Positions 1 through 42,957 of a stretch of 42,957 nt of DNA are shown here, piece by piece. How positions within the stretch are numbered: the stretch's first letter is position 1; each line of letters starts with the position of its first letter. Source of the DNA: Pseudomonadota bacterium (lineage in GTDB: Bacteria; Pseudomonadota; Gammaproteobacteria; Xanthomonadales; Rhodanobacteraceae); NCBI GenBank assembly GCA_021781425.1, contig JAJXWU010000232.1:1-42957 (forward strand), read 5' to 3'. Under the pieces are notes generated by a model, which saw only the letters and a list, made by a program, of their open reading frames with translations, made no database searches and had not been told where the DNA came from. The position numbers and the translations under genes were made by a program.

Positions 1-57
1 AAGCGGTGCCGTGGCAATCGGCCGCCACGCAGAACACAGCGCACTGAGCGCCGCGCC

Positions 58-3000
58 ATGTCCAGATTCTTCATCGATCGTCCGATCTTTGCCTGGGTCA
101 TTGCCATCCTCATCAGTCTTGGCGGAGTGATCTCGCTCCTGAACCTGGGCGTGGAGTCGTATCCCTCGATCGCGCCGCCGCAGGTGGTAGTGAGCGCCAG
201 TTACCCGGGCGCCGACGCGGCCACCGTGGAGAAGAGCGTCACCCAGGTGATCGAGCAGCAGCTCACCGGCATCGACCACCTGATGTATTTCAGTTCCAGC
301 TCCAGCGCCAATGGCGGGGCCAGCGTCACCCTGACTTTCGAGCCCGGCACCGATCCGGACATCGCGGCGGTGCAGACCCAGAACAAGGTGACCCTGGCCA
401 CGCCGCGCCTGCCGACCGAGGTGGTGCAGCAGGGCGTGACCGTGGCCAAGTCGAATCCCGACTTCCTGATGTTCTTCGCGCTCAAGTCCACCGACGGCAG
501 TCTCGATTCCTACCAGCTCAACAATCTTTTGTCCTCGGGCATCGATGATCAGCTGGCACGTTTGCCGGGGGTGAGCCATATCTTTCAGGTCGGCGCCGAA
601 TATGCCATGCGCATCTGGCTCGATCCCGACAAACTGCACGGCTACGGTCTGTCCGCCGCCGATGCGCTGGCCGCGGTGCGCGCGCAGAACGTGCAGATCG
701 CGGCCGGTTCGATCGGCGCCGAGCCGACCCTGCCCGGCACCGGAATCACGGCGACGATCCGCGCCGAAGGACGCTTCAGCACGCCGGCGCAGTTCGGCGA
801 CATCATCCTGCGCACCGACGCCGACGGTACCACGGTGCGTCTGCGAGACGTCGCGCGCGTCGAACTCGGTCCGGCCAGTTACGGGCAACGCGCGGTGTTC
901 AACGGCATTCCGGTCGCGGGCGCCGGCGTGCAGCTGGTCAGCGGCGCCAATGCCCTGACCGTGTCGAGCGAGGTCAAGGCCAAGCTCGCCGAACTGCAGG
1001 CCAGCTTCCCGCCCGGCGTCGAATGGTTCGTGCCCTACGATTCGACCACCTTCATCCACAACTCCATCGACGAGGTGGTCAAGACCCTGGCCGAAGCGAT
1101 CGTGCTGGTGTTCCTGGTGATGCTGCTGTTCCTGCAGAACGTGCGCGCCACCCTGATCGCCACCCTGGTGATTCCGGTGGCCCTGATGGGCGGGTTTCTG
1201 GGCATGTCGGCGGTGGGCTTCACGATCAACCAACTGTCCCTGTTCGGCATGGTGCTGGCGATCGGCATCGTCGTCGACGACGCGATCGTGGTGATCGAGA
1301 ACGTCGAACGCATCATGAGCGAGGAGGGGCTGTCGCCGCGCGACGCCACGCGCAAGGCGATGGTGCAGATATCCGGGGCGGTGGTCGCCATCGCGGTGGT
1401 GCTGATGGCGGTCTTCATCCCCAGCGCATTGCAGTCCGGTTCGGTCGGCGCGATCTACCGCCAGTTCGCCCTCACCATCGCGCTGTCCACCGGATTCTCC
1501 GCGTTTCTCGCGCTGGTGTTCACACCGGCACTATGCGCCACCCTGATCAAGCCGATGCACGAGCAGCGCAAGAACCGCCTGTTCGTGTGGTTCAACAAGG
1601 CCTTCGACTGGACTCGGCACACCTACACCGGCCATGTACGCAGCGCTGTGCGCCACGCGCCGCGCTGGATGACGGCGTTCGCGGCGATTGTGGCGTTGTG
1701 CGCGTTCCTGTTCGTCAAGCTGCCGTCCAGTTTCGTGCCTGAGGAGGATCAGGGTTACGCGTTCGCCATCGTCTCGTTGCCGCCCGGCGCCACGATCGCG
1801 CGCACCAATGCGGTGATGGACCAGGTCAGCGACGTCATCCGCTCCAATCCGGAAGTCGAACGTGTGTTCGCGCTGTCGGGGTTCAGCTTCATCGGCAGCG
1901 GCGAAAACGTCGGCATGGCGTTCATCGGTTTCAAGCCGCTGGGTGTACGCAAGGACAATGTGAGCGTGCTGATTCCGCGCCTGCAAGGTCAGTTGTTCGG
2001 CAAGGTCAAGGACGCGATGGCGTTTGTCGCCAACCTGCCGACGATTCGCGGCCTGAGCCAGTTCGGCGGCTTCGAGCTGTACCTGCAGGATCGCACCGGC
2101 CAGGGCCACAACGCGCTGATCAATGCGCGCAACCAGCTGCTCGGTGCGGCGGCCAAACACGCGGATACCGTGGTCGGGGTGCGGCCGAATTCGCTGGAGG
2201 ATGCGCCGCAGTTGAACATGACCGTCGACCGCGTCCAGGCGCAATCGATGGGACTTTCGTTGACGGACGTCTATACGGCCATTCAGCTGATGCTGGCGCC
2301 GGTCTACGTGGACGATTTCAGCTACGGCGGACGCGTGCTGCGCGTGATCATGCAGGCCGACGCGCCATTCCGCGCCGGTCTCGATGCGCTGCGCCATTTC
2401 TACGTCGCCGGCAAGGCACCGGCCGGCGGCGGTGCGGCGCCCATGATCCCGTTGTCGAACGTGGTGCACGCGAACTGGACCATGGCTTCGCCGAGCATCA
2501 GCCGCTACAACGGCTACGAGGCGGTCGACATCGTCGGCAGCCAAGCGGCGGGCAAGAGCAGCGGGCAGGCCATGGACACGATGCGCCAACTCATCACCAG
2601 GGATCTGCCGCACGGTTTCGGTTTCGAATGGACCGGCCAGTCGTTGCAGGAGATCCTGTCCGGCGAGCAGGCGCCGATGCTGTTCGCACTCTCGCTCCTG
2701 GTGGTATTCCTGTGTCTGGCCGCGCTGTACGAAAGCTGGTCGATCCCGGTCGCGGTGATGCTGGTCGTGCCGCTGGGCCTGACCGGGGCGCTGCTGGCGA
2801 CCTGGGTGCGCGGCCTGTCCAACGACGTGTTCCTCAAGGTGGGACTCATCACCATCATCGGCTTGGCGGCGAAAAACGCCATCCTGATCGTCGAGTTCGC
2901 GGTGCAGGAACAGCGTCGCGGCCGGCCGCTCGGGGTGGCCGTGGTCGATGCCGCGCGCCTGCGCCTGCGCCCTATCCTGATGACCAGCTTCGCCTTCATC

Positions 3001-3216
3001 CTCGGCGTGATGCCGCTGGTGGTTTCCACCGGTGCCGGCGCCAATGCGCGCCACGCCATCGGCACCGGCGTCGTCGGCGGCATGCTGTTCGCCACCCTCC
3101 TCGGCGTGCTGCTGATTCCGGTGTTCTACGTCAGCGTGCGCCGCCTGCTTGGCGACAAACTCGAATCCGAAGCCGAAACCCTGCGCGAGACACTGGACGA
3201 GCACAAGCACGGTTGA
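58..3216 (+). CDS. RND (HAE1/AcrB-MexB family) efflux pump inner-membrane permease
   Basis: 1052-aa ORF starting MSRFFIDRPIFAWVIAILISLGG; canonical HAE1 N-terminus and the GIVVDDAIVVIENVERIM and AKNAILIVEFAVQEQRRG TM motifs. Adaptor and outer-membrane partners are not in the window. Confidence 0.97.
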   Translation: MSRFFIDRPIFAWVIAILISLGGVISLLNLGVESYPSIAPPQVVVSASYPGADAATVEKSVTQVIEQQLTGIDHLMYFSSSSSANGGASVTLTFEPGTDPDIAAVQTQNKVTLATPRLPTEVVQQGVTVAKSNPDFLMFFALKSTDGSLDSYQLNNLLSSGIDDQLARLPGVSHIFQVGAEYAMRIWLDPDKLHGYGLSAADALAAVRAQNVQIAAGSIGAEPTLPGTGITATIRAEGRFSTPAQFGDIILRTDADGTTVRLRDVARVELGPASYGQRAVFNGIPVAGAGVQLVSGANALTVSSEVKAKLAELQASFPPGVEWFVPYDSTTFIHNSIDEVVKTLAEAIVLVFLVMLLFLQNVRATLIATLVIPVALMGGFLGMSAVGFTINQLSLFGMVLAIGIVVDDAIVVIENVERIMSEEGLSPRDATRKAMVQISGAVVAIAVVLMAVFIPSALQSGSVGAIYRQFALTIALSTGFSAFLALVFTPALCATLIKPMHEQRKNRLFVWFNKAFDWTRHTYTGHVRSAVRHAPRWMTAFAAIVALCAFLFVKLPSSFVPEEDQGYAFAIVSLPPGATIARTNAVMDQVSDVIRSNPEVERVFALSGFSFIGSGENVGMAFIGFKPLGVRKDNVSVLIPRLQGQLFGKVKDAMAFVANLPTIRGLSQFGGFELYLQDRTGQGHNALINARNQLLGAAAKHADTVVGVRPNSLEDAPQLNMTVDRVQAQSMGLSLTDVYTAIQLMLAPVYVDDFSYGGRVLRVIMQADAPFRAGLDALRHFYVAGKAPAGGGAAPMIPLSNVVHANWTMASPSISRYNGYEAVDIVGSQAAGKSSGQAMDTMRQLITRDLPHGFGFEWTGQSLQEILSGEQAPMLFALSLLVVFLCLAALYESWSIPVAVMLVVPLGLTGALLATWVRGLSNDVFLKVGLITIIGLAAKNAILIVEFAVQEQRRGRPLGVAVVDAARLRLRPILMTSFAFILGVMPLVVSTGAGANARHAIGTGVVGGMLFATLLGVLLIPVFYVSVRRLLGDKLESEAETLRETLDEHKHG

Positions 3217-3228
3217 GGTTGGCGTGTT

Positions 3229-3256
3229 CACGCGATGCGCAACCACGCATCGCGTG
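3229..3256. repeat. Perfect 11-bp inverted repeat (CACGCGATGCG-caacca-CGCATCGCGTG)
   Basis: Read directly; lies between convergent gene ends; no T-tract on either side. Confidence 0.6.
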
Positions 3257-3314
3257 CGCTGACAGAGGCGCGCTTGGCGGTGCGAAGCGACACGCCGAAT
3301 AATTCGGCGCAAAT

Positions 3315-4505
3315 CTACGGCCCCGGTTCGAACCCGTTCGTGAAGATGCGGTCGCCCTGATTCTCGAAGGCGCCGATGTCGATGGTGCCGTTGAATATCC
3401 GCGGGAATCCCGGACCGCGCTGGTCGTAGGTCGAAGGTGCGTACGCGTTGCTGCCCGCGTCGATGGCTGGCGAGCCGGGCAGCAAGGCCAGCGTCTGGGT
3501 CGGTCCGCCGTTGTACGCGAGCTGGCCGAGTAAGGGATCCTGGCCGAAGACGTTGTTCGAACCGCTGAATGTCCCACTTACGGAATAACCGCCTTCGATC
3601 AGACTGAAGTTAGCGCTGACATTGGTCGGAGTTGTTCCCTGCGTGCCGCCAAAAAATTCAGCGCCTGTGGGTGCCGTATTGCTCGCCAAAATGCTGTTGG
3701 TCAGCACGACGGTGGATTTGATCAATCGAAATCCGCCGCCTTCACTACCGGCGGTATTGCCGCTGATCGTGCTGTTGCTGGCAGTGAGGCTATTGCTGCC
3801 CGTGCGCCCGTAAAATCCTCCACCAAAGCCGCCAGCGCTATTGCCGCTGATGCTGCTGTTGACCAGCGAAACAGCGGGGTAGTTGGCGGCAAATCCGCCA
3901 CCGTGGTTGTTCGTGCTGTTGCCGCTGATCGTGCTGTCGATGACGGCAAGAGCTCGGCCGCCCATGTAGAAGCCTCCGCCAAACGTTTGCGCATGGTTGT
4001 TCTGGATGGCGACACCGCGCAAGGTCAGCTGACCGTAGGAAAAGCTCAGCGCACCCCCTTTGCCGCTGGTGTTGCCATTGGCCAAGGTGACGCTGGCGAA
4101 CGTCAGGTAATGGCCCCCAACATATGTCTTGTCGTAAAACATGCCACCGTCGATGCCGCTGACGCCACCCCCACCCGATACAGTGAGCAAATTTGCCCCC
4201 GGGCCCTGGATGGTCAGGCTGTCGGTAATGGGGATATGTCCCTTGCCCGCGATATCCAGGGTGATCGTGTCTCCGGACAGGTTCGATGCGAACAGAATGG
4301 TATCGGCGCCGGAGTTTGCATTTGCGGCAGTGATGGCATCGCGCAGGGTGCAGGTGGCAGCACAGGTGCCATTGCCGGCATCGCTGGCGGATGTGACCGT
4401 GTACGTCGTGGCGTGAGCCACGCCCAATGCGGTAGCCAGCGCCAAGGCCAGCGGTACGCGCAGGAGCGCCCGCGCGCGCGGCGGTTGCAGGGTTGCGGAG
4501 TGCAT
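3315..4505 (-). CDS. Secreted beta-helix protein, CSLREA-like N-terminus, choice-of-anchor Q / polymorphic-outer-membrane-protein-like
   Basis: Start at [32 protein letters not shown] (signal peptide), then [29 protein letters not shown]; repeated NSTISGN..GGGF units; C-terminus [12 protein letters not shown]. Confidence 0.85.
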
Positions 4506-4644
4506 GGTCGACCTCCCAAAAGGTTCGGCAAGCTGCCGGGAAATTCCGGCCAGCACACGTGAAAACGCAAAAGTGCGGCAGTTTCTATCACGCAGACGCG
4601 TGCGGAACATTTACAATGCGCGCTCGCATTCCGGGAGAAATGCC

Positions 4645-5973
<1,329 letters not shown>

Positions 5974-6002
5974 TCCCGCAAGCAACCACGAAGGAGGTTG
6001 CC

Positions 6003-6947
6003 ATGAAAAAGTACACATTTGCAGTTTCGGTCGTCGCACTGGCCCTGTCCGCGTGCGGACAGTCGCCGGCGCCGGCTCCAGCACCCGCGGCACCGCCCAA
6101 GGTGACCGATCAGCCGGCCAATCCGCCGCCGCCGCAGAGCGTGCAGCAGATGTTCGACGCGAAGATCGACGCGGTACTCGCCGGCAACTGGCGCGAGGAT
6201 GCGAACAAGGCGCGCGACCAGTATCGTCATCCGCGGCAGACGCTGGAGTTTTTCGGCCTCAAGCCCGGCATGAGTCTGATCGAAATCACGCCCGGTGCCG
6301 GCTGGTATGCGGAAGTTCTCGCACCGTTGATGAAGGACGACGGCAGCTACACCGCGGCGCTGATGACGCCGGGCAAGCCCGACGGCGAAGCTGCGCGCAG
6401 TCTTGCCACGATGCAGAAGCTGTTTGCCGGAAATCCGGCTGAATATGGCAAGGCGAAAATCGTCGAGTTCGACCCGAAGACGCCGAATCTCGGTGCGCCG
6501 AATTCGGCCGACATGGTCGTGACCTTCCGCAACGTGCACAACTGGGTGATGGCCGACACCGCACCGGCCATGTTCAAGGCCTTCTTCGCCGTGATCAAGC
6601 CGGGTGGCGTGCTCGGTGTGGTCGATCATCGCGCAACCCCCGGCGCGGACCTGGACAAGGTCAAGAGCACCGGCTATCTGCCCGAAGACTACGTGATAAA
6701 ACTCGCCACCGACGCCGGCTTCAAGCTCGACGGCAAGAGCGAGATCAACGCCAACCCGAAGGATGACCACGATCATCCCAAGGGCGTATGGACGCTGCCG
6801 CCGACCTTGGCTCTCGGCGACACCGACAAGGCCAAGTATCTGGCCATCGGCGAATCCGATCGCATGACCTTGCGTTTCGTCAAACCCGAGGCGGACAAGA
6901 TTTTTTCCGCGCCGGCGGATAATGCGGCCAAGCCGGCGACGAATTGA
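6003..6947 (+). CDS. Putative extracytoplasmic lipoprotein with class I SAM-dependent methyltransferase fold
   Basis: MKKYTFAVSVVALALSAC lipobox (LSAC-G); methyltransferase-like motif I LIEITPGAGWYAEVLAP; purine-rich RBS AAGGAGG upstream. Confidence 0.85.
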   Translation: MKKYTFAVSVVALALSACGQSPAPAPAPAAPPKVTDQPANPPPPQSVQQMFDAKIDAVLAGNWREDANKARDQYRHPRQTLEFFGLKPGMSLIEITPGAGWYAEVLAPLMKDDGSYTAALMTPGKPDGEAARSLATMQKLFAGNPAEYGKAKIVEFDPKTPNLGAPNSADMVVTFRNVHNWVMADTAPAMFKAFFAVIKPGGVLGVVDHRATPGADLDKVKSTGYLPEDYVIKLATDAGFKLDGKSEINANPKDDHDHPKGVWTLPPTLALGDTDKAKYLAIGESDRMTLRFVKPEADKIFSAPADNAAKPATN

Positions 6948-7002
6948 GACAGCGTCAGACGACGCGGTTTCACCGGCAGTGTCGAACATGGTCGGCTTCG
7001 AA

Positions 7003-7028
7003 CGCCTCTCCCGCTGGCGGGAGAGGCG
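7003..7028 (+). terminator. Hairpin CGCCTCTCCCGC-TG-GCGGGAGAGGCG followed by GATTTTCG
   Basis: Perfect 12-bp inverted repeat followed by a short T-run; located between the methyltransferase and rluE. Confidence 0.65.
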
Positions 7029-7040
7029 GATTTTCGCGCA

Positions 7041-7586
7041 ATGCTGATCGCGCTGAACAAGCCGTTCAACGTGCTGTGCCAGTTCACCGACCGCAGTGCG
7101 TCTGCGCGGCGCACGCTGGCCGAATTCATCGATGTGCCCGGCGTGTATCCGGCGGGAAGGCTCGATTACGACAGCGAAGGACTGCTGCTGCTCACCGACG
7201 ACGGCAAGCTCGCGCAGCGCCTGACCGATCCATGCCACAAGACCGGGAAAACCTATGTCGTGCACGTCGAGGGTAAGCCGAGCGATGTGCAATTATCCCT
7301 ATTGCGCAAAGGTATACATTTGAACGACGGCCCGACGCTACCGGCGCACGTCAAGCGTCTGGACATGGCGCCGCTGTGGCTGTGGCCGCGCGACCCGCCG
7401 GTGCGTTTCCGCAAGTCCGTGCCGGACGCCTGGATCGAATTGACCATCCGCGAGGGACGCAATCGCCAGGTGCGGCGCATGACCGCCGCCATCGGATTGC
7501 CGACGCTGCGCCTGATCCGCGTGCGCATCGGCGACATCGCGCTGGATGGCCTGCAGCCAGGCCGAACGCGTGTCGTGAAACCATAA
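7041..7586 (+). CDS. rluE: 23S rRNA pseudouridine synthase E family
   Basis: [32 protein letters not shown] catalytic motif; [28 protein letters not shown]. Confidence 0.93.
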
Positions 7587-7610
7587 CGCGTTCCGGTACA
7601 GGTCGATGCT

Positions 7611-8522
7611 ATGACCGAAAACGTCTCCTCACTCGAATCCGCCGAAACCGGACTGTCCGGGCCGCATGCCGACTGGCGCACGCCGCTGGAAATACTCCTG
7701 CTCGGTGCGATCTGGGGCGGCTCGTTCCTGTTCATGCGCATCGCCGCGCCGCATTTCGGACCGCTGCCGCTGGTCGAGGTGCGCGTCGCGCTTGGCGCGC
7801 TGATGCTGGCGCCGTTTCTGTGGCGTGCGCGCAAACAGCTCACTGCCGCGCATTGGCGCCGACTTGCACTGATCGGCGTGCTCAATTCCGCGATTCCATT
7901 TTCGCTGTTCGCCTGGGGCGCCGAGCGCGCGCCGGCCGGCATCGGCGCGATTGCCAACAGCATGACGGTGCTGTTCACCGCGCTGATCGCCTTCGTCTTC
8001 TACCGCGAGCGCATCGACCTGCGTCGCGGCATGGCGCTGATCGCCGGATTCGTCGGCGTCGTCATTCTCGCCAGCGGGCGCACCGCCGGCGACAACGTCG
8101 CGCTCGCGGCGTTCGCTGGGACGCTGGCATCGTTGTGTTACGGCATTGCCGCGAATCTGGTCAAGCGCAAACTGACGGATCTGCCGCCCGTCGTGGGGGT
8201 TGCCGGCACGCTCGGCTGTTCGGCATTGATGCTGGCACCGCTCGCGGCTGCGACCTGGCCAAGCGTGCCGGTGCCGGCATCGTCGTGGATGAGTGCGACC
8301 GCGCTCGGCGTGCTGTGCACCGGTTTCGCCTATTTCCTGTTCTTCCGCCTGATCCAACGCGTCTCGGCCGCACGCGCCGTCACCTGCAATTACCTTATTC
8401 CCGTATTCGGCGTGATCTGGGGATGGTGGCTGCTCGGCGAAACGCCGACGCCGACCATGCTTGTGTCCGGCATGCTGATCCTGGGCAGCGTGATCTTCAG
8501 CCAGCGCGAACCCGCACGCTAA
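7611..8522 (+). CDS. EamA/DMT-family transporter
   Basis: Multi-TM protein; LLGAIWGGSFLFMRIAAPHFGPLPLVEVRV and GVIWGWWLLGETPTPTMLVSGMLILGSV. Confidence 0.9.
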   Translation: MTENVSSLESAETGLSGPHADWRTPLEILLLGAIWGGSFLFMRIAAPHFGPLPLVEVRVALGALMLAPFLWRARKQLTAAHWRRLALIGVLNSAIPFSLFAWGAERAPAGIGAIANSMTVLFTALIAFVFYRERIDLRRGMALIAGFVGVVILASGRTAGDNVALAAFAGTLASLCYGIAANLVKRKLTDLPPVVGVAGTLGCSALMLAPLAAATWPSVPVPASSWMSATALGVLCTGFAYFLFFRLIQRVSAARAVTCNYLIPVFGVIWGWWLLGETPTPTMLVSGMLILGSVIFSQREPAR

Positions 8523-9604
8523 CGATTCGTCAACTGAATCTCGATGCGCCGGTTCTTCGCATAAGCCTCGGGCGTGTCGGCGGGATCCAGCGGCTGGAAC
8601 TGGCCGAAGCCGTTCGCGGAAAGCCGGTTGGCAGGGATGCCCTGCACGACGAGGTATTTGACGATCGCCACCGCGCGCGCGGTCGACAGTTCCCAATTCG
8701 ACGCAAATTGCGCGGTATGGATCGGACGCTTGTCGGTATGGCCGTCGATGCGCACAATCCAGTCCAGGCTCGACGGAATCTCCGCCGCGACTTCGTTCAG
8801 GGTTTGCGCGAGCTTCTTCATCTGCGCCTGCGCGGTGGGATTGAGTTCCGCCGATCCGGAATCGAACAGGATATCGGTCGGCACCACGAAGCGGTCGCCG
8901 ACGACGCGGATGTCGGCGCGGTTGCCGAGCGCGGCGCGCAGCTTGCCGAAGAATTCCGAGCGGTATTTCTCGAGCTGGTTGACCTTGTTGGCCAGCGCAA
9001 GATTGAGCTGCGTACCGAGGTCGGCGATCTTGAGATCCTTGTCCTTGATGTTCGCGTTGGCCAGATCCAGCTCCGTCGCGAGCTTGTTCAACTGCTCGCG
9101 TACGGCGGCAAGCTGGCGATTGAGCAGTTCGATCTGCGCGGTGGACTTGGCGTTGAGATCGGTCGCGACGACGAGGTTCTTCTTCGAGGTATCCAGTTCC
9201 GCGCCAAGGCTCGCTACCTGCTGTTCGAGCTGCGCCTTGAGCGCAGCGAGTGCGGCGATGTCGGCATTGAGCCTGGCGGCCTGCGCGCTGGCGGCGTCGA
9301 GCTGGTTCTTCAGAGCGTCGCGCTCGCCGGTCGTCGCGCCGAGCGAGGCGGAAAGTTCCTTCACCTTCGCATCGAGATTCCGATTGCTGTCCTGTGCCAG
9401 CGCCAGGGTCTTGGCGAGCTGAGCGATCTGCGCGTTGAGATCGGCCAGCGCGCGGTTCTTGCCGACCAGCGTCTGCGACAGCACGAATTGGCCGATCGCG
9501 AAAATCAGCAGGACGAAGATCATCACCAGGATCAGCGACGACAGCGCGTCGACAAAGCCCGGCCAGATGTCGAGCGCGCGGCGACGGCGCGCAAGCGAAT
9601 TCAT
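8519..9604 (-). CDS. MotB-like/OmpA-family peptidoglycan-binding protein with long periplasmic coiled coil
   Basis: Start at MNSLARRRRALDIWPGFVDALSSLILVMIFVLLIFAIGQF; long heptad-rich segment; C-terminal OmpA domain (ILFDSGSAELNPTAQ, RIDGHTDKRPI, NRRIEIQLTNR). Overlaps the upstream gene by ATGA. Confidence 0.88.
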   Translation of the reverse strand: MNSLARRRRALDIWPGFVDALSSLILVMIFVLLIFAIGQFVLSQTLVGKNRALADLNAQIAQLAKTLALAQDSNRNLDAKVKELSASLGATTGERDALKNQLDAASAQAARLNADIAALAALKAQLEQQVASLGAELDTSKKNLVVATDLNAKSTAQIELLNRQLAAVREQLNKLATELDLANANIKDKDLKIADLGTQLNLALANKVNQLEKYRSEFFGKLRAALGNRADIRVVGDRFVVPTDILFDSGSAELNPTAQAQMKKLAQTLNEVAAEIPSSLDWIVRIDGHTDKRPIHTAQFASNWELSTARAVAIVKYLVVQGIPANRLSANGFGQFQPLDPADTPEAYAKNRRIEIQLTNR

Positions 9605-10662
9605 TGCACGGCCCCGCGCTTGCCGTCGACGGCGGCGGCGATCGTGCGCGAGAGCAGGCGCAGCTCGCCGCGCAAATCGTCGGACAGGCGTTCGCTGCCG
9701 TTCGGCGCGGCGGCTATCGTTTTCAGGGCGTTCTTCAATTCTTCCTGCGTCTCGGCGAGGCTGCGGAATTCGCGCGTCTCGCGGCTGAGCAAATCGGCAA
9801 GACGGCCAAGCTGCGTATTCAGTTCGCCGAATTGTTCGCCGGATTGGCGTCGCTCGCGTTCGGATTCGGTCAATGCACGCTGCATGCGCTCCAGGCCATC
9901 GGCAGTTTGTTCGAGCAGGGCCTGCACATAGGCGGGAACACTGGCTTCGCCGTCGCCGTGCAGGGTGCCGGATGACAGCCGTGTCATGCTCGACAGCCAG
10001 TCTTCGAGTTCGTTGTAGAAACGGTTCTGCGCGTGACCGGATTGCAGGTCGAGAAATCCGAGCACGAGCGAGGAAGCCAAACCGAACAGCGACGTGGAAA
10101 AACTCGTCGACATTCCCGACAGCGGCTCTTTGAGATTTTCCTTGAGCGTATTGAACATGGCCGCAGGATCGGTGCCGACGCCGAGCGAGCCGATGATGTC
10201 GGCGACCGAGCGGATCGTGACCAGCAGCCCCCAGAACGTGCCAAGCAGGCCGAGGAAGATCGCGAGTCCGACGAGGTAGCGCGACAGGTCGCGCGATTCT
10301 TCGAGGCGCAGGTACACGCTGTCCAGCACCGAGCGCAGCGATTGCGTGGACAACGAGAACTTCGCGCGTTCGCGCCCGGCGAACATGCGCGCCATCGGTG
10401 CGAGCAGGCGCGGTTTGACCGGCAGCGGGCGATCCGGTGGCGAGCGCTTGAACGCCTCGATCCATTCAATTTCGCGCGACAGCAACAACACCTGGCGCAG
10501 GTTCGCGAAGATGCCGAACGCGAGCACAACCAGGATCACGCCGTTGAAGAAAGGATTGGCCGCAAAGTTTTGCGCGAGGCGCGTTGCCAGCAGCGCAGCG
10601 AGCACGCCGACAGCGGCCAGAAAGCCGAGCATCCAGACGAGGGCTTGGGAAGGTTTGGTCAT
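9601..10662 (-). CDS. MotA/TolQ/ExbB proton-channel-like protein
   Basis: MTKPSQALVWMLGFLAAVGVLAALLATRLAQ; LGLLGTFWGLLVTIRSVADIIGSL and STSLFGLASSLVLGFLDLQSG; charged helical C-terminal tail. Confidence 0.85.
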   Translation of the reverse strand: MTKPSQALVWMLGFLAAVGVLAALLATRLAQNFAANPFFNGVILVVLAFGIFANLRQVLLLSREIEWIEAFKRSPPDRPLPVKPRLLAPMARMFAGRERAKFSLSTQSLRSVLDSVYLRLEESRDLSRYLVGLAIFLGLLGTFWGLLVTIRSVADIIGSLGVGTDPAAMFNTLKENLKEPLSGMSTSFSTSLFGLASSLVLGFLDLQSGHAQNRFYNELEDWLSSMTRLSSGTLHGDGEASVPAYVQALLEQTADGLERMQRALTESERERRQSGEQFGELNTQLGRLADLLSRETREFRSLAETQEELKNALKTIAAAPNGSERLSDDLRGELRLLSRTIAAAVDGKRGAVQ

Positions 10663-10742
10663 GGCGGGTTCTCGGTGCGGATGCGTTCGGGTTTGGACTG
10701 GGTGCATGGGCGATGGTTCCACGCGGATGTGGCGGAATCCTG

Positions 10743-13247
10743 TCACCGCCGAGGCTTCGCGCGCGCGGTCGGCTTCGCATTCCACGGGTCATCTGGCCAG
10801 GGGTGTCTCGGATAACGGCCTTTCAGTTCCTTCTTTACTTCCGGATACGTGCGTTCCCAGAAGCCGCGCAGATCCTGCGTGACCTGGATCGGCCGCTGCG
10901 CGGGCGAAAGCAGGTGCAAGGTCACCGCCACCTTGTCCTTGGCGATGCGCGGCGTGTCGGCGAGTCCGAAAAGTTCCTGCAGTTTGACCGCCAGCACCGG
11001 TGGCTTTCCCGCCTCGTAGTGCAGATGCTTGCTGCTGCCGCTCGGCACGGTCAGGGTTTCCGGCGCAAGCTCGTCGATGCGGCGGCGTTGCGTATGATCC
11101 AGCCGCGAGGCCAATGCCTCGCCGAGCAGTTGCGGCGCCAGCGCATCCAGTCGCGTCTTGCCGGCAAGATACGGCGCCAGCCATTCATCGAGGGATGCCA
11201 GCAGCGGGGCATCGGTTAGATCGGGCAGTTGCAGTTCCGGGCACCACTGGCGAAGGCAGGCCACGCGCACGCGCAGTGCAGTGGCGTGATCGCTCCACGG
11301 TAGCGATGCAAGGCCCGCATCGCGTACCGCAGCGAGCAGCGCGGGCAGGGCATCGGCGGGTTTTGCGGGAACGCTGCGGCGTTCGAGTACGAGCTGCGCA
11401 AAGCGGTATTGCTCGAACGCCTCGACCGCGCGCTTCTCGCGATTCCAGCGTGAAGTCCGCTCGCGCACGAAACTCGCGGAATAATCGCGTTCGAGCAGAT
11501 CGGGATCGAATGGCGTGGCGGCGAGAATCAGGCTGTCGCGCTCATCGAAGCGCAGGTCGACCGCGACCAACCAGGGTTCGCCGTAGAGTTGCGTGCTCTG
11601 GTGCAAATGTGCGCCGCGCCCGTTGCTCAGCCTGTAGCGGTAGGGATCGTTGCCGTCCTGCTTGGCAATGCGATCGGGAAAAGCGTGAATCAGCAGGTTG
11701 CCGATGGTGTGTGCATCGGCCGGGTCGGCCGACGCACGTATATCAAAGCGCCGCCGCCAGCCGGATGCGGCCTGATCGATCGCGGCAAGCGCCGCGGGAT
11801 CGGCCCCCGCGTTGCGCACCGCGCGCTTGTCGCTGCGCCATGCCTGCAGCGCCGCATGACGCGCGCGGAAACTGTCGCCGCGTCCGCTCTCGCCGCGCAG
11901 CGGATTGCGCGCTTCGATCAGGGCGATAAGATCGCATGCCAGCGCGCGCAGCGCGGGCGATGCGCGCAGGGCCATCGCGGCGAGTCGCGGCGTCGCGCCG
12001 GTCGCGAGTATGCGTTGGCCGAGTCCGGTCACGTGGCCATCCGGATCGAGCGCGCCGAGCAGAATGAGCAAATCACGCGCGCTCGCCAGCACGCCGGCAG
12101 GCGGGGCGTCGAGCCAGCGCAGATCCGACGAACCCCAGGCAGCCAGCTCCAGTGCCAGCGCGGACAACTCCGCGTGGGCGATTTCGGCACGGCGCGAAGG
12201 CTCCAGGCGCTGGCTCTGCGGCCACAGCCGGTACGCGACGCCTTCGACGACGCGGCCCGCGCGCCCGCTGCGCTGATCGGCGGAAGCCTGCGAGATCGAC
12301 ACGGTTTGCAAGCGCGAAAAACCTGAGTTGGGATCGAAACGCGGCTCGCGCGCAAGTCCCAGATCGATCACGGCACGGATGCCGGGCAGGGTAACGGAGG
12401 ATTCGGCCACATTCGTTGCCAGCACGATGCGGCGCGTGCCTGTTTTTGCCGGCGCCAAAGCGGCGTGCTGTTCGGCCAGCGACAACTCGCCGTGCAGCGC
12501 AACGATTTCGGCGGCAGCGCAGCCGCTCAGCACCCGCCGCGCCTGTTCGATCTCGCGCCGTCCGGGCAGGAACACGAGGATGTCGCCCTCGCTTTCATGC
12601 AATGTGGTTTCGCGCAGCGCGGTTTCTGCGACGCGGCGCAGATGCAACGGCCAATCCTCGTTCGCCTTCGCCGGCGGATACTCGATGCGTACGGGAAAGC
12701 TGCGCCCGGCGCTCGTCACGCGCGGCGCGTCGAGCCAGCGCGCGATACGCTCGCCGTCCAGCGTTGCCGACATGACGATCAGGCGCAGATCCGGACGCAG
12801 CGTGGCTTGTACCTCGAGCGCCAGCGCGGCGCCAAAATCGCCGGCGAGATGACGCTCGTGGAATTCGTCAAAAGCGATCGCGCCCACGTTCGGCAATGCC
12901 GGATCGGACTGGATCAGGCGCGTCAGGATGCCTTCGGTCACGACTTCCACGCGCGTGCGCGCGCAAACCTTCGCCTCGAAGCGGATGCGATAGCCGACGG
13001 TTTCGCCGACGCTCTCGCCCAGTTGTGCGGCCATGAACTCCGCCGCCGCGCGCGCGGCGATGCGGCGTGGTTCCAGCACGAGGATTTTTTTTCCGGCAAG
13101 CCAGTCCGCGTTCAGCACGGCGAGCGGCACCTGGGTGGTCTTGCCTGCGCCGGGAGGCGCTTCCAGCACCAGGCGCGGATGCTGCACGAGACTTGCGAGG
13201 ATTTCCGGCAGTACCGGCTGGATCGGAAATTGTGTACTTTTGCTCAT
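10743..13247 (-). CDS. hrpB: ATP-dependent helicase HrpB
   Basis: EAPPGAGKTTQVPL Walker A, DEFHER box, SATLDGERIARWL, QRSGRAGRV; HrpB C-terminal region ...RFRYPRHPWPDDP-like. Confidence 0.96.
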   Translation of the reverse strand: MSKSTQFPIQPVLPEILASLVQHPRLVLEAPPGAGKTTQVPLAVLNADWLAGKKILVLEPRRIAARAAAEFMAAQLGESVGETVGYRIRFEAKVCARTRVEVVTEGILTRLIQSDPALPNVGAIAFDEFHERHLAGDFGAALALEVQATLRPDLRLIVMSATLDGERIARWLDAPRVTSAGRSFPVRIEYPPAKANEDWPLHLRRVAETALRETTLHESEGDILVFLPGRREIEQARRVLSGCAAAEIVALHGELSLAEQHAALAPAKTGTRRIVLATNVAESSVTLPGIRAVIDLGLAREPRFDPNSGFSRLQTVSISQASADQRSGRAGRVVEGVAYRLWPQSQRLEPSRRAEIAHAELSALALELAAWGSSDLRWLDAPPAGVLASARDLLILLGALDPDGHVTGLGQRILATGATPRLAAMALRASPALRALACDLIALIEARNPLRGESGRGDSFRARHAALQAWRSDKRAVRNAGADPAALAAIDQAASGWRRRFDIRASADPADAHTIGNLLIHAFPDRIAKQDGNDPYRYRLSNGRGAHLHQSTQLYGEPWLVAVDLRFDERDSLILAATPFDPDLLERDYSASFVRERTSRWNREKRAVEAFEQYRFAQLVLERRSVPAKPADALPALLAAVRDAGLASLPWSDHATALRVRVACLRQWCPELQLPDLTDAPLLASLDEWLAPYLAGKTRLDALAPQLLGEALASRLDHTQRRRIDELAPETLTVPSGSSKHLHYEAGKPPVLAVKLQELFGLADTPRIAKDKVAVTLHLLSPAQRPIQVTQDLRGFWERTYPEVKKELKGRYPRHPWPDDPWNAKPTARAKPRR

Positions 13248-13256
13248 CGCACAAAC

Positions 13257-13285
13257 GCCGATCCCGCCATTCGGGCGGGATCGGC
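13257..13285 (-). terminator. Intrinsic terminator-like hairpin GCCGATCCCGCC-attcg-GGCGGGATCGGC
   Basis: Perfect 12-bp stem; on the minus strand followed by GTTTGTG; lies downstream of the 13303-14496 gene. Confidence 0.7.
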
Positions 13286-13302
13286 AAACGAACGCGGCGG
13301 GA

Positions 13303-14496
13303 TTACTGGCAAGTCAGGCCGTTTATCTGGGTCAGACGCTTCCAGATCTTTGCGCCGCTTCCGGTCGGTACACCCGCCGGCAGGCCGGACGCGGATTGGT
13401 AGCTGAACTGCATCGTGTTGCAGTCCGGAAACTGGACGTTGAACGTGCCCCACACTGTCTGCGTCACCGAAGGTCCGAAATTGCCGGCAAAGCCGCCGCC
13501 GCTGGAATAACCCAGCGTCACTTGGGCCGAAGTATCACCGGCATTGAACGTACCGCTGCCAAACAACCAGTAGGGTACGCCGCTGGAATCGTAGGTGTAC
13601 CAGGCGACCACGATGTAACGCGGCACCGTGCTGCCGCTGCCCTGCAACTCGCCCACTTCCACCTGGATGCCTTCGCCGCTGTGATTCGAGTCGTACCAGT
13701 TGCCGGTCATGTAGCCGCTGATCGGCAGGGCTTGCGAAGCTTGTGCATATTGCGCGGGATTGTAAGTGCCGAGATTGAACGTGGTATAGCGGTTCGGATC
13801 GGCCGTGTTGAGTGTGTCGATCGTGAGCGTCAAGGCCTGATTGTAGTTCAGCTGAACCGAGCCGCCGTAGAAATTTTCCAGCACGAACACGTCGCTGCTG
13901 ACCAGCGGGTTGATGGCATACGTCGTGGAAAGAAACGTATTCGGATCGTCCGCCATGCGGATGTAGAAATTCTGCACGCCGCCTTGGGTGACGGACACGG
14001 CGGGCAAGGTCGGATACAAATTAGAGTTGCCTTCCATGTTGGAAGGGCGATCGATTTCCAGCAACGTAGCGGACAGACCGCTCGTGCATACGACGCGGAA
14101 CAGGTAGATCGTGTCCTGCTCGACGTATCTGGCCTCGCTGCCACCCGCATAGGGGTCGCCAAGCAGATTGACCTGGGCGCTCTGTGCATTGGGATCGTTC
14201 TGCCACATTCCCAACGGCATGGGCGAGTTCAGGCAGCTCGGGGGATAGGCGCGATCGGGATTGGCGAACAGCTCGGCCGGTTTCGTGCCACCGGGCTTGG
14301 CGCTGGCGACACCGGATTTCTGCGCGGATGCGATGGCCTGACTGGCCTGCGCCTGCATTTGCGCGCGTACCTGCTGCGCCCGCGCCAGATCCAACCTCGG
14401 CGTTGTGACGGCCGATGCGCCGGCTGCCTGCGCGATCGCCGCCGCGGCCAGTGCAGCAGCAGCGATGCTGCGGGAAAAAATCGTCGAGTATTTCAT
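13303..14496 (-). CDS. Secreted hypothetical protein with C-terminal WYTYDxxGxPxWL-type domain
   Basis: Start MKYSTIFSRSIAAAALAAAAIAQAAGA (signal peptide); SGYMTGNWYDSNHSGEGIQVEV...VVAWYTYDSSGVPYWLFGSG...WGTFNVQFPDCNTMQF...KRLTQINGLTC. Confidence 0.8.
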   Translation of the reverse strand: MKYSTIFSRSIAAAALAAAAIAQAAGASAVTTPRLDLARAQQVRAQMQAQASQAIASAQKSGVASAKPGGTKPAELFANPDRAYPPSCLNSPMPLGMWQNDPNAQSAQVNLLGDPYAGGSEARYVEQDTIYLFRVVCTSGLSATLLEIDRPSNMEGNSNLYPTLPAVSVTQGGVQNFYIRMADDPNTFLSTTYAINPLVSSDVFVLENFYGGSVQLNYNQALTLTIDTLNTADPNRYTTFNLGTYNPAQYAQASQALPISGYMTGNWYDSNHSGEGIQVEVGELQGSGSTVPRYIVVAWYTYDSSGVPYWLFGSGTFNAGDTSAQVTLGYSSGGGFAGNFGPSVTQTVWGTFNVQFPDCNTMQFSYQSASGLPAGVPTGSGAKIWKRLTQINGLTCQ

Positions 14497-14541
14497 CTCA
14501 ATCTCCCATGTCGAATTCCCGTGCGCGCAGCCTGTGGCGCC

Positions 14542-14555
14542 GCCGGTTAACCGGC
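14542..14555. promoter_or_regulatory. 14-bp perfect palindrome GCCGGTTAACCGGC in divergent promoter region
   Basis: Read directly; lies between the divergent 13303-14496 gene and tatD. Confidence 0.35.
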
Positions 14556-14614
14556 CGTGAACGCGCGCTGCGCGGTGTTGGCATAATGCCAGACTTTCCC
14601 GATAACGCACGGAC

Positions 14615-15418
14615 ATGCAACTCGTCGACATCGGCGCCAACCTGACCCACGAATCCTTTCGGCACGATTTCGATGCCGTACTGGCGCGCGCTCACGCGGC
14701 AGGGGTGGCCCATCTCATCGTGACGGGCGCCTCGTTGCAAGGTTCGCGCGAGGCACTGGAATTGGCGCGCACGCATTCGGGCGTGCTGTTCGCGACCGCG
14801 GGCGTGCATCCGCATCATGCCGGCGATTTCGATGCGGATATCGAAGCCGGATTGCGCGAACTGCATGCCCTGCCCGAGGTCGTGGCGGTTGGCGAAACCG
14901 GCCTGGATTATTTCCGCGATTTCTCGCCGCGCGCCGCGCAATTATTTGCGTTCGAGCGCCAATTGGAACTTGCCGCGGATTGCGGCAAGCCGCTGTTCCT
15001 GCATCAGCGTGATGCGCACGGCGATTTCATCGCCTGCATGGATAACGTGCTTGATCAACGCGGGCGCGGTCGCATCGCGCGCGCGGTGGTGCATTGCTTC
15101 ACCGGCACGCAGGGCGAATTGTTCGATTGCCTGGATCGCGATTTCCATATCGGCATCACCGGCTGGATCTGCGACGAGCGCCGCGGCGCGCACCTGCGCG
15201 AGCTGGTCAGGTCCATTCCGGCAAATCGCCTGATGCTGGAAACCGACGCACCGTACCTGCTGCCGCGCACCGTCAAGCCAGTGCCCTCGCACCGGCGCAA
15301 CGAGCCGATGTATCTGGCGCACATCTGCGCGCAAGTGGCGCGTGACCGCGGCGAGGATGTAGCTGTCACCGCAGCGAATGCTGCAGCGACTGCGCGTGAA
15401 TTCTTCGGATTGCCCTAG
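14615..15418 (+). CDS. tatD: TatD-family metal-dependent hydrolase/DNase
   Basis: MQLVDIGANLTHESF; ATAGVHPHHA; VGETGLDYFRDFSP; LETDAPYLLPR. Confidence 0.94.
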   Translation: MQLVDIGANLTHESFRHDFDAVLARAHAAGVAHLIVTGASLQGSREALELARTHSGVLFATAGVHPHHAGDFDADIEAGLRELHALPEVVAVGETGLDYFRDFSPRAAQLFAFERQLELAADCGKPLFLHQRDAHGDFIACMDNVLDQRGRGRIARAVVHCFTGTQGELFDCLDRDFHIGITGWICDERRGAHLRELVRSIPANRLMLETDAPYLLPRTVKPVPSHRRNEPMYLAHICAQVARDRGEDVAVTAANAAATAREFFGLP

Positions 15419-16191
15419 GATCGAAGCCCGACGCCGCGCTGCAACAGGCTCAGACAGAACGCGCCGAGCGCAAGCACGAAGGCCAGCATCACCGCGTAGG
15501 CCCAGGCGAGATTGATGTCGCTGATGCCGAGCAGGCCATAGCGGAACGCGCTGACCATGTACAGGATCGGATTCAGGTGCGAGATTTCCTTCCACGGACT
15601 CGGCAACTGGGCGACGTTGTAGAACACGCCGCCGAGGTAGGTAAGCGGTGTCAGTACGAAGGTCGGGATGATCGCGATGTCGTCGAACTTGCGCGCAAAG
15701 ATCGCATTGATGAAACCGAGCATGCCGAAGATCGTCGCCGCCAGCACGAAGGTGCTGAGTGTGACCAGCGGGTGATACAAATGGATCTTGGTGAAGAACA
15801 GGGAAATGCCGAGTACGATCACGCCGACCATGAAGCCGCGTAACACCGCGCCGCTGATGTAACCGGCCAGGATCGTCCAGCTCGGCATCGGCGACACCAG
15901 CATCTCCTCGACGAAGCGCTGGAACTTGGCGCCGAAGAAGGAACTGGTGATGTTGCCGTAGGCGTTCTGGATCACGCTCATCATTATCAGACCGGGCGCG
16001 ATGTATTCGATGTACGAGATGCCCGGCGCGATCTCGCCGATGCGGCGCCCGATCAGGCTGCCGAAGATGATGAAGTACAGCGTCACCGTGATCGCCGGCG
16101 GCAGCAGGGTCTGGGTCCAGATGCGCAGGATGCGCATCACCTCGCGGCGCACGATGGTGCCAAGCGCGATGAGAGTGTGCTCGGCGTTCAT
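15415..16191 (-). CDS. yadH: ABC-2 type transporter permease (YadH-like)
   Basis: RILRIWTQTLLPPAITVTLYFIIFGSLIG; SYIEYIAPGLIMMSVIQNAYGNITSSFFGAKFQRFVEEMLVSPMP. Confidence 0.92.
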   Translation of the reverse strand: MNAEHTLIALGTIVRREVMRILRIWTQTLLPPAITVTLYFIIFGSLIGRRIGEIAPGISYIEYIAPGLIMMSVIQNAYGNITSSFFGAKFQRFVEEMLVSPMPSWTILAGYISGAVLRGFMVGVIVLGISLFFTKIHLYHPLVTLSTFVLAATIFGMLGFINAIFARKFDDIAIIPTFVLTPLTYLGGVFYNVAQLPSPWKEISHLNPILYMVSAFRYGLLGISDINLAWAYAVMLAFVLALGAFCLSLLQRGVGLRS

Positions 16192-16255
16192 GCGGTCGAA
16201 CTCGTTGCGCTTACGCGATGCCTTGAATGGCAGCGCGTGCAGCGAGTGAGGGCGA

Positions 16256-16292
16256 GGCAGGGATGCCGACCGGAAGGAGCGCCAGGGATGGC
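16256..16292. repeat. Two small tandem hairpin units: GGCA-GGGA-TGCC and GCCA-GGGA-TGGC
   Basis: Identical GGGA loops with inverted 4-bp arms, start-to-start spacing 25 bp, in the yadG-yadH intergenic gap. Confidence 0.4.
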
Positions 16293-16324
16293 CAGTTGTG
16301 ATGAGATTCGATTCATCATTGCTT

Positions 16325-17260
16325 TCAGGCAGCTTGCTTGTCGTTTGCGTCGATCAACCGCACGAACAACTCCTCCAGCCGGTTGGCCTTGTTGCGCATC
16401 GAGGTCACCGTGATGCCGTGCGCGGACAATGCGGCAAAAAGGGAATTCAAGTCGTGTTGCCGCGACATTTCCGCTTCCAGTGTGCGCTCGTCGATGCGCG
16501 TCAGCTTCACGCCGTCGACGGTGGGGAGTTCCGCGCAGGGCGCGGCCAGATCCAGCACGAACGCTTCCACGTCGAGTTTGGACAACAGCGTCTTCATCGC
16601 CGTGTTCTCGATGATGCGGCCGTGGTCGATGATCGCGATATTGCGGCACAGCGACTCGGCTTCCTCGAGATAATGCGTGGTCAGGATCACCGTGGTGCCG
16701 GCGGCATTGATGGCCTGGATGAATTTCCACATCGAACGGCGGATCTCGATGTCGACACCCGCAGTCGGCTCGTCCAGGATCAGCAGTTTCGGCTCGTTCA
16801 TCATCGCCCGCGCGATCAGCAGGCGCCGTTTCATGCCGCCGGAGAGCGTGCGCGATACTTCGAAGGCCTTGTCCCAGAGCGCGAGTTGTTTCAGATACTT
16901 CTCCGCGCGTTGCGCCGCGACCGCGCGAGTTACGCCGTAGAAGCCGGCCTGATTCACGCAAATCTGAAACGGCTGCTCGAACATGTTGAAGTTGATTTCC
17001 TGCGGCACTAGTCCGAGCATCTGCATGGCTTCGCTGCGCCGCTCGCGGATCGATATGCCGAACACGCGCGCATCGCCGGCCGTCGCGTTGACCAGCGAGG
17101 ACACGATGCCGATCAGGGTTGACTTGCCGGCGCCGTTCGGGCCGAGCAGGGCGTAGAAATCGCCGGGCTGAACGCTCAGCGAAACGCCCTTGAGCGCTTC
17201 GACGCCGTTCGCGTAGGTTTTTCTCAGATCCTGGATTTCCAGCGCGGGAATGGCGCTCAT
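16325..17260 (-). CDS. yadG: ABC transporter ATP-binding protein (YadG-like)
   Basis: Start MSAIPALEIQDLRKTYANGVEALKGVS; LLGPNGAGKSTLIG Walker A; LSGGMKRRLLIARAMM signature; LLILDEPTAGVD. Confidence 0.93.
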   Translation of the reverse strand: MSAIPALEIQDLRKTYANGVEALKGVSLSVQPGDFYALLGPNGAGKSTLIGIVSSLVNATAGDARVFGISIRERRSEAMQMLGLVPQEINFNMFEQPFQICVNQAGFYGVTRAVAAQRAEKYLKQLALWDKAFEVSRTLSGGMKRRLLIARAMMNEPKLLILDEPTAGVDIEIRRSMWKFIQAINAAGTTVILTTHYLEEAESLCRNIAIIDHGRIIENTAMKTLLSKLDVEAFVLDLAAPCAELPTVDGVKLTRIDERTLEAEMSRQHDLNSLFAALSAHGITVTSMRNKANRLEELFVRLIDANDKQAA

Positions 17261-17372
17261 GGGCTGCACAATGATCGCGGGGCGGGTAGTATAGCCGGCA
17301 TCTCGAAGTACGCTGTGATTGAAAGGCCCATGCGCTCGGCTTCGAATCGGCGCGTATTTTCCCACAACCCCC

Positions 17373-17415
17373 AACCCTTGCTGCGCAAGGGTTTGCCCCC
17401 TTAACTTAAGGGGGC
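17373..17415. repeat. Two adjacent hairpins: AACCCTTGC-tgc-GCAAGGGTT and GCCCCCTTAA-c-TTAAGGGGGC
   Basis: Perfect 9-bp and 10-bp inverted repeats, 1 bp apart, in a divergent intergenic region. Confidence 0.55.
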
Positions 17416-17435
17416 GTTAGTCGAAGGTTTCATCC

Positions 17436-18179
17436 GTGGCAGACCATTTCCAGTTGCGTTTGGCTGAAAGCCGCATGCTAGCGCCCGCCGTGCGTCACAT
17501 GGCGTTCGAACGCGCTGACGGCGCGCCGTTCGCCTTCATCCCCGGCCAGTTCGTGCAGATTCATTTCCATTACGACGACGGCAAGCCGACCAAGCGCAGC
17601 TACTCGGTGGCCACGGTCGGCAACGGCAGTGGCGCAGTCGCGCGCATCGAGGTCGCGGTTTCCTACGTCGAAGGCGGCGCCGCGACGAACCTGCTCGCCA
17701 ATCTGCGGGAAGGTGGCACGCTCGACGCGAGCGGGCCCTATGGCCGCTTCTGCCTCGACGACAAGGATGCCAATCGCCGCTACCTGCTGGTCGCGACCGG
17801 CACCGGCGTCACGCCCTACCGTGCCATGCTGCCGCAACTCGAAAAGCTGGCCGCGCGCGGCGCCGAAGTCGCGCTGGTTTACGGCGCGCGCAACGAGGCC
17901 GAACTACTGTACGCCGACGAGTTCGAGGCGTTCGCGCGGCAAAATCCACATTTTCACTTTTACGCCTGCTTCTCGCGCACGCCGCGCACGCCGCCCCGCG
18001 CACACGACCGCAGCGGCCGCGTGCATGTCGCGCTCGCCGAGTTGAAGCCGGATGTCGCGCGCGATATCGCCTATCTGTGCGGCAACCCGGACATGGTCGA
18101 TCAGGCCTTCGCCATGCTCAAGGATGCCGGCTTGCCGGTGCCGCATATTCGGCGCGAGAAGTACGTTTCTTCGCGATAG
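17436..18179 (+). CDS. FAD-binding oxidoreductase / ferredoxin-NADP reductase-like
   Basis: GTG start; KRSYSVATVG FAD motif; LLVATGTGVTPYRAMLPQLE; VALVYGARNEAELLYADEF; YLCGNPDMVDQAF. Confidence 0.9.
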   Translation: MADHFQLRLAESRMLAPAVRHMAFERADGAPFAFIPGQFVQIHFHYDDGKPTKRSYSVATVGNGSGAVARIEVAVSYVEGGAATNLLANLREGGTLDASGPYGRFCLDDKDANRRYLLVATGTGVTPYRAMLPQLEKLAARGAEVALVYGARNEAELLYADEFEAFARQNPHFHFYACFSRTPRTPPRAHDRSGRVHVALAELKPDVARDIAYLCGNPDMVDQAFAMLKDAGLPVPHIRREKYVSSR

Positions 18180-18257
18180 TTGGCCGATTCGGATCGGGCT
18201 GATACCGGCAGAAGGTCGCGCTCAGCAGGATAGCGCCGGCAAACTCGCCGCAGCCGT

Positions 18258-20084
18258 TCAGGACATTTCTGGACGAACAGACGCCGCTTCGGCCGCCTCG
18301 GTCGGCAGAGTCAAGGTGAAGCAGCTGCCTCGGCCGGACTCGCTGCGCAACGACAGTTCGCCACCGAGCAACTGGGTCAGCCGATGGCTCAGGTACAACC
18401 CCAGGCCTGACCCTTCCTGCACGCGACCGCTAGCCGCCGTGTGGATCTGGACAAAGGATTGCCTGAACAATCTGGATTGATCCTCCACGGCAATGCCAAT
18501 GCCCGTGTCGACGACACTGATCTGGAGCCGACCCGCAGCCGGCGGCAGCAGCGTGACGCTGATCGATCCACGTTCGGTGAACTTGACCGCATTACCGATC
18601 AAGTTGAGCAGAATTTGGCTCAGGGCACGCCGGTCGATCTGTAGCTGCACCGTGGAATCCGGCATACGGACCTCGAACGCCAAACCCTTCGCGATGGCCG
18701 CGGGCCGCAACGTCGCGACCGCTTCGTCGATCAATTGCTGAGCGACAACGGATTCCGGGTGAAGCGGAACGTTTCCGGACTCGATTTTTGCCACGTCCAG
18801 TATATCGTTTATCAAGGACAGCAGATGCTTGCCGCTGCTCTGGACGGTCTTGAGCTGCTTCTCCTGCTCGGTGTTGATCGGTCCCGGCAACTTCATCAGC
18901 AGGGTGCCGGTGAAGCCGATGATCGCATTGAGCGGAGTGCGCAATTCGTGCGACATCGAGGCCAAAAACTCGGTCTTCACGCGGTCGCTGGACTCGGCCT
19001 GATCCTTGGCTTCGCGCAGGGCGGTCTCGATGCGCTTGCGCGAATCGATGTCCAATGAAAGGATGAACAGCCCTTCCGGCACAGCCAGGACGCTGAGTTC
19101 GAACCATGCCGAACTCCCATCCGGACAGCGAAATTCATTCTCGAGATGGACGTTGCAGCGATCCTGCATGCACTGGCGCAATTTGGCGAAAAGATGCGTG
19201 CCTTCTATCTCCGGGAAGCAGTCGATCAGGGTACGCCCGAGCATGTCCTCCCTGCGCCGTCGCGACTGGTGCGCAACGGCAGCGTTGACGTAAACATAAC
19301 GCCATTCGTGGTCGATGATTTGCGCGCCCTCGAGCATGCCGTCCAGGGTGCCGCGAAAACGCGCCTCGCTCTGCGCCAACTCCCGGTCGTGGATCTGCAG
19401 GCGCTCGAGGAAACTGTTGAATCCGTCGGTGAGCCGTCCGATTTCATCGTCCCCGCGCGGCGGCGCCCTGAGCGTGAAATCCTGTTCCGCAGAGATTTTG
19501 CCGACAACCGCGGCGAGCGTGAGCAAGGGCCGCGAAACCCGCGCGTCAAGGTAGCGGGAAAACAGATACGACAGAACAGCGATCAACCCGGCTACCCACA
19601 GGGAAGCTTCAAGGTGGTAGCGCAGCCATGCACCAACATCCAGCGCGGCATTGTAATCTGTGCGCAAGAAGCCGAGAGGATGACCATCGCCGGCACGCAG
19701 AACGGTGATCGCGCGAAGATGCGATCCATCCCATTCGACATTTTCCGCGTTCCGGGGGAACGTAGAGCCGGCCGGGGACACATTGGCCGGATAGTGCGCC
19801 ACGATCGTACCGCGCGCATCGTAGATAATCGCGGCCTCGATGCGGTCTACGTCGCGAAAGGCGGCGAGAGCGCTGTTCGCCATTACGACGGAGTCGGAAC
19901 TCTGCAGCGCTTCAATTGCGTCTGCCGCGACAACGTGCAGCAAGGTGATAACGCGCCTCTCCTCCGCGCGTCGGAAGTCTGCGGATCGGTAGGCGAACAG
20001 CACGAATTCCATCAATACGACGAGCGCGACGAATATCAACGTCGTACTGACGATCAAATCGCGACGAATTGACCTGCTTTGCAT
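18258..20084 (-). CDS. Membrane sensor histidine kinase (periplasmic sensor-HAMP-PAS-HisKA-HATPase)
   Basis: Two TM segments flanking an extracytoplasmic domain; FLASMSHELRTPLNAIIGFTG H-box; LNLIGNAVKFTERG N-box; DTGIGI; GSGLGLYLSHRL. Confidence 0.93.
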   Translation of the reverse strand: MQSRSIRRDLIVSTTLIFVALVVLMEFVLFAYRSADFRRAEERRVITLLHVVAADAIEALQSSDSVVMANSALAAFRDVDRIEAAIIYDARGTIVAHYPANVSPAGSTFPRNAENVEWDGSHLRAITVLRAGDGHPLGFLRTDYNAALDVGAWLRYHLEASLWVAGLIAVLSYLFSRYLDARVSRPLLTLAAVVGKISAEQDFTLRAPPRGDDEIGRLTDGFNSFLERLQIHDRELAQSEARFRGTLDGMLEGAQIIDHEWRYVYVNAAVAHQSRRRREDMLGRTLIDCFPEIEGTHLFAKLRQCMQDRCNVHLENEFRCPDGSSAWFELSVLAVPEGLFILSLDIDSRKRIETALREAKDQAESSDRVKTEFLASMSHELRTPLNAIIGFTGTLLMKLPGPINTEQEKQLKTVQSSGKHLLSLINDILDVAKIESGNVPLHPESVVAQQLIDEAVATLRPAAIAKGLAFEVRMPDSTVQLQIDRRALSQILLNLIGNAVKFTERGSISVTLLPPAAGRLQISVVDTGIGIAVEDQSRLFRQSFVQIHTAASGRVQEGSGLGLYLSHRLTQLLGGELSLRSESGRGSCFTLTLPTEAAEAASVRPEMS

Positions 20085-20311
20085 ACGTTACCGCACCCAC
20101 CGGAAGCGCTTTCATCCGTAGGCAAGGACCTGATTCTTTGCAAGGCGCTCGGCCGCGCGCAACCCCTTGAACAGTATGCGCTGAAATGCCCGTGTATTCC
20201 ACGGCAAGACCGGCGCGATTCAACCTCGCGGCGTACCGGACGCCGTGGCCCGGGCCATTGGCAAAAGATATACTCGACTCGCCGGATCGGCTCCTGGGAC
20301 AGACATGGCGC

Positions 20312-20494
20312 ATGGCCCGAGTATTCGTCATCGAAGATAACCCGCAAGCTCTCGAGCTGATGACCTATCTAATGGCGACGCACGGCCGTTCGCTTGCGAC
20401 CGCCGAGACGGACGCACGCGGCTGCAAGATGACGCGGCTCGAGCCGCGGGCGCCGCTGGATGAAATCGCGTCCCGTCTCGACACGGACGCCTGA
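20312..20494 (+). pseudogene. Truncated response-regulator receiver remnant (about 60 aa)
   Basis: MARVFVIEDNPQALELMTYLMATHG matches the beta1-alpha1 part of a REC domain; what follows lacks a phospho-acceptor Asp motif and a Lys-Pro motif. Confidence 0.6.
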
Positions 20495-20505
20495 GGATAC
20501 GTGCC

Positions 20506-23349
20506 ATGGCGCACATACTCATCGTCGACGATCGGGCGGTCAATCTGGATTTTCTGGAAGCGGTGCTGAATTTCGCGAACCATCGCGTATCACGCGCGAT
20601 GGATGGCGAACAGGCGCTGCAGATCGTCCGCGAAACGCGCCCCGATCTCGTCATCACCGATGTGCTGATGCCCAACATCGGCGGCGTCGAATTGGCCGAC
20701 AGCATCCATCGCGATCCTGCCATTTCGGCAACACCGATCATTTTCTACACCGCCCAGGGCCGTGACCCCGAGGCCAACATCCTCGCCGATTCCTGCCACG
20801 TTGCCGCGGTATTGGTCAAACCCGCGGAGCCGCAAGCAATTCTTGATACGGTCGCACAGGTGCTCGGCGGCAAGCCTCCCCCGCAGCTGTTGCCGATGCG
20901 GCAGAACACGGTATACCCGGCTTTTCTGTCGGCAAAATTGCCGGCTCACATGCGCGACCTGGCCGATCTGCAGGCGCGGCTGCGCGGAATCCTTGACCGG
21001 GTACTCGAAGGGGATGCACCGAAAGCGGACACGAATGTGCTCGGGCTGGCGCTGCAAAAACTCAGCCTGCGCACGCAAAAGCTGTTTGACCTCAATCTGG
21101 CCGTGTCCGCACAAAGTGATTTCGGCGAGATGCTGAATGCTTTTTGTGCGATCGCCTCGAACGTAATGTCCAGCGATTACGTCGGCGTTTACATCTACGA
21201 CGTCGACGGCAAGCGTCTGCAACACTCGGGGAAATACGGACTTCCGGACGCGGTCGCCGCGCAGATGTCCCAGATGGACGCGGACGCCGGCATGCGGCAA
21301 ACCGTGATGACTGCGGACCAACCGTTCCGGGCCCGCGCGAACGGCGCAGAACCGACGACGTTGGGATTACCCGATTTCCATCCCCCGGTCTTGAGTCTGC
21401 TGGCGGTGCCGATGCCGGTACGTGCGAGCAATCCACTCAAAGGCTGGATTTACTTCGCGAACAAGGCTGATGAATCGGCGTTCGACAGCGAGGACGAGCA
21501 GTTTGCGGTAATTCTCGCGCTGCAGCTATCGCTGGCCTATGCCAATTTGTCGATGCTCGATGAAGTGCGCAGGCATGCGGAGAAGCTCGAATTGGAGGTG
21601 GCCGCAAGGCGCCAAGCCCAGGAAGAGCTCACGTTTCGTGCAAGCCACGATCAGGTCACGGGATTGCCGCGCGGGGTGCTGATCGAAGCCGAACTCGAAA
21701 AAGCAATCGCGCGCGCGACGATCGAAAACGGCCGCGTGATCGTGCTGCACATCAATGTCGATTATTTCCATTCGATCAACAAGAATTATGGCCGCAAGAT
21801 CGGGGATGACGTGCTGCGCTGCATCGCCGATCGTCTGCGTGGCATCGTCGCTGACGCTGGCCGTGTTGCGCACGTCGCGGGCGACGAGTTCATGCTGATT
21901 TTCCCCGATCCCACCGGAGCGATGGAGCAATTGGATTTCGCCGACAGCGTGCGCGCGCGGATGGAAGAACCGGTGAAAACGGCGCTCGGCGACATCCGCA
22001 TTACCTGCAGCGTCGGTGCGAGCTGTTATCCCGACAACGGCGCAACCGCACAGGAGCTGTTGCATGAGGCCGAAGAAGCCACCCAGAACGCAAAGCTCGA
22101 TGGTCGTAATCTGGCAATGGCTTTCTCGAATGAGCGCAAGCAACAGTTGCGCGAGCAGATTGCGCTCGGCATGCAGTTGCGCGAAGCGATCCAAACCGAG
22201 CAGTTGATCTTGCACTATCAGCCGCAGATCAACGGTCTGGACTGGCAGATCCTCGGCTTTGAGGCGCTGGTGCGCTGGCAACACCCCGAACTCGGACTGC
22301 TCGGTCCGGCACGCTTCATCCCCATCGCCGAGGAGCTCGGCCTGATCGTCGAGTTGGGTGATTGGGTTCTCAAATCCGTTTGTCGGCAGATTCGGGTGTG
22401 GCTCGACAGCGGCGCGGATGATTTTCTCGTCTCCGTCAATGTCTCCCCCAAGCAATTTCTGCGCTCGAATTTTGTCGAAAACCTGCAGGCGGCAATTGCG
22501 ACACAAGGCGTGCGTGCGCGACACCTGGAGCTCGAACTGACCGAGAGCGCCATGGCTCGGCGCTTCGACGTTATAGCCAACTCGATGAAGCTCATGAAGC
22601 GCATGGGCATACGCCTTGCCTTGGACGATTTCGGGACCGGCTATTCCAGTCTTAACCGCCTGCGCCAATTCCCACTGGATCGACTGAAAATCGATCAGGG
22701 CTTCGTCAACAACATCGCCTCCGATGCCAGCGCCGCCGGCATCTGCCGCGCGATTATTGCTCTCGGCCACCAGCTGGGCCTGAAAGTGACCGCCGAGGGC
22801 GTGGAAACGGCTGCGCAGGTGGGGTATTTGCTGCGCAACGAGTGCGATGAATTCCAGGGATATTATTTCAGCGGTCCGGTCGGACCCACGGTCGCGCTGG
22901 ATTTGCTCAAGCACCGCTATATCAGCCGTCAAAGCGTGCCATCTCAACTGGGGAAGGAAATCCTGTTGATCGTGGATGATGAAGAAAATGTCCTGCACGC
23001 GCTGAAGCGGACTCTGCGACGCGACGGTTACGAGATTCTGAGCGCGACGAATGCGGGTGAGGCCTTCGAATTGCTGGCCAAAAACGACGTGCAAGTCATC
23101 GTTTCGGACCAACGCATGCCCGATTGCAGCGGCACCGACTTTCTCAGCCAGGTCAAGGAAATGTACCCGGCGACCGTGCGCATGGTACTCAGCGGCTACA
23201 CCGATCTTGCCGCAGTCACCGATGCGATAAACCGGGGCGCGATATACAAGTTCCTGACCAAGCCATGGAACGACACGCAGTTGCGCGAGCACATCCGCGA
23301 AGCATTCAGAGTGAACCGGGGCCGAGAGCAGGCGCGCGCAACGCCTTGA
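20506..23349 (+). CDS. REC-GAF-GGDEF(AGDEF)-EAL-REC cyclic-di-GMP signalling protein
   Basis: N-terminal ILIVDDRAVNLDFLEAV...VITDVLMPNIGGVEL; GAF-like segment; HDQVTGLPRG...VAHVAGDEFMLIF; EALVRWQHPELGLL, LALDDFGTGYSSL, KIDQGFV, AEGVET; C-terminal ILLIVDDEENVLHALKRTL...VIVSDQRMPDCSGTDFL...FLTKPWND. Confidence 0.94.
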   Translation: MAHILIVDDRAVNLDFLEAVLNFANHRVSRAMDGEQALQIVRETRPDLVITDVLMPNIGGVELADSIHRDPAISATPIIFYTAQGRDPEANILADSCHVAAVLVKPAEPQAILDTVAQVLGGKPPPQLLPMRQNTVYPAFLSAKLPAHMRDLADLQARLRGILDRVLEGDAPKADTNVLGLALQKLSLRTQKLFDLNLAVSAQSDFGEMLNAFCAIASNVMSSDYVGVYIYDVDGKRLQHSGKYGLPDAVAAQMSQMDADAGMRQTVMTADQPFRARANGAEPTTLGLPDFHPPVLSLLAVPMPVRASNPLKGWIYFANKADESAFDSEDEQFAVILALQLSLAYANLSMLDEVRRHAEKLELEVAARRQAQEELTFRASHDQVTGLPRGVLIEAELEKAIARATIENGRVIVLHINVDYFHSINKNYGRKIGDDVLRCIADRLRGIVADAGRVAHVAGDEFMLIFPDPTGAMEQLDFADSVRARMEEPVKTALGDIRITCSVGASCYPDNGATAQELLHEAEEATQNAKLDGRNLAMAFSNERKQQLREQIALGMQLREAIQTEQLILHYQPQINGLDWQILGFEALVRWQHPELGLLGPARFIPIAEELGLIVELGDWVLKSVCRQIRVWLDSGADDFLVSVNVSPKQFLRSNFVENLQAAIATQGVRARHLELELTESAMARRFDVIANSMKLMKRMGIRLALDDFGTGYSSLNRLRQFPLDRLKIDQGFVNNIASDASAAGICRAIIALGHQLGLKVTAEGVETAAQVGYLLRNECDEFQGYYFSGPVGPTVALDLLKHRYISRQSVPSQLGKEILLIVDDEENVLHALKRTLRRDGYEILSATNAGEAFELLAKNDVQVIVSDQRMPDCSGTDFLSQVKEMYPATVRMVLSGYTDLAAVTDAINRGAIYKFLTKPWNDTQLREHIREAFRVNRGREQARATP

Positions 23350-23365
23350 TAAGCGTATTCCTCGA

Positions 23366-24568
23366 TCAGCCGGCACCACGCGCATTCGCGGGGTCCGCAT
23401 CCACAGCCGGCGTCGGTTGTCGTTGCGGCAGAACGATGCGGAATGTGGTGCCCACGCCCGGTGTGCTCTGTACCTCGATCCGCCCGCCATGTTTGCGCAC
23501 GATGCCGTAAGACAGGGACAAGCCGAGGCCGGTTCCTTGCCCGACCGGTTTGGTGGTGAAGAACGGATCAAAGATCTTGGCCAAATTTTCCGGTGAAATT
23601 CCGCAGCCGCTGTCGGAAATCGCGACGACGACGTTTTCACCTTCACAGCAGGTCGCGACCTTGATCGAACCACGGTTCTCGATCGCGTGTCCGGCATTGA
23701 CCAGGATGTTCAGGAATACCTGGTTCAATTGCGATGGCAGGCATTCCACGCGCGGAATCTCGTCGTATTGCCGCAGCACCTCGCATTTGTATTTCAGATC
23801 GTTCCAGACGATATTGAGCGTGCTATCGAGTCCCTGCTGCAAGTCGGCCAACGTCCATTCCTCGGTGCTGCCGGCGCGCGAAAAATCGCGCAGATCCTGC
23901 ACGATTTTTCGCACCCGCTCGGTTCCCTCGCGGGATTCCGACAACAGATTGGGCAGATCCCTTACCAGAAAATCGTAGTCCGCCTGTTCCTTGAGCAGGG
24001 CGATCTCGGCGTGCCGCGCATCGCTGTCCGGGATTAACTGACGCAGCAAGCTCTCGTACGTGGAAATCAATTGCAGCATGTTCCTGACGTATTCATTCAA
24101 TGTCGCCAGGTTCGAATGGATATAGCCGATCGGATTGTTTATTTCATGCGCGACGCCGGCAGCCAATTGGCCGATCGAGGCCATCTTGTCGGCCTGGAGC
24201 AACTGCGCTTCGATGCTGCGCAGGTGCGCATTGTCCGTTTCGGTCTTGCGCCGTTGGTCCAGCGACTCGCTGGCTGGTCCATCCTCGGGTTCGATCAGGG
24301 CCACAAAACGCACTGTGCCGATTCCGCTGCGCGGGGCGGTCTGCACGGTGACGCGCAAGCGATGGCTGCGCCCGGATGAATCCACGCATTCGCGCTGCTG
24401 GCCATGGATCCCGTCGCGCTCCGCCGAGGCCAATGCCTCTTGGTCGACGAGTCCGCGCAACATGGTCGCTGGCCATTCTGTCGTCGACCCGTCCAGAAGT
24501 GTGTGCACGCCCGAAGTCGCGCAAAACAGGACGCCGTGGTGAACTTCGAGGTGATTTTGTTGCTGCAT
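23366..24568 (-). CDS. Cytosolic PAS-type sensor histidine kinase
   Basis: No TM; MASIGQLAAGVAHEINNPIGYIHSNL H-box; NQVFLNILVNAGHAIENRG; DSGCGISPENLAKIFDPFFTTKPVGQGTGLGLSLSYGIV. Confidence 0.92.
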   Translation of the reverse strand: MQQQNHLEVHHGVLFCATSGVHTLLDGSTTEWPATMLRGLVDQEALASAERDGIHGQQRECVDSSGRSHRLRVTVQTAPRSGIGTVRFVALIEPEDGPASESLDQRRKTETDNAHLRSIEAQLLQADKMASIGQLAAGVAHEINNPIGYIHSNLATLNEYVRNMLQLISTYESLLRQLIPDSDARHAEIALLKEQADYDFLVRDLPNLLSESREGTERVRKIVQDLRDFSRAGSTEEWTLADLQQGLDSTLNIVWNDLKYKCEVLRQYDEIPRVECLPSQLNQVFLNILVNAGHAIENRGSIKVATCCEGENVVVAISDSGCGISPENLAKIFDPFFTTKPVGQGTGLGLSLSYGIVRKHGGRIEVQSTPGVGTTFRIVLPQRQPTPAVDADPANARGAG

Positions 24569-24730
24569 ATGCCCGACTTCGCTCCGCGCGGGGAACGCTG
24601 TCGAAAGCCGAATGCCGCGAGCACAGGCAAGGCTGCGTGCATGGAACGATTTATCCGGCTCTCGTGCCGCGTCAATGATGCGCCCGGCCGTGCCGGTTGG
24701 GCAATCGTGTGCGTGTGTTCCGGATCGTGG

Positions 24731-26002
24731 TTACAAGCCGTCCGCGTATATACGGTCGGTTGGGGGATAAGCGAACGCGTAGATCGCCCCGCCGCTGGGT
24801 GGCGAACGTCCGTACTCGCCCGCGCCGACGACAAGGGTCTTGCCGTCGGTCGCCATGCTCACGCCGAACGCATCGCCTGTTTGCAACTGTTTTGCGACGA
24901 AAATACTGACCGGACTCCAGGCGGCGCCGGTGTCACTCCGATACGCGAACACCCGGCCGGCATCGCCCGTATTCGGCGCTGCAACCAGCAGCATTCCGCT
25001 CACCGATGTAATCCCCATGCCGAACAGGTTGAAGCCGTAGATGCTGGAAGGGTCGGGACCGATTACTCCGGTCTGCGAGGAAAATCCGGTTGCGGCGTCG
25101 CCATAGGAGAACACTTGGCCCCACGGACCTTGCTTTCCCTGACTATCGTAGTTGACATCTGCGGCGATGACCTGGGCGCTGTCGATCACGATCGCGTTGG
25201 GAAAATGATCGCCTGCGAATGGATACGCGGCGGTCAACACGGTTTGCTCGATCCATGCGTTTGCGCTGCGCGCGAAGGTGTGCAGCGCACCGGCGGACAC
25301 GCCGACGCCAGGCACACCCTCGTTGTCCGCACCGACCGCCAGCATTCCGCTGCCGGCAGCCAGGGTCTCTCCGAAATCCATGTCCAGCTGCGGCACAGTC
25401 GGGAGAATTTGCGCGACGTAGGAAGCCATCGATGTGGAAATATCATAGGCTTCAACATCACCAATCGGATTACCGGTAGCGGTCATGTAGCCTGGAAATC
25501 CGACGTAGAGAGTCTGGCCATCGATCGCCAGCGAGGTCCCGAAGCCGGTCTCGCCCGGTTCGAAGGCGGTATAACCGTTCAAGGTCTGTTGCAGCACCCA
25601 CTCGTTTTGCAGCGCGTAAACCGAGACGACGCCGGCGTCGGCCTGCAGCGCGGCGTTGTACGCGTTCGGCGAACCGACAAAAAGCAGACCGTTTGCCATC
25701 GCCAGGGAATCCTGACTGCCGGTGCCGTCTGCCGGTGCGATTTCCTGCGCGAACGACCATACCCCCGACTGACGATGAAAAAGATAAACCCGCCCATCCC
25801 CGGCGGCGCCGGAAAGGCGTCCGAACACCGCGATCCAGTCCCCGCTCACGGTCGGCGCTTGGTTGCCAAAACCCACAACCGAGGCGTCTGGCGCTGTCAG
25901 ACGTTGGCCGTACAGATTTTGCGTGGCAAACGTCGTTGCAGGAGAAAGCATCGCCGCAAGGGCGAGTCCGATCAGTGACGAGTGGGCATTCGAGCGCGAC
26001 AT
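24731..26002 (-). CDS. Secreted FG-GAP/beta-propeller-like repeat protein
   Basis: Start MSRSNAHSSLIGLALAAMLSPATTFA (signal peptide); repeated GDWIAVFG/LLFVGSP/TLYVGFPG/MLAVGADN/TLVVGAGEYG blades; C-terminus TDRIYADGL. Confidence 0.8.
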   Translation of the reverse strand: MSRSNAHSSLIGLALAAMLSPATTFATQNLYGQRLTAPDASVVGFGNQAPTVSGDWIAVFGRLSGAAGDGRVYLFHRQSGVWSFAQEIAPADGTGSQDSLAMANGLLFVGSPNAYNAALQADAGVVSVYALQNEWVLQQTLNGYTAFEPGETGFGTSLAIDGQTLYVGFPGYMTATGNPIGDVEAYDISTSMASYVAQILPTVPQLDMDFGETLAAGSGMLAVGADNEGVPGVGVSAGALHTFARSANAWIEQTVLTAAYPFAGDHFPNAIVIDSAQVIAADVNYDSQGKQGPWGQVFSYGDAATGFSSQTGVIGPDPSSIYGFNLFGMGITSVSGMLLVAAPNTGDAGRVFAYRSDTGAAWSPVSIFVAKQLQTGDAFGVSMATDGKTLVVGAGEYGRSPPSGGAIYAFAYPPTDRIYADGL

Positions 26003-26092
26003 GGCGACCTCCGGATTACTCGCTGTCCCGATATCGGTACGCGCCAATCTCGGGGCAGGCGAAGAGCATCCTAGGCGCGCTTGCGCTCGCGC

Positions 26093-26129
26093 GTAATTCG
26101 TACGATTACCTAGTGGTTGTAAGTAACAA
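26093..26129. promoter_or_regulatory. AT-rich cluster of inverted repeats (GTAATTCGTACGATTAC and TTGTAAGTAACAA)
   Basis: Read directly; upstream of the beta-propeller gene in a GC-rich background. Confidence 0.3.
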
Positions 26130-26201
26130 TACGTATGTGAGATGGCGAAGGGCAGAAAAGCACGCCACGGGTCTTCGCTTCCGGTCGTGCCGATCCGGGT
26201 G

Positions 26202-26867
26202 TCAAACGTCCGTGTCTTGCGCCAACAGGCGCATCCGCACCAGGTCAGCGAGGCTGGCTGCAGCCATTTTCTCCATGACATGACCGCGGTGAATTTCGAT
26301 GGTGCGGTGGCTTGCACCCAGTTTCCTCGCGATTTCCTTGGCGGTCATGCCGCTGACGACGAGTTCGAGCACTTCGTGTTCGCGCGGCGTGAGAGTTTCA
26401 AGCCGATGCAGCGTGCGGTTGCGCTCTTCCGCGCGCCGCATGTCGTCAAGACTGCGTTCAATGGCCTGCCGTACGCGCGTCAGCAGATGCTCGTTCTCGA
26501 AAGGCTTCTCGATGAAATCCACTGCCCCTTCGCGCATCGCAGCCACCGCGATCGGGATGTCCGCAGCCGCCGTCAGAAAAATCACCGGAAGGGCCGCGCG
26601 ACGCTGCTTCAAGGAAGCCTGTACTTCCAGGCCGGACATGCCGGGCATGTGCAGATCCAGGAGCAAACAACCACGGCGGTGCAAGTCCGCCGCCGCAAGA
26701 AATGCGGTTCCGGAGGCATAGGATTCGGTTTGCAATCCCGCCACGCGCAAAAGGCGCGCTATCGCCGATCGGATACCGGCATCGTCGTCTACGAGATAGA
26801 CGACCGGATCTTCTTGCCGAGACCTCGGGTCGGCGGGTGTTCGCGATTGTCGCGCACTTGGATCCAT
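26202..26867 (-). CDS. FixJ/NarL-family response regulator (REC + LuxR-type HTH)
   Basis: VVYLVDDDAGIRSAIARLLRVAGL; CLLLDLHMPGMSGLEVQ; DFIEKPF; LTPREHEVLELVVSGMTAKEIARKLGASHRTIEIHRGHVMEKM; ATG at 26867 preferred to TTG at 26876. Confidence 0.94.
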   Translation of the reverse strand: MDPSARQSRTPADPRSRQEDPVVYLVDDDAGIRSAIARLLRVAGLQTESYASGTAFLAAADLHRRGCLLLDLHMPGMSGLEVQASLKQRRAALPVIFLTAAADIPIAVAAMREGAVDFIEKPFENEHLLTRVRQAIERSLDDMRRAEERNRTLHRLETLTPREHEVLELVVSGMTAKEIARKLGASHRTIEIHRGHVMEKMAAASLADLVRMRLLAQDTDV

Positions 26868-26991
26868 GGCGGCCAAGAAACAGGATTGCGGTGAAGGAAG
26901 ACGAAAGCGAAGCTGTAATCTAAACCTTTATTGGGGCGTTTTCACTGTCGCAACCACCACGTTGCAATTGTGTGCGTCGAATGCCGTGTTC

Positions 26992-27009
26992 TGTAAAGGA
27001 AGCTTGACA
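26992..27009. promoter_or_regulatory. Degenerate copy of the 18-bp operator (TGTAAAGGAAGCTTGACA), overlapping the putative -35
   Basis: 14/18 identity to the perfect palindrome at 27039-27056. Confidence 0.45.
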
Positions 27010-27032
27010 TAGCTTGCATGCGCCGCTACAGT
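27004..27032 (+). promoter_or_regulatory. Candidate sigma70 promoter: TTGACA -17 bp- TACAGT
   Basis: Consensus -35 at 27004-27009, 17-bp spacer, 4/6 -10 at 27027-27032. Confidence 0.5.
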
Positions 27033-27038
27033 CGCGTC

Positions 27039-27056
27039 TGTCAAGTTAACTTGACA
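27039..27056. promoter_or_regulatory. Perfect 18-bp palindrome TGTCAAGTTAACTTGACA, candidate operator
   Basis: Exact self-reverse-complement, 18 bp before the ATG at 27075. Confidence 0.7.
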
Positions 27057-27074
27057 TATCGGAAGTGTGCAGCG

Positions 27075-27680
27075 ATGGTCCGTCTGAGTCAGCGAGCGCA
27101 TCAACGCCGTGTCATGGTTGCGATGGCGATCTACGTGGCCCTGTTTTTATGGGTCTGGCCGCTGGCGCGTTCCGCAGATGCGCTGTGGCTCAAGACGATT
27201 TATGCGCTTACGCCGGCGCCACCGGTGATGTACGTGATCTGGCTGATGGCGCGGCGTGTACTCGCCGGCGACGAACTGGAACAGCGTACGCATCTGGTCG
27301 GCCTCGGTGTGGCCGCCGCGGCGGTTTCGATTTATGGCCTCGGCGCCGGTTTCCTGGCCGCCGCGCACGTGCTTGCGCCGGACTGGGCCGCCACCGCCCT
27401 GGTCTGGATATTTCCGCTGCTGCTGATCGTCTACGCCGTCGCCCGCGCATATGCCGCGCGACGCTACGGCGGCGGCGCCTGCGACGACGATGGGGCACCG
27501 CGCGCCTTGCAATTTCTCTACATCGCCGTGGTTTTCGCCGCAATCGCCGCCTACATCTATTGGCGCCATGGCGATGCGCAGGATACGGGACTCGCCGTCG
27601 GCATGGCGACCGGCATGCTCGTCGGCGGGGTCTTTATCGCGATTCGGCAACGCCTGCGTCGCCACTCGGCGCAGGAATGA
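27075..27680 (+). CDS. Small multi-TM membrane protein paired with XRE regulator
   Basis: MVRLSQRAHQRRVMVAMAIYVALFLWVWPLA; several hydrophobic helices; RVLAGDELEQRTHLVGLGVAA; ends in an ATGA overlap with the XRE gene. Confidence 0.8.
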   Translation: MVRLSQRAHQRRVMVAMAIYVALFLWVWPLARSADALWLKTIYALTPAPPVMYVIWLMARRVLAGDELEQRTHLVGLGVAAAAVSIYGLGAGFLAAAHVLAPDWAATALVWIFPLLLIVYAVARAYAARRYGGGACDDDGAPRALQFLYIAVVFAAIAAYIYWRHGDAQDTGLAVGMATGMLVGGVFIAIRQRLRRHSAQE

Positions 27681-27871
27681 AAAACCGCGTGCGCGAGCGA
27701 CGCGAGCAGCACGGTTGGTCGCAGGGCGAGCTGGCCGAGAAACTCGAGGTGTCCCGGCAAACCGTCAATGCAATCGAGACCGGCAAGTACGACCCGAGCC
27801 TGCCGCTGGCGTTTCGCATCGCCAAATTGTTCCGCCAATCCATCGAATCGATTTTCGAGCCAAAGACGTAA
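27677..27871 (+). CDS. XRE-family helix-turn-helix transcriptional regulator (64 aa)
   Basis: MKNRVRERREQHGWSQGELAEKLEVSRQTVNAIETGKYDPSLPLAFRIAKLFRQSIESIFEPKT, a complete compact HTH_3 domain. Confidence 0.93.
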   Translation: MKNRVRERREQHGWSQGELAEKLEVSRQTVNAIETGKYDPSLPLAFRIAKLFRQSIESIFEPKT

Positions 27872-27927
27872 CCGTGGATAGCGTGAATGGTTAGACAATT
27901 CAGATGGGTGGCCAGAAGGACTGACTC

Positions 27928-29481
27928 ATGAACAAACGAAATCTGTTGCGCATCGCCGTGGCGATCGCCGCCGCTGCCTATTTCGGATGGCACACCTTGA
28001 AACAAAACGGCGGCACATCATCGCCAGCGTTGGCCGCGCCGATTCCGGCGGACGCAAAGACGTTCAGGCTCGGCACGCTGGCATTCAAGGCGTGCGAATT
28101 GGCGCAGAAGCATTCCGGCGCGACGACGAGCGCGTTCTGTGCGCCGTTTTCGGTGCCGGAACGTCGCGTCGAGAATCAGCGCGCCGATGCGAACGGCCGC
28201 AAGCTCGATTTGCGCCTGGCGCTGATCAAGAGCGACGCCGTCGCCGCCGATCGCGACATCGTGGTGTTTCTCGCCGGCGGTCCCGGCCAATCGGCGGTCG
28301 ACACCTGGCCGCAGATCGCACCCGCGTTCGCGCCGCTGTTGCAGCATCATCACGTGTTGCTGCTCGACCAGCGCGGTACCGGCGGCTCGAACGCGCTCGA
28401 ATGCAAGCCAGATGAGAATACCGACGGCGGCGATACCGGATTCGACGCTGCCAAGGTCAGGCAACGCACACTAGGATGTCTCGCACAAGTGTCCAGGCAC
28501 GCCGATCCACGCTACTACACGACCACCGACGCCGTAGCGGATCTGGAGGCGGTGCGTCAGGCGCTCGGCGCGCCTGCATTCGACCTGGTCGGCGTGTCTT
28601 ACGGCACGCGCATGGCGCAGCAGTACGCGATGCGGCATGCGGACGGCGTGCGCAGCATCGTGCTCGACAGCGTGGCGCCGAATGGCATCGCGCTCGGTCA
28701 GGACTTTGCCGAAAATCTGGACAACGCGCTCAAGTTGCAGTTTGCCGAATGCGAAAAGGCGCCGGCATGCAAGGCGCAGTTCGGCGATTCGTACGCGAGT
28801 TTGATGAAGCTGCGCGATGCATTACGCGACAAGCCGCAGGATTATGCTTTCCGCGATCCGGTCACGTTTGCCGTGCAGAACAAACGTCTGGATGGTTTCA
28901 CGCTCGCGGGCCTGGTGCGCATGTTCGCCTATACGCCGGAAACGGCGGCACTGTTGCCGCTGTCGATCAAGGAAGGTTTGCAGGGCGACTACACGCCGCT
29001 GGCCGGACAGAACCAGATCCTGACCGGCGACATGGCCGATCTCGCCGAGAACGCGATGCAGTTGTCGGTGATTTGCAGCGAGGACGCCGATCTGCTCGCA
29101 CCGCGGCCGCAGGATGCAAACACGTTGCTCGGCAACAACCTCGTCGACGGCATCAAGGCGGCCTGCGCGGTGTGGCCGCACGCAACGCGACCGGCGGATT
29201 TCCACTCGCCGCTGAAGACGGACAAGCCCGTGTTGATCCTGGAGGGCGCGTTCGACCCGGTCACGCCGCCGCGCTATGGCGAAGCAATCCTCAAGGGCCT
29301 GACCAATGCGCGACTGCTGATTGCAAAAGGTCAAGGTCACAACGTGATCGGTCGCGGCTGCATCCCGAAACTGGTCAACGAATTCGTCGACAAGCTCGAT
29401 CCGAAAACGCTGGACGCGAAGTGCGTCGAGCGGCTCGGGCCGACGCCGGCGTTCGTGAATTTCAATGGTTCATCGCCATAA
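27928..29481 (+). CDS. Exported alpha/beta hydrolase, tripeptidyl-aminopeptidase-like (S33-type)
   Basis: N-terminal hydrophobic signal/anchor; VVFLAGGPGQSAVDTWPQ, LLLDQRGTGGSN, DLVGVSYGTRMAQQYA nucleophile elbow; KPVLILEGAFDPVTPP; GQGHNVIGRGCIPKLVNEF. Confidence 0.9.
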   Translation: MNKRNLLRIAVAIAAAAYFGWHTLKQNGGTSSPALAAPIPADAKTFRLGTLAFKACELAQKHSGATTSAFCAPFSVPERRVENQRADANGRKLDLRLALIKSDAVAADRDIVVFLAGGPGQSAVDTWPQIAPAFAPLLQHHHVLLLDQRGTGGSNALECKPDENTDGGDTGFDAAKVRQRTLGCLAQVSRHADPRYYTTTDAVADLEAVRQALGAPAFDLVGVSYGTRMAQQYAMRHADGVRSIVLDSVAPNGIALGQDFAENLDNALKLQFAECEKAPACKAQFGDSYASLMKLRDALRDKPQDYAFRDPVTFAVQNKRLDGFTLAGLVRMFAYTPETAALLPLSIKEGLQGDYTPLAGQNQILTGDMADLAENAMQLSVICSEDADLLAPRPQDANTLLGNNLVDGIKAACAVWPHATRPADFHSPLKTDKPVLILEGAFDPVTPPRYGEAILKGLTNARLLIAKGQGHNVIGRGCIPKLVNEFVDKLDPKTLDAKCVERLGPTPAFVNFNGSSP

Positions 29482-29492
29482 GGATCAGCCCC

Positions 29493-30239
29493 ATGATCGA
29501 AGTCAAGAACCTGCACAAGGCCTTTGGTAAAGGCGCCAAGCGCGTGGTCGCGGTGGACGGCGCCTCCTTCGTCGCGCGCGACGGCGAAATCACCGGCCTG
29601 CTCGGTCCGAACGGTGCCGGCAAGACCACCACATTGCGCTGTCTGTACACGCTGATGCAACCCGATTCCGGCCAGGTGCTGGTCGACGGCATCGATGCCG
29701 CCGCCGATCCGGTCGCGGTGCGCCGACGTCTGGGCGTGCTGCCCGATGCGCGCGGCCTGTACAAACGTCTGACCGCGCGCGAGAACATCGACTATTTCGC
29801 GCGCCTGCACGGCATCGAAACACAGACCATGCACGCACGCCGCGAAGCGCTGGCCGAGGCGTTGGAGATGCGCGACATCCTCGACCGCCGTACCGAAGGC
29901 TTCTCGCAGGGTCAGCGCGTCAAGACCGCGATCGCGCGCGCGCTGGTTCACGATCCGAAGAACGTGATCCTCGACGAGCCGACCAACGGGCTGGACGTGA
30001 TGTCCACGCGTGCGATGCGCACGTTCCTGAAATCGATGAAGGCCGAAGGCCGCTGCGTGCTGTTCTCCAGCCACATCATGCAGGAGGTGGCGGCGTTGTG
30101 CGACCGCATCGTCGTTATCGCGCGCGGCCGCGTGGTCGCCGATGAGTCGCCGGATGCGTTGCGCGCGCAAACCGGCGAGGCGAATCTCGAAGACGCGTTC
30201 GTCAAATTGATCGGAACCGATGAAGGATTGGCCGCATGA
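29493..30239 (+). CDS. natA: ABC transporter ATP-binding protein, NatA-like
   Basis: MIEVKNLHKAFGKGAKRVVAVDGASF; LLGPNGAGKTTTLRCLYTLM; FSQGQRVKTAIARALVHDPKNVILDEPTNGLD. Confidence 0.92.
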   Translation: MIEVKNLHKAFGKGAKRVVAVDGASFVARDGEITGLLGPNGAGKTTTLRCLYTLMQPDSGQVLVDGIDAAADPVAVRRRLGVLPDARGLYKRLTARENIDYFARLHGIETQTMHARREALAEALEMRDILDRRTEGFSQGQRVKTAIARALVHDPKNVILDEPTNGLDVMSTRAMRTFLKSMKAEGRCVLFSSHIMQEVAALCDRIVVIARGRVVADESPDALRAQTGEANLEDAFVKLIGTDEGLAA

Positions 30240-31411
30240 ATTCCGCTCTCACCGTTTTTCTCAAGGAAGTCCGCGAAAACCTGCGCGACCGCCGCACCGT
30301 GATCAACACGCTCGTCACCGGCCCGCTGATGGCGCCGTTGATCTTCGTGCTGCTGATCAACACGCTGGTCACGCGCGAACTGAGCAAAGCCGAGGCGCCG
30401 CTGGCACTGCCCGTTGCCGGCGCGCAGTACGCGCCGAACCTGATCGCCGCGCTCAAGCAGAACAATGTGGACATCAAGCCGGCGCCGGCCGATCCGGAAG
30501 CGGCCGTGCGCAATCAGGACGCCGACGTGGTTCTGCGTATCGGTCCCGATTTCGCCAAGGCCTGGGACAAGGGCGAACCGGCGCAGGTGGAGATGATCTA
30601 CGACGCCTCGCAGCAGGATGCGCGCGGGTCGACCGAACGCCTGCGCAAGTTGCTCGATGCCTATGACCAGCGTACCGGTGCATTGCGTCTGCTCGCACGC
30701 GGACTGTCGCCATCGATTCTCAAACCGCTCGCGGTGGCCGACCGCGACCAGTCCACGCCGCAAAGCCGCTCCGGCATGATGTTCGCGATGCTGCCGTATT
30801 TCTTCATACTCGGCGGTTTCATCGGCGGTATGGCCCTGGCCATCGACACCACCGCTGGCGAGCGCGAGCGCCAGTCGCTGGAACCCCTGCTTGCCAATCC
30901 GGTGCCGCGCTGGAAAATTCTCGCCGGCAAGCTTGGCGCGACCACCACGTTCGCGATCACGACGGTGCTGCTGTCGATCCTCGCCTTTGCCATAGTCGGT
31001 CAATTTTTGCCGACCGAGAAAATCGGCATGACGCTCACCCTCGGTCCGCGCTTCGTCGCCGCGACGCTGTTCGTGATGTTGCCGCTAGCCGCGCTGCTCG
31101 GCAGTTTGCAGACCCTGGTCGCCGCCTTCGCGAAGAGCTATCGCGAGGCGCAGACATACCTATCGTTGCTCATGCTTGTGCCGATTGTGCCGACGCTGCT
31201 GTTGTCGGTGATCCCGGTGAAGACGCAACTATGGATGTACGCCGTGCCGTTGCTGGGGCAGCAGGTGACGATCACGCGTCTGATGCGCGGCGATCCGGTG
31301 CCGGATTCGGCGTTGGTGCTGTGCTTCGTCTGCACCGCGGTTGCAGCGCTGCTCGCGGGTCTGGTCACGGCGAAGATCTACCACAGCGAGCGGCTGGCGA
31401 TTTCGGCATGA
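30236..31411 (+). CDS. natB: ABC transporter permease, NatB-like
   Basis: MNSALTVFLKEVRENLRDRRTVINTLVTGPL; multi-TM C-terminal half; ATGA overlap with natA. Confidence 0.9.
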   Translation: MNSALTVFLKEVRENLRDRRTVINTLVTGPLMAPLIFVLLINTLVTRELSKAEAPLALPVAGAQYAPNLIAALKQNNVDIKPAPADPEAAVRNQDADVVLRIGPDFAKAWDKGEPAQVEMIYDASQQDARGSTERLRKLLDAYDQRTGALRLLARGLSPSILKPLAVADRDQSTPQSRSGMMFAMLPYFFILGGFIGGMALAIDTTAGERERQSLEPLLANPVPRWKILAGKLGATTTFAITTVLLSILAFAIVGQFLPTEKIGMTLTLGPRFVAATLFVMLPLAALLGSLQTLVAAFAKSYREAQTYLSLLMLVPIVPTLLLSVIPVKTQLWMYAVPLLGQQVTITRLMRGDPVPDSALVLCFVCTAVAALLAGLVTAKIYHSERLAISA

Positions 31412-31503
31412 AGGCAACATTATCCTCGCAGCGCTCGGGGCGTTGCTAAGCGCGGCCATCCCGGCCTCACTAAGCAACCCCGCCCGCGGGCGTTCGGCCG
31501 TGC

Positions 31504-31529
31504 GCGCAATGCGCTTCACCGCATTGCGC
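31504..31529. repeat. Perfect 10-bp inverted repeat GCGCAATGCG-cttcac-CGCATTGCGC
   Basis: Read directly; between convergent natB and comM ends. Confidence 0.55.
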
Positions 31530-31541
31530 TGGCGCCTGGCC

Positions 31542-33044
31542 TCACCCGAGTGCGCGCCGGTACTGGATCGCTTCGGTCACGTGTGCGGTAGCGACGCGCT
31601 CACTGCAGGCAAGATCGGCGATAGTGCGCGCGACACGCAGTACGCGGTGGTAGGCACGCGCCGACAGGCCGAGTTTGTCCAGCGCGCGTTCGAGCAGGGC
31701 ACGGTCAGAGGGAGCGAGCGCGCAATCGCGCGCCACCTCGCGATTCGACAGTTGCGCGTTCGCCTTGCCGGCGCGCGCCAATTGCCGGTTGCGCGCGGCG
31801 ATCACGCGTTCACGCACGGCGGCACTGGATTCTCCACCGGGCGCGGTATCTCCGAGTTCCGTGAGCGGAACGCGCGGCACCGCGATCTGCAAATCGATGC
31901 GGTCCAGCAATGGCCCGGAAACGCGCGCGCGGTAGCGGCGCACCTGCTCGGGCGTGCAGGCGCAACGTCCACTGGGGTCGCCCGCATAGCCGCAGGGGCA
32001 GGGATTCATCGCCGCGACAAGTTGGAACGCGGCGGGAAACTCGGCCTGGCGCGCGGCGCGCGAGATGACGATGTGGCCGGATTCGAGCGGCTCGCGCAGC
32101 ACCTCGAGCACGCGCCGGTCGAACTCCGGCAGTTCATCGAGGAACAACACACCGCGGTGCGCAAGCGAGATCTCGCCGGGACGCGGGATCGGACCGCCGC
32201 CGACGAGAGCAACGGCGGATGCGGTATGGTGCGGGGCGCGGAAGGGCCGCAGTTTCCACGTGTGGAAATCGATTCCACAGCCGGCCACGGAACGGATCGC
32301 CGCGGCTTCCAGCGCCTCCGTCTCGGTCAGCGGCGGCAGGATGCCGGGTAGTCGACTCGCCAGCATGGTCTTGCCGGTTCCCGGAGGGCCGACAAACACC
32401 GCGTGATGATTTCCGGCGGCGGCGATTTCCAACGCGCGCCGCGCGTGTGGCTGACCGCGCACGTCGGCGAGTTCAAGCGCATTCGCGACGGGCGCATCGC
32501 TGGCGGCAATGCCGGAGGCGATCGGCAATTGCGTTGCGCCGCGCAGAAACGCGCACACCTCGAGCAAGGATGTGGCGCCGTGCGCGGTGGCGCCGCCGGC
32601 CAACGCCGCTTCGGCACCGTTGTCGCGCGGCACGATCAGGGTGCGTCCGTGCTTGGCGGCCTTGATCGCCGCGGTCAGCACGCCGGTGACCGGGCGCAGC
32701 TCGCCGGACAGGGCGAGTTCGCCGAGGAATTCGTATTGCCCAAGATTTTCTTTCGGCAAATGCCCTTGCGCGGCGAGAATGCCCAGCGCGATCGGCAGAT
32801 CGAAACGGCCGCCATCCTTGGGCAAGTCGGCTGGCGCGAGGCTGACCGTCACGCGGCGCGCCGGATATTCGAGTTGTGCGTTCTGGATCGCCACGCGCAC
32901 GCGGTCGCGCGCTTCCTTCACCGCTGCCTCGGGCAAGCCGACGATGTTGGTGCCGGGAAGCCCGCCGGACAAATGCACTTCCACGGTGACCGGCGGCGCC
33001 GATACGCCTTCCTGTGCGCGTGAATGTACGATGGCAAGACTCAT
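31542..33044 (-). CDS. comM: YifB/ComM-family Mg-chelatase-like AAA+ ATPase
   Basis: Start MSLAIVHSRAQEGVSAPPVTVEVHLSGGLPGTNIVGLPEAAVKEARDRV; VGPPGTGKTMLASRLPGILP; FLDELPEF; AAMNPCPCGY. Confidence 0.96.
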   Translation of the reverse strand: MSLAIVHSRAQEGVSAPPVTVEVHLSGGLPGTNIVGLPEAAVKEARDRVRVAIQNAQLEYPARRVTVSLAPADLPKDGGRFDLPIALGILAAQGHLPKENLGQYEFLGELALSGELRPVTGVLTAAIKAAKHGRTLIVPRDNGAEAALAGGATAHGATSLLEVCAFLRGATQLPIASGIAASDAPVANALELADVRGQPHARRALEIAAAGNHHAVFVGPPGTGKTMLASRLPGILPPLTETEALEAAAIRSVAGCGIDFHTWKLRPFRAPHHTASAVALVGGGPIPRPGEISLAHRGVLFLDELPEFDRRVLEVLREPLESGHIVISRAARQAEFPAAFQLVAAMNPCPCGYAGDPSGRCACTPEQVRRYRARVSGPLLDRIDLQIAVPRVPLTELGDTAPGGESSAAVRERVIAARNRQLARAGKANAQLSNREVARDCALAPSDRALLERALDKLGLSARAYHRVLRVARTIADLACSERVATAHVTEAIQYRRALG

Positions 33045-33105
33045 GCAAGACCCCAGGACAAAATCCGCCCGTGCCACGTTCGTGGCGAATCGGTGTGAAG
33101 CCGGA

Positions 33106-33360
33106 TCAATGCGCGCTGCCGAGCTTGTCTTCGAGCTCGTCCACGCGCGCCTCCAGCGCCTCGACCTTCTGGCGCGTGCGCAACAGCACGCCGCGCTGCA
33201 CGTCGAATTCCTCGCGCGTGACCAGATCGAGCCTGCGCAATCCGGCACGCAGGGCATCGCGGAAATTCGCGGCAAGGTCGTCGCGCGCCGCGCGCGCGCC
33301 GGGCGGCACAAGGTCGGCGAGGCGGCGGGCCAGATCGTCGATGGCGGTGGCATTGAACAT
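33106..33360 (-). CDS. ubiK: Ubiquinone biosynthesis accessory factor UbiK (YqiC/BMFP)
   Basis: 84 aa, MFNATAIDDLARRLADLVPPG...LDLVTREEFDVQRGVLLRTRQKVEALEARVDELE. Confidence 0.9.
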   Translation of the reverse strand: MFNATAIDDLARRLADLVPPGARAARDDLAANFRDALRAGLRRLDLVTREEFDVQRGVLLRTRQKVEALEARVDELEDKLGSAH

Positions 33361-33444
33361 GGCGGTGGTCCTGTACGAAACGTGCGGGCAGTTTAGCCAA
33401 ACGCGTGCCTGTGCGTTGTCGGCAGTGCGCGCGGTGGCGCGTAG

Positions 33445-33837
<393 letters not shown>

Positions 33838-33845
33838 CGCCGCGT

Positions 33846-35003
33846 CTATTTCACCGCATCGGCCTTCCAGTAATCGCGTACCACGATCGCGTGCAGCGCG
33901 GCCGTGAATTGGCGCGCATCGGCGAGTTTGAGGTGCGACCACTCCGGCGGATCGAAGCCGCTGAGTTCCGGGTAATCGGAAAAGTAGATACCGGGCACAC
34001 CGGTTTTGGCGAGCAGCACGTCCCAGGTTTTGGCACGCGGAAACACGCGATTGTCGAACGCCAGATACGGTCCGGCATCGGGCGGTCGCACGAACAGCAC
34101 CTGGACACGGCGGGCGCGCAGTTTGGCCAGCGCGTCCACCGCGCGCTGGATTTGCTTGTCGACGACCTTCGCCACTTTTTCCGGCGTGTCCATGTCCGGC
34201 GGTGGCGGGCCGTTCAGATGTTGTGCCCAGATGCTGCGTGCCAGATCGCGATACTGCGCATCGACTACCAATTTGTCCCACAGATGCGTGTTGCGATCAG
34301 CCTCGCTGACGCTGAGTTTGCGCACGTCGAGCCGGTTGGGCACACCCGGACGCGCGGGCCAGTCCTGGCGCTTGAGCACCTTGGCCAGCGCAAAATCCTC
34401 GTCGAAGAACGCGAACCAGGGTTCGATCAGCGTGCGCGACAACCAGTTGCCGACGCGCTGCGATGGCGTTTCCTTTTCATAGTACTTGAGTGCGTCGCCA
34501 CGATAGGCGAAGCCGCTGAAGAACAGATCCGGCGCCACGCCGATCAGCAGGCGCCCGGTGAATTTCGGATCGGCGGCCAGGTTCTCCATCGTCACCAATG
34601 GCGTCGTGCCTTCCAGCGCCAGCTGGATCGGCCGTTCGCCGTCGAGTTTTTGCCATACGTCCAGTTGCAGATCGAACAACATGCGCGAGGAGCCGATCAA
34701 CACGGTGGCATTGCCTTCGCCGTTGTCGATGCGCCGGCGCTGCTGTGCCCATTCCGCATTGCTGTTGTAGTAGTCGGGCACTGCGCCCCAGGCCCGCCAG
34801 TACCATTCCCAGGCGCCGATCAACACCGCGAACAGCACGCATGCGCCGAGCAGGATGCGGCCCCACGGTTGTGCCGGCACCTCGCGCAGCGGCACCGGTT
34901 GCGCCACGCCGGGACGGTCGGCCGCGGTGACGCACGCGTAATCGCCGCGCCGCAGGTAGCGCGCCTGATCTTCCGCTGACACTTCGCTGCGACGCATGTC
35001 CAT
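33846..35003 (-). CDS. Membrane-anchored SGNH-like protein partner of MBOAT acyltransferase
   Basis: Single N-terminal TM (GRILLGACVLFAVLIGAWEWYWRAWG); ATVLIGSSRMLFDLQ GSSR motif; directly downstream of MBOAT gene. Confidence 0.7.
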   Translation of the reverse strand: MDMRRSEVSAEDQARYLRRGDYACVTAADRPGVAQPVPLREVPAQPWGRILLGACVLFAVLIGAWEWYWRAWGAVPDYYNSNAEWAQQRRRIDNGEGNATVLIGSSRMLFDLQLDVWQKLDGERPIQLALEGTTPLVTMENLAADPKFTGRLLIGVAPDLFFSGFAYRGDALKYYEKETPSQRVGNWLSRTLIEPWFAFFDEDFALAKVLKRQDWPARPGVPNRLDVRKLSVSEADRNTHLWDKLVVDAQYRDLARSIWAQHLNGPPPPDMDTPEKVAKVVDKQIQRAVDALAKLRARRVQVLFVRPPDAGPYLAFDNRVFPRAKTWDVLLAKTGVPGIYFSDYPELSGFDPPEWSHLKLADARQFTAALHAIVVRDYWKADAVK

Positions 35004-35006
35004 GGC

Positions 35007-36422
35007 TTAGAACTGGAAGTAGATGAAGGCCGCGCCGGAACCTTGCGTGGCGACGATGGCAAAGGCGAGCAGTGCCCACACGGCGGAAATTGCGGCAGGA
35101 TGCGCACGCGCGATCACCGACTCGAGCGTACGCGCGCGCATGAACCAGTGCGCCAGCACCAGGCCGCCGACGATGACGGCGACGCTGAGTAGGTAAAACG
35201 TCGACAAAATCGGCTTGGCCGTCGCGTTCGCGCCGAACATGCCGCCGAGCACGGTCCACGCCATGCCGAAGGTCTTGGCGCGGAAGAACACCCAGGTGAT
35301 GTTGACCAGCGCGTAGGTGAGCAGGCCCAGCGCGACGAGCGCGAGCGTGCCCGGCTGGTAGCCGGCAAAGCGCCGGCGCAGGAAACGTTCGACGGCGAGA
35401 TACACGCCATGCAATCCGCCCCAGACGACGAAGGTCCAGCTCGCACCATGCCACAGTCCGCCGAGCAGCATCGTCGTCATCAGCGCGGCCATGGTGCGGC
35501 GTTCGCCGTGGCGGTTGCCGCCGAGCGGGATGTACAGATAATCGCGCAGCCACGCCGACAGGGTGATGTGCCAGCGCCGCCAGAAATCGGAAAACCCGAC
35601 CGCCGCATACGGAAAACGAAAATTGTCCGGCATGGCGAAGCCCAGACACATCGCCGCGCCGATCGCCGTGGTGGAATAGCCGGCGAAGTCGCAGAAGATC
35701 TGGCCGCTGAAGGCCAGCGTCGCCGCCCAGGCATCCAGCGCGCCGGGAATCGCGTGCGCGTCATAGACGTGTTCGGCCACCGGCGCGAGCAAGCCATCGG
35801 CCAGCACGATCTTGTTGAACAGGCCCAGCGTCATCAGGGCGAGGCCGAAGCGCAACTGGTCGGCGTTCGCGCGGCGTGGCTGCTCGAACTGCGGCACCAG
35901 TTCGGTCGGGCGCATGATCGGTCCGGCGACCAGGTGGGGGAAGAAGGTAACGAACAGCGCATAGTCGAGGAAATTCTCCGCCGGTTCTGCGCGGCGCAGA
36001 TAGACGTCGAGCGTGTACGCCAGGGTGGCGAAGGTGTAGAACGAGATGCCGACCGGCAGCACGATGTCGTGTGGCGCCGGCTGGTAGGCCACGCCGGCCG
36101 CGTGCAGCAGCGTTGCGAAGTTATCGAGCAGGAACTGGCCGTACTTGAAGTAGCCGAGCATGCCGAGGTTGGCGATTACCGACAGCAGCATCCAGGCGTG
36201 CCGCGCGGATTCGCGTTTGGCCTTCACCAATCCCTGCGCCGCGTACCAGTCCACTACCGTGGACACCCACAGCAGGATCACGAACGGGGGATTCCACGCC
36301 GTGTAGAACAGGTAGCTGGCGATCAGCAGGTTGAGCTTGCGCACGCTCCAGCGCAACGGCAGGTTGTGTACAACCAGCACGAGCGCAAAGAACGCCACGA
36401 ATGTGAGCGAGTTGAAAACCAT
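35007..36422 (-). CDS. MBOAT family O-acyltransferase (AlgI-like)
   Basis: MVFNSLTFVAFFALVLVVHNLPLRW; FPHLVAGPIMRPTELVPQF; FSDFWRRWHITLSAWLRDYLYIPLGGNRHG; LLGGLWHGASWTFVVWGGLHG. Confidence 0.95.
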   Translation of the reverse strand: MVFNSLTFVAFFALVLVVHNLPLRWSVRKLNLLIASYLFYTAWNPPFVILLWVSTVVDWYAAQGLVKAKRESARHAWMLLSVIANLGMLGYFKYGQFLLDNFATLLHAAGVAYQPAPHDIVLPVGISFYTFATLAYTLDVYLRRAEPAENFLDYALFVTFFPHLVAGPIMRPTELVPQFEQPRRANADQLRFGLALMTLGLFNKIVLADGLLAPVAEHVYDAHAIPGALDAWAATLAFSGQIFCDFAGYSTTAIGAAMCLGFAMPDNFRFPYAAVGFSDFWRRWHITLSAWLRDYLYIPLGGNRHGERRTMAALMTTMLLGGLWHGASWTFVVWGGLHGVYLAVERFLRRRFAGYQPGTLALVALGLLTYALVNITWVFFRAKTFGMAWTVLGGMFGANATAKPILSTFYLLSVAVIVGGLVLAHWFMRARTLESVIARAHPAAISAVWALLAFAIVATQGSGAAFIYFQF

Positions 36423-36544
36423 TCCCCGGCCTCCCCCGAGAAAGGTCAACGCGGCGCATCATACAAGGTCTTGGACGCGCCGCCACGGGCGGCGGGGAGG
36501 CGACTGGTAGAATGGACGTCCGCCCGCCATCTCCCGGCTCCGTC

Positions 36545-39500
36545 ATGTCCGTCCCCGCTGCCAAGATCGATTTCGACTACACCCTCGAGCACAAGTACAC
36601 GCGCGAACGCGGCCGGGTTTACCTGTCCGGTGTGCAGGCATTGGTGCGGCTGCCTCTGATGCAGCAGATGCGCGATCGCGCCGCCGGCTTGACCACAGCG
36701 GGATTCATCTCCGGCTACCGCGGCTCGCCATTGGGTGGTTTCGATCTGGAATTGTGGAAGGCGAAGAAGCATCTCGCTGCTGCCAGCATCGAATTTCAGC
36801 CGGGCCTGAACGAGGACCTCGGCGCGACCATGGTCTGGGGCACCCAGCAGGCCAATCTTTTCCCTGGCGCCAGGTACGACGGCGTATTTTCGATGTGGTA
36901 CGGCAAAGGCCCCGGGGTCGATCGTTGCGGCGACGTGTTCAAGCATGGCAACGCGGCCGGCACATCGAAGAATGGCGGCGTGCTTGCGCTCGCCGCAGAC
37001 GACCATGCTTGCCGCTCGTCCACCTTGCCGCACGGCTCGGAACTCGAATTCGTCAGCGCGATGATGCCGATACTCAATCCTGCCGGCGTACAGGATATTC
37101 TGGACATGGGCCTGCTCGGCTGGGCGATGAGCCGTTTCACGGGGCGCTGGGTCGGATTCAAGACGATCGCCGAGACGGTCGAGTCCTCGGCCAGCGTCAA
37201 CGTCAATCCGCATCAGTTGGACATCGTGCTGCCGCAGGATTTCGAGTTGCCGCCGGGTGGGCTGAACATCCGCTGGCCCGATCCACCGCTGGATCAGGAA
37301 ATGCGTCTGCACCAGTACGCGGTGAAAGCCGCATGTGCGTTCGCACGCGCGAACAAGCTCGACCGCGTGGTGCTCGATTCGCCGCAAGCGCGGCTCGGCA
37401 TCGTCACCACCGGCAAGAGTTATCTCGATGTCTTGCAGGCGCTGGAATACCTCGGCATCAACGAGCGTGACGCGCGCGAGATCGGCATTCGCGTGTACAA
37501 GGTCGGCATGACCTGGCCGCTGGAGCCGATCGGCATCCGCGAGTTCGCGCGCGGTCTCGAAGACATCATCGTGGTCGAGGAGAAGCGTTCCTTCCTCGAA
37601 TCGCAGATGAAGGAATACATGTTCAATTGGGACGTACGTCCGCACATCGTCGGCAAGTACGACGAGGACGGCAACTGGATATTGCCGAGCACGAACGAAT
37701 TGACGCCGGCGATGATCGCGCTGGTCGTCGCCAAGCGCTTGTCGCGCTTCTTCAGCAGCGAGGCGATGACCGCGCGCGTGGCCTGGATAGCCGCGAAAGA
37801 ACACGAACTGACGCTACCGCGAGCGAATTTTCCGCGCGTGCCGCACTACTGCTCCGGCTGCCCGCACAACACGTCGACCAATGTTCCGGAAGATTCGCGC
37901 GCGCTCGGCGGCATCGGCTGCCACTACATGGTGACGTGGATGGACCGGCGCACCGACACCTTCACCCAGATGGGCGGCGAGGGCGCGACCTGGTGCGGGC
38001 AGGCGCCGTTCACCGCAACCAAGCACGTCTTCCAGAATCTCGGCGACGGCACGTATTTCCATTCCGGCTCGCTCGCGATCCGGCAGGCGGTCGCGGCCGG
38101 CGTCAACATCACCTACAAGATTCTGTACAACGATGCGGTAGCGATGACCGGCGGCCAGCCGGTGGACGGCAAGCTGTCCGTGCCGGCCATCGCGCATCAG
38201 GTGCGCAGCGAGGGCGTTGCGACCATCGTCGTGATGGGCGACGACATCGAGAAATGGTCGGATGCGGCCATCTTCCCGGCCGATGTCGAATTCATCCATC
38301 GCGACGAACTCGACGCCGTGCAGAAACGCCTGCGCGAAGTCGAGGGTGTGTCCGTGCTGATCTACGACCAGACCTGCGCCACCGAAAAACGCCGCCGGCG
38401 CAAGCGCGGCAAGATGGCCGATCCGAACAAGCGCGTGTTCATCAACTCGCTGGTGTGCGAGGGCTGCGGCGACTGCGGCAAGGAATCGTTTTGTGTCTCG
38501 GTACTGCCGAAGGAAACCGAGTACGGACGCAAGCGCGAAATCGACCAGTCGAGCTGCAACAAGGATTTCTCCTGCGTGAAGGGGTTTTGCCCAAGTTTCG
38601 TCACCGTGCACGGCGGCGGGCTGAAGAAACGCAAGCCCGGTGGCAGCAAAGTGGATTTTTCCACAATTCCGCAAGCGCAATTCGCGAGTGATTTGTCCAA
38701 GCCCTGGAACATCCTCGTCACCGGCATTGGCGGCACCGGCGTCGTCACCATCGGCGCGCTGATCGGCATGGCCGCGCACCTGGAAGGCAAGGGCAGCACC
38801 GTGCTCGACCAGACCGGTCTCGCGCAAAAAGGCGGTGCGGTGACCTGCCATCTGCGCATCGCGAAATCGCCGGCGGATATTCACGCCGTGCGCATCGCCG
38901 CCGGCGAGGCCGATGCCGTGCTCGGCTGCGACATGGTCGTGGTCAACGACTACTGGTCACTGTCGAAGATTCGCGCCGGCCGCTCGCGCGTCGTGCTCAA
39001 TTCGTACGAAGCGATGCCCGGCAGTTTCACCATGAAGCCGGACATGCAGTTCCCGGCGAACGGCATCGTCGATGCGGTCAAGACCGCGCTCGGCGGTGCC
39101 TTGCCCGACATCGTCGACGCCACCGACTTCGCCGTCAAACTGCTCGGCGATTCGATCGGCGCCAATCTTTTCATGCTCGGCTACGCCTGGCAGAAAGGCT
39201 GGGTGCCGTTATCGCTCGAAGCGTTGATGCGCGCGGTGGAACTCAACGGCGCCGCGGTGGAAATGAACAAGACCGCATTCAACTGGGGCCGCATGGCCGC
39301 GCACGATATCGCACGCGTGCGTGATGCTGCCGGCGGCGTGATGGAGAAGAATGCTGACACAATCATGCCGCTGGACGATTCGCGTCTGAGCACCACGCTC
39401 GACGAACGCGTCGCCCGTCGCATCATTTTTCTCACCGACTACCAGAACGCCGCCTACGCAGCGAAATACAAGGCTCTCGTCGACAAGGCGCGCAGTACGG

Positions 39501-40048
39501 AAGCCGCCAAAGTTCCGGGCTCGAGCGCCCTCGCTGAAGCCGTGGCGCGCTATGCGTTCAAGCTGATGGCCTACAAGGACGAATACGAAGTCGCACGCCT
39601 GTACACCGCGGGCGATTTCGAAAAGCGCATCCGTGAACAGTTCGACGGCGATTTCAAACTGCATTTCCACCTGGCACCGCCGCTGCTCGCGCGTCGCGAT
39701 TCGGAGGGAAAACTGCGCAAGGGCGAATACGGCGGGTGGGTGTTTGCTGCGTTCCGGCTACTGGCAAAACTGCGTGGACTGCGTGGCAGTGCGTTCGATA
39801 TTTTCGGCTACACGGCCGAGCGCAAGCATGAGCGCGCGCTGATCGGCGAATACTTCACCACCGTCGATGAGTTGCTGGCGAAACTGGATCGCGACAATCT
39901 CGGATTGGCAGTTGATATCGCCAGCGTGCCCGAACACATCCGCGGCTACGGCCACATCAAGCACGCGCATCTGGACAAGGCGCGGACGCGTCGTGAACAA
40001 TTGCTTGGCGCTTGGCGCAATCCTCAGGGCGCGCGGGTTGCGGCATAA
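36545..40048 (+). CDS. Fused indolepyruvate ferredoxin oxidoreductase family protein
   Basis: 1167-aa ORF from MSVPAAKIDFDYTLEHKYTRERGRVYLSG; GYRGSPLGGFD; YCSGCPHNTSTNVPEDSRALGGIGCHYM; GGEGATWCGQAPFT; FeS cysteines CEGCGDCGKESFC; GIGGTGVVTIGALIGMAAH. Confidence 0.95.
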   Translation: MSVPAAKIDFDYTLEHKYTRERGRVYLSGVQALVRLPLMQQMRDRAAGLTTAGFISGYRGSPLGGFDLELWKAKKHLAAASIEFQPGLNEDLGATMVWGTQQANLFPGARYDGVFSMWYGKGPGVDRCGDVFKHGNAAGTSKNGGVLALAADDHACRSSTLPHGSELEFVSAMMPILNPAGVQDILDMGLLGWAMSRFTGRWVGFKTIAETVESSASVNVNPHQLDIVLPQDFELPPGGLNIRWPDPPLDQEMRLHQYAVKAACAFARANKLDRVVLDSPQARLGIVTTGKSYLDVLQALEYLGINERDAREIGIRVYKVGMTWPLEPIGIREFARGLEDIIVVEEKRSFLESQMKEYMFNWDVRPHIVGKYDEDGNWILPSTNELTPAMIALVVAKRLSRFFSSEAMTARVAWIAAKEHELTLPRANFPRVPHYCSGCPHNTSTNVPEDSRALGGIGCHYMVTWMDRRTDTFTQMGGEGATWCGQAPFTATKHVFQNLGDGTYFHSGSLAIRQAVAAGVNITYKILYNDAVAMTGGQPVDGKLSVPAIAHQVRSEGVATIVVMGDDIEKWSDAAIFPADVEFIHRDELDAVQKRLREVEGVSVLIYDQTCATEKRRRRKRGKMADPNKRVFINSLVCEGCGDCGKESFCVSVLPKETEYGRKREIDQSSCNKDFSCVKGFCPSFVTVHGGGLKKRKPGGSKVDFSTIPQAQFASDLSKPWNILVTGIGGTGVVTIGALIGMAAHLEGKGSTVLDQTGLAQKGGAVTCHLRIAKSPADIHAVRIAAGEADAVLGCDMVVVNDYWSLSKIRAGRSRVVLNSYEAMPGSFTMKPDMQFPANGIVDAVKTALGGALPDIVDATDFAVKLLGDSIGANLFMLGYAWQKGWVPLSLEALMRAVELNGAAVEMNKTAFNWGRMAAHDIARVRDAAGGVMEKNADTIMPLDDSRLSTTLDERVARRIIFLTDYQNAAYAAKYKALVDKARSTEAAKVPGSSALAEAVARYAFKLMAYKDEYEVARLYTAGDFEKRIREQFDGDFKLHFHLAPPLLARRDSEGKLRKGEYGGWVFAAFRLLAKLRGLRGSAFDIFGYTAERKHERALIGEYFTTVDELLAKLDRDNLGLAVDIASVPEHIRGYGHIKHAHLDKARTRREQLLGAWRNPQGARVAA

Positions 40049-40173
40049 GTGCGATGCGCTTTCCGGCAAGTTTCGATGCGCCCTCGGGCAAAACATCCGA
40101 CATAACGGAAGGTACGGGTGCGGCTACGCTGCTATCCCGGTTCGACGACCACCCTTCCGGTACGGGCATCGCG

Positions 40174-41637
40174 ATGTCACGCCATGCGTTCACGCCGCGC
40201 ATGGTGCCGTGCCCGTGCGGGAGCGGGAAGCGTTTCAAGCATTGCTGCGGATTGCTCAAGCGTGCGTATCGCGGCACCAGCGGTAGTTTCGAGACTTCCG
40301 CGGACGCGCAGATTCAGCGGCTCAACAGCGCCATCGAGCATATGCGGCGCGGCGAGGGGTCGAAAGCGGAGGCGGTGTTGAGACCGCTGCGTGCCGGTGC
40401 GGTCGCCGCGAGCGAGATTGCGCTGGTCGCCGGCGAGATTTGCGTCGATCTGCATCTGTTGACCGAGGCCACGGCGTTTCTGGACCGCGCCCTTGTGCTG
40501 GATCCGGAAAATCCGCAGATTCGAATCGCGCGTGGGGAGTGCCACCGGCTCGTCGGGCGAACGCAAGCGTGGCGCAGTGCAGCCGACGGATTGCGCGAAC
40601 AACTCGAGCGTCTGCAACGGCGTGCGCTGGTGCGGCAGCGGCCGCCCGGTTCCAGCAGTCATGTGCATATCGTGTGCAAGCTCGACACCATCGGCGGCAC
40701 GGAGCGGCGCGCATTGAATCTCTACCGCTGCCTGTCGTGCCATGTGCCGGTCACGCTGTGGTCCACCGTACCGGTCGCAGCGGAGGCCGCGGCCGAGGCG
40801 CCGGTGCGGCTGATCAGCGCCGACGCCGTTCCCGATGGCGGCACGCTGGCGTTGATCGGAACCTACTTTGAATGCGCCGGCTGGCTGGAGTCCTCGGCGT
40901 TCGACCGCGTCGCGATCTGCCACAACCTCGCCGAACAGCACGCCAATCTGGGACGATTACTGGCTCGTCTGGAAGCCAGCGACTCGCGACCGCGCGTCGA
41001 TCTGGTCTTTCCATCGCGCTTTTTCCACGCCCTGACCGGCTTGCCCGGCACGGTGGAGTATTCGCCGGTCGATACGGAAGCGTTTCGTCGGCGTCGCCCG
41101 CGGCCGGATTCGCACCAGCAATTGCGCGTGGGCCGGCACGGGCGCGCCTATCCCTACAAGTTCCACCCCAACGACCCGGCGTTTTTCCGCGGTCTGCTCG
41201 CGCGCGGATACAGCGTGCGCATTCTTGGCGGCGGCATCATCGCCTCGGCGTTCGCGGACGCAGTACCGATGCCGGATCTGCTCGACGTCGGCACGCTCGG
41301 CGCAGCGGAATTTCTCGAGACCCTGGACGTGTTCGTTTACCGCAAGCACCCGCAATGGATCGAAACCGGCGGCACGGTGATTCTCGAGGCGATGGCGATG
41401 GCGTTGCCGGTCGTCGTTTTCGCCGAAGGCTGCGGCTACGCTGAACTCGTGATCGACGGCGTCAACGGTTTCCTGGTACACGATGAAGCGCAGGCCGATG
41501 CCTGCATTGACCGTCTGCGCGACAATTCCGCCCTGCGCGCACGCATCGGCCACGCCGCGCGCGCGAGCATCGTGGATCTGATGCGGCGCCAGGAAGCGGA
41601 CATCGTCCGCTTCTATCTGGATCGGGTCGCGGGGTAA
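40174..41637 (+). CDS. SEC-C motif + TPR-like + GT4-like glycosyltransferase fusion
   Basis: N-terminal MVPCPCGSGKRFKHCCG SEC-C zinc motif; TPR-like ATAFLDRALVLDPENPQIRIARGECHRLVG; C-terminal ETGGTVILEAMAMALPVVVFAEGCGYAELVIDGVNGFLV glycosyltransferase signature. Confidence 0.85.
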   Translation: MSRHAFTPRMVPCPCGSGKRFKHCCGLLKRAYRGTSGSFETSADAQIQRLNSAIEHMRRGEGSKAEAVLRPLRAGAVAASEIALVAGEICVDLHLLTEATAFLDRALVLDPENPQIRIARGECHRLVGRTQAWRSAADGLREQLERLQRRALVRQRPPGSSSHVHIVCKLDTIGGTERRALNLYRCLSCHVPVTLWSTVPVAAEAAAEAPVRLISADAVPDGGTLALIGTYFECAGWLESSAFDRVAICHNLAEQHANLGRLLARLEASDSRPRVDLVFPSRFFHALTGLPGTVEYSPVDTEAFRRRRPRPDSHQQLRVGRHGRAYPYKFHPNDPAFFRGLLARGYSVRILGGGIIASAFADAVPMPDLLDVGTLGAAEFLETLDVFVYRKHPQWIETGGTVILEAMAMALPVVVFAEGCGYAELVIDGVNGFLVHDEAQADACIDRLRDNSALRARIGHAARASIVDLMRRQEADIVRFYLDRVAG

Positions 41638-41651
41638 CGCGCGGTTGCGCC

Positions 41652-42957
41652 TCAGCGCAAGCCGAACAGCTTCATCGCATCCGCGCGCAATTCCTTCTGA
41701 CTGTCCGGCCGCGCGTAGAACATGTGGCCGCCTGCATACTCCCTGACCTGCACGCGGTCGCCCATCGCCGGCATCTGGTCGACAATCAGCACCGAGGCCA
41801 TGAACGGGCAGGACAGATCGTCCCAGCCGTGCGCGATCAGCACGCGCAAGCCGGGATCGTTTGCCACCGCCTCGCGCAACTGCTTCACCGAGCCCTGCTG
41901 CGCATCGTTGTCCTCGTGCCACATCCGGTTCACCGCGTAGCTGAGCGCGTTGTAGCGCGCGTCGATCTTCCAGCCGACGACGCGGGTGACGAAATCGACC
42001 ATCGCCGTGGTGGTCGGCGCGATGATGCCGTTGAGGATGGGATCGCCGGTCATCTGGTGCGGCGCAAACGGAAACGGATCCCAGGCGGTGACGTTGGAAT
42101 CGTAGCGGCTGCCGAGCTTGCCTTCGGCGCGGTAGATCTCGCGCAAATAAGCCTGGGTCTCGATGCGACCGCCGGAACGCTTCACGAACACGGGATCCAG
42201 GCCCGTGAGTTCCGTGACCTTGGCGATCATCGCGTCGGTCGCGGCAGGGTCGCTGCGACCCTGCATCAGGGTTTGCGCATATGTCGTGCGCGTGTAGTCG
42301 ACGATCGGTGCCATCGCCGCGGCGCTGAGCTTGTGCTGGCGTTCGAGATTGGCCGCGGCGATCGAGGGCAGGGTCAGCATCCACGGCAGCGGCGAGACAT
42401 TGCCGTCGGCGGAGGCGGCAGGATCGAGATACGGCGAGAGCAACGCCACGCCGTTCATCGCCACGCCGAGCTGGGTTTGCAGATACTCGGTGATGCGCGG
42501 ACCGCGAAAACCGCCGTAACTTTCGCCGACCAGGTACTTGCGCGATTGCAGGCGATCGTTCTTCACCAGCCAGTCGTAGATGATGCGCGACAGATAATGG
42601 ATGTCGCTGTTGGTGCTGTAGAAATCCGTGGTGGTCTGCTTGTTGTCCACGAGAGAGCGGCTGAAGCCGGTGCCGACCGGATCGATGAAGACGAGGTCGG
42701 TGAAACCCAGCCAGGTGCCGGGATTGTCGTGCAACGTGGCCGGATCGGAAGGGTTGTCGCCTTCCTCGCCGAAGCGCACTTTCTTCGGGCCGATCGCGCC
42801 GAAGTTCAGATACACGGACGAGGCGCCGGGGCCGCCATTCAGCGCGAACGTGACCGGACGATCCCTGCCATCCATCGTGTAGGCCGTGAACACGACCTCG
42901 GCGATCTTCTTGCCCTTGCCGTCGCGCACCGGCAACGAGCCGACCGTGGCGGTGTAA
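41652..42957 (-). CDS. Serine carboxypeptidase-like (peptidase S10), N-terminus truncated by window edge
   Basis: FALNGGPGASSVYLNFGAIGPKKVRF; LVGESYGGFRGPRI; VLIAHGWDDLSCPF; AGGHMFYARPDSQKELRADAMKLF. Frame stays open to the end of the window (TTG at 42935 is unlikely to be the start). Confidence 0.92.
   Translation of the reverse strand, partial: YTATVGSLPVRDGKGKKIAEVVFTAYTMDGRDRPVTFALNGGPGASSVYLNFGAIGPKKVRFGEEGDNPSDPATLHDNPGTWLGFTDLVFIDPVGTGFSRSLVDNKQTTTDFYSTNSDIHYLSRIIYDWLVKNDRLQSRKYLVGESYGGFRGPRITEYLQTQLGVAMNGVALLSPYLDPAASADGNVSPLPWMLTLPSIAAANLERQHKLSAAAMAPIVDYTRTTYAQTLMQGRSDPAATDAMIAKVTELTGLDPVFVKRSGGRIETQAYLREIYRAEGKLGSRYDSNVTAWDPFPFAPHQMTGDPILNGIIAPTTTAMVDFVTRVVGWKIDARYNALSYAVNRMWHEDNDAQQGSVKQLREAVANDPGLRVLIAHGWDDLSCPFMASVLIVDQMPAMGDRVQVREYAGGHMFYARPDSQKELRADAMKLFGLR

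Follow-up and report, generated by a model that had tools for sequence, protein, structure and literature searches.

What might a MotA/MotB-like gene pair energise where no flagellar, Tol or Ton gene lies nearby? The question is raised by a 42,957-nt contig from a gammaproteobacterium of the family Rhodanobacteraceae (GenBank assembly GCA_021781425.1, contig JAJXWU010000232.1; hereafter the window, meaning this whole stretch), in which a first-pass annotation made from the letters alone had picked out a MotA/TolQ/ExbB-like gene overlapping a MotB-like gene. Both were located as described, on the minus strand: the A subunit gene spans 9601..10662 (353 aa), the B subunit gene spans 8519..9604 (361 aa), and the A stop and B start share an ATGA at 9601-9604, through which translation of the two is likely to be coupled. 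The same annotation had remarked on the lack of flagellar, Tol or TonB genes around the pair, and none were detected among the window proteins scanned.

The A subunit combines a MotA/TolQ/ZorA fold with four TM segments (near residues 7-25, 42-60, 130-148 and 188-206) and a helical cytoplasmic tail. Its two pore-lining TM helices, placed by alignment at residues 126-207 (10042..10287, minus strand; motifs GLLGTFWGLL and FSTSLFGL), carry the polar residues T142 and S191, both invariant across 45 aligned homologues, and S189, which is nearly so. The tail follows at residues 208-353 (9604..10041, minus strand), and an AF2 structure prediction (mean pLDDT 84) consists of long helices with a helical tail at 244-351. 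Foldseek matched A to TolQ, ExbB and ZorA, each with probability 1.00 but an E-value of only about 2e-3 and no family ahead, while the MotA_ExbB profile scored 19.9 bits for the protein (cut-off, 22.9) and 27.2 bits over the whole frame.

The B subunit has a single TM segment with an acidic residue, as had been claimed: Asp19, the predicted ion-carrying residue, lies in a WPGFVD motif at residues 14-19 (9548..9565, minus strand). W14, P15, V18 and D19 are invariant in 37 homologues, and a WPGFVD-type pattern occurred in 0 of 100 shuffled sequences. At the other end, residues 246-352 (8549..8869, minus strand) form the OmpA-like peptidoglycan-binding domain that had been proposed (Pfam, 3e-20), with the GHTD and LSTARA motifs retained and the MotS, MotB-like and PomB periplasmic domains as nearest solved structures. 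The pair has an A fold with polar TM residues and an acidic residue in the B TM helix, the combination that marks the superfamily of 5:2 ion-driven motors. Between its two ends, B residues 45-226 (8927..9472, minus strand) form a coiled-coil rod of 182 residues with 0 Pro and 6 Gly, and AF2 (mean pLDDT 81) predicts residues 18-226 as one unbroken helix.

The heptad-like character attributed earlier to about 180 residues of B was borne out by the I/L/V/M/F spectrum of the rod, which peaks at 3.50 residues, a peak equalled by 0 of 2000 shuffles. The 48 large hydrophobics cluster at two of the seven heptad positions, spaced 3-4 residues from each other, which together account for 31 of them (18/26 and 13/26, compared with 2-5/26 at the other five), and between residue 45 and about residue 200 the hydrophobic phase changes little. 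If the rod is taken as the distance between the TM Asp and the GDRF motif, it is 217 residues long in window B, the reference, and 168 to 726 residues long across B homologues. The coiled coil, described at first as exceptionally long, is therefore long relative to MotB and ZorB but not within its own family.

Rod lengths were quantised in heptads. Among a first set of 110 homologues (lengths 168-630), 92 differed from 217 by a multiple of 7. The same held for 49 of 71 rods in an independent one-per-family set and, with each distinct length counted once, for 24 of 45 lengths (binomial p about 2e-25 and about 9e-10, respectively); these p-values ignore shared ancestry, an effect limited both by one-per-family sampling and by the use of distinct lengths. 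Most of the remaining one-per-family rods are offset by a classic stutter (4 residues; 10 rods) or stammer (3 residues; 8 rods). A general artefact was rejected, as heptad quantisation was seen neither in the lengths of the A tails nor in the Pro-rich linkers of a third gene described below (12 sequences only). Because lengths step by 7 rather than 14, a parallel dimer is favoured over an antiparallel hairpin, and because they vary by whole heptads, length is free and helical phase fixed, as in a rigid shaft and not a flexible tether. In our reading of these sequences, selection acts on the angle between the TM pair and the OmpA pair, as would be expected for a rigid parallel coiled coil. The part of the window rod outside the membrane (about 184 residues) would measure about 27 nm if straight, and the shortest and longest B rods about 22 nm and about 100 nm. 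Rods of 500-630 residues occur in Roseomonas-like bacteria (L078:7140-10124, L071:7368-9299 and L098:3690-5795); if straight, these would reach about 75-90 nm, far exceeding the width of the periplasm, and the L078 B bears an additional C-terminal domain.

The pair also differs from characterised stators. Flagellar MotA/MotB, PomB and MotS likewise have an OmpA-ended B and four TM segments in A, but the single predicted helix and phase-locked rod of B leave no place for their plug and flexible linker, and A scores as TolQ/ZorA-like. TolQR and ExbBD share the A fold and a GLLGTFWGLL-type core, but A has one extra N-terminal TM segment (four, not three) and B ends in an OmpA domain, not an ExbD/TolR-type periplasmic domain. 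The first-pass annotation had said that its interpretation would be overturned if the pair proved clearly orthologous to a flagellar, Tol or gliding stator, and no such orthology was found. A flagellar role was rejected because FliG_C was absent from the window's 90% complete genome in a search that detected its positive controls. A recent stator survey describes non-flagellar B subunits ('generic ion transporters') as being without OmpA ends and long linkers (PMC12505986); the family studied here is a counter-example to that particular statement.

The pair had initially been called an orphan, a label that has to be dropped: it belongs to a conserved family that is part of the alphaproteobacterial core, where its gene neighbourhood is fixed and usually includes a third gene. 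Window B matches NCBIfam NF006543 (PRK09039.1) with 438.3 bits over residues 4-361 (curated equivalog cut-off, 305), and PRK09039 models matched 37 of 37 aligned homologues. That entry is titled "peptidoglycan-binding protein" and gives neither a function nor an architecture, partner or distribution, and the Sinorhizobium pair is named 'peptidoglycan -binding protein' and 'MotA/TolQ/ExbB proton channel family protein'. Literature on PRK09039 yielded nothing useful, and a survey of alphaproteobacterial signature proteins makes no mention of the A/B proteins (PMC2241609).

Similar pairs, mentioned in the earlier annotation as occurring in alphaproteobacteria, are widespread there: A is present in 196 of 289 sampled Alphaproteobacteria, with small genomes among the lineages, and in 106 of 120 genomes of family f60, which we infer to be the Acetobacteraceae. 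Of 16 congeneric genomes searched, among them the one that contains the window, 15 have A, as do 96 of 399 Pseudomonadota, few of these being Gammaproteobacteria. On a tree, the alphaproteobacterial sequences form one group, barring one probably mislabelled MAG; the window lineage falls outside this group, as do Thauera/Denitromonas, and a recent transfer from alphaproteobacteria was rejected on this basis. The family is old, vertical in Alphaproteobacteria and patchy in Beta- and Gammaproteobacteria, and the pair is vertically kept in the window's genus. Mobile-element cargo was rejected as well: there were no phage matches, and the five A matches in a plasmid collection all lay on multi-megabase non-mobilizable replicons. 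In one reduced genome of 0.9 Mb, the A match (G248:C2:75930-76745) is interrupted by one TGA and one TAA and looks like a decaying pseudogene.

Within the window, the pair is neighboured by genes for hrpB, EamA, pseudouridine synthase, TatD and isocitrate dehydrogenase, and some members of the genus keep the synteny with icd, pseudouridine synthase and hrpB, which the wider family retains to some extent. The upstream hrpB helicase gene (10743..13247, minus strand; syntenic in G001, G006 and G011) is considered to lie outside the system, and the convergent EamA transporter gene downstream (7611..8522, plus strand) does not belong to it. Between hrpB and tatD lies a gene for a 445-aa protein without a Pfam match (13303-14640, minus strand); some members of the genus share it, with identities of 51-72%. 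Elsewhere, the window encodes a long indolepyruvate/pyruvate ferredoxin oxidoreductase-like protein with POR and DUF6537 domains (36512-40048, plus strand) and a GAF-GGDEF-EAL protein that ends in a C-terminal receiver domain (20506-23349, plus strand), adjoined by histidine kinases at 18258-20084 and 23366-24568. The typical alphaproteobacterial order is efp - inositol monophosphatase - third gene - A - B, and Sinorhizobium has thiE, sel1, IMPase, A, B.

Taken at the level of sequence, the comparisons support the earlier proposal of an ion-driven, wall-tethered module that is neither flagellar nor Tol/Ton. The account we favour, with reasonable though far from full confidence, is that the pair forms an ion-driven motor of 5:2 type distinct from both flagellar and Zorya motors, tied to the wall by a rigid rod and serving a constitutive envelope role. 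By homology (A5B2), five A subunits would ring two B TM helices, ions would pass B Asp19 facing the Thr/Ser ring of A, and A and B would turn relative to each other. Prediction and comparison show the B TM helix continuing, phase-locked, through about 27 nm of coiled coil directly into the OmpA domain. Force or torque would travel along this stiff shaft to peptidoglycan, or back from it, at a long distance from the inner membrane; the cytoplasmic A tails would make a second rod, a likely contact point for a partner. The work would be done on the envelope in growth and division, not in phage defence or swimming. Such a housekeeping role is our best reading because of the frequency of A in alphaproteobacteria and congeners, the retained synteny, the efp, IMPase and thiE neighbours and the lack of phage matches. 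Rods of 600-700 residues (about 100 nm) count against the account as a whole, as they cannot stand upright in the periplasm.

The Zorya structures of ZorA/ZorB (PDB 8VVN, 8QYD; PMC11890865) provide the best mechanical analogy, with an ordered B helix leading to the peptidoglycan-binding domain and a cytoplasmic A rod, and they resemble the pair in A fold, TM Asp, OmpA end and cytoplasmic tail. The stiff rod could instead report the position of peptidoglycan and open ion flow or move the A tails, making the pair a sensor of wall distance or wall damage, as proposed for resting ZorAB. The nearest profile relatives are indeed ZorA1/ZorA3 for A and, among defence models, ZorB3/ZorB1 for B; the A tail is helical, and in ZorB, too, an ordered helix runs straight into the peptidoglycan-binding domain (PMC11890865). 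However, the distribution is that of a core gene, with no island context and no effector gene nearby, and a sensor tuned to one distance would not be expected to accept rods that vary from 168 to 726 residues, so we regard sensing as unlikely, if worth keeping in mind.

The third gene encodes a protein with a signal peptide, an extended Pro-rich region and, at the C terminus, an OmpA-like domain that has (A)YA in place of GHTD and has thereby lost the GHTD Asp. A V(D/N)LSVL-like motif, conserved and resembling a docking site, directly follows the signal-peptide cleavage site. Of about 75 family representatives, 57 have the gene, and in 56 of them it lies on the strand of A and no more than 900 nt away (examples upstream of A are L061:4967-5917, L056:4845-5963 and L070:1592-2707, among other alphaproteobacterial loci). 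A profile that finds the alphaproteobacterial controls did not detect it in the window's genus or family or in G019, near-complete genomes included, nor did it reveal a copy elsewhere in the window's genome or its congeners. The third protein is thus a candidate partner of the pair but not an obligatory one, and its absence from the window's genus is a further point against the favoured account. This protein could act as force transducer if the pair energised outer-membrane or envelope transport in a Ton/Tol-like manner, a role suggested by its secretion, by its position just upstream of A and by a Pro-rich linker that recalls TonB. Its absence from the window's genus and family, together with a separate MotA_ExbB-family protein of TolQ/ExbB type in the window's genome, makes this role improbable. 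A broader proposal is possible but tentative: Alphaproteobacteria would have, as part of their core gene set, a separate class of rotary envelope motor with a heptad-quantised coiled-coil driveshaft, up to about 100 nm long in some lineages, that delivers torque to or along the wall in growth or division, mostly together with a secreted OmpA-like partner.

The output of the module had been left as unknown, which is largely right, except that phenotypes of both gain and loss of function have been published for probable orthologues in Komagataeibacter (PMC6570709, PMC6315621, PMC7347698). In K. hansenii, a host without flagella, 'motA' (348 aa) and 'motB' (321 aa) encode a 4-TM A and an OmpA-ended B (Jacek et al. 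2018-2019; PMC6570709), which share with the window pair a large A loop between TM2 and TM3, a one-TM B and a C-terminal OmpA domain (PMC6570709, PMC6315621). L278, from a 3.4-Mb f60 genome, encodes a pair of exactly 348 + 321 aa (348/320 in a second genome), 44-47% identical to the window pair, and its genome has two long cellulose synthase reading frames (1574 and 1619 aa). Given these protein sizes, the cellulose synthase and the paper's BLAST table, the K. hansenii pair very probably belongs to the studied family. Its overexpression gave elongated, chained cells, thicker cellulose ribbons, polar GFP foci and threefold faster colony spreading on soft agar (PMC6570709) and left the shape of E. 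coli unaffected, while disruption resulted in denser cellulose (reviewed in PMC7347698). The proteins were interpreted there as motility proteins, unlike here, where the phenotypes are counted in favour of an envelope motor. A stator for gliding or spreading, analogous to AglRQS or GldLM, would fit the faster colony spreading, but this may stem from cell elongation or looser cellulose, the family spans very broad lineages, small genomes included, and no gliding genes were seen nearby; we find a surface-motility role quite doubtful. More generally, the K. hansenii phenotypes, which come mainly from overexpression, may be indirect.

The resemblance to ZorA/ZorB without ZorC, ZorD or ZorE, pointed out in the first-pass annotation, is real but confined. 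The ZorA profile matched A with 45.8 bits (E 9e-13) over residues 123-241 only, that is, the TM core, and ZorA1/ZorA3 profiles matched 45 of 45 members of the A family weakly and over the same core; ZorB3 matched B with E 7.5e-25, mostly from the OmpA part. PADLOC identified no ZorC, ZorD, ZorE or other defence gene among the 9 neighbours scanned. Compared with Zorya, window A is half the length, with a tail half as long, and the B rod is far longer than that of ZorB and variable in length; the pair is core-distributed, and the patchy, island-like distribution expected of Zorya was not observed. Besides the studied pair, a congeneric genome, G014, encodes a true ZorA3/DUF802 protein, which scores 1231 bits over 698 aa, indicating two separate families. 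Genuine ZorA type III/DUF802 proteins (PADLOC ZorA3, about 1100-1230 bits) are found at L031:142-2235 (G014) and L025:190-2283 (same order). With 46 bits in the TM core against 1231 over full length, a short tail, no partner genes among the neighbours scanned and near-universal vertical presence in alphaproteobacteria, Zorya membership is rejected, and even a degenerate or alternative anti-phage system with a type-III-like core lacking ZorE is highly improbable.

The B family was already known by name (NF006543), and its architecture, partner, distribution and heptad-quantised rod are described here. Two thirds of the sampled Alphaproteobacteria, rhizobia included, carry what is probably an energised envelope machine, which has barely been studied and, where it was, has been taken for a motility protein. 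Conflation with Zorya or flagellar MotB would mislead the annotation of defence and motility genes. The heptad-locked rod contrasts with the flexible linker of MotB and would provide a sharp structural test of rigid torque transfer by stator B subunits.
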